NCBI GenBank assembly: GCA_013375475.1
Contig: JABXKD010000003.1
Location: forward strand, 1-64,000
From: Promethearchaeota archaeon
Lineage (GTDB): Archaea; Asgardarchaeota; Lokiarchaeia; Sigyniarchaeales; SOKP01
DNA length: 64,000 bases
Reading direction: 5' to 3'
This document shows positions 1 through 64,000 of the stretch, piece by piece. Position 1 is the stretch's first letter, and each line of letters begins with the position of its first letter. The notes beneath the pieces are model-generated. The model saw only the letters and a list, made by a program, of their open reading frames with translations, was not told where the DNA came from and made no database searches. The position numbers and the translations under genes are program-made.

Positions 1-498
1 CATACTTTGCTGTTGAACTTGTTGAAGTTGACTCTCTAATTGAGGAATGTGAGCTTGTAATTGGGCTTTCTCATTGTTTAATTGAGTAATTTGACCTTGA
101 AATCCTTCTATTGTTGTTTGAAGACTATGAATTTGTCCGGTTAATTGGTTTATTTGGTTGTCTTTACTCATAATTTGAGCATTTAAATTAGCACATTCAG
201 CATTCACTTGGTTAATTTGATTTTGCATTTGACTTATCGCACTGTCCTTCTCTTGAACTTGAGAGATTACAGCGTTGTAGTCTGCTTGTGAAGGACCGCT
301 TGGGATTGTAGGCGCGGACTCATATACTGGAGCTTCATATGAGGGTACAAGAGGTGGAGGCGATGTTGGTGGTGTCATCGTTGGCGGGGGTATTGCGGGA
401 GGAGGCATTGACGGGGGTGGCATAGTTGGGGGTTGACTAGGGGGAGGACCACGAGGTTTATACTCTTCTTCGTCATCTCTTTCATATTCATCCGACAT
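1..498 (-). CDS. Polyproline plus coiled-coil protein (partial, runs off left edge)
   Basis: The frame opens with ATG at 498 and is still open at base 1, so 166 residues are visible and the C-terminus is missing. Residues 1-15 are acidic (MSDEYERDDEEEY). Residues 16-52 are a proline-rich stretch with repeated PPP and PPPS/PPPA/PPPT units. From about residue 70 to the edge the sequence is Gln/Asn-rich with heptad-like spacing of Leu, Ile and Val and no prolines except one, which reads as a long coiled coil. I do not recognise a family. Polyproline runs are ligands of profilin and of SH3/WW domains in eukaryotes, and Asgard archaea encode profilins, so a cytoskeletal adaptor is possible; that is inference. 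The gene has its own promoter, with the deacetylase gene upstream in the same direction. Confidence 0.75.
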   Translation of the reverse strand, partial: MSDEYERDDEEEYKPRGPPPSQPPTMPPPSMPPPAIPPPTMTPPTSPPPLVPSYEAPVYESAPTIPSGPSQADYNAVISQVQEKDSAISQMQNQINQVNAECANLNAQIMSKDNQINQLTGQIHSLQTTIEGFQGQITQLNNEKAQLQAHIPQLESQLQQVQQQSM

Positions 499-561
499 TT
501 TTATCTTCTCTTATGTTTAATCCTAAAAATTACATTATTTGTAACTTTAATAGTGAATTTT

Positions 562-588
562 GTTTATAAACTATAGCACAAAAGTGTG
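562..588 (-). promoter_or_regulatory. Candidate promoter with overlapping inverted repeat
   Basis: On the minus strand a TATA-like GTTTATAAAC (562-571) sits about 64 nt before the ATG of the polyproline gene. That would put transcription start near 540. Directly upstream, over the TFB-recognition position, lies an inverted repeat CACA-AAAG-TGTG (577-588), a plausible regulator site. This is inferred from spacing only. Confidence 0.35.
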
Positions 589-614
589 AAATGTTTAGAT
601 TGAAAGTTCAATAA

Positions 615-1700
615 TTAGAAGCAATTCCAATAAGGTTTCAGAGTATCCTTCAAATTAGGGATTACTTTGTTATTGACATAATTTAAAACATCTTTATCGG
701 ATTCTTTAGATTTTTCTTCTATTAGCTGGTTATTATTATTTAGGACTTGAAGACAATTATATACTGCTATAGCTTGTTTATCAATCTCATATCCACCCTC
801 TAAAGTAATTAAAATTCTATCTTTAGCGTATTTTTTGGCTAATTCTTTTATTTTTTTTAGGTAGTTTGCTGGTCCTTGGTATGTCCATCCCATATTTGTA
901 AGTCTATCAGTCCAATGAGTATCAAATCCTGCAGAAATCAGTATGAATTCTGGTTTAAATTCATCGCAAACTGGAGCAATAATTTCATTAAAGAATATTA
1001 TGTTCACATCGTCACCGGCTCTTGGGGGCATAGGAAAATTTATAATCCTTCCCAATCCAGCTTCCCTTCCAATATCGTTAATAAATCCGGTCCCAGGATA
1101 TAGAGTTCTTCCATCCTGGTGTGAATCAAAGAAGAGAACTTCTCCATTTTCAGAACCATTATAAAAGATATCAGAAGTTCCATTTCCTGCATGACAATCC
1201 CAATCTATTATTGCAACTCTCTTAAAGTTTTTTTCTCTTAAGAGATATTCGGTAGCGACTGCTATGTTGTTGAATATGCAAAAACCTGCGCATTTATAAG
1301 AGTTTGAATGATGCCCTGGGGGTCGAACTGAAGCAAAGACATTATTAACTTCACCCTCCAAAATACTATCAATTCCATTTAAATTACCGCCAACGCTGGA
1401 TAATGAAGCTTCATAAGTTTTAGCTGATACTGCTGTGTCCATATCAAGATTTTGAATATGCCCGGTCATTCTCGCCACTTCACTGGCGTCTTTAACCTCA
1501 TTTATTAAGCTCTCTTCGTGGACATATTTAATTTGTTCTGTAGTAGCTTTTCTGGATTCGATCAATTTGAAATTGGGATTATCCAAGACTTTTTTATCCT
1601 CAATATAATTCATGATTCCAATAAGTCTTTCGTGAGATTCAACATGTACACCGATGCGGTGCTCTAAATAAATGGAATCATATACAATACCTGTCTTCAT
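615..1700 (-). CDS. Histone deacetylase / acetylpolyamine amidohydrolase family protein
   Basis: The 361-residue protein matches the arginase-deacetylase fold of class II HDAC, AcuC and acetylpolyamine amidohydrolases. It should hydrolyse N-acetyl-lysine or an acetylated small amine with a zinc ion. Visible motifs are RPPGHH (the His-His charge relay), DWDCHAGNG (zinc Asp and His), SAGFDTHW (second zinc Asp) and EGGYE near residue 305, where the Tyr matches the catalytic tyrosine of active HDACs. The length is normal for the prokaryotic family. It is divergent from the Rab-like GTPase gene and faces the same way as the polyproline gene. Archaeal substrates could be Alba or histone lysines, acetyl-polyamines or acetoin-related compounds; the sequence does not decide between them. 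Confidence 0.9.
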   Translation of the reverse strand: MKTGIVYDSIYLEHRIGVHVESHERLIGIMNYIEDKKVLDNPNFKLIESRKATTEQIKYVHEESLINEVKDASEVARMTGHIQNLDMDTAVSAKTYEASLSSVGGNLNGIDSILEGEVNNVFASVRPPGHHSNSYKCAGFCIFNNIAVATEYLLREKNFKRVAIIDWDCHAGNGTSDIFYNGSENGEVLFFDSHQDGRTLYPGTGFINDIGREAGLGRIINFPMPPRAGDDVNIIFFNEIIAPVCDEFKPEFILISAGFDTHWTDRLTNMGWTYQGPANYLKKIKELAKKYAKDRILITLEGGYEIDKQAIAVYNCLQVLNNNNQLIEEKSKESDKDVLNYVNNKVIPNLKDTLKPYWNCF

Positions 1701-1834
1701 TTAAACATCCTCTTTGAGTTACTAAGAATAATAATTGATTTACAATTTAGGATTTAATTAATAAACTATTTATAACTTCTTATTATGTTAATTTCTAAAT
1801 AAATAAAAGATCGAACATAAATTTTGGAATATTA

Positions 1835-2347
1835 ATGGTTTATCGTATCAAAGTTATTATAATTGGAGAAGCAGGAGTAGGTAAAACTTCCTTAGTAAAA
1901 AAATTTGTATCCGGTCGTTTTACTAGTGATTATCGAGTTTCGATAGGTGCGAACTTGTTTGTTAAGGAATTAATTTTAGACTCAGATATCGACGTCTCAA
2001 TTCAAATTTGGGATATTGCCGGCCAAGAAAAATGGGTAAAAATGAGACATTTATATTATAGGGGCGCTCAAGGTGCTTTAATTGTTGGAGATATTACTAG
2101 AGAAAATACCTTTGAGCAGTTAAAAGATTTCTGGAATCCAGATCTTAAAAAATTTTGTGGAGATATTCCAAAAATTTTAGTTTTAAATAAGGTGGATCTG
2201 AAACCCATGATTTCAAAGCCTGAAATTGAAAAATTAGCTCAAACTGTCAATGTAAAAGCAACTATTTTTACATCTGCCAAAAATGGCCAAAATGTAGAGG
2301 AAGCATTTCATAAAATAGCTAAAGCGATCGTTACATCTAATTTATGA
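1835..2347 (+). CDS. Rab-like small GTPase
   Basis: A 170-residue Ras-superfamily GTPase with all five G motifs: GEAGVGKTS (P-loop), a switch I region around YRVSIGANLF, WDIAGQEKW (G3), LNKVDL (G4, guanine specificity) and TSAKNG (G5). The WDIAGQE...YYRGAQGALIV stretch resembles Rab rather than Ras, Arf or Rag proteins. Two features are unusual. The switch I threonine that ligates magnesium in Rab proteins appears to be serine, and the C-terminus (IVTSNL) has no cysteine, so it cannot be prenylated in the Rab way. Large families of such GTPases are typical of Asgard archaea; their role here, in membrane or cytoskeletal regulation, is inferred. It is transcribed divergently from the deacetylase gene. 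Confidence 0.93.
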   Translation: MVYRIKVIIIGEAGVGKTSLVKKFVSGRFTSDYRVSIGANLFVKELILDSDIDVSIQIWDIAGQEKWVKMRHLYYRGAQGALIVGDITRENTFEQLKDFWNPDLKKFCGDIPKILVLNKVDLKPMISKPEIEKLAQTVNVKATIFTSAKNGQNVEEAFHKIAKAIVTSNL

Positions 2348-2375
2348 GCAAAATAGAACAATTTTTACCTAAACC

Positions 2376-3356
2376 TTATAATTTGACAACGAGTTTTATA
2401 AATTCTCTTTCTCCAGGATCAATAAAACGTTCAAAAGCTTTCTGGATATCTTGAATTGGTATAATTTGGGATATATACTTGTCAGCGTTTATTTTACCTT
2501 GAGAAAAAAAATCTATAGCACAAAGAATATCCTCACGATCATGACCTAAAACACCCTTAATACTAACTTCCTTAGAATTCAATAGAAACATAGGAAACGA
2601 AACTTTACCTTTAAAAACACCCTCTAGGATAACAGCCCCTCCTTTTTTTATTAAATCAATTGCCATTAAGATTGACTTCTGATTTCCAGCACAATCAAAA
2701 ATATAAGTTGGTTTTCCATTTCTTTTTATGAATTTTTTAATTTTTGCTGGATTTGGGGGAAAAGATTCTGTTGCTCCAAATTCCATTGCCTTTTCTCTTA
2801 AAAAAGCTTCTGGTTCAATTACGATGAGATAATTAGGTTTTTTTTCAATTAATAAATAACTTAAAAAACATAATCCAATATTTCCCGCTCCGATTATAAT
2901 TATATTTTGATTTCCAGTAATATTCGATAATTTTATGGCCCGACAAGCGTTAGCAAATGACTCAATCATTACTGCTTCTTTAGTCGAAACAGATTTAGGT
3001 ATTTGGAATAAAAATTTTCTTGGAACTTTCACGAATTCGGCAAATCCTCCATCCATAAAAATACCCATACCCTCTAATTGTCCTTGATCGAGATCTAACG
3101 CAACATTTATTCCGCAAACTTTATCTCCTTGTTTTATATCAGTAATATTAGAGCCAATTTCTATTACTTCTCCAGTAAATTCATGTCCCATAATTAAAGG
3201 CACTTGATACATTTTCAATTTAAAATTTGTTATATCGCTACCACAAATTCCACAATAATGTGTTTTAACTATGACATCATCTGGACCGGGGGATGGCTTT
3301 GGATAATCCTCTCTGTAAACGATTTTGTTCACATCAATGAATACAGCTGCCTTCAT
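2376..3356 (-). CDS. Zinc-type medium-chain alcohol/polyol dehydrogenase family protein
   Basis: The 326-residue protein has a GroES-like N-terminal catalytic domain and a C-terminal Rossmann domain. The catalytic-zinc segment CGICGSD is at about residues 36-42, GHEFTGEV at 57-64, and the nucleotide-binding IIGAGNIG near 155. It belongs with threonine, sorbitol or galactitol dehydrogenases. The usual four-cysteine structural zinc lobe is missing; the segment after VCGINVAL carries no cysteines, which shortens the protein. The substrate cannot be told. It is convergent with the GTPase gene, with 28 bp between stop codons, and lies 37 bp downstream of the helicase gene in the same direction. 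Confidence 0.85.
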   Translation of the reverse strand: MKAAVFIDVNKIVYREDYPKPSPGPDDVIVKTHYCGICGSDITNFKLKMYQVPLIMGHEFTGEVIEIGSNITDIKQGDKVCGINVALDLDQGQLEGMGIFMDGGFAEFVKVPRKFLFQIPKSVSTKEAVMIESFANACRAIKLSNITGNQNIIIIGAGNIGLCFLSYLLIEKKPNYLIVIEPEAFLREKAMEFGATESFPPNPAKIKKFIKRNGKPTYIFDCAGNQKSILMAIDLIKKGGAVILEGVFKGKVSFPMFLLNSKEVSIKGVLGHDREDILCAIDFFSQGKINADKYISQIIPIQDIQKAFERFIDPGEREFIKLVVKL

Positions 3357-3393
3357 GATATATGTTCCAAATTAGAGTTTATAAAAATATAAT

Positions 3394-5565
3394 TTAATCC
3401 TTTAATAAGGTATCTGCAGTGGTAAATAAAGGCAATTCTTTATCCCTTTTTAATTTTCTTTTTGAAAAACCACTATGTTCTGTTTCCATTTGAGAGTTAT
3501 TGTAATCATCGTAGCTACTTTGATTATAGACTTCAGGATTTAATTCACTAATGAATTGCGACAAGTTTAAATCTTTGTGACCTTTAAAGCTTTTAATTCT
3601 TTTAGGAGATATTAAAAATAGTTTCTCTTTCGCTCTAGTTATTCCTACATAAAAAACTCTCCGTTCTTCTTCCAAAGCTTCTGTATTTTTTTTTACCCTA
3701 TTCGAAGGGAATAAATTTTCAGATAACATTGGAATGAAAACAATATTCCATTCTAATCCTTTTGCTCTATGAATAGTAGAGAGTGTAAGCGGTGAGCTAA
3801 TAATATTTGATAAACCTACTGATTTTGAATCAATAGTTGATTTGTTTAGTGCTAAAATATCTAAAAAACTCTGTATTGTATCATAATTCTGTGAGTATAT
3901 ACCTATTTGTTTTAGATCTTCAACACGATCTTGCCAGTTGGAATATTTAAGTTTTAAAAACTTACTTAACTGATTAGTTAATTTGATGATAATTTCTTTA
4001 GGTTCATCATTTTTGATAGATTTAAGAAATTCTGTTAAATATATAACGATTTCTCGCCGTGTAACTTTTGGAATTTTTATGTTATTCAATTTATTACGAA
4101 AATCACTTCCTGAGATTATGTTTTCTAATGGATTACTCATACTAGATAAAATATCATAAATCTTAGAAGCTGTTTTTTTTCCTATCCCTTGAAATTGCGA
4201 AAAAATTCTTGACCAAGATATTTCGTCATATGGATTTTGAATAATTCTAAGATGCGCTATTAGATCTTTAACATGAACTCGTTCAAAAAATGATACTCCG
4301 GAGTGAACAACATACGGTATGTTTCGATTTTGGAGTTCTAATTCTATTCTTAGCGAATGAAAACCTGCACGATATAAAACTGCAATATCGCTTAATTTAC
4401 ATCCATCCATCTGCAACTCATTCAGTTTATTCACTATAAATATTGCTTGTTTTTCTTCGTTTTCTAATATGATGTGAACAGGCTTCACACCCTTTTGTCG
4501 TGTAGTCTCCATTTCTTTTTTAAATTGAGATTTATTGTGGCTTATTGAGTCATTTGCCAAATCTAAAATCTCTGGGACACTGCGATAATTTTGGGTTAAT
4601 TTATGAATTCGACAATTTTCAAACCGTTTTGAAAATTTCATAATATTGTGAAAATTAGCGCCTCTAAATCCATAAATACTCTGAGCATCATCTCCTACAG
4701 CAAGGATATTACGCTCTAGAGTATGTTTTGATAATTTCCGAATAATCTCATCTTGTATAAAATTAGTATCTTGATATTCATCAACCAAAATATGCTTAAA
4801 GTTTGAAGCTATTCTCTGCGCTATAAATCTTTCGTCTAATAATTTATTCCAAAACACCAAAAGGTCATCAAAATCAACTAGATTGTCTCTTGCTTTTTTA
4901 GTTTTATAAATTTTATAGATTTCCTTGAGTTTTGAGGTAATTCTTGTATCGTCGTATTGTTTATATTTCCATTTTATCGTATCGCTGATAGTTTTATCAC
5001 AATTTATAGAATAGGAAAGAATTTTTTTAGCGGTTTTGGGAGATGGAAAAGAAATATCATCAGTTTGAATTTCTATGTTATTATAAATTATTTTCATTAA
5101 GAGATTCGCATCAGTTTCATCAATGATAACATAATTAGGTTTAAAACCTAAGGTTTTCGCATATTGTCGTAGAAATCTATTTGCGATAGAATGAAATGTA
5201 CCCGCCCATATTCCTTTTGGCTTCATACCTAACAAATTTTCTACTCTTTTAATCATCTCAGTAGCAGCTTTATTAGTAAAGGTAACTAACATAATTTCAG
5301 AAGGTTTCACAGCTTCAGAGAGAAGTTTTGCTACACAATAAACTATAGTTCTCGTTTTTCCAGAACCAGCTCCAGCGATTATTAATTGAGGTCCTTTTAT
5401 CTTATTAATAACATTAAACTGTTGGTAATTTAACTCTTTTTGGAAATCGACAGGGGTCGTTTCCCCAGAAATGTTAGGAAGTTTTGAATTTGTCTTCTTT
5501 TCGCTGAATATTTCAAACGAAATTTCTTCTTTTTTTTCTGATTTAATGAAATTATTAATATTCAT
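3394..5565 (-). CDS. UvrD/Rep/PcrA-type superfamily 1A DNA helicase
   Basis: A 723-residue 3'-5' helicase of the UvrD family, which uses ATP to unwind DNA in repair and replication restart. The motifs are in order: motif I AGAGSGKT (64-71), motif Ia VTFTNKAATEM, motif II VDEYQDTN, motif III VGDDAQSIYGFRGA, motif IV LTQNYRS, motif V STIHRAKGLEW and motif VI RRVFYVGITRAKEKL. The length and order are normal for the family; the last ~60 residues are basic and unstructured. UvrD-type enzymes are common in bacteria and patchy in archaea, so an ancient bacterial origin is plausible, but base composition matches its neighbours. It follows the mcm gene by 61 bp on the same strand and may be cotranscribed. 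Confidence 0.93.
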   Translation of the reverse strand: MNINNFIKSEKKEEISFEIFSEKKTNSKLPNISGETTPVDFQKELNYQQFNVINKIKGPQLIIAGAGSGKTRTIVYCVAKLLSEAVKPSEIMLVTFTNKAATEMIKRVENLLGMKPKGIWAGTFHSIANRFLRQYAKTLGFKPNYVIIDETDANLLMKIIYNNIEIQTDDISFPSPKTAKKILSYSINCDKTISDTIKWKYKQYDDTRITSKLKEIYKIYKTKKARDNLVDFDDLLVFWNKLLDERFIAQRIASNFKHILVDEYQDTNFIQDEIIRKLSKHTLERNILAVGDDAQSIYGFRGANFHNIMKFSKRFENCRIHKLTQNYRSVPEILDLANDSISHNKSQFKKEMETTRQKGVKPVHIILENEEKQAIFIVNKLNELQMDGCKLSDIAVLYRAGFHSLRIELELQNRNIPYVVHSGVSFFERVHVKDLIAHLRIIQNPYDEISWSRIFSQFQGIGKKTASKIYDILSSMSNPLENIISGSDFRNKLNNIKIPKVTRREIVIYLTEFLKSIKNDEPKEIIIKLTNQLSKFLKLKYSNWQDRVEDLKQIGIYSQNYDTIQSFLDILALNKSTIDSKSVGLSNIISSPLTLSTIHRAKGLEWNIVFIPMLSENLFPSNRVKKNTEALEEERRVFYVGITRAKEKLFLISPKRIKSFKGHKDLNLSQFISELNPEVYNQSSYDDYNNSQMETEHSGFSKRKLKRDKELPLFTTADTLLKD

Positions 5566-5626
5566 TTCTTTTGTGAAAAATAAGGTTTGTAATTAACTGT
5601 TTAAGTAGTATCCAATATAAATTCCA

Positions 5627-7753
5627 TCAATCATCCTTATTTGTGAATTTTAGCATGTTATTTCTCGGCTCATATAAGGTTCCTTCTTTAATTAACTCAT
5701 CTAAGGCATCTTTTATCCAGTTTTCATCTAAATTTTCTTCGAGTTCGAGAATTTGAACAATATTTTTTCTCTCTAAAGCCTTCCAGTTATTATCTTCAAA
5801 AATTTCCTTTAATCTACTAAGCATTTTATCGAGTTTACTAATTGAGCTTCTTGATTGCCCAACTAGTATTCGATCCATATCTATTTTTCCCGTCGTTTCG
5901 TCATAACCAGTATCTTTTAAAAATCTCTTAAACAATTTGATAACTTCTTCCACATCGCTTTTAAGAACCTTATTCCTTAAAGCCATTTTTGCGTATGCTT
6001 CGCTTAACCGTACAAGTGCATCTAGGTTTCTTGCTAGAATGGAGACTATCGCATCTTCACTATCATATTGCCCTCGTAGCTTTAAGTAAAATTCCTTTAT
6101 TTCTTCCTTAGCTTCTTCAGATAGTACAGGCTCACAAGTTCTTCTGGCATGTTTAATATATTTTTTTAATAAATCTCCCGGGATAGGTGCTATAGAACCC
6201 TTTTTACTTTCATAGCTATCATTTGGTCCCATCATCGAATTTTGTAAGATAAATTCTGCCATTTGTGCATCATCAGCAGGATCTGGTCTATCTATAACAA
6301 TGAAGATCAAATCAAAACGGGATAGAAGAGATGGAGGGAGATGTATGTTTTGTGTAGGGGTTTTATATCGATCGTACCGCCCTGAGCGTGGATTTGCTGC
6401 AGCTATTATTGCGGTTTGGGCTTTTAGAGTCGCTACGATCCCTGCTTTAGCAATACTCACGGTTTGTTGCTCCATTGCTTCGTGTAATGCAGACCTGTCA
6501 GAAGTATCCATTTTATCAAACTCATCTATTGCTGCTACACCTCCATTTGCTAATACAATTGCGCCAGCTTCAAGATTCATTTGACCAGTATCCGTGTCTT
6601 TTATTACTGCCGCGGTTAAACCAACAGCTGTAGAACCTTTTCCAGAAGTGTATAAACCGCGAGGTGATACTTCAATAGCACTTTTTAGTATTTCTGATTT
6701 CCCTGTACCTGGATCCCCTACAAATAGAATATGAATGTCACCTCGTTTATAACCACCTCCAGGTCTTTTTTTTCGCGTACCTCCAAAAAGACTTAAAGCA
6801 GTAGCCATTTTAAGTTCTTCTCTTCCGTAAATTACCGGCGAAATAGATCTAGCAATTTTCTTTTGGATCATTGGTTCTTTCGAAAGTTGCTCAATCTCTT
6901 TTTTGTCTTCTTTAGATAACTCAATGAAGGCACCACTTTTATCTTCAGGTTCAATATAATTTACATCAACAAAGGTTTTAAATAATGTACTATTAATGCT
7001 TTTAGCCGATTGAGCCAGCACAGATTTAAATGTTCCCATGAGCTTAACTCTGTCCCCTGGCTTCACAGTATCAACTAAGTTATAGGTTAAAATCACTTGG
7101 ACCGATCTCGGTATTCTACCGGGAGGTAATTCTTCGGGGATTTCTTGAATCATAACACTTTGCCAGTCAATAAACTCTGAATTTCTCGAGATTAGGCGAA
7201 AATCTGATTGAGATTTAGCTTTACACCTTGAGTTTGAACAAAACTTAGGCCACCTGATTTTGGATGTAAGTTGTAGCACTTCAAAATGTGCTCCGCAGCT
7301 CATACACTCAAATTCTGCTTTCATTAATTTTGGGCGTATCGTTGAGCTTCTAACTAGAATTCCATTAGTCCAAACAAGATTATCAATATTTTTTGCTCTT
7401 AATCCTCTTAGAGTGATATATAATGGACTTTTTTCGTCTTTAGTATTTATCCTAGTGAAATAATCTTGATCAATTAATTTGCCTGCTTGAAATTTAAACA
7501 TATTTTTAAAGGCATCATTAGCATCTTCTATTAGAGCGGTGGGATTTTTTCTAAGAAGTTCAGCAATTTGAGGGTCATAAGCTAGTAAATCTTCATAAAA
7601 TAGTATTAATGTGTTCCCACCTTTAGAAAAAATATCGTTTATTTGGTCCTGATACTTGTATTCTCCAGGTTTTTCTTCAAATAATCTGTAAAATTCTTCA
7701 AAACGCTGAATTTTGTTAATAGGTACACTTGGACGGGACATTGGGGTTGTCAA
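5627..7753 (-). CDS. mcm: Replicative helicase MCM
   Basis: The 708-residue MCM is the hexameric 3'-5' replicative helicase. Its N-terminal OB/zinc region has Cys150, Cys153, Cys172 and Cys177. The AAA+ core shows Walker A GDPGTGKS (346-353), Walker B AIDEFDKM, and the arginine-finger motif LLSRFDLIF. The C-terminus (about 630-708) is a winged helix. A TTG start at 7753 is preferred over the ATG four codons later, because AGTGAT lies 5 nt before the TTG, the same spacing seen at several other genes here. Upstream are an 18-bp palindrome and the HEAT-repeat gene; the helicase gene follows. A GINS gene about 3.6 kb away is another part of the CMG-like helicase. Confidence 0.97.
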   Translation of the reverse strand: MTTPMSRPSVPINKIQRFEEFYRLFEEKPGEYKYQDQINDIFSKGGNTLILFYEDLLAYDPQIAELLRKNPTALIEDANDAFKNMFKFQAGKLIDQDYFTRINTKDEKSPLYITLRGLRAKNIDNLVWTNGILVRSSTIRPKLMKAEFECMSCGAHFEVLQLTSKIRWPKFCSNSRCKAKSQSDFRLISRNSEFIDWQSVMIQEIPEELPPGRIPRSVQVILTYNLVDTVKPGDRVKLMGTFKSVLAQSAKSINSTLFKTFVDVNYIEPEDKSGAFIELSKEDKKEIEQLSKEPMIQKKIARSISPVIYGREELKMATALSLFGGTRKKRPGGGYKRGDIHILFVGDPGTGKSEILKSAIEVSPRGLYTSGKGSTAVGLTAAVIKDTDTGQMNLEAGAIVLANGGVAAIDEFDKMDTSDRSALHEAMEQQTVSIAKAGIVATLKAQTAIIAAANPRSGRYDRYKTPTQNIHLPPSLLSRFDLIFIVIDRPDPADDAQMAEFILQNSMMGPNDSYESKKGSIAPIPGDLLKKYIKHARRTCEPVLSEEAKEEIKEFYLKLRGQYDSEDAIVSILARNLDALVRLSEAYAKMALRNKVLKSDVEEVIKLFKRFLKDTGYDETTGKIDMDRILVGQSRSSISKLDKMLSRLKEIFEDNNWKALERKNIVQILELEENLDENWIKDALDELIKEGTLYEPRNNMLKFTNKDD

Positions 7754-7783
7754 ACGAGATCACTTTCAATTTAATTTTGATGT

Positions 7784-7801
7784 ACCAAAAATATTTTTGG
7801 T
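7784..7801. promoter_or_regulatory. 18-bp perfect palindrome upstream of mcm
   Basis: The sequence ACCAAAAATATTTTTGGT is a perfect palindrome centred about 40 bp before the mcm start codon. Its position, just before the start of a replication gene, suits an operator, or it could cover the TATA/BRE region. No regulator can be named. Confidence 0.4.
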
Positions 7802-7933
7802 GATATTTTAATTCAATATATTAATGATTTAAGCTTATTAAACAGAAAATAAAATTTGTCGGAAAAAAATAATGGGAGAGAAATGATTTAGTGAAATACT
7901 CCGTATGCGGATTTCAATATTTAATAAGAGGCA

Positions 7934-10900
7934 TTAACTTCCTCTTAATTTAGTTAAAACTTCGCATATTATTGGATCTTGCGACATTTCACATCTAATT
8001 TTGAGTAAAGATATCACTCGTTTTTTTAAAGTTTCATCTTCATATCTCACTGTTCGCCCTAATATCGTTGCTATCGATTGTTGTGTCTCTAATGTTGATT
8101 CGTCACTTAGATTTCTTAATAGTTTTGAAAGTATTTTAGAAATTCCTATTTTTTGTATAATGTTAACCATTACATCTACAGTAGTATCTCTAACTTCCTC
8201 GCTCTTATCTCCCATTAATGAAAGAATATTATTAAAAACATTATCAATATTATTAAGACTGTAAATTTTTAATAACTTTACTGCTCCTTCTCTGATCTTG
8301 GAATCTTCATTTAGAAGGTTCTCTGAAACTTTTTTGAAAGGTATCTGAGATGCCGATATTCCTTTAATTGATGATAAAAGATTCATAGAGGATCGACGAA
8401 CCCAACTTTTGTCGTCATCAAGTAAGTTAACGAGTTTTTCAATCACTCCTTCTCGATTGTCAATAAATTGGAATAATTTTCCCAAACTATCTACAGTAGC
8501 ATCTCGAACAATCCATTCCTCGTCTACTAATCCCTTATTAATTAAGGCATCAACGGCCGCGAGTGGTTGTTTTGTACCTACATAACCAAGTATTTTTACG
8601 CTTGTTTCCCTTATAAACGCATCAGTATCTGAAAGAAAATTGATAGTGAGAGGAATTGAAATCATATCTGGCACTCTTTTAGATATTTCTAACATCGATT
8701 TTGTGAGTGCTATTCTTACTGATAAATCTTGGTTTGGAAGTAGTTGCAATAATTCTACTAAAACTGGTTTTAATGCCAGAGGGTTAATTTTTGATATTTC
8801 CGAAATTAATTGCGATGCTCCTTTCTTAATTTCCCTCGTATTATCATCTCGAAACAGTTTTATTATAGAATTTATATTTACTAAATCATTGTAATCTTCT
8901 ATCAAACTTTCCAAGGAAGAAATTATATTTAATTTTATATCGTTGTCATTTAACTCTAAACTTTCAATTAACTTAGGAATTACTTCATTTGGATGCTCTT
9001 TACTAATTCTTATAATTGTTTTAGAAATTATCCCCTTCGAAATATATTTTGATTCGTCCTTTACTCTAACTAAATTATCAAGAATTAATTTAGGATTTTT
9101 CTTGAAGTTTTCAACAATTATATTGGAAATTCTTTCTTTTAACTCAATATTATTAAATTTTATATATATCAAGAAAGTGGTTAAGATTTTTTCAGGATTT
9201 CTCTCCCAGAGTTTCCCAAGAAGAGATATAATGTCGCTAGTAGCTTCAAGATTCTGGGAATCGATTTGATTAATGATTTTATCAATATCTATAGAATTTG
9301 GTTTTTCATTATAGTATGTTTCAAGTGCTAATACTGAAGATTTCCTAACATTTTCGTCTGGGTCTAGTAAACCATCAAAAATAGGAGAAATTGGAATAGA
9401 TAATTTTTTAAAATTTCCTATTTTAGAGATGACTTCAAAAATAGAGGCTCTTACCGAGCTATTAGTATCACTCATCAATGGAATTAGTGTGTTAATAAGA
9501 TTTGAGTCAATTTGTTTGATATTAATATTTTTTATGTTTCTAATTGCTGCTGCTCTTATATCTTTATTTCGATGAAGGATTTTATTTAAAAACACATCAA
9601 TAGGAATATTTAATGTAGATTCTGATAAAATATTAAGAAGCTCTACCTGAACGAGGCTATTTGGATCGTTTATTAATCCTAATAAATCTAGATTTTGAAT
9701 TGCTCTTTGGTCTAGATGAAATTGTCTTTTTATTATTTTTAAACCTGCAAGTTTCATCCTCCACTCGGGATCATTAATTAGATTATTTACAACACTGACG
9801 GGTATTTTTTTAATTAGATTATCGTCAGCATCAAGTAGAGAATTAGCAATGGGAATACTTTTGTCATAATTAGGTGATTCTAAATATTCAATTATCCATG
9901 GCAATACTAAATTTGGCACATCTTTTTCTAATTTTGTTAATATCTTATATGATATGGCCTTAGAACTCGGATTTGAGTCACTTAGCCCATCTAATAATGA
10001 ATTTTTAAATTTCCAGTCGTTTAAAGAAAGATCTGTTTTTAATGGAATTCTTTCGAACATCATTAAAAGAGTATTTTCTGCGTGCTGTTTCAAGGTAGAA
10101 TCAGGACTTTTTATTAAGTTAAATAGGGGAATAGCATCAAAAGTTTCACCATATTCGGTAATTTTCGAGTATTTGAGATTTCTTGTGAATTCGTTATTTT
10201 TTGACAAGAAGTAATAGGAAGTAAAAGTGATCATAAATATTTCTTCAAATACTGCGGCCCAAGCGAACATAATAAAATTAGGAGAAATATTAAAGGTAAG
10301 CACCCAAAATTTAAAAGTTTCCGTAAGTTTGTCGGCATTTACTATTAAGAAGTTTACCAAGACATTGATCCCTATAGCAGCCATTAAATATGCTGCGAAA
10401 TAAATATCTATTCCTCTATATTTGATTTTTCTGCCCCAAAATCGAGTAAAATATCCAATTATGCCGAATAGGAGCGTAACAAATACAAAATATGAAGTCA
10501 TCGTAGGAATCGCTAAAGATCCTGAAAAAAAGAACGCAATTGTCTGAAACAATGAAATCCATGCCCACACAAAAACAAACAACATCAAACCCAAGAATAC
10601 ATATGGTTTAGGATTTGATGCGAATTGTTTCATTCCCCTTTTACTATCTTCAAAGTTTAAAAATAAAGACCTTTTAATATCAGGGATGTGATAAAACTCA
10701 TTAGAAATCCCTGCTATATAACCTTTTGATCCGTAAAATGTCAAAATCATTAATGGATACACAAGTAACCAAGATATCCATATCATCAGAAATGGTAAAC
10801 CAGCGAGAGATAGTAACAGTGGGGGTACAATAAATAAGAAGTATAGGAAAATTGCCATGCTAACAGAAATTACCTTATTCTTTGAAACATTAATAATCCT

Positions 10901-11290
10901 ATTCCCGATAAATCTATGAAATGGGGTAAGACCTTCGTCTGATTCGGAGCTTAAAGCAATAAATAAGAAATCAATTAATGGATAAATGGAAATATATCCT
11001 AAACAAAAAGCAAATGGGAGAAGTAAAGAAAGGGGATTAACATCAGGAGGCGTCAATGAACTTCCTTGCCAAAATTCGGGAGTTTTTACTGCAAAGATAA
11101 ACGCCATCGAAATAACAACCATTACACCTGAACTAAAGATAAGCCCATATATTAAACACTGAAGGCGATCTTTGTTATTAAATTCCCCTTTTTTGACTAA
11201 CGCAACTTGCTTATAAATTATAATGAATCCAATTATGAAAAAAACTATAAAAATTATAAAAAGAATAAGTTCTATAAGCAAAATATTCAC
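7934..11290 (-). CDS. Polytopic membrane protein with long C-terminal HEAT-repeat array
   Basis: The 1118-residue protein has two halves. Residues 1 to about 385 hold roughly ten hydrophobic membrane segments, starting with a clear helix at 2-30. Residues about 395-1118 are a continuous array of ~35-40-residue helical hairpins with the spacing of HEAT repeats, for example units containing DPNSLVQVELLNIL, DTNSSVRASIFEVI and DEWIVRDATVDSL (first letters are the loop aspartates). The repeat half would form a cytosolic solenoid anchored to the membrane. HEAT arrays of this kind bind proteins in eukaryotic trafficking and chromosome complexes. No function is known to me. A GTG start at 11290 is used. 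The region after its stop holds a small hairpin (7898-7920). Confidence 0.8.
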   Translation of the reverse strand: MNILLIELILFIIFIVFFIIGFIIIYKQVALVKKGEFNNKDRLQCLIYGLIFSSGVMVVISMAFIFAVKTPEFWQGSSLTPPDVNPLSLLLPFAFCLGYISIYPLIDFLFIALSSESDEGLTPFHRFIGNRIINVSKNKVISVSMAIFLYFLFIVPPLLLSLAGLPFLMIWISWLLVYPLMILTFYGSKGYIAGISNEFYHIPDIKRSLFLNFEDSKRGMKQFASNPKPYVFLGLMLFVFVWAWISLFQTIAFFFSGSLAIPTMTSYFVFVTLLFGIIGYFTRFWGRKIKYRGIDIYFAAYLMAAIGINVLVNFLIVNADKLTETFKFWVLTFNISPNFIMFAWAAVFEEIFMITFTSYYFLSKNNEFTRNLKYSKITEYGETFDAIPLFNLIKSPDSTLKQHAENTLLMMFERIPLKTDLSLNDWKFKNSLLDGLSDSNPSSKAISYKILTKLEKDVPNLVLPWIIEYLESPNYDKSIPIANSLLDADDNLIKKIPVSVVNNLINDPEWRMKLAGLKIIKRQFHLDQRAIQNLDLLGLINDPNSLVQVELLNILSESTLNIPIDVFLNKILHRNKDIRAAAIRNIKNINIKQIDSNLINTLIPLMSDTNSSVRASIFEVISKIGNFKKLSIPISPIFDGLLDPDENVRKSSVLALETYYNEKPNSIDIDKIINQIDSQNLEATSDIISLLGKLWERNPEKILTTFLIYIKFNNIELKERISNIIVENFKKNPKLILDNLVRVKDESKYISKGIISKTIIRISKEHPNEVIPKLIESLELNDNDIKLNIISSLESLIEDYNDLVNINSIIKLFRDDNTREIKKGASQLISEISKINPLALKPVLVELLQLLPNQDLSVRIALTKSMLEISKRVPDMISIPLTINFLSDTDAFIRETSVKILGYVGTKQPLAAVDALINKGLVDEEWIVRDATVDSLGKLFQFIDNREGVIEKLVNLLDDDKSWVRRSSMNLLSSIKGISASQIPFKKVSENLLNEDSKIREGAVKLLKIYSLNNIDNVFNNILSLMGDKSEEVRDTTVDVMVNIIQKIGISKILSKLLRNLSDESTLETQQSIATILGRTVRYEDETLKKRVISLLKIRCEMSQDPIICEVLTKLRGS

Positions 11291-11396
11291 GATAATTTTT
11301 GGAATATTAATATTTTAATATATTTATATTTCTATTGCTTTACATTTATTTAGTTTATAAAAGATTTGAAGACTATTAAACATGGTGTGATAAGAG

Positions 11397-11957
11397 TTGA
11401 ATAAAATTGAAATCCAATTAGAGGATTCTTTAAATCGAGTGAATTTTATTTTTAAAAATGAAGAAGTAACCACCGAATGTATAAGCGGTCATAATGGATT
11501 TTCTATATTGGGAGCTTCATTTGGACCATTTGAAAGAGGGAAACAATACAGACTCCCATATTTTATAGCGCTCTCATTCATAGAAAATAATATTTTAAAA
11601 ATATATTCAAAAGAAAAATACAATAACACTGACGTACAAGGTTTCGCTATTAGTGAACGCGACGATCAGAGCCTTATATATAGAGAAAACAAATTTTTCT
11701 TAAATAAAATAAAAGAATTTAGGTATTTGATAGAAAAAGAAGTAAATGAAAACAAAATACCGAAACGAGATTTAGATCTGTTTAGTTCGCACTCTATAAA
11801 TCTTGTTGATAATAGATTACTTAAGCTCTTAAAATTAGCTAGAGCGAGTTTGTCTTTAGATGATGAAAGAAAATTGACTAGTTCTGAAAAATTAATATTT
11901 TCAAAGCTTTTTGACCTTATAAAAACATGGAGAAATTTCTTTTTAACTAAGAATTAG
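11397..11957 (+). CDS. GINS complex subunit, Gins23 type (probable)
   Basis: The 186-residue protein fits archaeal Gins23, a component of the Cdc45-MCM-GINS replicative helicase. The segment SFGPFERGKQYRLPYFIA (about 40-57) corresponds to the GINS B-domain pattern of a GPF loop, a glycine-lysine turn and LPxWLA. The C-terminal helices with LTSSEKLIFSKLFDLIKTW match the GINS A-domain pattern in which an LTxEE helix is followed by a tryptophan helix. It starts at TTG (11397), with TGTGAT placed 5 nt before. The gene is divergent from the HEAT-protein gene and lies close to mcm, as gins genes often do. The match is by pattern only, and a divergent Gins51 is the main alternative. Confidence 0.62.
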   Translation: MNKIEIQLEDSLNRVNFIFKNEEVTTECISGHNGFSILGASFGPFERGKQYRLPYFIALSFIENNILKIYSKEKYNNTDVQGFAISERDDQSLIYRENKFFLNKIKEFRYLIEKEVNENKIPKRDLDLFSSHSINLVDNRLLKLLKLARASLSLDDERKLTSSEKLIFSKLFDLIKTWRNFFLTKN

Positions 11958-12000
11958 AGAAGATAATGATAGAGATTATTTTCCCTTAATACGATTAATA

Positions 12001-12672
12001 TTAAGTTATCTTTCTCGACCCATATTTCTCAAAATAGGCTTTAATGTGATTAGAAACGATTGGATTTGGATTTAATTTTGGTATTAAGTCTCTAGCGTTG
12101 CTCATAGCATAATATTGAACATTTTTCTTTTTTATGGCTTCTTCAACAGTATTACCATCATCTCTTATTTCATTTCTGTTTGTTAGTCCGATAGCTGCTA
12201 TAATATTTACTTTATTTTCTACTAAATCATCGATTGCCTTTAGCATCGAACTTCCTGTAGTCGTGGTGTCTTCAACGAGTATTACTTTTCCTTTAGGAAT
12301 TCCTAAAAAATACTTGTCTTTGAGTGCACCATGTTCTTTTGGTTTTCCCCTTCCCATTGATAAAACATATTTACCCGGTTTTATATTTTTATCATCGAAT
12401 GCCCATTTATATTGGGTTATTACTCCTAATTTGGTTGCACCCTCTGGAACACCATAAAAGCAATCTGGTTTAAAATTTAAATGCTTTACAAATGAAAGAA
12501 GAAAATCGCTAACTTTATCTAACAAAAATACATCTTCAGCAACAGTTCTCCAGTTAACATACCAGTAAGACTTTCTTCCTGACTTCAACGTTAGAGGTTC
12601 GTCAAAAAATCCAATAACATTATTCTCGATAATAAAATCGTAAAACCTATGTTTTTCTTGTTCCCAACTCAT
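12001..12672 (-). CDS. pyrE: Orotate phosphoribosyltransferase
   Basis: The 223-residue protein transfers ribose-5-phosphate from PRPP to orotate, giving OMP in pyrimidine synthesis. The PRPP-binding signature VILVEDTTTTGSS is at 130-142. The N-terminal segment LKSGRKSYWYVNWR corresponds to the LxSGxxSxxYxD region of PyrE, and GVPEGATKLG to its ribose-phosphate loop. It is the last gene of the topo VI operon, 10 nt after the 172-residue protein. The start ATG overlaps a CTGATCC sequence that can serve as ribosome-binding site. PyrI, the regulatory subunit of the first committed step, is encoded at 51.2 kb. A related phosphoribosyltransferase cannot be fully excluded. Confidence 0.88.
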   Translation of the reverse strand: MSWEQEKHRFYDFIIENNVIGFFDEPLTLKSGRKSYWYVNWRTVAEDVFLLDKVSDFLLSFVKHLNFKPDCFYGVPEGATKLGVITQYKWAFDDKNIKPGKYVLSMGRGKPKEHGALKDKYFLGIPKGKVILVEDTTTTGSSMLKAIDDLVENKVNIIAAIGLTNRNEIRDDGNTVEEAIKKKNVQYYAMSNARDLIPKLNPNPIVSNHIKAYFEKYGSRKIT

Positions 12673-12682
12673 CAGGATCAGC

Positions 12683-13201
12683 TTATTCTTTTAAAATTAA
12701 ATACTCTTTACGAGCATTAGCATATTCTTCTCCACTAATATCTCCAGCTAAAAATTCTTTTTCTTTTTCTTGCATTACTTTTCTTTTCTCAGCTAACCTT
12801 TTTCTTCTTTCCGCTTTATTAAAACTTTCTAGAATTGATTTACTAAGTTTATTAACTTCTTTGTTTTCTTTTTTTAACAACTTTTCAACATAAGGTTTTA
12901 TTGGTTTGACCATCTCAATGTTTTTTTTAGCTAATTCTTCGATTCGAACAAGTGCTTTATTTGTTTCTTCAAAATTATCACCATCAAGAACATTAATTAA
13001 TCCCGGGATAGCCACATCTTTTACTACTTCATCGAGATATAGTTCAATATCTTTCTTTAACTTTGAATCGCTATATTTATTTAATTGATTATTACGTACA
13101 TATTCAATAAAAATAAGTGGTAATTCTATAGGCCACTCTTTCATTTTTTCCTTACCAATTAGTTGAACTATTCCACCATCTTTTTTATGAAATACTTTCA
13201 T
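12683..13201 (-). CDS. Small helical protein of the topoisomerase VI operon
   Basis: An unrecognised 172-residue protein. ATG at 13201 is chosen over the TTG nine codons upstream, because GGGTGAT precedes the ATG by 7 nt and this start removes an overlap with the topo VI A gene. The first ~35 residues could form a small beta hairpin (KKDGGIVQLIG). The middle is a set of short amphipathic helices like HEAT or armadillo units, with IPGLINVLDGDNFEETNKALVRI reading as one unit in two parts. The C-terminal ~45 residues are a charged helix rich in Lys, Glu and Arg. Its position directly after both topo VI genes suggests a partner or loader of that enzyme, which is inference. Confidence 0.65.
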   Translation of the reverse strand: MKVFHKKDGGIVQLIGKEKMKEWPIELPLIFIEYVRNNQLNKYSDSKLKKDIELYLDEVVKDVAIPGLINVLDGDNFEETNKALVRIEELAKKNIEMVKPIKPYVEKLLKKENKEVNKLSKSILESFNKAERRKRLAEKRKVMQEKEKEFLAGDISGEEYANARKEYLILKE

Positions 13202-13218
13202 TTTATTTATCACCCTAC

Positions 13219-14412
13219 TTATATCCAATCTCCTGTTGATAACTTTTCAGGTATGTATTGATCAGTCAAGAATTCAAATCCAAAAGTGGATAATGCTTGA
13301 ATCTCCGCCTTTATTTTTAGTTTCAGAGCTAATTTAAGATCTGTCTCCCATGCTTTATTTTTTTTTACAAATCCTTCGTTTAACAACTCTTTAGTTCTTT
13401 TAATATCTGTTTGATTCATTGGTATTCTACAGTCATTAGGAATTTTATATTTTTCCAAATCTCTGGTTAGTACACCTAAGAGTTTAATATTAGGCGTTGC
13501 TAAGAATGGTGATTCGTAGCTTAACCGTTTAGATCCTCGTAAGTAAACAGAATGAATATAATGCCCGTAAGGGTCCGAATCGACAAGAGTAAACACCGGT
13601 AATCTGAGTTCTTTATTGATTCTTCTTAGAAACATTCTTGTAGCGATATCAGCAGCCCCTTTTGCTGTTAATATAATACATGGATATTTCCGCCAAAATC
13701 TGGCTTCTGCTAACCTAATCATAGCAGCATCTTTCTCTAAAACCAATATAAATTCTGCATCTGATTCTAATATTTCAATATTATCAAGCATGGGGCTAAT
13801 AGTCCATCCTCCACTCCCTAAGCCTTCTAAATCAATAATATCGTTTCTATCTCTGATTCTAAGACGTCCTATGCATGAACCTTTAGCTGAAGCAACAATA
13901 TGCGTGGAATTTCTAGTTGTATAAAGCATTGTTGCTACATCTTCAATACACTTATCACTATTTTTTTGATCTCCAAATAATTGAACTGAAGAATAGAAGA
14001 TTTCTCTTTTTGTAGCATGCATATCTTTAAGCAGTAATTCATTTACCTTTTCGAGCACTTTCATCAATCTTGTAATATCAGCAACGCTTGCAAGAGAGTG
14101 AAATTGTTTTTCCATAATTTGTTTGCCTAAAAGTAACAAATCATTTTCTTCATCCCAAATTATATTTGCACTGGTTCTCGAAGGTAATTTAATAGTAGGT
14201 CTTCCCGTAGCATAAATTTTCTCAATAATTGAGTCTGTTAATATGTATATACGCTCCAAAGTTTGTTTTCTATTAAGATCATCAATTTTGACAGTACCTT
14301 CAGGTAGAATGATTTCCTTTTTTTCTTCTTCTATACCCTTCTTCAAATATTCTTGAAAAAGCTTTTTTGCTTCTTTTATATCCCATTTTTTACTTTCCGC
14401 TTTACTTGCCAT
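13219..14412 (-). CDS. top6A: DNA topoisomerase VI subunit A (Spo11-like)
   Basis: This subunit cuts both DNA strands and forms the 5'-phosphotyrosine bond. The catalytic tyrosine lies in KREIFYSSVQLFGDQ. The Toprim domain has the metal-binding glutamate in FILVLEKDAA and the DxD motif in LVDSDPYGHYIHS. The winged-helix (CAP-like) domain precedes the Toprim domain as usual. Length (about 397) is normal. The frame opens with GTG at 14421, two bases after the topo VI B stop, but ATG at 14412 is preferred: GTGAT then acts as its ribosome-binding site. The gene is followed after 17 nt by the small helical protein and then pyrE. Confidence 0.96.
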   Translation of the reverse strand: MASKAESKKWDIKEAKKLFQEYLKKGIEEEKKEIILPEGTVKIDDLNRKQTLERIYILTDSIIEKIYATGRPTIKLPSRTSANIIWDEENDLLLLGKQIMEKQFHSLASVADITRLMKVLEKVNELLLKDMHATKREIFYSSVQLFGDQKNSDKCIEDVATMLYTTRNSTHIVASAKGSCIGRLRIRDRNDIIDLEGLGSGGWTISPMLDNIEILESDAEFILVLEKDAAMIRLAEARFWRKYPCIILTAKGAADIATRMFLRRINKELRLPVFTLVDSDPYGHYIHSVYLRGSKRLSYESPFLATPNIKLLGVLTRDLEKYKIPNDCRIPMNQTDIKRTKELLNEGFVKKNKAWETDLKLALKLKIKAEIQALSTFGFEFLTDQYIPEKLSTGDWI

Positions 14413-14422
14413 TTTAATCACT

Positions 14423-17400
14423 TTATTTTAACTTCCAATGCTTTTTACCCATTTTTGATTCAGCTAATACTAAGCCTCTGCGCTCTAATTCTTTTAGTTT
14501 GATTTGTAAGAACCGAGCATCCATCATGTCTTTTATTTTCATTTTGAAAATTAGAGATGTTATTGGTTGCCATTCATCAGATAGTGCCTCTGTTATTTTA
14601 TCCGTTGTAATAATTGGTAATTGAGTTTGAGTCAGCTGGGGTTGAGGTGGTTGGGCGTGTACTGTTGGTTCTTTTTTCTCAATAGGTTGGGGTTTCACTT
14701 CACCTTTAGCAATTTGCAACTGTTTTCTTTTTGCTGAAACCGTACCAGGTTCAACAGATTCAATCTTTAAAGGTTTCTTTACTTCCTTAATTAAAGTTGT
14801 AATTTTATCAGGTTTACCTTTTTTATAAAAATCTTGAATACTGTTAATAATATCGTCTTTTCGAACATAAGATGATACCTCTATCTCGTTTTCTATACAA
14901 TATTCTCTTAATTCGTTAATTGTCCAATTCCGAAGAGTTTTTTCAGTTAATACATTTTGGTTATATTCTACTACCTCCGGAACGATTTCTTCTTTTTCAC
15001 TTGGTTCTTCCCATTTGACTTCAACTTTTTTATAAATAACTTTATCAATTTCTTCTTTTACAATTGGTTTTGGTTTCGCATCTGCAATTTTAGAAGGTAC
15101 TTTTACTCCAATTGCGTCTTTCATTAACTTTTCTAATTCATTTTTCGAAATTTTACCTTTATATTTTCCATCACCTTGCGAAACGATATTATACGCACTC
15201 TGAACAAATATCGGAATGTATCGTTCAATCAAGCCTGATCTCTTTTCGCTTTTTCGAATATTTGCTTTTCTATTAAGATATACTCTTAGTCTTCTTCCTA
15301 TTGCCTCAAGACAAAATTTTATTTCTTTGAGTAGTTCTTCGTCTTCAGCTAACGCATTCTTTGATTGAGATTTAAACATTAGATGAACATAGGGTCCTGA
15401 AACATTCACTATAAGTTTGATTGGCCCCTTTGGAAGATTGTTGTCGTAAGTATCCAATTTATAATTTTTCCAGTTTACTGATTGAACAGCTTTAGTTATT
15501 GCACAATCGGCACTATCTCTTAATTTAGGTGTTCTGTTCACGAAACGTGAAAGCACATCTCTAGAACGTTTAGGAGTATCCAGTTTTTTAGGATCGTTAC
15601 AATAAGCCAATGAAGCTTCAACAACATACGCTAGCCCTTTACCGGAAGTTGGGGGTCTTGTTTCTGCGCTAACGAAATCATCATCTTTCGTATAATTTTC
15701 CGTAAAGAACTCAAATACTTCCTGATATGAGTCTTTTAGTACTTCAGTCGATGATGTTATTTTTTTTTGAATAGTCTGCTGAAATTGATCTGATTCTATA
15801 AATTGATCTTTAATATCAACACTGGTTAATATTTTTGAGTTAAAAATTTTAATATCTTCAATTCCAACAGTCTCATCTTCAATGATTTCACTCTCCAACG
15901 ATAATTTTTGTTTTTCTTTATCCTTTTTTATCTTATCCTGCAAGATTTCAAGCGAAGTTTTAAGATTTTCTGTAGGATCATCAAAATAATCAACATTATC
16001 TGATATTTTTAGTCCAATCTCCTTGATTAAAGTGCTTTCTAAAACGATATCTCCAACGGGGATTGCAGTGTCTGTCGGAGGATTCATATATTTAATGGAT
16101 TTAAAAGCGTGAAAAAGTGCATTAAATTGTTCATTTGTTAATTCAGAAGGTTTTGCTTTTGAAATTTGAACCTCATTAACCCAATCTTCAAGTTCGGTTC
16201 TATTTTTTAATTTTTTAGCTTCGACTAGTCCTTGATTAACACTAAAAGTCTTATCTAAATCAATTTTGATATTTTCCCTTTCATTAATAATGTTATCTAT
16301 CTCTTTTATTACTCTCTCTATGTCTTTCTCTATTTTTTTTTCATCTTTCTTAGTTTCAGACTTCTCTATACGTGTTTGATGTTTTCTAATTTCTTTCGTC
16401 AATCTTTCTAAACTTTTATCATATTGGTTATATTTTTCCATAACCTTCCAATAGCTATTCTTCAACTCTTCAGAATCAACATTGTAAATTATCAATTTAT
16501 CTCTTGGTTTTGTTGAACGACCGAAAACTCTTTTTTCGAATTTAAAGAAATTAATATCATAGGTTTTTTTCACTAATTTGTTTACAAATCCATTTTTTAG
16601 GATCAAAATGGATAACTTGTCTTGTAAATTTCTTTCAGCAATATTTAAAATCTCCTTAGCAGTTTTTGAACTCATTCTGACAAAATTGTCTTGTAGAAAA
16701 GCTGAGATTGTTAAATTTTCTGATTTTGTAAGGAGATCTTGCAAATCCCCTATATTAGTTGATGATGGATGTGGTTTTGCATATTTTGGTTGTTTAGGAA
16801 AACTTGAAACTAATCTTCTATAAATCCATTCTTTTCCAGTAGGATCAATAAATATTAATGTTATATGGGGATTTAATAGTGCCGTTTCCTTAATATATGT
16901 GTCAACATATCCTCTAACATATTTTACATTTAAATAATTTAATTTGATATAAGTCCCGTGGAGAAATTGACTATCTACTTCAGTTGGGCGAATTAAGTAT
17001 TTCTTTTCGTTCTTTGAAGTTGTAAAAAATTCTGAAACCGTAGCATAGATAGAATCTTTAGATTTTGACACGGCAACAATGGGTTTCCCGGTTGTATTTT
17101 GAGCGTCGCTGAATGCACTTGGAGCACCAAAACCTTGACTTCCGCGAGTTTGCTTCAATTCAAGGCTTTTTGAAGAAGCTAGATATTTCCCAAACTTACG
17201 TAAATCTCCTTTGTGCATACCTATACCGTTATCAAACATTTCAAAAGTATAACTCATAACATTCTTTTGTGATAACTCGGACGTTAAAAAGGATGCAGCT
17301 TCATATTCTCTTAACCGAATTATAACAAGGGGCTCAATATCAACAATGGGTTCAACTGGCTTAAGAATTTCGTTCATATCGTCAATTATTCGTTTTACTT

Positions 17401-17818
17401 CTTCCTCAACCTCAATTTCCTCTTGATCAATAATTTCTCCAGATTCTTCCTCCTTATCTTTAAAAACAACTAAATCTGGTTCTGAAGGTTCGGTAGGCGC
17501 TAAACCAATTTCTTGCATTAATGCTATTTTCGCTTCATTATTGAGAGGTTGATCGACTTCATCTTTTCTCGCTTCTTGAAGGATGGATAAATTCTCTAAA
17601 GACAATTCTTGATCAAGAGAAAATTGAATTCTTGAATCTCCCTCCTCTAATTCATCCCATTGAAATTCTTCTATCGCGTCTAACGCATTATCCAGAAATT
17701 CTGAAGCATATTGCTGGTGTTTCCAATACCCAAACTCAAAACCCACTAACTGTGTACGCTTTCTCATAAACTGGGCAATTGTACCTTGCTTTATTCTACC
17801 TTCTTCATCGGAGGACAT
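14423..17818 (-). CDS. top6B: DNA topoisomerase VI subunit B, enlarged, with SAP-like and winged-helix C-terminus
   Basis: The ATPase subunit of topo VI. GHKL motifs are FLDNALDA (41-48), DNGIGMHKGD (196-205) and RGSQGFG (225-231); the usual form of the last is RGQQGIG. H2TH and transducer motifs follow, including PPTDTAIPVGD, ETRPPTSGKG and the switch lysine in SQSK. At 1131 residues it is about twice the usual size. The extra material is an acidic insert (about 52-165) inside the GHKL domain, a coiled coil (about 460-540), a linker, a SAP-like helix-turn-helix near 970-1010 (TINELREYCIENEIEVSSYV), a Pro/Gln-rich stretch, and a terminal winged-helix-like domain. AGGTGA precedes the ATG. It is the first gene of the operon. 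Confidence 0.95.
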   Translation of the reverse strand: MSSDEEGRIKQGTIAQFMRKRTQLVGFEFGYWKHQQYASEFLDNALDAIEEFQWDELEEGDSRIQFSLDQELSLENLSILQEARKDEVDQPLNNEAKIALMQEIGLAPTEPSEPDLVVFKDKEEESGEIIDQEEIEVEEEVKRIIDDMNEILKPVEPIVDIEPLVIIRLREYEAASFLTSELSQKNVMSYTFEMFDNGIGMHKGDLRKFGKYLASSKSLELKQTRGSQGFGAPSAFSDAQNTTGKPIVAVSKSKDSIYATVSEFFTTSKNEKKYLIRPTEVDSQFLHGTYIKLNYLNVKYVRGYVDTYIKETALLNPHITLIFIDPTGKEWIYRRLVSSFPKQPKYAKPHPSSTNIGDLQDLLTKSENLTISAFLQDNFVRMSSKTAKEILNIAERNLQDKLSILILKNGFVNKLVKKTYDINFFKFEKRVFGRSTKPRDKLIIYNVDSEELKNSYWKVMEKYNQYDKSLERLTKEIRKHQTRIEKSETKKDEKKIEKDIERVIKEIDNIINERENIKIDLDKTFSVNQGLVEAKKLKNRTELEDWVNEVQISKAKPSELTNEQFNALFHAFKSIKYMNPPTDTAIPVGDIVLESTLIKEIGLKISDNVDYFDDPTENLKTSLEILQDKIKKDKEKQKLSLESEIIEDETVGIEDIKIFNSKILTSVDIKDQFIESDQFQQTIQKKITSSTEVLKDSYQEVFEFFTENYTKDDDFVSAETRPPTSGKGLAYVVEASLAYCNDPKKLDTPKRSRDVLSRFVNRTPKLRDSADCAITKAVQSVNWKNYKLDTYDNNLPKGPIKLIVNVSGPYVHLMFKSQSKNALAEDEELLKEIKFCLEAIGRRLRVYLNRKANIRKSEKRSGLIERYIPIFVQSAYNIVSQGDGKYKGKISKNELEKLMKDAIGVKVPSKIADAKPKPIVKEEIDKVIYKKVEVKWEEPSEKEEIVPEVVEYNQNVLTEKTLRNWTINELREYCIENEIEVSSYVRKDDIINSIQDFYKKGKPDKITTLIKEVKKPLKIESVEPGTVSAKRKQLQIAKGEVKPQPIEKKEPTVHAQPPQPQLTQTQLPIITTDKITEALSDEWQPITSLIFKMKIKDMMDARFLQIKLKELERRGLVLAESKMGKKHWKLK

Positions 17819-17941
17819 TTTACTTTCACCTTTACAATTTTTTTATACTAAGATTGATATCTAACTAATTATACTTAATTTTATAGAAATTATAATTAAT
17901 ATTGCACGAATAATCTAACTCTTACGCAAATCAATCTATTT

Positions 17942-17971
17942 TTCAAAATGTATTTGGTCAATCATTTTGAA
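17942..17971. repeat. 9-bp inverted repeat between coaBC and topo VI B
   Basis: TTCAAAATG (17942-17950) and CATTTTGAA (17963-17971) are perfect inverted arms 12 nt apart, so their centres are 21 bp or two helical turns apart. It lies about 125 bp before the topo VI B start and 64 bp after the coaBC stop. It could be an operator or a hairpin in the coaBC 3' end; no T-run follows it on the minus strand. Confidence 0.35.
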
Positions 17972-18034
17972 CAGAAATTGATTTACTATTTAAATCTTTT
18001 CTTTAAGTGAAAAAATTTATTAAAGAATAATAGA

Positions 18035-19318
18035 CTAATTGTTCACTTCTCTTTTTCTATAGTTTTCTAAAGCTACATCAATGATTTTTGATGCTACATA
18101 TCTTTTAGTATGTTTATCAATATGTGTTATATGCTTTTCTTTATTTACTATATATACTTCATTATCCTTACTATTAAAACCAATATCTCTTCGTCCCACA
18201 TCGTTAGCGACGATTAGATCGGCCTCAGATTTTAAAAGTCGGTTGTAAGCGCGATCAATTAAATCGGAACGAGAAACATTAATCTCTGCTTTAAACGCAA
18301 TAATAAAAAGTTTATAATCTTTTCTTCGCGCTACACTCAATATTTTAGGAGTTAATTGCATATTTACTTTCAATTCTTCTACTTCATCAGAAGAAATTTT
18401 TCCCTCAATGTATTCAGTAGGCTTGTAATCAGAAATCGCTGCAGCGGAAATTAACATGTCGTATTTTGAATAAGAAAGCTCATCTTTAATAGTTTTTATA
18501 AAATCATCAGCTGATTCGACATGAATAGTGTTGATATAGTCGGGAATCTTCACCATACATTCACCCGCTACTAATAGTACTTCAGCACCTCTCGCTGAAG
18601 CTTCTTTAGCAAGTTCGATACCCATTCGCCCAGACGATTTATTTGACAAATATCTTATATCATCTATCGCTTCACGACTTGGACCAGCAGTTATTAGGAT
18701 TTTTTTACCTTCGAGATCTCTTGTTGTGATTAATAAATCTAAAACTTTATCAATTACATCCTCCAATTTTGAGATTTTAGCCTTTCCTTCAGATATTCGT
18801 GGTCCTAATACATCAATACCATGTTCTTTCAGGATTGAAATATTTTTTTCAATTATAGAATGATACATGCTTTCATGCATAGCTGGAACTATCACTATAG
18901 GTATAGAGGAACCAAAAGCAGTCGATACCATTGTGGTAACTGGGGTGTCATCAATACCGTTAGCAATCTTGGATATAGTATTTGCAGTTGCGGGGCAAAC
19001 TAGGATTAAATCTGCTTTACCGCTCGCATTAGGTCTATCTCCCGCTAAAAATACATGCTCAACAGCTCCAGTTAATTTAGTAATTACAGGATTCCCTGTT
19101 GCCCAGTGCATTAAAGAGGGTTCAATCAATCCTGTAGCTGCTTTTGACATGCAGGGAATAACTTCGGCCCCTAAGCGCATTAATTCCCTCGCAATTACAG
19201 GAGCGTTGATTACTGCAACTGAACCTGTTAAGCACATGCATATGGTCTTTCCTCTTAATATCGTCCCTTTAGTTTCTATAATGTCCTTGGAAGGATGATG
19301 TAATGGATGTTTTACCAT
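18035..19318 (-). CDS. coaBC: Phosphopantothenoylcysteine decarboxylase / phosphopantothenate-cysteine ligase
   Basis: A bifunctional coenzyme A synthesis enzyme of 427 residues. The N-terminal FMN-dependent decarboxylase (about 20-190) has the flavin-binding LTGSVAVINAP segment, the SLMHWATG stretch near the active-site histidine, and PAMHESMY containing the PxMNxxMW-type motif. The C-terminal ligase (about 200-427) shows KKILITAGPSREAIDDIRY and SNKSSGRMG, the nucleotide-binding and dimer-forming signatures. CTP or ATP activates phosphopantothenate, which is joined to cysteine and then decarboxylated to 4'-phosphopantetheine. The length is normal. The gene stands alone, in the same direction as the topo VI operon. 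Confidence 0.95.
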   Translation of the reverse strand: MVKHPLHHPSKDIIETKGTILRGKTICMCLTGSVAVINAPVIARELMRLGAEVIPCMSKAATGLIEPSLMHWATGNPVITKLTGAVEHVFLAGDRPNASGKADLILVCPATANTISKIANGIDDTPVTTMVSTAFGSSIPIVIVPAMHESMYHSIIEKNISILKEHGIDVLGPRISEGKAKISKLEDVIDKVLDLLITTRDLEGKKILITAGPSREAIDDIRYLSNKSSGRMGIELAKEASARGAEVLLVAGECMVKIPDYINTIHVESADDFIKTIKDELSYSKYDMLISAAAISDYKPTEYIEGKISSDEVEELKVNMQLTPKILSVARRKDYKLFIIAFKAEINVSRSDLIDRAYNRLLKSEADLIVANDVGRRDIGFNSKDNEVYIVNKEKHITHIDKHTKRYVASKIIDVALENYRKREVNN

Positions 19319-19458
19319 CGTTCTAAAGTTATTTTTAATTAATATGTTTAATAAGAATAAATGTTCAATTTAAAAATATTGCAATTATTTAACTCTTTTT
19401 CGAAATAAGATGATAATTTTTTTTATTTAGACACCGTGTTATTTAGGGTGGTTTAAAA

Positions 19459-21828
19459 TTAAATTTCTTCTTCGATCATATTTAGTTTTAAATTAAGTTT
19501 CGCGCTGTAGTTCAAAATTTTATTATAGAAATCTTGACTGATAGGTTCGTTTAGATTTAGGTTTAAAATTTTAGAAAATTGTTTACCATAATAACTGTTT
19601 ACCAATTCAGACATATTATATATAATAGTGTCTTGTTCAGTAAATCTGTATACTTGCGATTGTTCAAACTCTTCCTTTCTGATTTTTAGTATCTCATTAG
19701 AATATTTTACAAATGGAGTGTGCCGCATCTTTTTAATGTCGAATATAACGCTACTTCCCATTTCTCTTTCTTTAAGAATTTTACTAATAGTTGAATGAAC
19801 TTTATTCATAAATTTTATTCTGAATTCATCCAAACTACTAACTTCATATAGTAAGTCGTTAATTATTTCAGTATATGGTAATTCTAATCCAGCCATTTCA
19901 GTAGATAAATTTAATAGAATTATGAATTGATTAGTATACTTTTCAGGATTGGTTTTGAGAGTTTCATAAATATACTCCTTCTCCCTATTTATGAAATTAA
20001 ACAAAAATGTTCTTAATGCTTTTAAAAACTTACCATAATTTGGGACAAATTGTTTATTAGGATTGTCTAATGCTATTTCATACGCTTCAAAGGGGCTTAT
20101 TTTTTTAATAAGAACAGACTTTAATAAACTTAGAGGGTAATATCCTTCGATAAATGCTATACCTTTCTCAATACTGCTAATAGCGTCCTTGAATGAACAT
20201 TTTGTAATAACATTAATTGTTTTGATAATATTTCCTTCGATTTTTACGGGTGTTTTTTGACAATAACATAAATCAAATGGCTTTAAATCGTGATAGAGAG
20301 AAGTATTTTGATCGGGGATTACTATTTGGGCTCCGTAAGCATTAACTAAACTACTTTGCCTTGGTTTGTTAGCTAAATCCCATTCAATGATCATAAGATC
20401 GTCAATACCGGAGTAGTCCTGATCAATGTCGTAGTTATATTCTATAGGTTTGCTTATAAGTGAGAACACATCAATATAATTAATTTCATAATCATTATCT
20501 TCCCCCCAGAACTGTTTTTTGTAATAAAAAATATCTGGAAAGTTGTGTAAATCGTCTAAAAACAATTCTTTAATAATCAAATAATTAACTCCTATTTCTG
20601 AGGATTTAATAGTAGAGTCATTTATCCCGTAAAATCCTATATGATTTATGATGTAATGATAGGCAGGATTCTCAAGATTCTCTTTATTGTGATTTACGAT
20701 ATAAGTATTTCTTTTTTTTCTAAAGTCGATTTTAGATTTTTTAATGTTATACTTTTCCTTAAGAAGTCTGAGAAATGCGAACTTCTTAAGATATACCTTT
20801 TTTTCTAGTTCTTTAATTTCGGTCTTATAAGATTTATATTCTTCTAAATAGGAGGTTCTTGGAATTTCAAATATATTGAACTGTTTCTTCATTAACTTTA
20901 ATTTATCAATAACACTGAAATTTTCGATCTCATTTTTAAAATAGGTAGTGATTTCATTTTTAAATGATTTAAAATTCGTAGAGGTAATAAATTCTTTAAA
21001 AAGTGGGTTGAGGCTAACCAGAGCTTCGTATTTCCTTTTAATAAAATACATCGAGAAATATCTCTCGTTAAAATCCTTTGAATTAGCCATTTTTAATAAT
21101 TCTGCAATTAAAGATTCAACAAATGATTCACTCTGAAATTCATAGAAATCCAATAATTTATCGATATAATCAATTATTCTTAATATCTCAAAAAAGGAAT
21201 ATTTTGATGTAGATTTTAAAAATAATCTTATTCCTCTTTCTATGAAATGATTGTATTTGAGAATGTAAGAACCTAATTCGTTAATATATGCTGATTGTAA
21301 GAATTCAAAAAATTCTATGAATAAATTATTTTCAATTGCGGTTTTTAAAAATCTTTCAATGATCGGCTCACAATCTCGCTGATTTATGATGGCTTTGTCT
21401 AAATAACTTAAACCTTCAACGCAATTATTGGTATTAATACATATATTAGCTAATTTTAGATAATTCGTACTTTTCTTTTTTGATCCAAAATCTTCAGAAG
21501 TTAAATGCATTTTGTTAATTTTTTCCACGAGCTCTAAAGAAATTGATGGTTTTAGCATTGTCAAGAGCTTTATAAGATGAATGCATATTTTATCTTCAAT
21601 TTCACTGTGTATTAAAAAAGTGGGGCAATCATGAAAAATTTCATTTTTATTTTCGTTTATAATTAGATGATATTCACGTTCGTTATCTAAAATTACTGCC
21701 CTAATCTTTATAGGATCTTCTTTTAACGAGATTATATTAATTTTGCTTTTCGGGAATTCAACTGATTTTTTATATAACTCCTTTCCATATCTTTCAATTA
21801 TTATTTCTGAAAATGATTTATTAGTCAT
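19459..21828 (-). CDS. Large protein with SWIM-like zinc motif, third gene of MoxR/VWA operon
   Basis: The 789-residue protein has no family I recognise over most of its length. Near the N-terminus, residues 65-88 read HDCP, then twelve residues, then CIHLIKLL. That fits a SWIM zinc finger (CxC...CxH followed by a hydrophobic helix) with His65 in place of the first cysteine, beside Cys67, Cys81 and His83. The rest is helical with tetratricopeptide-like stretches, and a Tyr/Asp/Asn-rich middle near 380-480. It starts 4 nt after the VWA gene stop, so the two are surely cotranscribed. In bacteria SWIM, MoxR and VWA genes commonly travel together, which supports the motif reading. Function in the operon is unknown. 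Confidence 0.6.
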   Translation of the reverse strand: MTNKSFSEIIIERYGKELYKKSVEFPKSKINIISLKEDPIKIRAVILDNEREYHLIINENKNEIFHDCPTFLIHSEIEDKICIHLIKLLTMLKPSISLELVEKINKMHLTSEDFGSKKKSTNYLKLANICINTNNCVEGLSYLDKAIINQRDCEPIIERFLKTAIENNLFIEFFEFLQSAYINELGSYILKYNHFIERGIRLFLKSTSKYSFFEILRIIDYIDKLLDFYEFQSESFVESLIAELLKMANSKDFNERYFSMYFIKRKYEALVSLNPLFKEFITSTNFKSFKNEITTYFKNEIENFSVIDKLKLMKKQFNIFEIPRTSYLEEYKSYKTEIKELEKKVYLKKFAFLRLLKEKYNIKKSKIDFRKKRNTYIVNHNKENLENPAYHYIINHIGFYGINDSTIKSSEIGVNYLIIKELFLDDLHNFPDIFYYKKQFWGEDNDYEINYIDVFSLISKPIEYNYDIDQDYSGIDDLMIIEWDLANKPRQSSLVNAYGAQIVIPDQNTSLYHDLKPFDLCYCQKTPVKIEGNIIKTINVITKCSFKDAISSIEKGIAFIEGYYPLSLLKSVLIKKISPFEAYEIALDNPNKQFVPNYGKFLKALRTFLFNFINREKEYIYETLKTNPEKYTNQFIILLNLSTEMAGLELPYTEIINDLLYEVSSLDEFRIKFMNKVHSTISKILKEREMGSSVIFDIKKMRHTPFVKYSNEILKIRKEEFEQSQVYRFTEQDTIIYNMSELVNSYYGKQFSKILNLNLNEPISQDFYNKILNYSAKLNLKLNMIEEEI

Positions 21829-21832
21829 GTTT

Positions 21833-24334
21833 TTAAAATCTCGATTTTATAATCTCTGACATTAATTTTGGAAATTCATTCCAATCTTTAATTGTCAAAA
21901 GTTGTCCTCCCGCTATTTTTACCATCTTTTCCGCTTCTTTTAAATTAAAGGAAGATTCTGGAGAGACTAAAATGAAATCTACATTTAAAGAACGAAGTTT
22001 TCTTAATTCTTCATTAGCTTGTTGAATATCATATATTTCTGCGTCAGTAAAAAGAACATTTAATTTCTCACGAGAGCTAGAGTTATCTTTAAATTGTTTA
22101 TTTGCCCATTCTAAAGCGCTTTGAAGCCGTGTACCCCCCTTTGCAGAAACCATAAGCAATTCATCTGCTAATTTTTCCATATCTACTTTTTCAGATAATT
22201 TTTTTAATACATGCGTATCTGATTCGAAAAAGGCAACACCAATTTCGTCTTTTCGCATGCCATAGACTAACATTGTTACGCAAATAGCCATATACGCAAG
22301 TTTCTCACCTGTCATCGAGCCACTAATGTCAAGTTCAAAGCAAAACGAGCGTAATCCCTTCGCGGTCTCGTAAACATAGAAATCATCGTAATTTATATGA
22401 TCTAATTTTTTCCCTTTTTCCAAAAGATTGAATATCGTTTCTTCTAGATCAATATTTTCAAAATCGTCTCCTATAGTGTATGGCCGTACTACATTGATAG
22501 GTATATTTCCTGTTGTTGCGCTTCCTAAGCGAGCTCTTGAATAATAAATACCTAAATCGATTAGCATTTTCTTCGCTAATTCTTTCACTTTTATTTTTAC
22601 TTGTTCGGGTAAATTATTTCTATGGATAAACCATTGTCTAAGAAGGTTTTCACCACTTCCAGCAGATAAGCAAGAAATTACTTTATCTTGGCCCTCTTTT
22701 CCTCCAATTTGTTGAGCCCCTTTCAAAGCTTCAGTCAAATCAAAATGACCGAGAGCTCCTAAAGCATCTCTATTATCGTTAGCTAGAGCACTGCTTAGTA
22801 GTTCTTTAATTCTTTCTTTATTTAATTGATCGCGTAATTGTTCCATTAAATTACTAACTCGTTGAAAATCTGCAATATTTTTTTCAACCATTTTTTTTAG
22901 CAATTGATAATTGGGTTCAATTAATTCGTATATTTCTTCTTCGGACATTTCTAAATTTTTCCCAATTCTTTTAATATCTTCAGAATCAGGATCCAATCCG
23001 ATCTTTCTTAAGAATTCTGTGGCGTTTTTTAATTGATCAGCAGTTTCACAAGCTTCTAGGGTTTTTGATACTAAATCAGGTAGTTTTTGAGATATTTTTT
23101 GACCACAGTGCATATTAGGACAACTATTCATTAATTGTTGTATCTGATGAGATAGCGATTTAAATGCTTCAAATTTTATATTTTCATTACTCGCCTGATT
23201 TATTGCATTCTCAAGAGATTGATTAAATAGATCATTCCAAGATTTATTAGCAAATGCATTTTTTGTTAAACTCTCTAACGAAATATTCATCTGAGAATTT
23301 TTTGATTGCTGATCAAGGTTTTTAAGCAATTCTTCCCTTAGGTTGGTACCGAAATATTGATCTAACGAATCTGCTAAACTAAAATTATGTTCAAAGGAAG
23401 ATTGTTGTAAAGAGTTGTTCAAAATATTATCTAGATCAAACTTAGGAATTTCACCTAAAGTTTTCGCAGCGTTAAATAGCTGGTCTAAATTTTTAAGTTG
23501 ATTTTTAAGTTGGTCCTTTGCATTTTGGATTTGGTCTTTCACACTTTGAGCATCTGAAGTCTCATCAATAAATTTAATAGATTTCAAAAGATCGTCTAGT
23601 CTATTGGAATTAATTAATTTAGATAAATCTTCAGCGATATTTTGATTGTTTAGTGCTTTACTTGCTAGTTTTTCCCATTCTCTTAATGATTTTTGTTGAA
23701 TTAATTCATTTAAACCTAAATTTGAGCCTGCTTTTAAATCTTCGGGATTAAGGGAGTTAATTTTCTGTTCTAACCTTCTTTGTGCTTCTTGAATCAAATC
23801 TTCTAAGGAGGATATTTCTTCTTTGTACAATTCTGAGTCGTCATTAAAAAATTTTAATGCGGACTTATATGGATCTTCATCACGTTTAGAGTTTAACTCG
23901 TCAAGAAATTCTTCTAATTTTTGAATTTTGTCAGTATCTATTGATTTAGTCATCTCAATTTCATCAATCATTTCTTGAAGTTTGTCCAATTCCGATTGAA
24001 GATCGGTTCCTAGAAGATCTTCATCAAAATCACCTTCAACATAATCATCACCATTAAGAAAGGAATCCATGATATCCTTTTTGTAATTAGGAAACAGAAT
24101 CTGAAAAGCAATATCTTTCGCTAATTCTTGATTATCAGGAAAAGAAGTAACAGTACTAATTTCAATGTAATCGTTTGGCGTAACCAAACCCTTACGATAG
24201 TATCTCGATAAAATTAATTTAGGAATGGATAAGACTTGGCGTGAAGATGGGATTTGCACAATTTCGCGATGTCTTCGCATTTTTCGAATGAAATCTACAG
24301 CAAATTCACATGGATTTTCAGGAAAAACTCCCAT
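21833..24334 (-). CDS. VWA-domain protein (CoxE-like) with long coiled helical N-terminus
   Basis: An 833-residue partner of the MoxR ATPase. The C-terminal ~190 residues form a von Willebrand A domain with the metal-ion adhesion site: ELDISGSMTGEK (Asp669, Ser, Ser), a threonine in KGGTRLQ and LFTDAEIYD. Residues about 90-600 are Gln/Asn/Leu-rich helices, including repeated QxxxxxxLxx patterns that read as coiled coils, and one CPNMHCG segment. In the family, the MoxR hexamer loads or remodels clients through the VWA protein's metal site. It lies 18 nt downstream of the moxR gene and 4 nt upstream of the SWIM-like gene. Confidence 0.88.
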   Translation of the reverse strand: MGVFPENPCEFAVDFIRKMRRHREIVQIPSSRQVLSIPKLILSRYYRKGLVTPNDYIEISTVTSFPDNQELAKDIAFQILFPNYKKDIMDSFLNGDDYVEGDFDEDLLGTDLQSELDKLQEMIDEIEMTKSIDTDKIQKLEEFLDELNSKRDEDPYKSALKFFNDDSELYKEEISSLEDLIQEAQRRLEQKINSLNPEDLKAGSNLGLNELIQQKSLREWEKLASKALNNQNIAEDLSKLINSNRLDDLLKSIKFIDETSDAQSVKDQIQNAKDQLKNQLKNLDQLFNAAKTLGEIPKFDLDNILNNSLQQSSFEHNFSLADSLDQYFGTNLREELLKNLDQQSKNSQMNISLESLTKNAFANKSWNDLFNQSLENAINQASNENIKFEAFKSLSHQIQQLMNSCPNMHCGQKISQKLPDLVSKTLEACETADQLKNATEFLRKIGLDPDSEDIKRIGKNLEMSEEEIYELIEPNYQLLKKMVEKNIADFQRVSNLMEQLRDQLNKERIKELLSSALANDNRDALGALGHFDLTEALKGAQQIGGKEGQDKVISCLSAGSGENLLRQWFIHRNNLPEQVKIKVKELAKKMLIDLGIYYSRARLGSATTGNIPINVVRPYTIGDDFENIDLEETIFNLLEKGKKLDHINYDDFYVYETAKGLRSFCFELDISGSMTGEKLAYMAICVTMLVYGMRKDEIGVAFFESDTHVLKKLSEKVDMEKLADELLMVSAKGGTRLQSALEWANKQFKDNSSSREKLNVLFTDAEIYDIQQANEELRKLRSLNVDFILVSPESSFNLKEAEKMVKIAGGQLLTIKDWNEFPKLMSEIIKSRF

Positions 24335-24352
24335 AAAATTACTCTTTACCTC

Positions 24353-25294
24353 CTAAGCACCTAATGTTTTATGGATAATACTGTCAATGATGTTTTCAAC
24401 TTTTGTGCCCGGTTTTGGTTTGATGCTTCCTAATAACACATTTTGGGTAACTTGTGAAAGATATTCATGAATTGTTGTCTTTTCTTTCAATTCTCCTTTT
24501 TTTTCTAAAGTTTTTCTACGGGCTAATAGTTTAGCAATCGCTATGCCAGCTCTAATAGAAGCAGGTATTTCAATGTCTATTTTATTTTTTCTCGTTTCAT
24601 TTATAATTGAATAAATCAATTCTAATTCAGATTCTTCTATAATAAAATGTTCTGGTAAATTAATTCTTATTATATCAAGCTCGGTTGCTTTATCTGGATA
24701 GGATAGTTTAATCCAAACTTTAATTCTATCTTTTAATGCCTCAGATAGGCGATGAGTTCCTGAAAGCTCTTCCGGATTCATGGCAGAGATAAAAAAGAAA
24801 TCTTTATCAGCTTTAATTCTACCCAAATGAGGGATGCTAATTGATGCTTCCTCTAAAGGTTCTAATAATGTGTTTTGCGAGTATTCAGTAGCTCGGTTTA
24901 TTTCATTTGCTAAAAATGTCCCACCTTCCAACATAGCACTCAAAAGAGGACCAGGATTAAAAGCTTCTAATACAAATCCCTTTTTCAATGTAATTGCTGG
25001 GTCAAAACTGCCTATAAAATGACTAGGTTTTATAGATTCATCCATTGTTAACCAATGAAAATTCTTATTTTTGTTTTCCTTAGCTCGTAACCTAGCAAAA
25101 TATCGACATAGAATTGTTTTTCCTACTCCTGGCGGTCCAACAAGAGCGGGGAATAATCCTGTTGCCTCTGCGTCTCTAAGTAATTCTAAAGCTTTACCGT
25201 ATTGCCCTGATAAAACGATATCAATTTGTTCCTCAGAAATATCCTTGATAAGCCGTTTGTTAAACAGTTCCTCAAATTTTTGTTTATCTATCAT
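24353..25294 (-). CDS. MoxR-family AAA+ ATPase
   Basis: A 313-residue AAA+ chaperone-like ATPase. Walker A is GPPGVGKT (53-60), Walker B is LANEINRA, with the MoxR pattern ETQNTLLEPLEE-like continuation (SQNTLLEPLEEA), sensor 1 in FFISAMNPEE, and the arginine finger in LSEALKDRIKVW. The C-terminal lid is intact. MoxR proteins act with VWA-domain partners in cofactor insertion or complex assembly, and in some bacterial conflict systems. It is the first gene of a three-gene operon and lies divergent from the adenine methylase. Confidence 0.93.
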   Translation of the reverse strand: MIDKQKFEELFNKRLIKDISEEQIDIVLSGQYGKALELLRDAEATGLFPALVGPPGVGKTILCRYFARLRAKENKNKNFHWLTMDESIKPSHFIGSFDPAITLKKGFVLEAFNPGPLLSAMLEGGTFLANEINRATEYSQNTLLEPLEEASISIPHLGRIKADKDFFFISAMNPEELSGTHRLSEALKDRIKVWIKLSYPDKATELDIIRINLPEHFIIEESELELIYSIINETRKNKIDIEIPASIRAGIAIAKLLARRKTLEKKGELKEKTTIHEYLSQVTQNVLLGSIKPKPGTKVENIIDSIIHKTLGA

Positions 25295-25402
25295 CTTAAA
25301 ATCTACTGGAATGATTGTTCTAAATATACTTTATTTATGGTTATAGTAATTGTTAATTTTTAATCTATATTTTTATATAGTATAAACAGTACAAAAAATA
25401 TT

Positions 25403-26245
25403 TTGGTCTTTGCTAGAAATTTGACGAAACATACTCAAACCCATCCCTTTTTAAAGTGGGCGGGCGGTAAAAGGCAACTAATTCCACAAATGGATAAGTT
25501 TTTTCCTAAAAAATATAATAAATATATTGAACCTTTTATTGGTGGCGGTGCCGTTTTTTTTTATTTACTTCCTGAAAACTCAATTATATCAGATAATAAT
25601 CCCGATTTAATTAATTGCTATAAGGTTGTAAAAGAAGATGTGGAGGGTTTAATAGAATCTTTAAAGAAACATAGATACGAAAAGGATTATTATTACGAGA
25701 TTCGATCTCTAGACCGGGATCAAAATCAATATGCCGAATTATCAGATGTTGAGAAAGCTTCGCGTTCAATTTATTTAAATAAAAGTGGATACAACGGTTT
25801 ATACCGCGTCAACAGCAAAGGCTTGTTTAATGTACCTTTTGGAAGGCATAAAAACCCAAAAATATGTGACGAGGAAAATTTAAGAAAAGTAAGTATCGTT
25901 TTAAAGAATGTTAAAATAGTTTTAGGTTCTTTCGAAATCTGCTTAGATTTTGCTGAAAAAGATGATTTCGTTTACTTAGACCCTCCCTATTATCCACTTT
26001 CTGACACTGCATTATTTACAAGTTATACTAAAAATAGTTTTGACAAATCTTCACAGATAAAATTACATGAAGTGTTTAAAGAACTTGATAATCGAGGGTG
26101 TAAAATTGTGCTGAGTAATTCCTATTCCGAATTCATTTTAGACTTATATAAGGATTTTAAAATTGTTACATTAAAAGCTAAACGAAATATAAATAGCAAT
26201 TCGCAAAAAAGGGGATTAATTAACGAAGTCTTAATTCTGAATTAA
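25403..26245 (+). CDS. DNA adenine-N6 methyltransferase, Dam/DpnM (D12) class
   Basis: A 280-residue methyltransferase. The S-adenosylmethionine motif FLKWAGGKRQL is at 16-26 and the catalytic DPPY motif near residue 193 (YLDPPYYPL). The order (FxGxG-type motif first, DPPY last) is that of the alpha group, which includes Dam (GATC) and DpnM. LYRVNSKGLFNVPFG is the conserved target-recognition side segment. No restriction endonuclease gene adjoins it, so it is a solitary methylase on present evidence. The start is uncertain: the TTG at 25403 has no clear ribosome-binding site, and a second TTG lies six codons later. It is divergent from the moxR operon. Confidence 0.92.
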   Translation: MVFARNLTKHTQTHPFLKWAGGKRQLIPQMDKFFPKKYNKYIEPFIGGGAVFFYLLPENSIISDNNPDLINCYKVVKEDVEGLIESLKKHRYEKDYYYEIRSLDRDQNQYAELSDVEKASRSIYLNKSGYNGLYRVNSKGLFNVPFGRHKNPKICDEENLRKVSIVLKNVKIVLGSFEICLDFAEKDDFVYLDPPYYPLSDTALFTSYTKNSFDKSSQIKLHEVFKELDNRGCKIVLSNSYSEFILDLYKDFKIVTLKAKRNINSNSQKRGLINEVLILN

Positions 26246-26354
26246 AATCTTTAACTTTTAATTATAACAACTTTTATTTAGTTTTATAATAATATTTAAA
26301 TTTAATACAAAGTGTTTATTCAACTTTAGTAATTACCTATTTCGTTGAAATATC

Positions 26355-28733
26355 ATGCAAATAGAACAAATTTCTCCATCTGATTATAAGGATCGCATTT
26401 TAAGAATGAAAAAAGAAGTTGTTTCCCAACCACATGAACTCTGCATAGAAAGAGCTAAACTCTTCACTGAGTCGTATAAAACTACAAAAAGTGAACCCCA
26501 GAACATCAGGTTTGCAAAAGCTGTGTACCATGTATTGAAGAATATGACGATAAAAGTATGGGATGACGAATTTATTGTTGGAAATCGATGTACTAAATTT
26601 GTTGGAACGCCTTTATATCCTGAAGTACGCGTTGATACAATTGAGCAAGATATTAACCTTTATAACAATCGAGAAACTCAACAGCTATTACTTTCAGATG
26701 ACGATAAACAAATCATAATCGAAGAAATTATACCATATTGGAAAAACGAAGAAGAGACCACCAAATCCAGATTTGACTCTTATTTAAATCCCGAATTAAC
26801 CGATCTCATGCTAAATCTACTTTATGTCGTGGATACAAACATAACTAACGGGACGGGGCATTTCTTCCCAGGACATCAAAACGTGTTAAAAGCGGGATTT
26901 AACGGTTTAATTCAGAAATCGAGAGAAAAGATGAAAGAATTTTCAAAAGATCAAAAGAAAATGGATTTTTTGGAGTCAGTTATTATTGTTTTAGATGGTT
27001 CTAAAGAGTTTATTCAAAGATTCTCAATATTGGCAACTGAATTAGCAGAAAAAGAAGGAGATAGTAATCGAAAAAAAGAACTTTATGAAATTGCCGAAAT
27101 TTGTTCTAATATTTCTGGTAACCCACCATCCTCATTTAAAGAAGCCTTTCAATTATTGTATTTCACTCACATCATTGCCGGTCTCGAAGATGGAGGTTTT
27201 GCTATTAGTATAGGACGTATTGATCAAGTTCTCTATCCTTTTTATTTTGAAGATAAAAAAAAAGGGATTATAACTGATGAAGAAGTACAATTTTTAATTG
27301 AAAGTTTTTATTTGAAGCTTTCAACTCTATGGAACTATGTCCTCCATAAAGGAATTATAGCTGCAGAAGGACCGCCTCTTACTGCAAATTTGACGATAGG
27401 AGGCGTTGATGAAGGAGGAAATGACGCTACTAATCAATTGTCGTATCTATTCTTAGATTCGTACAAAAAGCTAAAAACGGTTCAACCTACTTTTTCTGTT
27501 CGCGTTCATAATAAAACTCCAGACGATTTACTTGTAAAAACAGGAGAAGCTATTAAATCAGGAGCTAGTATTGCGTTGTTTAATGATACTGTTATGATTC
27601 CAGGTCTTAACAATCTTGGTTACACTCTAGAAGATGCGCGTGAATACGCACCAATAGGATGTGTAGAACCAGCACATACTTGTAAATCTTTTGGATGTAC
27701 AAACGCTACTCAATTAAACATCGTGAAGTGTTTAGAATTAACCTTGAATAATGGGACAGATATGTTTACAAGAAGGGCATATGGAATTGAAAACACAAAA
27801 AAGCTCTCTTCATATCAAGATTTATGGGACGAGTTTTCGAACCAACTTAGCTTTTTTGTTAAAAATTTGGTAGAAACTATGTCTTTCCTTGAAAAAGCTA
27901 TTTCTGAGCTCAATCCACAACCCTTTTTATCCGCAACTATAGACGATTGCATTGAACAGGGGTGTGATATCACAAGTGGAGGCGCAAAATATGACTTTAC
28001 TACGACTCAACTAATTGGTTTATCTACGGTTGCCGATTCTCTTGCTGTAATTAAAAAAATGATCTACGAGGAAAAATCATTTTCTTTAGAGGAATTGATC
28101 AAGTTAGTGTCAAAGAATTACCGAGGTACTTACAATGGGAAAAAGGGAGAAGAAATAAGACAAACCTTTATTAATAAAGTCCCTAAGTTTGGAAACGATA
28201 ACGATTATGTTGATCTTATAGCTCATGATGTAGCAGATTTGTTCTGTAAGGAAATTCTTAAACATAAAAACTATAGAGGCGGAAAGTACCATCCTGGAAT
28301 TTATTCTACAGCTTTTCATATGGCATTTGGAGTTTTTACAGCAGCCTCCGCTGATGGAAGGAAGGCAAGAGAACCGCTTTCAAATGGAGTTGGTCCAACT
28401 AACGGAAGGGATAAAAATGGTCCTACAGCGATACTTAATTCAATTAAGAAGCTGGATAATGAGTTAATAACGAATGGAAACTCGGTAATATTAGCTTTTC
28501 ATCCAAACACATTAAAGATAGAATTGTTCCTTCCACTCATTAAAACCTATTTTGAAGAAAATGGAGGATATCACATCCAATTTAACGTAGTTGGAAAAGA
28601 AATTCTATGTGATGCTCAAATAAATCCAAAAGAATATCAAGGTCTAGTTGTACGGATCGCCGGTTATTCCGTGTTATTTACAGAATTATCTAAATCCGCA
28701 CAAGACGAGATTATTGGTCGAACGGAGTTTTAA
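26355..28733 (+). CDS. Glycyl radical enzyme (PFL-like; dehydratase/CutC-type active site)
   Basis: A 792-residue oxygen-sensitive radical enzyme. The active-site loop is PIGCVEP with Cys436 (thiyl radical) and Glu438 (general base). The C-terminal glycyl loop is RIAGYSV with the radical Gly770. The GCVEP loop separates it from pyruvate formate-lyase, which has two adjacent cysteines, and places it near choline TMA-lyase, B12-independent glycerol/diol dehydratase or hydroxyproline dehydratase. The substrate cannot be fixed from the sequence. No radical SAM activating enzyme gene lies beside it within this window, which is unusual for the family. A tRNA gene follows 94 bp downstream. Confidence 0.93.
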   Translation: MQIEQISPSDYKDRILRMKKEVVSQPHELCIERAKLFTESYKTTKSEPQNIRFAKAVYHVLKNMTIKVWDDEFIVGNRCTKFVGTPLYPEVRVDTIEQDINLYNNRETQQLLLSDDDKQIIIEEIIPYWKNEEETTKSRFDSYLNPELTDLMLNLLYVVDTNITNGTGHFFPGHQNVLKAGFNGLIQKSREKMKEFSKDQKKMDFLESVIIVLDGSKEFIQRFSILATELAEKEGDSNRKKELYEIAEICSNISGNPPSSFKEAFQLLYFTHIIAGLEDGGFAISIGRIDQVLYPFYFEDKKKGIITDEEVQFLIESFYLKLSTLWNYVLHKGIIAAEGPPLTANLTIGGVDEGGNDATNQLSYLFLDSYKKLKTVQPTFSVRVHNKTPDDLLVKTGEAIKSGASIALFNDTVMIPGLNNLGYTLEDAREYAPIGCVEPAHTCKSFGCTNATQLNIVKCLELTLNNGTDMFTRRAYGIENTKKLSSYQDLWDEFSNQLSFFVKNLVETMSFLEKAISELNPQPFLSATIDDCIEQGCDITSGGAKYDFTTTQLIGLSTVADSLAVIKKMIYEEKSFSLEELIKLVSKNYRGTYNGKKGEEIRQTFINKVPKFGNDNDYVDLIAHDVADLFCKEILKHKNYRGGKYHPGIYSTAFHMAFGVFTAASADGRKAREPLSNGVGPTNGRDKNGPTAILNSIKKLDNELITNGNSVILAFHPNTLKIELFLPLIKTYFEENGGYHIQFNVVGKEILCDAQINPKEYQGLVVRIAGYSVLFTELSKSAQDEIIGRTEF

Positions 28734-28827
28734 TTGGATTCAAATGTATTTCATATATTTCTGGAATCAAAATCATAAAAATTTTTAGTCTACCATTATT
28801 TTTTATAGTATTAATAGTGATAAAAAT

Positions 28828-28899
28828 GGGCCTGTAGATCAGTAGCAGATCGCTTGGTTCGCAATCAAGAGGTCACGGGTTCAATTCCCGTCAGGTCCA
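28828..28899 (+). tRNA. tRNA-Ala (anticodon CGC)
   Basis: A complete 72-nt cloverleaf without intron or encoded CCA. The acceptor stem pairs GGGCCTG with CAGGTCC, including the G3:U70 wobble that identifies alanine tRNA. The D stem is GATC/GATC, the anticodon stem CTTGG/TCAAG with loop TTCGCAA (anticodon 28860-28862 = CGC), and the T stem ACGGG/CCCGT with loop TTCAATT. The D loop (AGTAGCA) lacks the usual GG pair at 18-19 and shows AG instead. Confidence 0.93.
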
Positions 28900-28971
28900 C
28901 TAGAAATTCTAATAATTTTTTGAAAAATATCTAATTCTCTTAAAATCTTAATAATTGAATAATATATGAGT

Positions 28972-29844
28972 TTAATCGGTGCCTTCTCCAAGCCCCAATT
29001 GCGAAATCATCATTTTTTTTAGTTCTAACTTATTTTTAGGCAATCCAAACATGTCTGCGTACTTATCAGTTGTGCTTAATTCAGCCGATCTTCCCTTTTT
29101 TACAGCTGTTATTAAATCATTATCTAATAAGTATTTTACATGCTCGTAAGCCCCACTACCTCTTATTTTAATAACCGTTGATTTTAAAATTGGTTGTTTT
29201 AATGCAATTACGGTAAGAGTTCTTAAATAACGCTCAGCAATAGCACCTCCTTTAGCAAATTTGGAAACTGTTTCTGTAAGTTCAGGTCTTAGCTGCATTT
29301 GATATTTTTCTCCAATTTGAGCAACAATTAAAGCACCTTCACGTTCTAAGTAGTCAAAAGCAACAACTCGTACAAGTTCTTCGACTTCTTTTTTCGGGAT
29401 TTCTAATTTAGTGGATAATTCCTCTACATCTAAAGGCCTACCGGCGGCATAAAGAGCGCCCTCTATGAGATTCCTTCGAAGTATTTTTGATTGCAATTCC
29501 AATTCTTCTTTGGTGAGCTCTTGAGGTAATTGAGATTCGGTAATATCGTCGCTTTCTAGACCCGTTTCTTGTTCGTTTAAACCTTCTTCTGAGGAATCGA
29601 GGCTTATTGAATCTTCCTTCTCAACATTAAATTCTTGTTCAACTATTTCTTGGTTATCATCTTCTTCAAAATCATCTTCAAGAAATGCCTCTACAGTTTC
29701 TTCTAGTTCTCTATCTATTTCATTAATCTCAATATCCGTTTCTTCTTGAATAGTCTCTTCATCAATATTTTCGTCCATAGGTAAAGCTTCTTCGGTTTCG
29801 GGTTTAATTTGATTTTCTTGTATTTTTTCATCTTTTTCGTTCAG
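28972..29844 (-). CDS. scpB: Condensin kite subunit ScpB, probable CTG start
   Basis: ScpB is the winged-helix kite subunit that clasps ScpA in the SMC complex. Conserved core segments are EGALYAAGRPLDVEELS, the paired winged helices, and ERYLRTLTVIALKQPI with the SKFAKGGAIAERYL region. The first ATG (29778) has no ribosome-binding site. The frame is open upstream to a stop at about 29853, and GGTGAT (29850-29855) lies 5 nt before a CTG at 29844. That start gives 290 residues with a longer acidic N-terminal tail (about 110 residues rich in Glu/Asp before the core). It follows scpA by 29 nt under this start. Confidence 0.88.
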   Translation of the reverse strand: MNEKDEKIQENQIKPETEEALPMDENIDEETIQEETDIEINEIDRELEETVEAFLEDDFEEDDNQEIVEQEFNVEKEDSISLDSSEEGLNEQETGLESDDITESQLPQELTKEELELQSKILRRNLIEGALYAAGRPLDVEELSTKLEIPKKEVEELVRVVAFDYLEREGALIVAQIGEKYQMQLRPELTETVSKFAKGGAIAERYLRTLTVIALKQPILKSTVIKIRGSGAYEHVKYLLDNDLITAVKKGRSAELSTTDKYADMFGLPKNKLELKKMMISQLGLGEGTD

Positions 29845-29873
29845 TTTATATCACCAAAAATCAGTATTATAGT

Positions 29874-30881
29874 TTAACTTTTTAAATTTATTGAGAAGTT
29901 CTTAAAATCATCATCCTGATACAGTTCTAACTTATTACCCGTCGAGAGGAACATTAAGGCTAGAAACATACGTACAAAAGCAAATTTCTTGCCAATTTCG
30001 CTCTCTTCTTCGGAATTTATAATTTTAGCTATTTCAAAAAAAGATGTTTCCTTATCGTCAAGTTTTATCTTGGATTTGATGCGATTAAACCAAGATTCAT
30101 GCAATTCTTCTACAGTTTGATCCCTTCCGCTGATATGCTTCAAAAGTTCTTTTGGTAGTTGAGCTTTAGATTTCACTTGAATTCGCTGTTCTTTTAATTC
30201 ATCTCTTCTCATTCTTCTACGCTTTAGTTTCTCTTTGTTTTGCATTGTTTCAATTATAGCGGACCTCATAGCATCAAACAATTCATCTTTAGTAGATATC
30301 AACATTTTAGGTTGAATAGGTTGAGCTAAAGTTTTAGGTATTGATCTACCATGTCTTTCCCTAAAACGTTCTAGCTCTTCTTTTTTCTGAATTTGTTCTT
30401 CTTCTCGAATTATACTAGATATTTTGTAGTGATGCAAAACTGCAGAGGTTTTTAGAGCAATTCCTGAAATCTTGTAATTGATTAAATCTTCGTGAAGCAT
30501 ATTATTAAAGAATTTATCTACTAATGAGGATAAGTCATAAAATGCAACATTGGACTCTTTCGCTACTTCTGGATCCAATAAGCTAGAATAGGGAGGTTTT
30601 TGCCAAAATTTTAGCTCCACCTTTTCTTTGTGGAGTAATGCAGGATCCTCTTCTACACCAGCAATCAATTCCTCTTCTAATTCCTCTTCCACATCCTCAT
30701 CCTCTTGAGTTCTATCAACAAATTCGGGGTGAGATGAAATTTTTTCTATAAGCTTTATAATTTCATTCTTCTTAGATTTAGTAGGAATTTTTATATGATT
30801 CTTGCTTGCAAAATCTCTTAAGTCTTTGACTGTCCATTCACTAAAGTTATATTTTTTCTCCTTACTTTCATTCTCTGGAAT
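29874..30881 (-). CDS. scpA: Kleisin ScpA with N-terminal SAP-like domain, probable ATT start
   Basis: ScpA is the kleisin that bridges the SMC heads. The kleisin N-terminal domain is about residues 100-190 in this numbering (PPYSSLLDPEVA, FYDLSSLVDKFF) and the C-terminal winged helix about 265-330 (KETSFFEIAKII). The first canonical start is GTG at 30692. The frame, however, is open 63 codons further, and this extension encodes a SAP-like helix-extended-helix (EWTVKDLRDFASKNHIKI). No ATG, GTG or TTG occurs there. An AGGTG sequence (30889-30893) precedes an ATT at 30881 with the same spacing seen at scpB and rnp2. With that start the protein has 335 residues. The gene lies 26 nt after smc. 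Confidence 0.82.
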   Translation of the reverse strand: MPENESKEKKYNFSEWTVKDLRDFASKNHIKIPTKSKKNEIIKLIEKISSHPEFVDRTQEDEDVEEELEEELIAGVEEDPALLHKEKVELKFWQKPPYSSLLDPEVAKESNVAFYDLSSLVDKFFNNMLHEDLINYKISGIALKTSAVLHHYKISSIIREEEQIQKKEELERFRERHGRSIPKTLAQPIQPKMLISTKDELFDAMRSAIIETMQNKEKLKRRRMRRDELKEQRIQVKSKAQLPKELLKHISGRDQTVEELHESWFNRIKSKIKLDDKETSFFEIAKIINSEEESEIGKKFAFVRMFLALMFLSTGNKLELYQDDDFKNFSINLKS

Positions 30882-30907
30882 GCTTATACACCTTTTTCCT
30901 ATAATTC

Positions 30908-33900
30908 TTAATTTTCTTCAATATTAGTTGGCACATCCGGGAGTTCAAGTAACCTTTTCGCTTCTTCTTCTAAATCTACGCTAAAAATGTCGGTTATTCC
31001 ACTTTGTTGCATAGAAACTCCATAAATTCTATCGGCGTTCACAATGTTTTCTTCTCTATGACTGATTACCATAAATTGCGCTTGACTTGCAAATTCTTTT
31101 ATAACTAAGCTTACTCGATGTACATTTGGACCATCTAAAGCAGCATCAATCTCGTCCATAATGTAAAAAGGTGCGGGATAAAATTCTTGAACTGCAAATA
31201 TAAATGATAGGGCAACTAAGGTTTTTTCGCCGCCGCTCAGTATTTCTAAACTCGATATCCGTTTTCCCCGAGGACGGGCTTCTATGCTACACCCTCCCTC
31301 AAATGGCTTATCTGGACGATCTAATATCATTTTCGCTGAACCTCCAGGAGATAATTTTTGGAAGATGCGCGCAAATTCTCGATTTATCTCGTGATATGCC
31401 TTCATGAAGGTTCTAGTTTTTTCTAACTCAATTTTATCGATCGCGTCAAGAATTGATTTCCTTTCACGTTGAATTGTTTGTCTTCTCATATCGATCTCGT
31501 CAAAACGTTCCTTAACGGTGTCAAATTGTTTTATTGCCTTTAAATTGACTGGTTCTAAAGCTTTTTTCTTGTTATCGGCTGTAGAGATATCTGATTGCAA
31601 TCCAGATTCAGATAAATCGGTTGTAACTGGAGGTAAGGCGCCAAAATCTTTAGAACGTTGATATAAGGTCTCTATTTGATCAGTTGTTATGATTTTTTTA
31701 GATTCATAATTATTTAGCTTAGAATTTTCCATCGAGTGATCGGCTTTTAAATCATTTATCTGCTTTTGGTAGTTCTTTTGCTTTTTCCACGATAAATCTT
31801 TTCCCTGAATTTCCTTGTTTATTTCTTCTTGTTTAATATTCTTTTTAGCGTCTTCTTGTTTCAGTTCGAGTTCAATTTTTTCGATATCTTTTAGTATAGA
31901 TTCGATCTGTTTTTCAGTGGTCTTTACATCTTCATTTAGTGAAAGAATTTTTTGCTCTCTTTCCTTATTTTTGTTTAATTCGTTAAGCTTCGCTTGAGAT
32001 TTTTGAAGATCTTTATTAAGTTTATTTAACTCTTTCTGTGCTTTCTTTTGGCCCTCTAGCTCTTTATTTTTTTCTTCTCTTAAAGAATCTATTATAACTT
32101 GCACATCATCGACCTTTTTTTGCAACCCCTCAAGCTGAGAATTTAAATTTTCTATATCAATTTTACATTGGTTAACGCTATTGTTTGCTTCAACATTTTC
32201 TTTAGTTAATTCATCAATTGAATTGATAACCATCATTACATTCTCAAGTGCTCTTAGTTTATCCATTGTTATTTCTAATTTCTTATTTTGCTCGTCGATT
32301 TGTGCTCTAAGTTTTTCAATATCTTCCCAAAAAGTATTTTTTTCTAAATCCTTACCCTCAATTTTCACCTTTATAGCATCTTGTTCAAGTTTAAGGCCTT
32401 TTATGTTTTCTTCAGTAGTGGTTATAACACTTTTCTTATCGTCAATAGTAACATTCAGTTCTTGAATATTATTTTCAATTTCAACAATATTTTCATAATA
32501 AGTTTGAATTCCTTGAAGTTCTTGCAAATTTATTTGTAAATTGTCTAATCCCTTTTGCTTTAATTCCATATTATCTTTGATTTTAGATATCGTATCCCAA
32601 TAATCTTCTTTAGTTTGTTTTAGATTATTTATTTCTTCCTCAAAATTTTCTTTTTGCTTTTCAGTTATGACAAGGTTTCTTTGATTTATTTCGTTTTCAG
32701 ATTTATCAACTTTTTCATTTATTTCACTAATTCTTTTATTAACTTCTCCTAATCTTCTAGTACTCACTGCCAGATCTTCTGAATCGTGCTTATTTTGAGT
32801 GTTTATCCTCGTTAAATTTTGATCAATAACATTTAAGTCGTTATTCTGAGAATTGATATTTTCTGTGATTTCTTCAAGTTGTTTGTATAATTCCTGAGAT
32901 TTTGACATGGTTAGTTTTCTTAGAGATAAATACACATTTTCTAAGATTTCCATTAAATCTTGGACGAAACTATCAAATGTTGAGGTAGACTGCTGTATCT
33001 CTACATCTGCAGATTCTTTTACGTTATCTATTAACTGATCTATTGTTGTATCGACATTCTCAGTAAAGAGGGTTAATGTTTGAAGAATTGATTTGAGGGT
33101 TTCAGACATTTCAGAGGTTTCAGATTTTTCTTCCTCTTCGGCTTCTGAGCTTACATCTTCAACAGTTTTCATGATATCAACTATATCCAAGACAAACTGT
33201 TTGAAGTTAACTGCGGATGTTTCAATTGCCTCTGCGTTTGATTGTTGAATATTACTTTTTATCGACTCAACGGATATGTTGATGTTCTGAGTCAACATAT
33301 TTAAAATCTGTAGAATTCCGGTGACATCCTCAGTATTTCGTTCATATTCTTTTTCTGTGTTTTCAATTTTAACTAACAAATTATCTTTCTCATTAGAAAG
33401 CTCTCCCATACGTCTCTGAATGTTTTCTTTTTTAGCATTAAGTTTTTGTGATTCATCTTCAGTCTTTGTTAAATTTTCACTTAATGTAGAGGATTTTAGT
33501 TCTAAATCGCGCTTTTCTCTTTCAAGATTTGTAAATTCTTTTTTTTGTAATTTTAATTTAGTATTGATATTTTCAATTTTTGTCTTATTATCATAGATTT
33601 CTGATTCAACTGAATCTTGTTTCATTAAAAGTAGTTCTAATTCTTGCTCGTTTTTTCTATAAATAGAATCTTCTTCTTTTATTTTAGCCTTATAATTATT
33701 AATTTCTTTAAGGAAGGAATCTCGCTCCTTTAATAACTCTTTTAAGACATCTTCCGTATCTTTTCCCTTACTTAATTCTTTAATTTTATTCTCAATTGCT
33801 ATTTTATTAGAATTAAGTTTTTCTATTCTGTTTGTGTTCATTGTAATTTCGGTATTTAGAGAGGATAACATAGATTTGAAATCAGCTATTTTCGAATTTA

Positions 33901-35371
33901 ATTGGGTGTTTTCATCTCTTAAACCATTTATCAATTTCTCTAATTCTTTTTGATTATCATTTTCTTTGGAAATTTTTATATTTAATTCGCTTATATCTTT
34001 TCTTATTAATTCAGCTTCCTTATTGGTATTATTTATTGCTTCCTCAACACTTTCTGACTCTCCTTTCAATTTACTAAGTTCAACTTCTAGCTTGTTTTTC
34101 TTATCTTCATTTTTCTTTACATTTTCCTTTAAAACTTTAATTTGAGCTTTATTCGATGAGATATTCTGCTTAATTGTCGAAATTTCTCCTTTATAACCGG
34201 ATTGAGTATCATTATTATTTTTTATATTTACATCAATTTCGGCTTGTTTCTGTTGCTTAGTTTCAATTTCACCCTTAGCGCTTTCAATTTTATTCTCTGT
34301 TTCAGTTACGTCTTTTGATTCCGATTCAATTAACGAATCGTACGTTTGACTTTCTTCAAGCACCATTTGTAGATTTTCTAATGTTTTTATCTCTTGAGAT
34401 ATCTTGTCTATTGATTTATTTGCTAGATTTAAAGATGTTTGATTTGAAGATTGCTGAGTCTTAAATTGAGTGACATTTTCATTAATTGCTTCTCTCTCTT
34501 TCTCTTTTTCAGATATTGTTTTTTGAATATTTTCCATTACTAACGATTCTTGCTTTAAAATTTCATCTTGTCTCGTTATTTTTTCTTGCAATTCTTCTAT
34601 AGCTGTGTTAGATTCTTCTATTTTTGCTTCTAATTCATTTTCTTCTTTTCTTAATTTTTCAATCTTTAAAGCAATTAATTGAGCGTTAATAAGTTTGATT
34701 TGTTCGTCTAATTCCTTCCAAACTAAAGCGTCATTTTTCTCCTTTTCAACTTTTTTTAATTGAGCAGAAACCTCTTTAAAAATCGCTTCAAATTGTCCGA
34801 GATCGCGTTCTGCTTTCTCTAACTCCTTCATAGTTGCATCTTTCATCTCATCGTATTTCTGCAACCCTATAAGATCCTCAATAAAAACTCTACGAGCTTC
34901 AGGATTCATATGAGTTAACTCTACTATTTTTCCTTGAAGAACGAATTGATTACTACCATCAGGATCTACATTTGCGGTTGCAAGAGCGTTAAGAATTTGT
35001 TGTCTAGTAGCTTTTTTACCGTTCATTTTATATCCTCCGCCCCCTCCTCTTTGAATTGTCCTAGTAACTTCAAAAGTATCGGTTCCACCTGGAAAAACCT
35101 TTTCGGAATTATCGAAATACAAGGTAACTGATGCTCTATTTGAAGGATTTTTACCTCGAGAACCAGCAAAAATCAGATCTTCAAGACTTTTAGCTCTCAT
35201 AGTTTTTTTACTTAACCGACCCAAAGCAAACGTTAAAGCGTCAATAATATTCGATTTACCAGCCCCGTTAGGTCCAACAATACAGGTAAACCCAGAAGAG
35301 AGCCTTAATGTCACTGTACGTTCGCCAAATGATTTAAATCCGGTCATCGAGATTTTTTTAATATAAGTCAA
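30908..35371 (-). CDS. smc: Chromosome condensation ATPase SMC, hinge replaced by tandem helical repeats
   Basis: A 1487-residue SMC ATPase, longer than the usual ~1170-1200. The head is complete: Walker A GPNGAGKS (33-40), the Q-loop region NQFVLQGKIVE, signature LSGGEKTLVAL and Walker B FYIMDEIDAALD. Two coiled-coil arms of about 510 residues each connect the head halves to the centre. The centre carries no canonical hinge: there is no glycine-rich globular domain, and also no CxxC zinc hook. Instead residues 686-738 and 762-814 are two related helical repeats joined by an acidic linker at the exact midpoint. The start is TTG, overlapped by the stop of a possible 8-codon upstream ORF. scpA and scpB follow in one operon. 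Confidence 0.97.
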   Translation of the reverse strand: MTYIKKISMTGFKSFGERTVTLRLSSGFTCIVGPNGAGKSNIIDALTFALGRLSKKTMRAKSLEDLIFAGSRGKNPSNRASVTLYFDNSEKVFPGGTDTFEVTRTIQRGGGGGYKMNGKKATRQQILNALATANVDPDGSNQFVLQGKIVELTHMNPEARRVFIEDLIGLQKYDEMKDATMKELEKAERDLGQFEAIFKEVSAQLKKVEKEKNDALVWKELDEQIKLINAQLIALKIEKLRKEENELEAKIEESNTAIEELQEKITRQDEILKQESLVMENIQKTISEKEKEREAINENVTQFKTQQSSNQTSLNLANKSIDKISQEIKTLENLQMVLEESQTYDSLIESESKDVTETENKIESAKGEIETKQQKQAEIDVNIKNNNDTQSGYKGEISTIKQNISSNKAQIKVLKENVKKNEDKKNKLEVELSKLKGESESVEEAINNTNKEAELIRKDISELNIKISKENDNQKELEKLINGLRDENTQLNSKIADFKSMLSSLNTEITMNTNRIEKLNSNKIAIENKIKELSKGKDTEDVLKELLKERDSFLKEINNYKAKIKEEDSIYRKNEQELELLLMKQDSVESEIYDNKTKIENINTKLKLQKKEFTNLEREKRDLELKSSTLSENLTKTEDESQKLNAKKENIQRRMGELSNEKDNLLVKIENTEKEYERNTEDVTGILQILNMLTQNINISVESIKSNIQQSNAEAIETSAVNFKQFVLDIVDIMKTVEDVSSEAEEEEKSETSEMSETLKSILQTLTLFTENVDTTIDQLIDNVKESADVEIQQSTSTFDSFVQDLMEILENVYLSLRKLTMSKSQELYKQLEEITENINSQNNDLNVIDQNLTRINTQNKHDSEDLAVSTRRLGEVNKRISEINEKVDKSENEINQRNLVITEKQKENFEEEINNLKQTKEDYWDTISKIKDNMELKQKGLDNLQINLQELQGIQTYYENIVEIENNIQELNVTIDDKKSVITTTEENIKGLKLEQDAIKVKIEGKDLEKNTFWEDIEKLRAQIDEQNKKLEITMDKLRALENVMMVINSIDELTKENVEANNSVNQCKIDIENLNSQLEGLQKKVDDVQVIIDSLREEKNKELEGQKKAQKELNKLNKDLQKSQAKLNELNKNKEREQKILSLNEDVKTTEKQIESILKDIEKIELELKQEDAKKNIKQEEINKEIQGKDLSWKKQKNYQKQINDLKADHSMENSKLNNYESKKIITTDQIETLYQRSKDFGALPPVTTDLSESGLQSDISTADNKKKALEPVNLKAIKQFDTVKERFDEIDMRRQTIQRERKSILDAIDKIELEKTRTFMKAYHEINREFARIFQKLSPGGSAKMILDRPDKPFEGGCSIEARPRGKRISSLEILSGGEKTLVALSFIFAVQEFYPAPFYIMDEIDAALDGPNVHRVSLVIKEFASQAQFMVISHREENIVNADRIYGVSMQQSGITDIFSVDLEEEAKRLLELPDVPTNIEEN
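32930..33316 (-). repeat. Tandem intragenic repeat at the centre of SMC
   Basis: Codons 686-738 and 762-814 of smc encode two segments that align without gaps. The paired starts are ILQILNMLTQNINISVESIK and ILQTLTLFTENVDTTIDQLI; the paired ends are NFKQFVLDIVDIMKTV and TFDSFVQDLMEILENV. Roughly a third of positions are identical and most others conservative. The acidic linker (about 743-757) sits on the protein midpoint, where the fold-back of the coiled coil is expected. Confidence 0.85.
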
Positions 35372-35423
35372 TTTTTAAATCGCCTTTGCTTCATCCTATT
35401 ATAAAATTAAAGAGTAATTTCAT

Positions 35424-35434
35424 CTATATATATA
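35424..35434 (-). promoter_or_regulatory. Candidate TATA box of the smc-scpA-scpB operon
   Basis: On the minus strand a TATATATATAG run lies about 55-63 nt before the smc start codon. It is the best TATA-like element in the 164-bp gap between smc and the Orc-like gene. Transcription would start near 35400, giving a short 5' leader that could contain the 8-codon ORF MKQRRFKN (35394-35368). Confidence 0.4.
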
Positions 35435-35535
35435 CTTACTCGGCATTTAAAAAAATAAGGTTTCAGTTTTTAGTTTTTCGTCTATCGATGATAATTCTAA
35501 GTTGGAAGTGCGTTGTTTATAGGTTTTTAAAAATA

Positions 35536-36729
35536 TTAATGCTTATTAAAAATTGCATCCACAACGTGCTTTAGATTTTGAGGATTAATCACCATAAAGT
35601 AAAAGCTGTAATTTAATATGTTTTCGTTGAAATATCTAAAATCGTTAATGAGGGATTTTTTTGAAGCATTTATTATTCCAATATTACGCATAGTTGTAAT
35701 TAAATGTTTGAACTCCTCTTCATTTTTTTCAAAATCGATGGATTCACATGATACATGATATAGTTCCTTTAATTCGTCAATAGTTACATAATAATTTGAT
35801 TTTTTTAAGAAGTAATTAGATAAATTATCTAGAAAAATCACAGTTAATAATTCTGATTCAGAAATATATGAAAGCATGCTAAACTCGTCTGTAATTTGAA
35901 GAGATTCAAATTGGTTTTGAAGTAATTCAAAGATCTCTAGATGGCTCAATTCTACTTGCTTACTTAAAAATGGATAAAGATCTCTAAGAATTTCAATTCC
36001 TTTTCCAGGTACAGGAACATGGTGTTCAAAGATTAAATCTGTTATAAATTCAATCAAATCTTTATCTACTTCATGTTTGAAAGTTAACCAAATTCTTTGT
36101 TTTATAATCTCGTGGAGCTCTTTATACGAAAAATAATTTAGTTTCTTTTTAATGTCGAACTCACTTAAAATATCTAATGTGGATGTCTTTAAAATGTGAT
36201 TTCCAGTAGAAACTAAGCTAATATTGGTTTCTTTTCCATACTGAAGAAATTTCTTAAAATATTCCGGTTGTAAATGCTCGATGTTATTGAAAACGAATAA
36301 AAGTTGGTAATCAGCTTTTTTACATGTTAATTTAAAGATGCTCCATAAATCAGAGATACTAGAGTTAATAATGCTCCTAAAATTGAAATTCATATTCTGA
36401 TGAATACCAATTTCAGATAGGAGAGAAATAATTATTTCCTCTAAATTTTTGTCTCTACAATCTACATAAGCCTTACGGAGATTTAAGAGCTCGGGGTTTA
36501 AAAGTGATAAATCTCTAATAACTTTATTTACAATAACTTTCTTTCCAATTCCCTGAATACCTTGATATAATATGTTTAAGCAAAAGCCATCCTTAAAAGA
36601 GTCTTTTAGTATTGAAAATAGAGAATTCTCTTCGTTTTTTCTATACAGAATTTGAGGTGGGATATAAGATTGATCAAACAATGCTCGAGGCCCAACAAAA
36701 CTCCCATTAGTTTTTTGTGCTGATATCAT
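35536..36729 (-). CDS. Degenerate Orc1/Cdc6-family AAA+ protein
   Basis: The 397-residue protein has the layout of archaeal Orc1/Cdc6. It shows YIPPQILYRKNEENSL (the entry to the AAA+ domain), an AAA+ core to about 270, and a C-terminal winged-helix region (about 300-397). The nucleotide motifs are damaged. Walker A is GIQGIGKK (57-64), with lysine where Ser/Thr should be. Walker B is LFVFNNIEHL (144-153), with both acidic residues replaced by asparagine. The sensor 2 region (GKGIEILRDL) also lacks the usual arginine. It probably cannot hydrolyse ATP, though it may still bind DNA or nucleotide. It sits between smc and a nitrilase gene. Another STAND/AAA+ ATPase is the main alternative. Confidence 0.65.
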   Translation of the reverse strand: MISAQKTNGSFVGPRALFDQSYIPPQILYRKNEENSLFSILKDSFKDGFCLNILYQGIQGIGKKVIVNKVIRDLSLLNPELLNLRKAYVDCRDKNLEEIIISLLSEIGIHQNMNFNFRSIINSSISDLWSIFKLTCKKADYQLLFVFNNIEHLQPEYFKKFLQYGKETNISLVSTGNHILKTSTLDILSEFDIKKKLNYFSYKELHEIIKQRIWLTFKHEVDKDLIEFITDLIFEHHVPVPGKGIEILRDLYPFLSKQVELSHLEIFELLQNQFESLQITDEFSMLSYISESELLTVIFLDNLSNYFLKKSNYYVTIDELKELYHVSCESIDFEKNEEEFKHLITTMRNIGIINASKKSLINDFRYFNENILNYSFYFMVINPQNLKHVVDAIFNKH

Positions 36730-36779
36730 AATTATTTTTTTTTTATTTTTTACTTTTAATTTGACTTTTCATATTTAAA

Positions 36780-36798
36780 CCCCCCGAGGGGGGGAGGG
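36780..36798. repeat. GC-only inverted repeat upstream of the Orc-like gene
   Basis: Six C (36780-36785), GA, seven G (36788-36794), A and GGG stand alone in a very AT-rich 170-bp gap, 51 bp upstream of the Orc-like start codon. The block can form a short hairpin with a CGAG loop. Archaeal origins often lie beside orc1/cdc6 and their ORB elements carry a G-run, so an origin-type or operator role is possible. Only one copy is seen here, which weakens the origin reading. Confidence 0.45.
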
Positions 36799-36899
36799 AT
36801 CATTGGATCTAAAATTCTAAAAATTTAAAATATTTTAAACCGATTAAGAATAAGTGTAATATTACAGTATCAAAATTTGGAGTGGCATCTATAGAAATC

Positions 36900-37721
36900 T
36901 TAGAAATCTATTTTTCTTACATTTATTGCACTTTTTTCAATAATTTCCCTAAATCTTAACTTTCTCAGCTTTTTTGGAAAAGTTAAATCAACTTCATCAA
37001 AAATGAATCCACTTGAATCTATTGGACCTTCAACAATTCTTAATTTAGAAGGTGAAATAAAATCTTCTACAAATGAGATAATTTTACTATGCCCGGGAAA
37101 AATTCTTTCTAATATTCTTCCAAAAGTGTTACATGCGACAACGGGAATTCTATTTTCTAGAACTCGTGCTTTTAAATAAACTTCCCAATTTTCTATACCC
37201 TCTGATCTAATTTGTGTAGGAGAGAATAATATATCAGCTCCGTTTTCTGCAGCTAACCTTGGAGTTTCAAGAAAAGCCATATCAAAACAAATTAAAATCG
37301 CGAAGCACATATTCTTAAATGAAAATAATTGTAAGTCTTCCCCAGGTTCGAAATTTTTTCTTTCATAAGAATATAAATGAATCTTATCTTGCCTACCTAC
37401 CTCTTCACCAAAATTATCAAAAAAATAACTTGTAATCCTTGGTTTACTAGAAGATTCCCTCTTTTCCCAAATAGCTCCTGAGATTATACTTACGCTGTAG
37501 TTCTTTGCTAGTTCTTTGATGAATTGATAATTCTTCCCTCTTTCTTTTTGTACATTTTCTTTTTTCTCTCTTGCTAATGGAACCCATCTTTCAGGTAAAC
37601 ATATGATATCACAAGAGTTATGTTTAGAAAAGATATCCTTTATTATATCCTCTATCTGTAAATAGCATTTATTATTCTCTTGGAAAACTTCTGGTTGAAC
37701 GCATGCAATTCGAACCGTCAT
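36900..37721 (-). CDS. Carbon-nitrogen hydrolase (nitrilase superfamily)
   Basis: A 273-residue amidase-type hydrolase. The Glu-Lys-Cys catalytic triad is Glu44 (CLPERW), Lys113 (RQDKIHLY) and Cys145 (LICFDMAF). The usual pattern after the cysteine is [YF]DxRFPE; here it is FDMAFLETPR. The rest follows the alpha-beta-beta-alpha fold, with ILFSPTQIRSEGIENW and LENRIPVVACNTFG as typical later segments. The substrate (an amide such as omega-amide, carbamoyl-putrescine or N-carbamyl compound) is not fixed. The start ATG overlaps the stop of the HAD-hydrolase gene by 4 nt (ATGA), so the two are translationally coupled. Confidence 0.9.
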   Translation of the reverse strand: MTVRIACVQPEVFQENNKCYLQIEDIIKDIFSKHNSCDIICLPERWVPLAREKKENVQKERGKNYQFIKELAKNYSVSIISGAIWEKRESSSKPRITSYFFDNFGEEVGRQDKIHLYSYERKNFEPGEDLQLFSFKNMCFAILICFDMAFLETPRLAAENGADILFSPTQIRSEGIENWEVYLKARVLENRIPVVACNTFGRILERIFPGHSKIISFVEDFISPSKLRIVEGPIDSSGFIFDEVDLTFPKKLRKLRFREIIEKSAINVRKIDF

Positions 37722-38473
37722 ACCTTACCAATATAAAATTTATTATTGAGCTCAATAATAATATCAAAAATTTCATCCAATTTAGATATCTCGTAATCAG
37801 GCTTGTTTTCACCTTCAATTTCTTCGCCAGTCATATTAATATCGTATTTTCCTCCACGATGTATATAGACAGTATGAATATCATTTATTTTTGCGGGAAT
37901 GATGTCTTTATATATGTTATCCCCGATGTAGATGGTTTCGTATCCCTTGACTTTGAATTTGTTTAGACAATATGAAAACAACTTTGGATTGGGTTTTCTA
38001 ATCCCTATTTCATCAGAAATCACAACTAGGTCAATTAAATCGTCGATCCCAAGTCGTAAAATCTTTTCATATTGTTTAATAGGGATTCCATCAGTAATTA
38101 TAGCTGTTTTTATTGAATTTTCTTTAAGCCATTCTAAACATACTTTTACATCGTCGTAAACTTTAATGTGTTTAATTTTTTGAGCGTGGTAAGCCATTAC
38201 TGCTGCTGCTACGTACCTAACTTGTTCGTTAAAGGTTATAGAAAAATTCTCATATTGGTTTAACCGTCTAATAAAATAATCGTAATGATTAGGAGAATTA
38301 GATCCATATTCAGTTACAATTTCTTGTATTAGTATTAGGGCTTTTTGTCGGTTAATTTTTAACCCCAAACTTATCATTGCATCGATGCCCTTAATTCTTG
38401 CTATTTGAGACAATCCTGTTGAATCATACAGACAATCGTCAAGATCAAATCCTACAAGTTTTATAGGGCACAT
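37718..38473 (-). CDS. HAD-superfamily hydrolase
   Basis: A 251-residue haloacid-dehalogenase-type phosphatase. Motif I is FDLDDCLYDS with the nucleophile Asp10 and acid/base Asp12. Motif II is IITDGIP, motif III a lysine in IGIRKPNPKLF, and motif IV YIGDNIYKDI. The helical cap between motifs I and II is of the C1 type, as in 5'-nucleotidases of the pyrimidine type and phosphoglycolate phosphatases. The substrate is not determined. It begins the two-gene operon with the nitrilase and is divergent from the longin-like gene. Confidence 0.9.
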   Translation of the reverse strand: MCPIKLVGFDLDDCLYDSTGLSQIARIKGIDAMISLGLKINRQKALILIQEIVTEYGSNSPNHYDYFIRRLNQYENFSITFNEQVRYVAAAVMAYHAQKIKHIKVYDDVKVCLEWLKENSIKTAIITDGIPIKQYEKILRLGIDDLIDLVVISDEIGIRKPNPKLFSYCLNKFKVKGYETIYIGDNIYKDIIPAKINDIHTVYIHRGGKYDINMTGEEIEGENKPDYEISKLDEIFDIIIELNNKFYIGKV

Positions 38474-38625
38474 AGTCTTTCTAAGTAAAACCTTCTAATT
38501 TTATTTAATTAAAATAAATTTATTTATTTTTATGAATATATAACCTTTAATATTAATTTATTCTAGGTAAACTAGTAAAAATTTAAAGAAAACCACATAT
38601 AGAAAATTAAGTGGAGATTCATTAA

Positions 38626-39786
38626 TTGAAACCAATTGTAGCTTTATCGTATTTCCATCGAAAAATAGGTCCGTTAGTTTTCTATTCCTATCCGGAGAAC
38701 TTGCTAGACGAACAACTTTCAGCTAGAATTGCAAACATAATGGATCAAACGGTTAGCGAGGGATTTTTTACTCATTCTTTCGAAAAAAACAACTCTAATA
38801 ATTATTACTTCGAAATCCACTCAGATTGGGCTCGTGGAAATAAAGAAATGTTAATGGTTTCCATAATTTTTGACCAACAAATTAATTCTGAAATTGAACA
38901 AAGCGTGAATGTTTTATGTACAGAGTTTTTAGAAAAACTCTTGTCTAATGAAGAGATTTATACAGCTTTTTACATCAATGATATCAATAATTTTGATGAA
39001 CCCGACAAAGATCTCATCTATAAAAACAACTCATTGATAAAATTATGGGTTAAAGAGTTGTACTGGGCGGCACTTGAGGACACGAGAGAAAAAAGCGAAG
39101 AAGAGAAAATTGCAACTTTATTGAATAAAAAGTTCATATTCTTAACTCTAAAAAAGTTGTCAAAGGGTCCAATTGCATTAGATGGATTAAGAGAATGGTA
39201 TAATGACACATTTCCAAAGTTGGACTTTAAAGAGCTAATTGATACACTTGTATCGAAACAATTTATTTTTATAAATCAAATCGGAATTGTTGAAAAGTAT
39301 GTATTATTGTTAAAAGAAGTGAATGCTGAAAGGATTCCTCCCGACAGCGTAATTGAATATATTGACGAAAATCCTGATTTAATAGAGCTCGAATTAATAG
39401 AACTACTACTTCCTAAAGTTCAAGAATACTTTAGCATCTATGAAAATAACAGCAAGGAAGAATTAGAAGAAGATTCATTCACTTTATATCAAATCGTATC
39501 AGACCCCAAAAAATACAACTTACTTTCAGAATTAAGAAGTGGATTAATCTCTAAAGACAAATTACCAAAACTAGTCTCTAAACGAGCTTTAGACCATTTA
39601 AATTCCTCTCTCTCTTTCCTAAAAAAATATGATGTAATTGAAGAATTAAAATACAAAAACGAGCGTTACATCTTTTTAAAAACTAATATTCAAATATCAA
39701 CTGCTTTCCCTGAATATTTAAGAAAATCTTTACCGAAAGAATCTAAACCGGTTATAGCAAAAAAATATAAACCAAAAGGCGATTAA
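38626..39786 (+). CDS. Longin-like N-terminal domain protein with winged-helix C-terminal part
   Basis: The 386-residue protein begins IVALSYFHRKIGPLVFYSYP. The pattern of a beta strand followed by IGPxVxYSYP is, to my reading, that of longin/roadblock-like N-terminal domains found in many Asgard proteins. Residues about 1-110 complete an alpha-beta fold. Residues about 150-380 look like two or three winged-helix units (KKLSKGPIALDGLREWYN; LISKDKLPKLVSKRALDHL). The combination suggests a soluble regulator, possibly linking small GTPases to another process, which is inference. The TTG start follows a GGAGAT element. The small winged-helix gene follows after 6 nt and is surely cotranscribed. 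Confidence 0.5.
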   Translation: MKPIVALSYFHRKIGPLVFYSYPENLLDEQLSARIANIMDQTVSEGFFTHSFEKNNSNNYYFEIHSDWARGNKEMLMVSIIFDQQINSEIEQSVNVLCTEFLEKLLSNEEIYTAFYINDINNFDEPDKDLIYKNNSLIKLWVKELYWAALEDTREKSEEEKIATLLNKKFIFLTLKKLSKGPIALDGLREWYNDTFPKLDFKELIDTLVSKQFIFINQIGIVEKYVLLLKEVNAERIPPDSVIEYIDENPDLIELELIELLLPKVQEYFSIYENNSKEELEEDSFTLYQIVSDPKKYNLLSELRSGLISKDKLPKLVSKRALDHLNSSLSFLKKYDVIEELKYKNERYIFLKTNIQISTAFPEYLRKSLPKESKPVIAKKYKPKGD

Positions 39787-39792
39787 GAAGAT

Positions 39793-40047
39793 ATGGGCAA
39801 AGAAGAAGAATCGCTTCAAGATTTAAAGTATCTACTTGGAAACATGGGCGTGGATATTTTTTTTGCTATTGACAAAGGAGCAAAAGATTTTGAAACTATG
39901 AAAATAATCTCAGGTCTTCCCATGGCATGTATTAAAGGACGAGTTCCAGTGCTTTTAGAGTTAAATCTTATTTTAAAAAATAATGACGGATATTTCTTAA
40001 CTAATAAAGGTTTAAGTTTTAAGGAAAAAATCGAATCAAATACTTAA
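39793..40047 (+). CDS. Small winged-helix DNA-binding protein (probable)
   Basis: An 84-residue protein that reads as a single winged helix-turn-helix: three helices (residues about 5-25, 30-40, 46-58) and a short wing with ILKNNDGYFLTNKGLSF. The last part, YFLTNKGL, is the common second strand and anchor of archaeal winged-helix regulators. The turn ISGLPMACIKGRVPVLLELN would carry the recognition helix. It follows the longin-like gene by 6 nt. It may regulate its own operon or act in complex with its larger neighbour; neither is shown by the sequence. Confidence 0.65.
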   Translation: MGKEEESLQDLKYLLGNMGVDIFFAIDKGAKDFETMKIISGLPMACIKGRVPVLLELNLILKNNDGYFLTNKGLSFKEKIESNT

Positions 40048-40051
40048 GTCG

Positions 40052-40137
40052 AATCTAAATTTCAGTTTGGGGCGACTACGTCATCGCTATGAGCATTAGC
40101 TCTTTCAATTGTCATAAGTTCATCATCAATCTAAATT
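40052..40137 (-). ncRNA. Candidate box C/D small RNA
   Basis: On the minus strand, C box ATGATGA (40126-40120) and D box CTGA (40065-40062) are 65 nt apart end to end. An internal C'-like CGATGA and a weak D'-like TTGA lie between. The flanks (AATTTAGATT at 40137-40128 and at 40061-40052) can pair over ten positions with two G-U wobbles, giving the terminal stem expected at a K-turn. The guide before the D box includes GTCGCCCCAAA. The C box starts on the last base of the DUF2095 gene stop codon, so the 5' stem is coding sequence. The D'-C' spacing is longer than usual, and the rRNA target has not been checked. Confidence 0.45.
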
Positions 40138-40638
40138 CTCACTTTTACTTTCATCAATATTCAGTAAATTTATTTTCCTTGGAAACTTCCTTTCGTAATA
40201 TCCTGATGTTTTTAAACCACCACATTCAGCTATAAACTTCTCTAAGCCACCCTCTTCTTTTATTCGATTTTTTAGAGAGTTATAATCTTGGATGTTTAAC
40301 TCGCTCCTTCCTAGAAGATAATCTAAAATTTCTAAAGCTTCTTCTCTATTTTTACACCGCCTAATAAAGTCTATAGCTCCGGGATTAAATATATCTTCGC
40401 AATAATTAGAGGTTTGAACTACTTTATTTATTTCTTCAGATTGTTCAATTTCATAATCGATGCCTTTAATCTTTAGAGAATTCTTATTATTAGATAATTC
40501 ACGCATTAATTGAGGAAATTGTCGTTCAAGGTCGTCCTTATCATAAGCGATTTTCAATCCATCCTCATCTATCACTTCTAATTTCTTTTTCAAATTTGTT
40601 TCCATTTTTTCTTCATTTTTCATGGCTTCTATATGCAA
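40126..40638 (-). CDS. DUF2095-like archaeal protein
   Basis: A 170-residue acidic and basic helical protein. Its order of segments resembles archaeal DUF2095: KDDLERQFPQLMREL, a short strand pair with LKIKGIDYEIEQ, then DFIRRCKNREEALEILDYL and EEGGLEKFIAECGGLKTSGYYERKF. The GYY near the C-terminus is a family hallmark as I recall it. No function is established. ATG at 40638 or five codons later (ATG AAA AAT) could be the start. It is divergent from the L15e gene and ends inside the candidate C/D sRNA. Confidence 0.6.
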   Translation of the reverse strand: MHIEAMKNEEKMETNLKKKLEVIDEDGLKIAYDKDDLERQFPQLMRELSNNKNSLKIKGIDYEIEQSEEINKVVQTSNYCEDIFNPGAIDFIRRCKNREEALEILDYLLGRSELNIQDYNSLKNRIKEEGGLEKFIAECGGLKTSGYYERKFPRKINLLNIDESKSENLD

Positions 40639-40778
40639 AATATTTGAGGGTGTGTTACCTATAAAAATCAGAGTGAAATTATAAAATTATTCACAATCAA
40701 AAAATACGATAAAATAATAAAATTAATTAATTTTACTTGATTTCAATATTTATTACATAATTAGAGATTGCCTAAATC

Positions 40779-41363
40779 ATGAAATCTGGATATAGTCATG
40801 TGAAGGATACCTTCGAAAAACACGAAACTGGTTACAAAACAACTCACTGGGAAAGGGGGATTGAATACCGAAAAGGAAAATCGATCGAACGCGTTGAAAG
40901 ACCAACTAAATTACATAGAGCTCGAACCCTCGGTTATAAAGCCAAGCAAGGTTATGTTATCGTTCGAGCTAGAATCCGAAAAGGTGGAATGCATAAAGTT
41001 CGCCCAAAAAGAGGAAGAAAACCTAGAGCACTGGGGGTCTCTAAGTATACTACCGGAAAAAATTTGCAATGGGTCGCGGAAGAACGCGTACAACGGAAAT
41101 ACCCAAATTTGGAGGTATTGAATAGCTATAAAGTATATGCCGATGGAAGAAGTTGGTATTACGAAGTTATTATGGTCGACCCAGATCATCCCGTTATTAA
41201 ATCAGATCCGAAAATTAATTGGATTTGCGAGCCTCAACACACCAGAAGAGTTACTCGAGGTTTAACTTCTGCAGGTCAAAAAGCCAGAGGTTTACATAAG
41301 AAAGGATGGGGATCTGAAAAAACAAGACCAAGTCTAGGTGCAAATAAAGGTCGTGGTAAGTAA
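40779..41363 (+). CDS. rpl15e: Large-subunit ribosomal protein L15e
   Basis: A 194-residue basic protein that matches eL15 along its whole length. Diagnostic segments are [39 protein letters not shown], the [19 protein letters not shown] core and [16 protein letters not shown] near the end. It binds 23S rRNA in the large subunit and is found only in archaea and eukaryotes. The length is normal. It is a single gene with its own upstream AT-rich promoter region and no clear ribosome-binding site before the ATG, so a leaderless or short-leader mRNA is likely. Confidence 0.97.
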
Positions 41364-41498
41364 TATTATGTTTTATTAATTTCTCTTTCTTAAATATTTG
41401 TAAACATATAGTTTGCTTCAAAATATAGGTAAAATTTTAATTTATTGTTAATTATAAAAATTCATAACAAAGAATTAAATACATTATTTTATAACAAG

Positions 41499-41633
41499 GG
41501 ACCCGTAGCCTAGCATGGCCGTTTTTATTCCACTATAAGCGGTGTAAATAGGGCGTCAGACTTCTAATCTGAATGTCGCAGGTTCGAAATTTTGAGTTGA
41601 TTTAAAATTCAAACGAATATCCTGCCGGGTCCG
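41499..41633 (+). tRNA. tRNA-Arg (anticodon TCT) with introns in the D loop and the T loop
   Basis: The exons 41499-41518, 41548-41588 and 41620-41633 join to a 75-nt tRNA. The acceptor stem pairs GGACCCG with CGGGTCC, the D stem GCCT with GGGC, the anticodon stem TCAGA with TCTGA (loop CTTCTAA, anticodon 41563-41565), and the T stem GCAGG with CCTGC. Intron 1 is 41519-41547 (29 nt, D loop, with a CCG/CGG inner stem). Intron 2 is 41589-41619 (31 nt, T loop, with a TTTGA/TCAAA inner stem). Exact splice points can slide by a base or two. The anticodon loop itself has no intron. Confidence 0.88.
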
Positions 41634-41808
41634 CTATAATATATATAAAAATTTTGATCGGTTACTTAATGTCCTAATGATAATCGATTAATTCTAAAAA
41701 AATTAAGGTTTAATAAATTAATAATTCATTAATAGGGTGTTTTTTTTAAAATTGAATCCTTACTATTGATTAATTGATTTTAAATTATACCTCTAAATAA
41801 TTGATTTT
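41634..41808. other. Spacer between tRNA-Arg and the nuclease gene
   Basis: AT-rich and without a usable reading frame. It has a T-run (41739-41746, TTTTTTTT) that may end the tRNA or a read-through transcript. The rest should hold the promoter of the downstream nuclease gene, but no single TATA box stands out. Confidence 0.4.
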
Positions 41809-42534
41809 ATGCTTAAGAAAAAAATTTTTATACATCAAAATATCCCATATGCGTTTAATTGGAATATCAATCATCATAAAGCAAAATTATTTCAAAATAA
41901 TCCGAATCGAGAGGAATTTAGAAATCTTGGAACGTATTTTAAAGAAGTCTATCAAGGAACTATTCCAAATGATTTATTTAATCAAAAAGATCTTCCGCGC
42001 GTCTCACAATTTAAAATCAGAGGCTTGAAACCTGCTTTTATGGCCAGTTTTAGTAAAAGTTTAATTCGGGAAGGAAAAATTAAACTTCATAGTTCCGGTT
42101 CAAGATTACCAAAATTTGTGAACGATGTCTTCGAAACTTATAAAACTAGTGAAATCGGAAAAAAACCGGGCCATGAACCAATTCTAAAAAACATTTTAAT
42201 AAGAGATGAGAATTCAGTTGCAATTGAGATTCCAATATGGAAAAAAATTAGAAATGGTTATATCACAGGTCACATCGATCTCATCCAAATTGAAAACGGC
42301 ATTGTAAAGGTAATAGATTATAAACCCGAAGGAAATTTTTTGCTTTCGTTGCCCCAAGTCGCTACATACGGACTTTTCATTAAGTCATTGTTTAATTTGC
42401 ATCAGATTAAATGCATTTCCTTCAATAAAAAGGAAGCTTGGGAGTATAACCCTTATATTTTATTGACGGACATTAAAGACTATCTAATATCACAGCGAAT
42501 TATTGAAAGAAAATGGGAGGAATTCATAGAATAA
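41809..42534 (+). CDS. PD-(D/E)XK nuclease family protein
   Basis: A 241-residue protein with a RecB/Cas4-like nuclease core in its C-terminal half. The motifs are the glutamate in VAIEIPIWKK, GHIDLIQIENG carrying the metal-binding Asp, VKVIDYKPEGN with the D-x-K pair, and PQVATYGLFIK corresponding to the QxxxY motif. The N-terminal ~110 residues are unrecognised and may bind nucleic acid. It has no cysteine cluster, so it is not an iron-sulfur Cas4. No CRISPR array or cas gene is nearby. The gene stands alone, downstream of tRNA-Arg and convergent with the small membrane-protein gene. Confidence 0.7.
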   Translation: MLKKKIFIHQNIPYAFNWNINHHKAKLFQNNPNREEFRNLGTYFKEVYQGTIPNDLFNQKDLPRVSQFKIRGLKPAFMASFSKSLIREGKIKLHSSGSRLPKFVNDVFETYKTSEIGKKPGHEPILKNILIRDENSVAIEIPIWKKIRNGYITGHIDLIQIENGIVKVIDYKPEGNFLLSLPQVATYGLFIKSLFNLHQIKCISFNKKEAWEYNPYILLTDIKDYLISQRIIERKWEEFIE

Positions 42535-42541
42535 GCTAAAA

Positions 42542-42808
42542 TTATTTAAATTTTCCCTTCCCTTTTCGCTTTTTATCTTCTTCTTCTTCTATCGTAACAT
42601 ATTTTCGGAGAAGTATATAACTCAAAATCAAACCAATAACTTCAAGGATTATACCAGTAGCTGCAATCGTACTACCATTAAAATCAGATTCCCTTAATAG
42701 AACAGCAATTCCTAGACCAGAAGTAGCGAGTACAAAAAGAATAAATCCTTTTAGAATTTGAGAAAATGAATCTTTTATGTATCCTAATCCTGTTTTTAAT
42801 CCTGACAT
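42542..42808 (-). CDS. Small two-helix membrane protein
   Basis: An 88-residue protein with two hydrophobic segments (about 18-37, GFILFVLATSGLGIAVLL, and 46-66, IAATGIILEVIGLILSYILL). A charged tail ends in KKRKGKGKFK. The N-terminal ~17 residues are amphipathic. I do not recognise a family. It is convergent with the nuclease gene, with 7 bp between stop codons. Confidence 0.65.
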   Translation of the reverse strand: MSGLKTGLGYIKDSFSQILKGFILFVLATSGLGIAVLLRESDFNGSTIAATGIILEVIGLILSYILLRKYVTIEEEEDKKRKGKGKFK

Positions 42809-42909
42809 GATTCAATTATATGTGCTTAATGATATTTTAAATTGAAATTGTAACTAAATTAAATTATAATAATTTTAATATTTTTGTTATTTTAAAAAGG
42901 AGTGATTAG

Positions 42910-45321
42910 TTATTTCTTTGGTTTCTGCTTAAATTTTAAATAGAGAGCTTTATCCAATAAACTGCCTATTTTTAAAGCAATTATTTTTGCAACTTTGTAT
43001 CTCTCACTATCAAGCATTTCTTTGACTTCCTGAGGACTAGGTGAAGGTTTTAATCTCTCAGCTAATATTTCATTTATAACAATAGAAACTTCAGTTACAA
43101 TTTCTTCACGTGATGGTAATTTCATATTTTCAATATGGGATTTAATTTTTTCTACTGCAAAAAAATAAAATTCACAAAAATTATTAAATGGGTCATCTGT
43201 TAAACCGCTGTGATTTTTAATTTGTTCGATTGCTATTTTTGTGTCTTTTTTTTCCCAATAGAACTGATTAGGATTCATTCCAGGACGACTGATTCCCATC
43301 ATTGTGGATGTAATTTTACGTTCGATCCAATTAAAGGGATTTTCTTGCTTTACTTTACGAGATTCTTTTTTTTTATCAGCATCTTTTTTCTGTTTCTCTA
43401 CTTTAGCGCTAATAATTTTAGATTTTTCAGTATCTCCATAATTTTCAAATCTCTTGATTAGATCATATGCAATACAATATGATATCGGAGAAACTAAATC
43501 TGCTTTCAATTTTAAAGGCATTATATCTTTATACACATAACTTTCTTTATTTTTTAATTCAAAAATACTTTCCTTTAGAGATTTGTTTGTCAAACGGGAT
43601 AAAATAAACCCATTTACTAAAAAAACTTGGTTGATAGCATTTAAAACAACTACCAATTCTTGTTGTCTTTTCATCAAACGATTGATGCTTAATTCTTCTA
43701 GTTTAATTTGACCCCAATCTTCTACATCTTTCGTGTGATCTGCTCTCCTTAAGGCAGGTGAGAATATAGCTTTATCATTTGAAACTATACCATATAATTC
43801 AATAATTCTACTTAATTGTCTTAGGATTTTAGCTAAAATATTGTAAAATAAATCAGTCACTAGATTGGTAAAAATCTCATCGTAATTAATAAGAAGAATT
43901 ATCTGTGAATAATTGCTTAAATTTAAATCTTGAAAGAATATTTTGTCAATAATTTGCTTTTTTCTCACGAATTCTCTCAAACTATTAATTGAAAAACCAG
44001 TTTTCTTTTCTAAAATATCCCATAACTCGTCAAATTCGACTTCAGTCCTATAAAGAATCTTAAATAGATCAAACTCTGAATGATTTCCCACTTTTGCCAT
44101 GAACTTTTCAAGATAAGGAAATTTTAGATTACACAATGCTTTTTTTGCGATATTAATCAAATTTTTTTTATTATCATTCAAAACGATTAAATCTTGTTTT
44201 TTAATGTTAAACCTAATCATGTTTTTCTTAACTTTTTCAGCTAATTCATAATCAATATTGATTAAATGTAAAGTATCTTTTATTCCCCTTTTATTAAGTA
44301 AAAATATAACATCTTCAAAACTAGATTCATATAAACTCTGAAGAAAATAAACAAAATCATTGGGATTTGTCTTTAATTGCTTGATTATTTCAAGTTTTAA
44401 ATCTGAAAGGATTCTCTCTTCAAATTGTTCGTAATCAAGATTTTCTTCAAGAGCATTGTTGATGTATTTAATAGTTTCCCGTTTTAGGTTGTTTCCTTCA
44501 ATGTATCTATTTAATCCGGAAATTGAAATTGGATATTTATTAAGTTCATATTCCAAAATTTTCTTTTTTATCATCCTTATTGGCATGGTTTGAACTTGTA
44601 ATTCCTTATAAGACTTGAATTCAAATAGATCCTGCATCCTCTCAATTAATCGATTTAAGGTAAAAACTTCAATGTACTTATCTTCCTTTTCTTCTTGTTC
44701 TAATTGTTTCTCCACCTCGAGAGATACACCTTTCAATGCAGCAGCTTCCTCTAAAATGTCCAACTTTACATCATCGTTAAGGCCTATTAAATCACCAATG
44801 AAATCGTAGAAGTAAAAGGATGGAAATTTTGAGATGATATTTAACAATCCGAATTCAATTTGATCCTCAATATCTTCAATTTTTTTCACTTTCTCAGTTT
44901 CTTGAAGATTTCCGAGCCTTTCTTCTATTAAAAGTGTTAAAAACATATTTTCTAAATCAATAATTTCATCAAAAATACCTCTTTCTAATTCAAACGAGTC
45001 TTTCAATAAAGAGGTAACTTCCTCCATTAAAATTTGTTTTTCTCTTAAGTGTAATTGTTGAGTAGAATCAATTGTCAACTGATTTGAATCTAGAGATTCC
45101 TGAACCTTAATACCCATATAGTGATACAAATGAACTGCAGCAGTAGCTATTAATAGCGACCGAAGATTCGGATTTTCGCGAATCAATTCAAATATTTTTT
45201 CTTTGTCTGCCTTTCTCTTTAAATGGGATATGATTAAATCTATAGTCTGAAAGAACCGATAGGTACTCTCTACTGCAGTTGATTTTCTCTTTACTCCACT
45301 AATCATAAATTTTTCATCCAT
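42910..45321 (-). CDS. Large helical protein of unknown function (803 aa)
   Basis: An 803-residue, almost wholly alpha-helical protein with no domain I can name. It lacks membrane segments and a signal peptide. A Lys/Glu/Asp-rich linker (about 640-665) splits it into a large N-terminal part and a smaller C-terminal part that begins NPFNWIERKITSTMMG. A single cysteine-poor, Leu/Ile-rich composition suggests a solenoid or scaffold. It starts 19 bp before the stop of the upstream 774-residue gene, so the pair is translationally coupled. No homologue can be judged without a profile search. Confidence 0.7.
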   Translation of the reverse strand: MDEKFMISGVKRKSTAVESTYRFFQTIDLIISHLKRKADKEKIFELIRENPNLRSLLIATAAVHLYHYMGIKVQESLDSNQLTIDSTQQLHLREKQILMEEVTSLLKDSFELERGIFDEIIDLENMFLTLLIEERLGNLQETEKVKKIEDIEDQIEFGLLNIISKFPSFYFYDFIGDLIGLNDDVKLDILEEAAALKGVSLEVEKQLEQEEKEDKYIEVFTLNRLIERMQDLFEFKSYKELQVQTMPIRMIKKKILEYELNKYPISISGLNRYIEGNNLKRETIKYINNALEENLDYEQFEERILSDLKLEIIKQLKTNPNDFVYFLQSLYESSFEDVIFLLNKRGIKDTLHLINIDYELAEKVKKNMIRFNIKKQDLIVLNDNKKNLINIAKKALCNLKFPYLEKFMAKVGNHSEFDLFKILYRTEVEFDELWDILEKKTGFSINSLREFVRKKQIIDKIFFQDLNLSNYSQIILLINYDEIFTNLVTDLFYNILAKILRQLSRIIELYGIVSNDKAIFSPALRRADHTKDVEDWGQIKLEELSINRLMKRQQELVVVLNAINQVFLVNGFILSRLTNKSLKESIFELKNKESYVYKDIMPLKLKADLVSPISYCIAYDLIKRFENYGDTEKSKIISAKVEKQKKDADKKKESRKVKQENPFNWIERKITSTMMGISRPGMNPNQFYWEKKDTKIAIEQIKNHSGLTDDPFNNFCEFYFFAVEKIKSHIENMKLPSREEIVTEVSIVINEILAERLKPSPSPQEVKEMLDSERYKVAKIIALKIGSLLDKALYLKFKQKPKK

Positions 45322-47627
45322 TCTCTATAAACTTCCTTAAAGTTGTCGGCTATTTCATATTTAGTATTTTTATGCCAATATTTAAATTCGAAAACATGAT
45401 ATAAATCAGCATTAAATGATTCCATTTCCTCAGCTGTTAAATCTTGTTTTAAAATCAAGGATATAGGTCTTGCTATTAATTTAGAAAAATATTTTAGAAC
45501 TTTTTCTTTTATGAAATTCATGAATGCATCTTTTTTATCAATGTTAAAACATTCAATAGGCATTAATTTCTCTTGAATATCAATAAACAAGTTAATTTCT
45601 CTTTCAACCTTACTTTGAACATATTTAGGAAATTCGGTTTTAATACCAATACAATATTCGTAGTGTTTATAAAAGTCTATTAAATTCTCTTTCTCAATCG
45701 GATCTGTGACATTCTGAACATATTTATCTAAAAATCTAAAAAAGGTTTCTGGCTCTTGCTCTCTTAATTCACGCTCTTCAAGATATTTTATAAAATCAAG
45801 TAATGTCTCATCTAGTTTCCACTCTCTTTTTTCTTCTAAATTAAAAAACTTTTTAGCGTAATCTTTTATCCATTCTAAAATATAAGATTTCCAGATTAAG
45901 TTAATTCCACCAACTCTCTTCTCTAAGAACCGATGAAACCTATTTGCAAAAGTAACTGGATCTTTTATTTCCGCATCAGGTTCCTCTTTTATAAACCGGT
46001 TAATAGTAGAATACCTTAAAATATAACTTAATAAGTATTTGAGTTCACCGGAATAACGTTCAAATTTCTTTATATGCGATTCAATTGCCTTTGGATTTTT
46101 TACCATTTGTACTTCCGCGAAAGCAATTAAATCACTAATGTTTAATTTGACATTTCCAAAAAACGACTTAATATTCTCTTTAACTATTTTTTTAAACTCT
46201 CTTTTTAATAAATCCTCATTAAATTTACCTGTTTTTAGCAACACAATGGGATTTATTTCAATTTGGGACGTTAGATTTTGTTCAAACTTATTTAATATAT
46301 TTTGCCCCAAGACTTTCGAGGGTTTTTGTTCATTATCAAATTTGTTATGCAAATTTCTAATAAAACTATAAACTAACATTTTTAATCTTCGACTTGAAAG
46401 GTATCGAGGAAAGGATTCGTTAATACATTTAAAACTATTCCTGATGATTTCTTCGAAATAGTTTATTACAGAACTCAATTCAATAGATCTTAGCTTTTCT
46501 TCTTTATCAATTGACATTTTAATAGATTTAGTTGCTAATTGACCAAGATCTGAGAAAAATTCATTGTTAGCTCCCACATTTTCCTTAATAAATTTATTAA
46601 ACATGTCTAAAAGTTCTGAAATGTTGCCAAATTCACCCGTAGTAAGAAAGTCTCTTGATGCCCTTAAAAAATTATCCACAGTATTGCCTAATTCTTTCAA
46701 TATAAGCTCGATTTTGGAGATTAACTCCTCGCCAGAGTAGAGTTCTTTATTCATCACGAATTTATCTTTGAGTTTAGTTATGAAGTAGGTAATGATTTCC
46801 TCTTGAATTTCATCTATTGTACCTGTATTAGCTAATTTCAGGAGATTTGTTCCGAGTGTTAACGTTTTTTCTACGATGAAATTTGCGCTAGGCTCTGAAA
46901 TGGCATATTTTAAATGATCAACCATTGATTTGCCCGAATATGGCGATTTTAAACGCTCAAATTTATGATTTGAAAAATGTATTTCAATCGGTCTTTTATT
47001 CCATAGAAAACTAACCTCAGATCTAATTGAAGCATAAGTAGATAACAATTCTTTTTCAGTTGGTAAAGAAACGCTGAGACCAACTAATTTCTTATTCCAT
47101 TTATCTTCAATTAAATCCCCATATAGTTTTTTACTAAAACGAGTTGCAAATTTCTCAAAAACTTGAATTTTCCCATCAGGTTCTAATTCGGGACGATTGG
47201 TAAACTCTTCTATCTCATAAAACAACTTGCTGATGTTATTTATTGACTCGCGCGACTTATGAGGGTCTAGATAGCCTGTTTCTGGTTTTAAAGCAAGCAA
47301 TAGGCTCTCACAATCTTTAAATCTACCTGGTATTAATAGCATCGATTTAGGATATATATTAGTCCTAGCATCTTTTTCATCGAAGTTATACAATTCAAAC
47401 TCGATAGAAAAAACTTCAGAACCCGCGAAATCTCGTAGGATCGCGTTGTACATGCGAAGATATTTAATGACTTCATGCGACAACTCGTTAACTTTCTCTT
47501 TAGTCAATTTACCTGGCCCAACTACATCGCCTACTATTAAATCTGTTGGACTTGAGTAACCAAAAATTAAAGAAAATTGAAAATTAATAGATTCTCGTGT
47601 TGTTATCATAATTTTGTTATTTTTCAA
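45303..47627 (-). CDS. Large helical protein of unknown function (774 aa)
   Basis: A 774-residue protein, first gene of a two-gene operon with the 803-residue protein. The N-terminal ~130 residues look like a mixed alpha-beta domain (FQFSLIFGYSSPTDLIVGDV; EVFSIEFELYNFDEKDAR), possibly a longin- or roadblock-type fold. The rest is alpha-helical, including RFHRFLEKRVGGINLIWKSY. I do not recognise either part. It is divergent from the Roadblock gene, with a 216-bp gap between. The pair could be a two-protein complex specific to Asgard archaea, which is inference. Confidence 0.7.
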   Translation of the reverse strand: MKNNKIMITTRESINFQFSLIFGYSSPTDLIVGDVVGPGKLTKEKVNELSHEVIKYLRMYNAILRDFAGSEVFSIEFELYNFDEKDARTNIYPKSMLLIPGRFKDCESLLLALKPETGYLDPHKSRESINNISKLFYEIEEFTNRPELEPDGKIQVFEKFATRFSKKLYGDLIEDKWNKKLVGLSVSLPTEKELLSTYASIRSEVSFLWNKRPIEIHFSNHKFERLKSPYSGKSMVDHLKYAISEPSANFIVEKTLTLGTNLLKLANTGTIDEIQEEIITYFITKLKDKFVMNKELYSGEELISKIELILKELGNTVDNFLRASRDFLTTGEFGNISELLDMFNKFIKENVGANNEFFSDLGQLATKSIKMSIDKEEKLRSIELSSVINYFEEIIRNSFKCINESFPRYLSSRRLKMLVYSFIRNLHNKFDNEQKPSKVLGQNILNKFEQNLTSQIEINPIVLLKTGKFNEDLLKREFKKIVKENIKSFFGNVKLNISDLIAFAEVQMVKNPKAIESHIKKFERYSGELKYLLSYILRYSTINRFIKEEPDAEIKDPVTFANRFHRFLEKRVGGINLIWKSYILEWIKDYAKKFFNLEEKREWKLDETLLDFIKYLEERELREQEPETFFRFLDKYVQNVTDPIEKENLIDFYKHYEYCIGIKTEFPKYVQSKVEREINLFIDIQEKLMPIECFNIDKKDAFMNFIKEKVLKYFSKLIARPISLILKQDLTAEEMESFNADLYHVFEFKYWHKNTKYEIADNFKEVYREWMKNL

Positions 47628-47843
47628 ATCTATTTTTATAAAGAATAATAATGATCTATTTTAACTTTTAGCAATAGAAATTTTTAAGCGATTAATTAAC
47701 GCCGATTATCCAAATTTTTAAACAAAAATTAAGGAGATAAAAAATAAAGAAATAAAAAGTATTAATATTATATTTATAATATTTAAGAAAAGTAAAATCT
47801 CAAATTTCAATTTAACTAACTTGCTGTAGAAGGTGAATATGTA

Positions 47844-48248
47844 TTGGAATTCGGAACGGATCTAGGTATTGGCCCCGAAGAAATTGAAAAAATTAGCCCT
47901 CAAATTACATTTATCACTTCAAATGCAGATATTGAAGCTATCGCCCTTGTGAGTATGGAAGGCTACCAAATCGCTTTTTCAGCATTACCCCAATACCAAG
48001 TTGATGGGGATCAGTTTTGTGGTCTTGCGAGCGCTCTTTTAATGACGGGAAGCTCCACAATTAAAACCCTTTTTCAAGAAGACTTAAGCGAAATAATTGT
48101 GAGAGCTGAGAATGGTTACATTATCGTTAGCAACGCAGGGCGTTTAGTCATAGTTTGCGCGGGAACCCTCATTGATACGTTAATGAAGACCGTTAAAGTT
48201 ATGAGAGTTGCTGCTAAAAATTTGGCAAATATTTTTGAAAGGAAATAA
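47844..48248 (+). CDS. Roadblock/LC7-domain protein
   Basis: A 134-residue single-domain protein. The Roadblock fold is seen in IEAIALVSMEGYQIAF (first hairpin), LASALLMTGSSTIKTLF (long helix), SEIIVRAENGYIIVSNA and LVIVCAGTLIDTLMKTVK. In eukaryotes such proteins are dynein light chains and Ragulator subunits; in prokaryotes MglB acts as a GTPase activator. In Asgard archaea a partner role for Rab-like GTPases is plausible. It starts at TTG (47844), with AAGGTGA about 8 nt upstream. It is divergent from the two large unknown genes and lies upstream of the trp leader. Confidence 0.9.
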   Translation: MEFGTDLGIGPEEIEKISPQITFITSNADIEAIALVSMEGYQIAFSALPQYQVDGDQFCGLASALLMTGSSTIKTLFQEDLSEIIVRAENGYIIVSNAGRLVIVCAGTLIDTLMKTVKVMRVAAKNLANIFERK

Positions 48249-48277
48249 CAAATAAAGTTTTAATCCAGAGGATTAAC

Positions 48278-48285
48278 TTTATAAG
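48278..48285 (+). promoter_or_regulatory. Candidate TATA box of the trp leader transcript
   Basis: TTTATAAG would place the transcription start near 48306-48311, so that the mRNA contains both left pairing arms and the leader ORF. A second TATA-like run (48308-48317) would start transcription just past the leader ATG and is less compatible with the leader model. Confidence 0.4.
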
Positions 48286-48314
48286 TTTTTAATAATAATT
48301 ATGTCACTATATAT

Positions 48315-48428
48315 AAGCATGGTTTAATTCTATGGTTACTGAAAATTTTGATTTTTGTTGGCAGTGGCCTTGGCGTTCCTGAAAACGCTTTTCATTGGCT
48401 AAACCATACTTTGCACTCTTTTTATTTC
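48315..48428 (+). promoter_or_regulatory. Candidate tryptophan attenuator of trpB2
   Basis: The segment contains a Trp-rich leader ORF and alternative pairings. Left arm 1 (48315-48326, AAGCATGGTTTA) can pair with the right arm (48400-48411, TAAACCATACTT) at 11 of 12 positions. Left arm 2 (48331-48337, TATGGTT), which includes the leader start codon, pairs perfectly with 48402-48408 of the same right arm. A third hairpin (GCGTT/AACGC, 48373-48377 with 48384-48388) covers the last Trp codon and the leader stop. A T-rich run (48416-48428) follows, which is enough for archaeal transcription termination. Function is inferred from this arrangement and from trpB2 downstream. Confidence 0.5.
48332..48382 (+). 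CDS. Trp-rich leader peptide (16 aa) upstream of trpB2
   Basis: The ORF encodes MVTENFDFCWQWPWRS followed by TGA. Three of sixteen codons are TGG, in a W-x-W-x-W cluster just before the stop, as in bacterial trp leader peptides. Trp is normally about one residue in a hundred, so the cluster is striking directly before a tryptophan synthase gene. No Shine-Dalgarno sequence precedes the ATG, so initiation would be leaderless-like or weak. The frame is also open upstream to a TAA at 48314, with one more TGG in it but no start codon. The next gene in the same direction is trpB2, 168 nt downstream. Confidence 0.55.
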   Translation: MVTENFDFCWQWPWRS

Positions 48429-48449
48429 TAAACATCGAATTTTAAATTT

Positions 48450-48467
48450 CAATTGCATCTGCAATTG
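48450..48467. repeat. Palindrome between trp leader and trpB2
   Basis: CAATTGCA-TC-TGCAATTG is a perfect 8-bp inverted repeat about 84 bp before the trpB2 ATG. A smaller repeat TTGG-GTT-CCAA (48481-48491) follows. Either could be an operator for a Trp-responsive repressor, or a hairpin in the mRNA. The rest of 48249-48550 is AT-rich leader sequence with no other gene. Confidence 0.4.
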
Positions 48468-48550
48468 GGCATTATTAATATTGGGTTCCAATTTTAAAAT
48501 GAGACATCATATGAAGTAGATGATGAAATAATATAGAAAAGGAATAACAA

Positions 48551-49951
48551 ATGATAGATTATAATAAAACAAGAATTTTATTAGATCCAAACGAAACTCC
48601 AAAGGATTGGGTTAATATCTTGCCAGATTTACCCGTTCCTATGACGCCCTTAATAAATCCCATGGATGGAAAACCTGCTCCTCCTGAACTTGCATTCGCA
48701 ATATTCCCAAAACAATGCGTGTTACAAGAAATTTCTCAAGAGCCTTTAATCCCCATTCCAAAAGAATTAAGGGAGATTTTTGTGAGAACTTACCGCCCCA
48801 CTCCTCTTCATAGAGCATATGGTTTAGAAAAGGAACTTGGAATAGAAGGAGAAGACATCAAAATATTTTATAAAAATGAATCAGTTTCTCCAACGGGTTC
48901 ACACAAGCCAAATACAGCTCTGGCTCAAGCCTATTACTCTAAAAAAGATGGTGTTAATGAATTGATTACCGAAACTGGTGCCGGTCAATGGGGTTCAGCG
49001 TTGTCGTATGGTTGTAATATGTTTGATATAAAATGCACGGTCTATATGGTAAGAGCTAGTTTTTTGCAAAAACCCGGAAGAAAAATATTAATGAGAGCTT
49101 TTAACGCACAAGTTCACGCAAGTCCCTCAAAACTAACGGATTCTGGAAAAAGTTACTATGAAAAGGATCCAGAACACCCTGGAAGTCTAGGAATCGCTAT
49201 ATCTGAAGCAGTAGAGCATAGTATGAGAAGTGATAAAGCAAGGTATTCATTGGGTAGTGTTGTAAACTTTGTCTTATTACATCAAACTGTGATCGGGCAA
49301 GAAGTTAAAGCTCAACTTAAAAAAATTAATATTGAACCTGATGTTTTAGTTGGATGCATGGGCGGAGGATCTAATCTAGGAGGATTAATGATTCCCTTCG
49401 CTAGAGATAAATTACATGGGATATCTCCTGATTTAGAAATTGTTGGGGTAGAACCAAGAGCCTGTCCAAGCGTTAACAAAGGAGATTATATATGGGATTA
49501 CGGAGATTCTGCGAAAAAAGCCCCAATTTTAAAAATGTTTACTTTAGGACACAACTTTATCCCCAGTCCAATTCACGCAGGAGGCTTACGGTATCACGGA
49601 ATGGCGCCAATAATATCAATATTAACTCGTAAAAAAATAATGTCGTCTGTTATGCATCATCAAACTGAAGTTATTGAATCGGGATTAATGTTTGCTAAAA
49701 CGGAAGGTATTCTTCCAGCACCTGAAGCGGCTCACGCCGTAAAAGAAGCGATTGATCAAGCCTTAAAAGCTAAAGAAAACAATGAAAAGAAAAACATAGT
49801 GTTCTGCCTAAGTGGACACGGATTTTTCGATTTATTAGCATATAAGGAATTCTTAGTAGGCAATTTAGTAGATTACGAACTACCGACCGAAGAAATTCAA
49901 AAAGCATTAGCTGCACCTGATATGCCCAATATCGACGAAACTAATTTTTAG
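48551..49951 (+). CDS. trpB2: Tryptophan synthase beta chain, TrpB2 type
   Basis: A 466-residue PLP enzyme that makes tryptophan from indole and serine. The Schiff-base lysine is Lys119 (GSHKPN), the catalytic glutamate lies in ETGAGQWG, and the phosphate-binding loop is GCMGGGSNLGG. The longer N-terminus and the PTGSHKPNTA and FLQKPGRKILM segments mark the TrpB2 class, which often acts without TrpA or with alternative partners. No trpA lies beside it. AAGGAA precedes the ATG. The Trp-codon leader upstream makes regulation by tryptophan supply likely. A long T-run follows the gene. Confidence 0.95.
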   Translation: MIDYNKTRILLDPNETPKDWVNILPDLPVPMTPLINPMDGKPAPPELAFAIFPKQCVLQEISQEPLIPIPKELREIFVRTYRPTPLHRAYGLEKELGIEGEDIKIFYKNESVSPTGSHKPNTALAQAYYSKKDGVNELITETGAGQWGSALSYGCNMFDIKCTVYMVRASFLQKPGRKILMRAFNAQVHASPSKLTDSGKSYYEKDPEHPGSLGIAISEAVEHSMRSDKARYSLGSVVNFVLLHQTVIGQEVKAQLKKINIEPDVLVGCMGGGSNLGGLMIPFARDKLHGISPDLEIVGVEPRACPSVNKGDYIWDYGDSAKKAPILKMFTLGHNFIPSPIHAGGLRYHGMAPIISILTRKKIMSSVMHHQTEVIESGLMFAKTEGILPAPEAAHAVKEAIDQALKAKENNEKKNIVFCLSGHGFFDLLAYKEFLVGNLVDYELPTEEIQKALAAPDMPNIDETNF

Positions 49952-49960
49952 AAAATTATA

Positions 49961-49984
49961 TTATTTTTTTTTTAATTTTTTTAT
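49961..49984 (+). terminator. T-rich terminator after trpB2
   Basis: Ten nt after the trpB2 stop codon the coding strand carries TTATTTTTTTTTTAATTTTT followed by TTATT. Runs of this kind are sufficient for intrinsic termination by archaeal RNA polymerase, with no hairpin needed. Confidence 0.65.
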
Positions 49985-50053
49985 TCAATTTTAATAAAGA
50001 TTTTAAAATTTCATAGATAATATCTATAAGAAACTTAAAGAGAATGTTGATTT

Positions 50054-51136
50054 TTGAATATACTATCAATTATCATTACTTGTATTTTGTATTTATATGG
50101 AATAATTTCGCTATATATAGCATTTTTAGCGAGAAAAAAAAACGAAAAAGGAGCGTTCATTAATAACATAGTAAACTCACTAATACTCATAATAAGCATT
50201 TCATTTAGCGTAATTTTTAATACCCTAAACATTTCTAATACAGGTTTTATCGTTTTCCCATTTGATATATTTATGATTATTTTTGTCGTTTTTTTCCTAC
50301 CTCATTTTACTTTTTCAGTTTATAGGGAAAAACGGAGATTTAGATTAATAGAAAAACCTATGGAAGAAGAAAATTCACACTTAACAGAAGAACTCCCATT
50401 TAAATACGAACTTTATAGAAAATTGACGCACTTAGTTGTCTTGGGGATTACTTTTTTCTATTTCACGCTTGGTTTTCTAGTTCAAAACATTTTCGTGTAC
50501 ATATTAGATTTTTTCCCGAGTATAATATCAGACTTTTTCTTTTCCATCTATAACATGGAAGAGAACAAAATGATTTTTACCCAATATTTAGTAGTTTTTT
50601 TGGTTGGAGCTTCCCTAATTGGTCTAATGACAGCCGACTTTACTAGAATTTTAAAACCAAAACTTTATCCTCTAAAATCAGTAAATCGAATTCTTAGGAA
50701 AAAAGAACGTCATTTGAGATTAGGTCCGCATATCTCAATGGGAATTGGTTGTTTTTCAATTATTCTACTGTACGGTCCTTTTCAGCCTATTGGTCCATTT
50801 TCTATATGTATATCAATGACCATGTCGATTTTTGGGGATATGACAGCCAATTTGATAGGAAGAAAATTTGGACGCAGCAAAATTCGTACAACGAAAAAAA
50901 CATATGAAGGTTTATTTGCAGGAATGAGCGTAGCATATATCTCAGGAATTATCACATTACTATTTTTAAATCAATTATATAAAATTAATCTTTTGACCCT
51001 AATTCTGCTTCCTTTAATTGGAACCATGATTATGGGAATTCTAGACTTTTTAGACCTAGATGTTGACGATAATTTATCTTATAATTTTGTAATAACAACA
51101 GTTTTATTCTTTATATCAATCTTTTTACTAGCGTAA
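50054..51136 (+). CDS. Polyprenol/dolichol-kinase-like CTP-transferase family membrane protein
   Basis: A 360-residue polytopic protein with about nine hydrophobic segments. The motifs are ELYRKLTHLVVLG (about 115-127, the ExxRKxxH of the family) and, in the C-terminal half, FGDMTANLIGRKFGR followed by KTYEGLFAG. These define the CDP-alcohol/phytol/dolichol kinase group (Sec59, Dgk1, VTE5), which uses CTP to phosphorylate a lipid alcohol. In archaea the likely substrates are polyprenols or other isoprenoid alcohols. The start is TTG; an upstream ATG at 50044 is out of frame. It lies between trpB2 and pyrI. Confidence 0.75.
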   Translation: MNILSIIITCILYLYGIISLYIAFLARKKNEKGAFINNIVNSLILIISISFSVIFNTLNISNTGFIVFPFDIFMIIFVVFFLPHFTFSVYREKRRFRLIEKPMEEENSHLTEELPFKYELYRKLTHLVVLGITFFYFTLGFLVQNIFVYILDFFPSIISDFFFSIYNMEENKMIFTQYLVVFLVGASLIGLMTADFTRILKPKLYPLKSVNRILRKKERHLRLGPHISMGIGCFSIILLYGPFQPIGPFSICISMTMSIFGDMTANLIGRKFGRSKIRTTKKTYEGLFAGMSVAYISGIITLLFLNQLYKINLLTLILLPLIGTMIMGILDFLDLDVDDNLSYNFVITTVLFFISIFLLA

Positions 51137-51180
51137 GTATTCGCAACATTTTTCAATAAAAAAATTTTATAAATAAGAAC

Positions 51181-51684
51181 ATGAGCGAAGAAAAATTAAA
51201 AATTGATAAAATAAAAAAAGGAACTGTTATTGACCATATAGATAGCGGATATGCTCTAACAATCCTCAATTTGACTGGACTTGGTGAATCTCCAAATCTA
51301 ATGACAATTGGCGTTAATGTGTCCTCAAAGAAATATAACAAAAAAGATATTATTAAAATTGAAGGTGAATTTCTGGATAAAATTCAAATGCAACAAATCT
51401 CAATACTTTCGCCAAACGCTCAGATCTCATTGATTGAAGACTATAAAGTTATTGAGAAAAAAAAAGTAAAACTCCCCGATATTATTAAGCAGCTGATATT
51501 GTGTCAAAGCAAAACTTGCATTTCCAATTCAGAAGAACCTATCGATACTGAGTTCAATGTACTCGAAGAAAAGCCTCTGAAAATTCAATGTGTATATTGT
51601 AATAGAATATATAAGTTGGACGAAATCGTTTTTACCTCTAAAGAGAAGATAGAGAAGAGAATTAAACAAACGATTCAATTGTAG
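51181..51684 (+). CDS. pyrI: Aspartate carbamoyltransferase regulatory chain
   Basis: A 167-residue regulatory subunit. The N-terminal nucleotide-binding domain shows IKKGTVIDHIDSGYALTIL and the helical SSKKYNKKDIIKIEGEFL. The C-terminal zinc domain has Cys108, Cys113, Cys137 and Cys140, the four ligands that dock on the catalytic PyrB trimer. CTP and ATP binding to this chain tunes the first step of pyrimidine synthesis. pyrB is not adjacent, which is unusual because the two are mostly fused or adjoining in archaea. A tail of about 20 basic residues extends beyond the usual end. It is convergent with a small membrane-protein gene, 4 bp away. Confidence 0.95.
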   Translation: MSEEKLKIDKIKKGTVIDHIDSGYALTILNLTGLGESPNLMTIGVNVSSKKYNKKDIIKIEGEFLDKIQMQQISILSPNAQISLIEDYKVIEKKKVKLPDIIKQLILCQSKTCISNSEEPIDTEFNVLEEKPLKIQCVYCNRIYKLDEIVFTSKEKIEKRIKQTIQL

Positions 51685-51688
51685 GTAG

Positions 51689-52111
51689 CTAAAGAAAGGC
51701 TAGAAAAGTATGTGTAACTGTCGTAACAATCATAAATAAAAAGAAAAAGATTCCTATTCCTGGTTTTATGATGTTCTTCCAATTCCATTCTTCTTTATCA
51801 TAATCGTATTTTAAAATAACGAAACTAACAACAAAAGGGGTGATAAACCAGAAACATAACATCCAAATTAACAGAGGCCAACCTATGAAACCAAAAACCA
51901 ACCTTCCTAATAAACCACTTAAAGCTGCTGTAATCGCTCGTATCCAATACAATTTTGTTTCTTTTTCAAGTCGAATGTCAATCTTTTTAGTTGATTTTTT
52001 ATCCATTTGTAAATCTTGATCAGGATGGAGTTTTTTCTTTTCTTTAATTAGTTTTTGGCGTGCTTTTTTAATGTTAACCCTTTTCGATTTCCGTTTATCT
52101 TTTTTGACCAT
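51689..52111 (-). CDS. Small membrane protein with basic N-terminus
   Basis: A 140-residue protein with a very basic ~35-residue N-terminus (KKDKRKSKRVNIKKARQ) and three hydrophobic segments (about 58-75, 77-100 and 117-140). It could sit with the basic tail in the cytoplasm, bound to RNA, ribosome or acidic lipids. I do not recognise a family; the size and three-helix layout recall small EMC6-like proteins but this is weak. It is divergent from rqcH and convergent with pyrI. Confidence 0.6.
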   Translation of the reverse strand: MVKKDKRKSKRVNIKKARQKLIKEKKKLHPDQDLQMDKKSTKKIDIRLEKETKLYWIRAITAALSGLLGRLVFGFIGWPLLIWMLCFWFITPFVVSFVILKYDYDKEEWNWKNIIKPGIGIFFFLFMIVTTVTHTFLAFL

Positions 52112-52262
52112 AATTAGTATTAGTAATATTATTTTTTTTATTAAAATTTTGTAATTTAGACTTACCTTATTTATTTAAATATCTCCTAAAAAAGGAAAAA
52201 TAGAAAATTATTGATGCATATCTAATAATAAAACTGGAATTCTATTGAAAAGCTGAACCATA

Positions 52263-54320
52263 ATGAAAAAAAATATTAAATTTTCAAATTTTGACGTATT
52301 TGCTATTACTAAAGAATTGGACATAATTCTAGCTCAAGGAAAAATTACTAACGTATATGATATTGACGGGGATATGTTAATCTTAAAGATTAAAACTAAT
52401 TTAAATGAGAAAAAAATTTTAATTGTAAAAAACGATTCACGTATCAATCTTACGAATTATAATTACCCTATTCCGAAATATCCAAGTCAATACATTATGT
52501 CATTAAGAAAATTGTTGAAAAATAGAAAAATAATATCGGCTTATCAGTATAATTTTGATAGAATTATTGTGCTCGAATTGGGTAACGCAGAGGGAAACCC
52601 TTGGAAATTTATTATTGAACTATTCAATAAGGGAAACTACATTGTCTTAGACGAAAATAATATAGTAAAAATTGCAAAAAGTTATAGTAAATATAAAGAC
52701 AGGGACATCCTTGCTAACAGAGAGTACGCATTTCCCAAATCTCGGGGAAAAGATTTTCTGGTTATTACCCAAGAAGATTTTCACGAGATTATCCTCAGTT
52801 TTGAAGGCGAAATAGTAAGATTATTAGCGAGACATATTAACATATCAGGAGAAATAGCTGAAGAAATTTGTCTTACAGCGGGAGTTGAAAAAAATCGGTT
52901 GGGAGGAGATTTAAACGAAAAAGAAATCAACTCATTATTTAGCGCATTTAAAAAATTAAGAAATCAACTTCTTTTTGGTGAAATGAATGCAAGTATTGTA
53001 TTTAATGAAAAAGGAGAAGAAATTTCAGCCATTCCATTTGAATTAGTGCTGTACAAGGATCATCAAAAAAGAGCGTTCAATTCATTTAATGAAGCTGTTG
53101 ATGAGTATTTCTCAAAAATGGATTCTACAAAAATGATTAAACCTCAAGATCATGCTATAGTTCAAGGAATAAAATCTCAAGAAAAAATCTTAAAAAACCA
53201 ACGAGAGTATCTCGAAGAACTTGAAATAAGAAAAAACATGTACTACGATCAAGGAGCCTTTATTTATGCTAATTTTAATGCTATTCAAAAAATATTTAAT
53301 GTAATTTTAGAGGCTAAAGAAAAGGGTCACAGTTTAGTAGAAATAGACGAAAAATTACAAATTGCTAAAAGTGAAAATTTTAAGGATTTAATATTTTATG
53401 TTAGAATTGTTCTAGCTACTCGCCAAGTAGTAGTTCTAATTAACGATAAAGAAGTATATTTAGATTTAAATAAGACTGTTGGCGAAAATGCTAATTTAAT
53501 TTACAACAAAGGTAAAAAAGCAGAAAAAAAGCTAAAAGGAACTCTACCTGCAATTGAAAAGACGGAGGAGAAAATAAAAAAATTAGCAATTGAGAAAGAA
53601 TCTATTGACTTAGAAGTTGACTTTCTAATGAAGAGACCAACCAAAAAGTGGTACGAAAAATTCAGATGGTTTGTATCTTCTGATGGATTTTTAGTAATTG
53701 GTGGAAGAGATGCAAGCTCGAACGAAACAATATTTAAAAAATATATTACACCTAACGATTTAGTATTTCATGCTAATTTTCCAGGATCGCCATTAGCAGT
53801 AATTAAAAATCCTGAAAATGAGGAAATCCCAAACAGCTCAATTAAAGAAGCAGCTGATTTCGTAGCTAGCTTTTCAATAGCTTGGAAAGAAAATTGGGGC
53901 GTCGTCGATGTATTTTACGTTCTACCAGACCAAGTTTCTAAAACACCGCCTAGTGGTGAATTTTTAACTAAAGGTAGCTTTATGATTTCGGGAAAAAAGA
54001 ATCTTATTAAAGGTGCTAAAACAGAACTGGCTGTTGCCTTGGAGTTCCTAGAAATCGAAAACGAATCTAATCCTGAATCTCAAATATTCTATCCACACAT
54101 TTTATGTGGGCCAACTAATGCTTTTAAAAAGAAATCTAATTTAATAGTAATAAATCCTTCCAAATCTGGAGACACAAAAGGAAAGCTAGCAAAAGAAATC
54201 AAATCAATTTTTCTGAATAGGTTAGAATCTACAAAAAAGAAGTGGGTGAAAATTTTACCCCTAGATGATATTATACTTGTACTTCCTACTGGAACATCTA
54301 AAATTAAGAAACTTGATTGA
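52263..54320 (+). CDS. rqcH: Ribosome quality-control protein RqcH / NEMF / Rqc2 homologue
   Basis: A 685-residue protein of the NFACT family. NFACT-N lies at about 5-200 (SNFDVFAITKELDIILAQGK, with NYPIPKYPSQYIMSLRKLL), helix-hairpin-helix and coiled coil at about 210-450, and the NFACT-R domain at about 455-590 (KFRWFVSSDGFLVIGGRDAS and NDLVFHANFPGSP). These proteins bind 50S subunits with stalled peptidyl-tRNA and add C-terminal tails, mostly alanine. The length is normal for archaeal members. Its 3' end overlaps that of the convergent GDPD gene by 17 bp. Confidence 0.93.
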   Translation: MKKNIKFSNFDVFAITKELDIILAQGKITNVYDIDGDMLILKIKTNLNEKKILIVKNDSRINLTNYNYPIPKYPSQYIMSLRKLLKNRKIISAYQYNFDRIIVLELGNAEGNPWKFIIELFNKGNYIVLDENNIVKIAKSYSKYKDRDILANREYAFPKSRGKDFLVITQEDFHEIILSFEGEIVRLLARHINISGEIAEEICLTAGVEKNRLGGDLNEKEINSLFSAFKKLRNQLLFGEMNASIVFNEKGEEISAIPFELVLYKDHQKRAFNSFNEAVDEYFSKMDSTKMIKPQDHAIVQGIKSQEKILKNQREYLEELEIRKNMYYDQGAFIYANFNAIQKIFNVILEAKEKGHSLVEIDEKLQIAKSENFKDLIFYVRIVLATRQVVVLINDKEVYLDLNKTVGENANLIYNKGKKAEKKLKGTLPAIEKTEEKIKKLAIEKESIDLEVDFLMKRPTKKWYEKFRWFVSSDGFLVIGGRDASSNETIFKKYITPNDLVFHANFPGSPLAVIKNPENEEIPNSSIKEAADFVASFSIAWKENWGVVDVFYVLPDQVSKTPPSGEFLTKGSFMISGKKNLIKGAKTELAVALEFLEIENESNPESQIFYPHILCGPTNAFKKKSNLIVINPSKSGDTKGKLAKEIKSIFLNRLESTKKKWVKILPLDDIILVLPTGTSKIKKLD

Positions 54321-55062
54321 TTTTTTCTAACCACTGTTTAGTAAATTTTATATTTTTATGATTATCGAATAATATTCCGTCAATCCCTATTTCAACTAAA
54401 CCTTTTATTACGGCGATTGGGTTATTATATCCAATGAAATTCCAGCTTAATACTAAAATATTATTTGTATGGCAGACTTCAATAAACTCTTGCGTGATTT
54501 TTTTTGAGTGTAAACTAATAAAATCGGGTATGAAATGTAACCTTCTTTCCTTACCCTGTTTTACAAAATCTTTAAGTTTCAAACTTTTTGCCTTAGTAAT
54601 ATTGTAGCATACATAACTTTCATGATAATTTCGTTTAACTTTTTCTAGATCAAGCAAATTCCGCCCGCTTATGATACAATCTTCCAACAAGTTGTGGTTA
54701 TTTATAGTTCTTATTACGTCTTCTCTGATATTTTCGCCTTTTAATTCGACCATAAATTTGATCTTGTTCCTAAATGTCTTTAATACTTCATTCAAGGTTG
54801 GAATGTGCGAATTGGTCAATTTTAAGCGCATGCGAGCAATTTCTGAGTATGTATAATTTTCTAATAATCCTTTAGAATGAGTAATCCTATCAACTTTAGA
54901 ATCGTGGAAAATTACTAATTCGTTATCTTTAGTTTTTCTAACATCAATTTCAATGTAATTGGCTCCAAATTTTAATGCTGCTTCAAAAGCATCTAATGAA
55001 TTTTCGTCGTGATCTATTAATGTCCCTCTATGACCAATAAAAAAAGAAATATTCTTTGACAT
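54304..55062 (-). CDS. Glycerophosphodiester phosphodiesterase
   Basis: A 252-residue TIM-barrel phosphodiesterase. The catalytic His-Arg pair is FFIGHRGT (His11, Arg12), then ENSLDAFEAAL, the metal-binding Glu/Asp in YIEIDVRKTKDN and the second catalytic His in VIFHDSKVDR. It hydrolyses glycerophosphodiesters, which in archaea would be of glycerol-1-phosphate type. No signal peptide is present, so it is cytosolic. It ends inside the 3' end of rqcH on the other strand. The next genes upstream on the same strand (membrane proteins) may be cotranscribed. Confidence 0.92.
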   Translation of the reverse strand: MSKNISFFIGHRGTLIDHDENSLDAFEAALKFGANYIEIDVRKTKDNELVIFHDSKVDRITHSKGLLENYTYSEIARMRLKLTNSHIPTLNEVLKTFRNKIKFMVELKGENIREDVIRTINNHNLLEDCIISGRNLLDLEKVKRNYHESYVCYNITKAKSLKLKDFVKQGKERRLHFIPDFISLHSKKITQEFIEVCHTNNILVLSWNFIGYNNPIAVIKGLVEIGIDGILFDNHKNIKFTKQWLEKINQVS

Positions 55063-55093
55063 TGAAATAATAGTAGAAAATGACTAATAATGA

Positions 55094-55510
55094 TTAACTT
55101 TCCTGAACTATATACAAGTAGATTACTATTACTAACAAACCAATAAGAGTAAAAGAGAATACTATTGAATTCTTAAATGATTGTATTAATGAAAGGAAAA
55201 ATATTAGCAAGATTATCTTTAAATCTATTGGTTTCCCGGTCAATTCTTTGTAATTTCCAATACTTATCATCATAAAGAGGAAGAAAAATAGAATTATAAG
55301 AACTTTGAGAACTGTATCTATACTTACCCAGAGTAGATCATCACCCGTAAATATAATGATGATCTCTCCATTTAAGATGATCGATAGCGCTAAAAATAAG
55401 CCTCCTAGTATGCCTGAAAGTATAACTGAACGATAAGCAGCCTTCGCTGTAAATTTTGGCTTTCTTTTTATCGATTCAGATTTTGCAGTGTCTTTTCTTA
55501 TTTTTGACAT
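55094..55510 (-). CDS. Four-helix membrane protein of unknown function
   Basis: A 138-residue protein with a basic, Lys/Arg-rich 25-residue N-terminus and four hydrophobic segments (about 28-45, 60-83, 98-112 and 114-134). I do not recognise it. It begins one base after the stop of the secreted DOMON-like gene, so the two are almost surely translated as a unit and could form one complex at the cell membrane. Confidence 0.65.
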   Translation of the reverse strand: MSKIRKDTAKSESIKRKPKFTAKAAYRSVILSGILGGLFLALSIILNGEIIIIFTGDDLLWVSIDTVLKVLIILFFFLFMMISIGNYKELTGKPIDLKIILLIFFLSLIQSFKNSIVFSFTLIGLLVIVIYLYIVQES

Positions 55511-55511
55511 T

Positions 55512-56333
55512 TTAACTCCTAATTCTTTCGATTTTTTTCTTAAGTTGAGTAATTCGATATATATAAAATGCGTAAAGAGCTCCTATTGTCGAAAATATGA
55601 TAATTGTTATGACTAACATTATAAGCTCACCAAAATCTCTATCCGGAGCCCCAGGTGGATACTCTAAGTATATTGAAACGATGTTTGAAATGATAATGCC
55701 ACCAGGATAAATTGCTTCTTTACCAAAGGTTATTTCAAAATCAAATTCAACACCGTGTTCTAATTCTACATCTTCTACTCCACCTTCTTCGATATCAACG
55801 GGCATTGAAAACTCGTAAATAATTTCATTTCCCTCTAATTTTGCAATTCCCTCTCCGTCAGAAGTGATGTCCTCATAGTAAAGATCATCATCAATATAGT
55901 AATCTAAGTATTGTAAAGTATTTTCGCTCATATTTGAAAATTGAACAATTTTAGCGTCAGTAAAATTTAAACTGTCCTCCCAATCGGCTATTAAAATTCC
56001 TATAAATTCGTTATCGTATTCGCTTGAACTATGATCATTTAAGTCGAACCGGATTAAGAAATTTAAACTTGATTCTGATTGCAAAATCCATAAATCAATA
56101 GGTAATCCATCGGTTTGATTTGCTATATCTTGAAACAAGGCAATACTTAGCTTTTCCGCGGAGTTCCATTCGTTCTTTGTTACATCTATAATCCCATCTA
56201 TAACTGGAGCGGTTCCAAATCCTACTTGTGTTTCAATTGGGGTTCCATTGCTATTTATTATTAAACATGCTGAACTAAGGAGTACTTGAGTAATGATTAT
56301 GAGAGTTATCGTTCTTGCTATATTTTTTTTCAC
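55512..56333 (-). CDS. Membrane-anchored exported protein with CBM9/DOMON-like ectodomain
   Basis: A 273-residue protein with an N-terminal signal-like helix (about 5-27, ARTITLIIITQVLLSSACL) and a C-terminal membrane anchor (about 237-260) followed by a basic tail. The exterior part starts APVIDGIIDVTKNEWNSAEK and continues WILQSESSLNFLIRFDL. That opening, PVIDGxID...EW, is the hallmark of CBM9/DOMON-like beta-sandwich domains, which bind sugars or haem. The binding partner is unknown. Acidic residues and N-glycosylation sequons are frequent, as expected for an archaeal exterior protein. The four-helix protein gene follows after 1 nt. Confidence 0.7.
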   Translation of the reverse strand: MKKNIARTITLIIITQVLLSSACLIINSNGTPIETQVGFGTAPVIDGIIDVTKNEWNSAEKLSIALFQDIANQTDGLPIDLWILQSESSLNFLIRFDLNDHSSSEYDNEFIGILIADWEDSLNFTDAKIVQFSNMSENTLQYLDYYIDDDLYYEDITSDGEGIAKLEGNEIIYEFSMPVDIEEGGVEDVELEHGVEFDFEITFGKEAIYPGGIIISNIVSIYLEYPPGAPDRDFGELIMLVITIIIFSTIGALYAFYIYRITQLKKKIERIRS

Positions 56334-56537
56334 AGTTCTTTAGCCACTTTTTTTTCAATTAAGCTCATGTTCAATTTTGCTTTTAAATTAAGAAACTTTA
56401 TAAAGTTGATAATTAAAATTGAATTTAATATTTTTTCTTTATCTTATCATTTTTTAAGGATTTGAAAACAGATAACTACAATTTTTTTATCTTAAAAGAG
56501 AAAACTCAAAGCTATCGTTTTGAGATTTAATTACGAA

Positions 56538-56987
56538 TCACGAGAGATAATTAGGGAGTAGAACGCTACAATTAAACTTGGTTAAATAAGCTACAATATA
56601 ATTTATCAATCGTTTTATGTCTCGTTTAGCTTCAAGAATATTACTATTATTATATTCTGCAAACGATTTTGGTCCTATTGCGATTAATAAACCTGAAAGA
56701 TCCTTTTCTCTTTGTATAAGAATCCAAAATGGATTCTTTTTTTCGTTATCTTTGATTAATAATAACATCCAAGCGTTTTCAATCCACTCCTTAGCATCAG
56801 GTCCAATTACGCTTTCTATTGCACGACCAGTAGTGTATTTTTTTGTCATCTTAATAGCTTTAACCAGTCGTAAAAAGTAAGATCTCTTTAACCTTAAGTA
56901 TCCATTAAAATAAGCTTTTGCATCGTATAATTCTAATTCATTTACCGTTCCATCAGAGAATTTTAAATTAATTTTCCATATGTCCAT
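56538..56987 (-). CDS. Unknown protein at the end of the RNase P operon (149 aa)
   Basis: An unrecognised 149-residue alpha-beta protein. It begins with a strand pair (WKINLKFSDGTVNELELYD), then basic helices (KRSYFLRLVKAIKMTKK), a region with PFWILIQREKDLSGLLIAIG, and a C-terminal helix. It overlaps the start of the 160-residue gene by 20 bp, so it belongs to the rnp3-rnp2 transcript. Cotranscription with RNase P proteins suggests an RNA-related role, which is inference. Confidence 0.65.
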   Translation of the reverse strand: MDIWKINLKFSDGTVNELELYDAKAYFNGYLRLKRSYFLRLVKAIKMTKKYTTGRAIESVIGPDAKEWIENAWMLLLIKDNEKKNPFWILIQREKDLSGLLIAIGPKSFAEYNNSNILEAKRDIKRLINYIVAYLTKFNCSVLLPNYLS

Positions 56988-57450
56988 GAGGATTCACTTT
57001 TCTTCTAGATAAACTTAATTCTTCTATTTTTATATCTTTGAATTTACTTTTATTCTTATCCAGAAATATTTTTAAACCTTTATATTCTTCGTCATCTAAA
57101 GAAAGATCAAGATAACATTCAAAATAAATCTCTCCGTCTATAAATACTAACCCTGAAGAATGAATAATTTTATATTTTTGGAGTTCTCTAGAAAAAATTT
57201 CAATATATTCATCAATTTGGGTTAAACCTGCTAGCAAAATTTTAATTATTTTTTCCCTATTGGTAGGATACACCGTGAATTTTGCATATATGCTAGTTTC
57301 CGATTTGATTATTAACAAATTACGATAATTATCGATCTCTTTAATGTGTGATAACGAAGTGCTAATTTCGACATTCGATGATTTACCTATTTTTTCGATT
57401 TGAGCGAATGTTAGATTAGGGTATTTCATTATCTCTTCTTTAAATTTCAA
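56968..57450 (-). CDS. Unknown protein of the RNase P operon (160 aa)
   Basis: An unrecognised 160-residue alpha-beta protein. The visible strands are NLLIIKSETSIYAKFTVYP and SGLVFIDGEIYFECYLDLS, with a helix after each, and a basic C-terminus (LSRRKVNPHGH). It starts 25 nt after the rnp2 stop and overlaps the next gene by 20 bp. Its size and basic tail would fit an RNA-binding accessory protein, but no family is evident. Confidence 0.65.
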   Translation of the reverse strand: MKFKEEIMKYPNLTFAQIEKIGKSSNVEISTSLSHIKEIDNYRNLLIIKSETSIYAKFTVYPTNREKIIKILLAGLTQIDEYIEIFSRELQKYKIIHSSGLVFIDGEIYFECYLDLSLDDEEYKGLKIFLDKNKSKFKDIKIEELSLSRRKVNPHGHMEN

Positions 57451-57475
57451 ATATATATATGCCTTACTCTTTAAT

Positions 57476-57805
57476 TTACATTAATTCCTTTATTTTATTA
57501 ATGCTACGAATAGTACCAGAAGTCTTAATTGGTGAAATAATAACCTGATTCCCGGATATTTCAGTTATTAGCGTTAGCGCAGACATTACAACTTCTTTTG
57601 TGCTGTGAGAACACCGAAAAATACCCAACCCATCATTAAAATTGATATCGAGCAACCATAAACCTACCTTACTTGCCTCTTTTAATCCAAAATATTTCCA
57701 AATTGAGCCCCACACTGAATTTATAATGTCTCTCTCGATTAAAACGAAATCACCTCGTTTTATTAATTTAAATAGTATATATCTATGTCTCTCTTTTTTA
57801 ACTAT
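57476..57805 (-). CDS. rnp2: RNase P protein Rnp2 (Pop5), probable ATA start
   Basis: The 109-residue protein fits archaeal Pop5 from end to end. It opens VKKERHRYILFKLI, continues with SIWKYFGLKEASKVG, and has the late motifs GIFRCSHS and KTSGTIRSI. With Rnp3 it activates the RNase P catalytic RNA domain. The first canonical start is GTG at 57715, which would remove the first beta strand and helix. The frame is open to a stop at 57815-57817, and a 10-nt Shine-Dalgarno AGGAGGTGAT (57820-57811) lies 5 nt before ATA (57805-57803). That ATA overlaps the rnp3 stop codon TAG by two bases, as in translational coupling. Confidence 0.9.
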   Translation of the reverse strand: MVKKERHRYILFKLIKRGDFVLIERDIINSVWGSIWKYFGLKEASKVGLWLLDINFNDGLGIFRCSHSTKEVVMSALTLITEISGNQVIISPIKTSGTIRSINKIKELM

Positions 57806-58530
57806 TGGGCATCACCTCCTTTAATCAGCTTAACTCCGGGCTCAATATAATTTTTATTATGACGCATTTTAGCACGAGTGATAAGAGCCATCACATTTTC
57901 AGAAAAAGCCTTCTTGGCATTCAACAAAGGTATATCCATTAAGGTATGAGAAACACTAACTAACGCTCTGGGATGTCTCAAGTTAAATACATCGTCAAAA
58001 TTTCCACTAATAATGTAATTAGCATTTAATTGTATAGCTAATTGTAATGCGCGGTATAAACTCCTAAGAACTCTAGATTGAATCGCTTTATTTTTTATCA
58101 TTATTGACTCTAAAGAAAATTCTATAAATGAATTATTCTGTTTTGTAAGCGATATTACACCTGGAGTGATTGTTTTAACGATATTTTCAGTCGAAAATGA
58201 TAACATATCTACTCGTGAATCTTTAGCTGCTTGAATTTGAACCTTTCTGTCGGATGACTCAACTGAAATAATACCAGATATACTTTTTGTTTTTTTAAGA
58301 CTAATTTTTAAATCATCTAAATTTTTTGGGTTAATAGTTGTGCGATAGTATAATTTAAATGTCGAATATCTGTTAAATAACTCATTTAACTCCGGTGTTA
58401 TCTTGTTCACGCCATTTTCTAACTCTATAATTAAATTATTGATCCCTAAAACTCTGCAAAAATTTAACTTCTGCTCGACTTCTCCTAAATTACTAAGATT
58501 TAGTCTTAATCTTGACTCAAAATATGGCAT
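57802..58530 (-). CDS. rnp3: RNase P protein Rnp3 (Rpp30)
   Basis: A 242-residue TIM-barrel-like protein matching Rpp30. Diagnostic stretches are LGINNLIIELENG, the conserved SSDRKVQIQAAKDSRVDMLS, LRSLYRALQLAIQLNANYI and SGNFDDVFNLRHPRALVS. It pairs with Rnp2 in archaeal RNase P. The length is typical. It is the first gene of a four-gene operon with rnp2 and two unknown proteins. In other archaea rnp3-rnp2 often precede proteasome genes; that linkage is absent here. Confidence 0.93.
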   Translation of the reverse strand: MPYFESRLRLNLSNLGEVEQKLNFCRVLGINNLIIELENGVNKITPELNELFNRYSTFKLYYRTTINPKNLDDLKISLKKTKSISGIISVESSDRKVQIQAAKDSRVDMLSFSTENIVKTITPGVISLTKQNNSFIEFSLESIMIKNKAIQSRVLRSLYRALQLAIQLNANYIISGNFDDVFNLRHPRALVSVSHTLMDIPLLNAKKAFSENVMALITRAKMRHNKNYIEPGVKLIKGGDAQ

Positions 58531-58665
58531 TAAGGAAATAACCTCTATGTTTAGAATTGGATTTTCAAGTAGCGTTTTCGGTGTTTTTAGTAGTTTTAAA
58601 TAAAAAAAAATTTATTAGAATAAATATTTTACAAGTTATACTGTTTTATAATATAAGTGGTTCTT

Positions 58666-59955
58666 ATGCCTAATAAACGAAAGCTTTCTGAAATAAGGAA
58701 AAAAATTAGTAGTGGTACTGCGAATGTTATTACCGTTCAAGAATTCATCACACGAATAAGCGATGGAGAACATGTTAAGTTTGAAGATGTAGATGTGATA
58801 ACTACAGCCACCAAAGGTTTAATGAGTGGAATTTTGGGGTTGTTTTCTTTCAGACTGAGCGCACCAAAGACATTGCGCAAATTTACTGAGATTAGCATAA
58901 ACGGCATCCCCGCATTTCCAGGTCCGTGTCCCAATGAGTACTTAGGAATTGCAGATCTCATAGTTTATGGAACTGCACAAAGCCAGTCAAGAAAAGAATA
59001 TTGTGGAGGGTCGTTATTTAGAGAACTCGTTGAAGGTAAACCGGTAGAGGTTCTCGCTAAAAGTAGTGAAGGAGAAAAAGTCGAAAAAGAATTAACTTTA
59101 GAAGATATGCAATACGCGAAACTAATGGGTACTAGACAAGCTATAAAAAATTACAATGCAATGCTTAATTGTGAATCATACCAGGTAAACACAATATTTT
59201 CATGCCTTCCATTTGAACCTGATAAATCAGAACTTACCTTTTCTGGTTGTGGTGCCTTGAATCCGTTTCAAAACGATCCTGAATTTGACTCTTTTGGCGT
59301 AGGCTCCCCACTTTTAGTGAACGGTGCTATTGGTTATCTTATAGGACCAGGTACGCGTAATTACATAGAAAAACCAAATATGATGACTATAGCTCCGATG
59401 ACCAAAATGAGCCCAGAATTTATGGGTGCTTTTAAAACTTCTTACGGACTTGAACCCATCTGTTCGATAGCAATACCAATTCCAATTCTCAGCGAACGCG
59501 TGTTCAAGAATATCGTTAAATCTGACAAGGATGTAAAATTGAAGATATTAAGCCTCGTTGGAAGAGAGAAGGTGGGAGAAATCACTTACGGAGATGTCTG
59601 GCAAAATAACTTCATGATGAAATTTAATCCTGAAGCGTGTAGAAAAGGGTACGATTGTAATGTTATCGGAAAATGCCCTACAGACGCTTTTATTATAAAA
59701 GATGAACTTATCGTAGCAATTGATAGATCTCGATGTTTTAATTGTGGCAACTGCGCAAGATTGTGTCCAGAGGCTTTTAGTTTAGACCTTAAGTCAATTA
59801 ATTTTGAAGGAAGCGACATTCCCGTCGTATTACGACAATCAGATCGAGCCGGAGCAATTCTTTTAGCTGAGCAATTAAAAAAAATGATCTTAAAAGAAGA
59901 ATTTCAGCTAAAAAAACCAACTGGAACACTCGATTTTGCTGAGAGTATTAAATAA
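58666..59955 (+). CDS. L-aspartate semialdehyde sulfurtransferase (DUF39) fused to ferredoxin domain
   Basis: The protein (429 residues from ATG at 58666; GTG at 58657 is an alternative) makes homocysteine from aspartate semialdehyde in many anaerobic archaea. The DUF39/HcyBio domain spans about 1-320, with ISNGIPAFPGPCPNEY-like ISINGIPAFPGPCPNEYLG, the conserved YCGGSLFRELVEG, and the cysteine in ESYQVNTIFSCLP. A C-terminal two-cluster ferredoxin (about 325-375) has ACRKGYDCNVIGKCP and CFNCGNCARLCP. In Methanocaldococcus the sulfurtransferase and its ferredoxin partner are separate genes; here they form one chain, with no CBS domains. Homocysteine then feeds methionine synthesis. It is followed by the ThDP-enzyme gene. 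Confidence 0.88.
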   Translation: MPNKRKLSEIRKKISSGTANVITVQEFITRISDGEHVKFEDVDVITTATKGLMSGILGLFSFRLSAPKTLRKFTEISINGIPAFPGPCPNEYLGIADLIVYGTAQSQSRKEYCGGSLFRELVEGKPVEVLAKSSEGEKVEKELTLEDMQYAKLMGTRQAIKNYNAMLNCESYQVNTIFSCLPFEPDKSELTFSGCGALNPFQNDPEFDSFGVGSPLLVNGAIGYLIGPGTRNYIEKPNMMTIAPMTKMSPEFMGAFKTSYGLEPICSIAIPIPILSERVFKNIVKSDKDVKLKILSLVGREKVGEITYGDVWQNNFMMKFNPEACRKGYDCNVIGKCPTDAFIIKDELIVAIDRSRCFNCGNCARLCPEAFSLDLKSINFEGSDIPVVLRQSDRAGAILLAEQLKKMILKEEFQLKKPTGTLDFAESIK

Positions 59956-60041
59956 TTTAGTAGGCCATTTAAAAAATACAAACTCTTCTCATCTTATATT
60001 CTCGTAAAAAAGTTTATTTTTCATTTACAATACTTCAATTT

Positions 60042-61784
60042 ATGTCTAAACAAAACATTAGTCCTTTAGATGGTGGTGATCTAGTTGTTAAAAGCCTTCT
60101 TAAGGAGGGAATAACAAAAATTTTCGGTCTTGTTGGCGGAGAATTATTAAGAATTTATGACGCTATAGAGAGATATGGGCGAGAAGAAGGTATTGATACT
60201 GTTATGGTTCGCCACGAACAAGCGGCAGGACACATGGCAGATGCTTGGGCGAGAGCTACAGGCGAGCTTGGAGTTTGCTTAGGAACTGCGGGTCCCGGGG
60301 TCACTCATCTCGTTCCAGCAGTAGCTACAGCGTGGGCAGATTCTATCCCACTTCTTGTTATCGGAGCACAAATCGGTAGAATGTTCGACGATACCGGTAT
60401 TCTCCAAGGCGGGTTAGATCAAATGAAACTAATGGAACCGATAACTAAACTACAAATTTCGGTCGAAGAACCATATGAGATTCCAAAAGCAATACAAAGA
60501 GCAATTAAGGTTGCAATGTCAGGTAGGAGAGGTCCCGTTTTTCTAGAGTTTAGAGAGACCGCACTTGTCCGAAAAGCTTCTGATGAGGATGCAAATAATA
60601 TATTAAATCCAGAGCAGTATAGACCGGTTGATAGACCAGTTGGAAACCCAAACGCGATTAAGAAAGCAATAGAAATCTTGAAAACTGCGAAAAAGCCTTT
60701 AATTGTTGCAGGTGGGGGAATTCATGCATCTGATGCGTCTAATGAGTTAAAAAGATTATCTACAACTTATAAAATTCCGTGTGGTACAAGCATAAATGGT
60801 GTTGGCGCTATAGATATTCGCAGTGAAACTTATGTTGGCTCTTATTTAGTCGCTAATGCTTATCGAAAAGCAGTTTCTGAGGCAGATGTGGTTGTGTCTT
60901 TCGGTACTAAATGGGATTACACGATACTTTATGGAGCTCCTCCAATCTGGAACCCTAATGCGAAAATAATCCAAAACGACATTGATCCAGAAATGATTGG
61001 AAGAAACCGAAAAGTTAGTGTCGCAATTATCGGCGATTCGAAAGCTGTACTTATCCAATTACTTGCTGAAATGGAAACATCGCTCCCAAAAGAGAAGATC
61101 ACTGAATGGACGGAATGGAATACCTTCCTTACTGAAGTTAGGAAAAATGACGCTTTAACGATTCAAAAATTATTGAAATATGATAAATTACCTATGAAAC
61201 CAGAAAGACTTGCATATGAAGTATTGGATTCAATAAAACACGATTCTCAACTAGTTATTGATGGTGGTGATATAGCAGTTTTTACTTTTGGTTTGATAAG
61301 TAATTTTCCACGGGATCCAAGAACTCTTTACTTTCCGTTAACTATGGGACATTTAGGTACGGGTATCCCTTATGCGATAGGAGCTCAAATTGCGAACCCA
61401 GATAAACTTGTCGTTGTTATAAACGGGGATGGAAGCTTTATGTTTAATGTTCAGGAGTTAGATACTGCTGTTAGATTAAATCTACCAATAATCATTATCA
61501 TTGCTAACAATTGTGCGTGGGGTATGATTAAAAGCAAGCAAAAAGGAGAGTTTAAGAAGAGGTATTGCGATGTAGATTTACCTCCAACTAATTACGCAGA
61601 AATTGCAAAAGGTTTTGGATGTTATGGAGAAAAAATTGAAAATCCTGAAGATATTAAACCTGCCATACAAAGAGCAATAGAGTCTAAAAAAACTGCTGTA
61701 ATTGATGTAGACATAGCTTTTGAAACCCCTATCGCTATGAAAGTAATTGGAAATCTAAAGAGAAACCGCGGATTATATGGTTAA
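60042..61784 (+). CDS. Thiamine-diphosphate enzyme of the acetolactate synthase family
   Basis: A 580-residue enzyme with the POX/AHAS layout. The PYR domain carries the catalytic Glu59 (RHEQAAGHMADAWAR), the central domain lies at about 200-335, and the PP domain has the ThDP-magnesium motif GDGSFMFNVQELDT. The family includes acetolactate synthase, pyruvate oxidase, sulfoacetaldehyde acetyltransferase and oxalyl-CoA decarboxylase. No regulatory ilvN or ketol-acid reductoisomerase gene adjoins, so branched-chain amino-acid synthesis is not proven. The neighbours are a sulfurtransferase before it and an SDR after it. Confidence 0.88.
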   Translation: MSKQNISPLDGGDLVVKSLLKEGITKIFGLVGGELLRIYDAIERYGREEGIDTVMVRHEQAAGHMADAWARATGELGVCLGTAGPGVTHLVPAVATAWADSIPLLVIGAQIGRMFDDTGILQGGLDQMKLMEPITKLQISVEEPYEIPKAIQRAIKVAMSGRRGPVFLEFRETALVRKASDEDANNILNPEQYRPVDRPVGNPNAIKKAIEILKTAKKPLIVAGGGIHASDASNELKRLSTTYKIPCGTSINGVGAIDIRSETYVGSYLVANAYRKAVSEADVVVSFGTKWDYTILYGAPPIWNPNAKIIQNDIDPEMIGRNRKVSVAIIGDSKAVLIQLLAEMETSLPKEKITEWTEWNTFLTEVRKNDALTIQKLLKYDKLPMKPERLAYEVLDSIKHDSQLVIDGGDIAVFTFGLISNFPRDPRTLYFPLTMGHLGTGIPYAIGAQIANPDKLVVVINGDGSFMFNVQELDTAVRLNLPIIIIIANNCAWGMIKSKQKGEFKKRYCDVDLPPTNYAEIAKGFGCYGEKIENPEDIKPAIQRAIESKKTAVIDVDIAFETPIAMKVIGNLKRNRGLYG

Positions 61785-61912
61785 TTAGCTCTAATAATTC
61801 TATTTTTTCTACTTTTTTTAATTTTTAAATAAACATTTAATTCAATGCTGAATAAAGCTAATCTAAAAATCGTGTAAAATAATAATTCAATAATTCTAAA
61901 AGGTATATTAAA

Positions 61913-62719
61913 GTGTCTGAAGATAAATTTCTAAAAGGGAAAGTGGCTCTTATTACTGGAGCGGGTAGTGGATTTGGCCAAGAAATGGCTATCGCATATG
62001 CTGCTAAAGGAGCTGATTTGGTTTTAAATGATATTAACGAAGCGGGTCTCGCAGAAACAAGGGAACTAGTTTTGGAACATTATAATTCAAAAATTCTCTT
62101 AATTAAAGCCGATGTCTCAAATTCTAAAGAAGTTGATGAAATGGCTAAAAAAACATTTGAAACTTTTGATAATGTTTTCCTACTAGTAAATAACGCCGGA
62201 ATAGATGGTGGACTTTATACTGCCTTAAAAGCGAAAGAATCTGTTTATGATAAAGTGTTTGCTGTAAACGTTAAAGGCCCATTGAATGTTACTAAAGCAT
62301 TTTTCCGAAGTATGAAGCGACAAAAGCAGTTCCAACCAATTGCGGGTAAAATTATAAACATCGCGTCAGTTGCAGGTACTCCTAATGGCCATAATCCGAT
62401 GCTTGGGATTTATAGCGCGAGTAAAGCGGCATTAATTGCATTTACGAAACTTTGGGCTCTGGAATTGGGAAAAAGCAACATAACTGTGAACGCTATTAGT
62501 CCAGGAGTCTTCTTAACACCTATTTATAATAATGATCCCAAATTAATTCGCCAATTTCTTGAAACAAGAAATGTAAAGATTCCAATTGATAGAATTGGTG
62601 AAGCAGAATGGGTAGCTGACTTAGCAGTATTTTTGGCATCTCCAACAGCCGATTATATCACGGGACAAAACTTAATTATTGATGGTGGGATGAGCTTATC
62701 AGTTAACAAACTAAACTAA
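61913..62719 (+). CDS. Short-chain dehydrogenase/reductase
   Basis: A 268-residue classical SDR. The cofactor motif TGAGSGFG is at 15-22, NNAGIDGG marks the central beta sheet, NIASVAG carries the catalytic serine, and YSASK the catalytic Tyr and Lys. PGVFLTP and the LIIDGGMSL end are typical. An Asp after the second strand (LVLNDINEAG) favours NAD over NADP. The substrate is unknown; the ThDP-enzyme gene 128 bp upstream could supply an acyloin or keto compound. A GTG start with GGTATA 5 nt upstream is used. It is convergent with trm5. Confidence 0.92.
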   Translation: MSEDKFLKGKVALITGAGSGFGQEMAIAYAAKGADLVLNDINEAGLAETRELVLEHYNSKILLIKADVSNSKEVDEMAKKTFETFDNVFLLVNNAGIDGGLYTALKAKESVYDKVFAVNVKGPLNVTKAFFRSMKRQKQFQPIAGKIINIASVAGTPNGHNPMLGIYSASKAALIAFTKLWALELGKSNITVNAISPGVFLTPIYNNDPKLIRQFLETRNVKIPIDRIGEAEWVADLAVFLASPTADYITGQNLIIDGGMSLSVNKLN

Positions 62720-62900
62720 TCATATTAATCTTTTTTTAGAGTAGCTTTTTTTTTAAAAAGAAAGAAAAGTAAATAGTGTTATTACAAGAGCGTTATCACA
62801 AATAGTTATTATTATTATTAAAAAAATAGATCTAAATATCAAAGTTTCCTATAATTATTGAAGTTTATAAATTAAAATTAAAAGTTCAATATATTAAGTT

Positions 62901-64000
62901 TTAAGGGATATACCTAATTTTAGCATCTATCACAATTAAATCAGATTTAGGAGAAAAGGCTTTAACTATCTTAGAGTTAATTATCTCTTCTAAACGCCAT
63001 CCCTTCCCGTTTAACTTATTCCTTAAGTTTTCAATTCCTTTTTCAATTGGATTTGGTTTTTCACAGAATTGATAAATATGTAGTATTCCACCAATTTTTT
63101 TCATTAAAAAGCATGCTATATCTATATATTTTATAGATTGTTCCGGCAAATTCATTATAATTCTATCTACGCAATCGTTTAAATGAGTTCCTAATTCATT
63201 TGACAAATTGATGAGGGTTGCGACATCTATGTTATGAGCGGAAATCTCCCCTTTAAGTTTATTTAATTTAACATTTTCGATGAGATATTTATAAGCCATT
63301 GGATTAATATCAAAAGAATAAACGTTTACCTCGTTGCTTTTAGCAATTTGAATAGAGATTGGTCCAACGCCGGCAAACATATCTACGATTAATTCGTTTT
63401 TTGCAAAATTAAGTAAACTTAAACGCTTTCGCTCAAAAACTAATCTTGGGGTAAAGTATGTATTTTTGACATCTAATTTAAACATACAATTATTCTCTTT
63501 ATAAATAGTTTCAGGATTATCTTCACCAAAAATCGACTGTAGATCTTTTAACCTATATTTTCCTTTTACTTCGCTTTTCTTCTCGTAAACTGTTTCTACC
63601 CCCTTATTCACTTTTACTATCGCTTCAGCCACTTTTTTCTTATATAACGAGGTTTTATCAATGTTTAACGCGATAAATTGGTCAAATTCGATAATCGCGA
63701 TTTTACCAATAACATCATAAGATTTTGGTATTAATTCTATAATATCTTCAGGTAATTCGTCTGCTAAGGCTTCTTCAATTGAGCGAAATTTATAATTTGG
63801 ATCCAGTTCCCCGTTAGTGTTAATAATTTCAAATTTTAAATCGAATATATCACTTTCAATAAATTTGTTCACATTTTCTCTGTTCTTTATTAAAGGAAAC
63901 AGCACATAGGAACCACTATGTAGTACTTTTTTTCTTTTATCGATAATGTTCACATCGGAAAATTTTATCTTTATCAATTTGAGAAATTCTTCAGCGTGAT
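62901..64000 (-). CDS. trm5: tRNA (guanine37-N1)-methyltransferase Trm5 (partial, runs off right edge)
   Basis: At least 366 codons are visible and the frame is open to base 64000, so the N-terminus lies beyond the edge. The TTG at 63977 is not a convincing start: the upstream residues (HAEEFLKL) continue the D1 domain typical of Trm5. The methyltransferase domain shows LIVDMFAGVGPISIQIAKS (SAM loop), YSFDINPMAYKYL and the catalytic IIMNLPEQS. It methylates G37 next to the anticodon of tRNAs and so guards reading frame. Related Taw-type wyosine enzymes share the fold, so a dual role is possible. Confidence 0.9.
   Translation of the reverse strand, partial: HAEEFLKLIKIKFSDVNIIDKRKKVLHSGSYVLFPLIKNRENVNKFIESDIFDLKFEIINTNGELDPNYKFRSIEEALADELPEDIIELIPKSYDVIGKIAIIEFDQFIALNIDKTSLYKKKVAEAIVKVNKGVETVYEKKSEVKGKYRLKDLQSIFGEDNPETIYKENNCMFKLDVKNTYFTPRLVFERKRLSLLNFAKNELIVDMFAGVGPISIQIAKSNEVNVYSFDINPMAYKYLIENVKLNKLKGEISAHNIDVATLINLSNELGTHLNDCVDRIIMNLPEQSIKYIDIACFLMKKIGGILHIYQFCEKPNPIEKGIENLRNKLNGKGWRLEEIINSKIVKAFSPKSDLIVIDAKIRYIP

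Follow-up and report, generated by a model that had tools for sequence, protein, structure and literature searches.

The window analysed here is a stretch of DNA of 64,000 nucleotides from a Promethearchaeota archaeon (assembly GCA_013375475.1, contig JABXKD010000003.1). SMC proteins are ring-forming chromosome organisers, and a globular hinge normally connects their two halves. On the minus strand of the window, an SMC ATPase of 1487 residues without a canonical hinge is encoded at 30908..35371, as assigned by family models. The genes of a kleisin, scpA (29874..30881; family profile against 6ivh), and of a kite subunit, scpB (28972..29778; PF04079, 1e-32), lie beside it on the same strand and make up a genuine Smc-ScpA-ScpB operon, as had been proposed in the preliminary description of this DNA. 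An Orc1/Cdc6-like ATPase gene (35536..36729, minus strand; profile match 2qby, E 3.6e-8) is located directly upstream of smc in most genomes of family f1, to which the window belongs, and most of these genomes encode a single ScpB.

The SMC protein comprises an N-terminal head with Walker A (residues 1–215; 34727..35371, minus strand), an N-terminal coiled-coil arm (residues 216–672; 33356..34726, minus strand), an apex module that substitutes for the hinge (residues 673–830; 32882..33355, minus strand), a C-terminal arm (residues 831–1250; 31622..32881, minus strand) and a C-terminal head with signature and Walker B (residues 1251–1475; 30947..31621, minus strand). The head motifs are complete as first described, with GPNGAGKS at position 33, LSGGE at 1378 and FYIMDE at 1402, and all three are kept in the 26/26 aligned orthologues as well. 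SMC_N matched the protein with 4e-44 and TIGR02168 with 577.7 bits, above the cut-off of 567.35; TIGR02169 gave 589.4 bits, below its cut-off of 729.4. The best Rad50 family model reached 96.8 bits at a cut-off of 1087, MukB-family models gave no match in the family-model searches, and the PDB structure closest to the N-terminal head is the Smc head 5xei (E 2e-58).

Both arms have nearly fixed lengths. Every aligned f1 or f2 sequence has an N-terminal arm of 457 residues and a C-terminal arm of 420–422, and the arms of the f4 SMC count 361/332 residues. Compared with the canonical paralogue L070, the arms of the window-type SMC are longer by about 90–140 residues per side. The near-constant lengths agree with the length constraint to which the Smc arms of Bacillus subtilis are reported to be subject (PMC5344682).

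A canonical hinge is absent from this protein. The hinge family PF06470 remained unmatched over the whole protein at E≤10, and its sole match in the genome is another, distant SMC gene (C212, 1161 aa). Hinge HMMs built from relatives and run with all filters off matched none of the hingeless SMCs (domain E values of about 0.5 at best), and the same models detected the hinges of canonical SMCs, of the ~1160-aa paralogues and of the sister group in which the hinge has diverged (E 3e-7 to 5e-11). Together, the Pfam and relatives-built models rule out a hidden or displaced hinge. Derivation of the module from a hinge found no support either: hhalign of the module against the hinge profile gave a probability of 0.1%. 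Likewise, a zinc hook at the apex was rejected, because no CxxC occurs in the module of any of the 27 aligned sequences. Residues 660–830 of the window protein were correctly noted as nearly free of glycine; they contain one glycine, no cysteine and no CxxC.

The apex is built from two tandem repeats instead. Positions 32930–33316 encode residues 686–814 of the 1487-aa protein, with repeat 1 at residues 686–738 (33158..33316, minus strand), repeat 2 at residues 762–814 (32930..33088, minus strand) and between them an acidic linker (residues 739–757; 33101..33157, minus strand) placed on the midpoint of the protein. The ungapped alignment of the repeats described earlier was reproduced with a BLOSUM score of 88 and 16/53 identical residues. 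This score was equalled by 0/20,000 shuffles, nor did any of some 17,600 arm-segment pairs drawn at random reach it; among the non-overlapping pairs of 53-mers within residues 200–1180, the repeats, counted together with the adjacent registers, rank first. When profiles of the repeats from 27 sequences were compared, hhalign returned a probability of 98% (E 2e-13); control segments of the arms gave no comparable alignment. Judged from these sequence comparisons, repeats 1 and 2 are homologous. They are richer in ILMVF (0.34–0.37) than the arms (0.24–0.26), which fits a tip that would pack against more than one helix. The module bears a net charge of −14 to −23 in all members, as against −4 to +6 for hinges. 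Phmmer and profile searches of the PDB yielded only generic coiled coils as sequence relatives of the module, and a viral fold library returned mostly long coiled-coil or unnamed proteins, none of them informative.

Structure prediction of the tip was performed with AlphaFold2 on a single chain of residues 600–900 with an alignment of 35 sequences. In the resulting model (mean pLDDT 84.7, pTM 0.46) the segment is helical throughout, and no hinge fold is predicted. The chain turns at the acidic linker to form a hairpin, and a helix break in repeat 2 adjoins the invariant Asn772. The top Foldseek matches in the PDB were chemoreceptor hairpins of Thermotoga, with the long helical hairpin 2ch7 as the best fold match (E 1.4e-3, TM 0.36–0.44); coiled coils of Smc and the elbow of MukB were also among the best matches, and no isolated SMC hinge was among the 50 matches listed. 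All of these matches are weak, and long helical hairpins resemble many structures; the fold comparison provided no evidence for homology of the tip to chemoreceptor hairpins. Chemoreceptor cytoplasmic hairpins dimerise as four-helix bundles.

The module was found by profile search in 67/228 Asgard genomes, nearly all within one order, and a comparison with the smc genes of other Asgard genomes showed that it is conserved across this whole order. It occurs throughout families f1, f2, f3 and f4. Full-length orthologues exist in nearly all genomes of the window's family (57–91% identity); orthologues in f2 are about 43% identical, and the f4 orthologue is shorter (1308 aa). When the two most conserved peptides of the module were used to query genomes from 84,980 prokaryote species, 56 relatives were retrieved, of which 55 are labelled Lokiarchaeota or Lokiarchaeia and one is a contig binned as Hodarchaeota. 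This 8.6-kb contig, JAEOTC010000276.1 (L153/L147), carries smc-scpA-scpB; its SMC nests inside the Lokiarchaeota family f2, which points to misbinning or recent transfer. One weak match to the module (E 1e-5), located within the frame of a cysteinyl-tRNA synthetase (G030:C49), was judged to be due to chance. Besides the heads and the head-adjacent coil, the repeats are the most conserved part of the protein, with a mean identity of 67–76% compared to roughly 40–55% in the central arms, and the linker between them is variable in sequence across the family. That the architecture reflects an assembly artefact, a pseudogene or a misread hinge is highly improbable: the window does stem from a draft metagenome-assembled genome with an estimated contamination of 6.4%, yet more than 60 genomes share the architecture with open frames and constant lengths, among them the single-contig genomes G042 and CP070805.

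In a tree computed from the concatenated heads of Asgard SMCs only, Rad50 not being included, the hingeless SMCs formed one clade with support 100/100. Its sister group (97/97), drawn from different families within the class, consists of SMCs of 1189–1198 aa with a diverged hinge, and both groups are placed among hinge-bearing SMCs. By the simplest account of this nesting, the hinge was lost and the module gained once. None of the 24 genomes searched from the window's genus shows a canonical hinge with a strong score, and the remaining hinge matches are weak and belong to the ~1160-aa paralogue; some genomes of f1, f2 and f4 additionally keep a canonical SMC of about 1196 aa. In many Asgard archaea, which are relatives of eukaryotes, there seems to be no Smc-ScpAB complex other than the hingeless one.

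Other SMCs of these genomes deserve a short description. The window's own genome encodes a second SMC of about 1160 aa with a weak hinge (L072:1426-6089, on C212). Downstream of it lie two short genes, whose products of 215 and 171 aa are candidates for its kleisin and kite subunits; next to a relative of this SMC in G042 there is a weak ScpB match. An SMC-type protein of 1260 aa (L165:2736-6518, G053:C109; TIGR02169 581 bits, below cut-off) has no hinge match and carries CKTC at its midpoint (LPTEFCKTCPHVKEKK). This motif may represent a zinc hook carried by an SMC, contamination of the source genome being conceivable; the Pfam zinc-hook family did not match the protein, and this type of apex was found in one genome only, G053.

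The module also exists in proteins other than SMC. Four f2 genomes (loci L148, L149, L150 and L151) encode proteins of about 930–1040 aa, for example at 997-4122 of L148 and 1912-4692 of L151, and a fragment was found in a fifth. These proteins carry two modules, at about residues 71–216 and 340–467, and no SMC heads, so that the module is a domain able to exist outside SMC. The AlphaFold2 model of a natural two-module protein, intended as a stand-in for a dimer, is all helical (pLDDT 74, pTM 0.44), with a turn and a helix break of the first module at the equivalent position and a packing between the modules that cannot be read from it. One may therefore ask whether the SMC tip is a docking site for another protein, such as a two-module protein that would bridge two SMC tips. 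The existence of this protein in four genomes, one version having a weak match to an HC2/histone-H1-like lysine-rich tail, would suit such a role, and a tip that binds a partner would be equally conserved. The protein was found in f2 only, however, while the SMC module extends through all four families, and no gene of the two-module type is among the conserved neighbours of smc; we consider docking unlikely.

The ScpA proteins of the hingeless systems showed a further peculiarity. Window ScpA alone has little similarity to PF02616, and the profile of its family matches solved ScpA 6ivh (6.5e-5) and, weakly, kleisin C-termini. The mechanically predicted open reading frame begins with GTG at 30692, and in the window and its orthologues conserved coding reaches further upstream than any ATG, GTG or TTG. 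Where some orthologues have an ATG, the majority carry ATT, ATA or GTT, in many cases with a GGTG(A) motif a few bases upstream. This suggests that scpA in these orthologues may use a non-standard start codon, which in the window is probably the ATT at 30881.

In all ScpAs examined from hingeless systems, the kleisin part is preceded by an N-terminal extension, whereas the four ScpAs compared from beside hinge-bearing SMCs begin almost directly with the kleisin fold. The extensions listed for the window (30744-30845), L137, L029 and L062-L065 differ by lineage. For the majority of f1, the window among them (30744..30845, minus strand), the extension is helix-extension-helix (HeH)/SAP-like (Pfam Ish1, 7.8e-7, above cut-off), in L137 it is a HhH domain (HHH_5, 3e-13), in L029 a weak C2H2 match (E 0.02) was obtained, f2 has lysine-rich tails, and no recognised domain was found in the f4 extension (L067). 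Several of them thus resemble DNA-binding domains, as far as sequence matches indicate.

How the two chains are joined at the apex can be considered in the light of these results. A rod-like SMC without apical dimerisation, whose chains would be held by the heads, ScpA and the zipping of the arms and whose module would merely close the coil, is in keeping with a predicted tip that carries on the coiled coil up to a short turn, and a cluster of hinge-less SMCs has been described from Actinobacteria (PMC12153180). Against this, no other part of the protein outside the heads is as well conserved as the tip, whose hydrophobic content also exceeds that of the arms. Moreover, bacterial Smc requires hinge dimerisation and is non-functional when it is abolished (PMC5344682). 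We regard the rod as distinctly unlikely.

We rather favour, as a fairly probable explanation, that the hinge was replaced once by the repeat hairpin and that two chains pair at its tips. In the ancestor of one Lokiarchaeota order, the hinge of a canonical Smc-ScpAB would have been swapped for an acidic, all-helical hairpin. The tips of two chains would then pair, probably as a four-helix bundle to which each contributes two long helices, and the paired tips would keep the dimer joined at the apex as a hinge or the Rad50 zinc hook does. The hydrophobic repeats, the fold matches to chemoreceptor hairpins and the two-module protein lend indirect support to such a dimer. The preliminary description had proposed a helical module as a new dimerising hinge; the repeat-built helical module at the apex and the missing hinge are borne out, and dimerisation stands as the probable reading given here. 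With less confidence than for tip pairing, we propose that some DNA contact of the hinge was transferred to the N-terminal appendages of the kleisin (SAP/HeH-like, HhH, zinc-finger-like or lysine-rich tails) because the apex had become strongly acidic; the evidence for this is correlative, with appendage types that vary among lineages. A wider reading would combine an order-wide natural swap and a new class of SMC apex with compensation by DNA-binding domains, gained several times by the kleisin N-terminus, and with an exported module that joins tips; taken as a whole, it is tentative, being possible rather than probable.

It has long been asked whether the hinge is a mere clamp or serves in addition as a gate and binding site for DNA, and engineered chimeras have so far been used to approach this question. 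If the module dimerises, folding, opening and DNA binding of the hinge would be dispensable for a working SMC complex, and the hinge-bearing paralogues in the same genomes permit a test of this dispensability by comparison. The hinge type had been considered undescribed. This holds for the module, as a literature search that mostly lay outside subscription papers found neither a report of it nor one of Asgard SMCs that lost the hinge; hinge-less SMC homologues as such were already published in 2025 from marine Actinobacteria (PMC12153180).

In comparison with known systems, the Asgard protein resembles prokaryotic Smc (TIGR02168/TIGR02169, PF02463) in its head motifs, antiparallel long arms, smc-scpA-scpB operon and head phylogeny, and differs from it by an acidic helical tandem-repeat hairpin at the apex in place of the PF06470 hinge. 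With Rad50/SbcC and ClsN/ASRP it shares an SMC-like head combined with another apex where a hinge would be, but it has no CxxC hook, its head is of the SMC type, and kleisin and kite genes are part of its operon. The hinge-less SMCs of marine Actinobacteria likewise possess heads, a long coiled coil and neither hinge nor CxxC; in the accessible part of their description the cluster is reported as hinge loss and no replacement module is described (PMC12153180), and by this description the Asgard SMC with its conserved repeat module, encoded in an archaeal Smc-ScpAB operon, is set apart. B. subtilis Smc carrying the Rad50 zinc hook as a hinge supports normal growth in rich medium (PMC5344682), and the hook of yeast Rad50 can be replaced by the MukB hinge (PMC6969161). 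As in these chimeras, a foreign dimerisation domain would replace the native one in the Asgard SMC. Hinge swaps were previously seen only in such laboratory constructs, whereas the swap in Lokiarchaeota is natural, order-wide and brings in a different domain.
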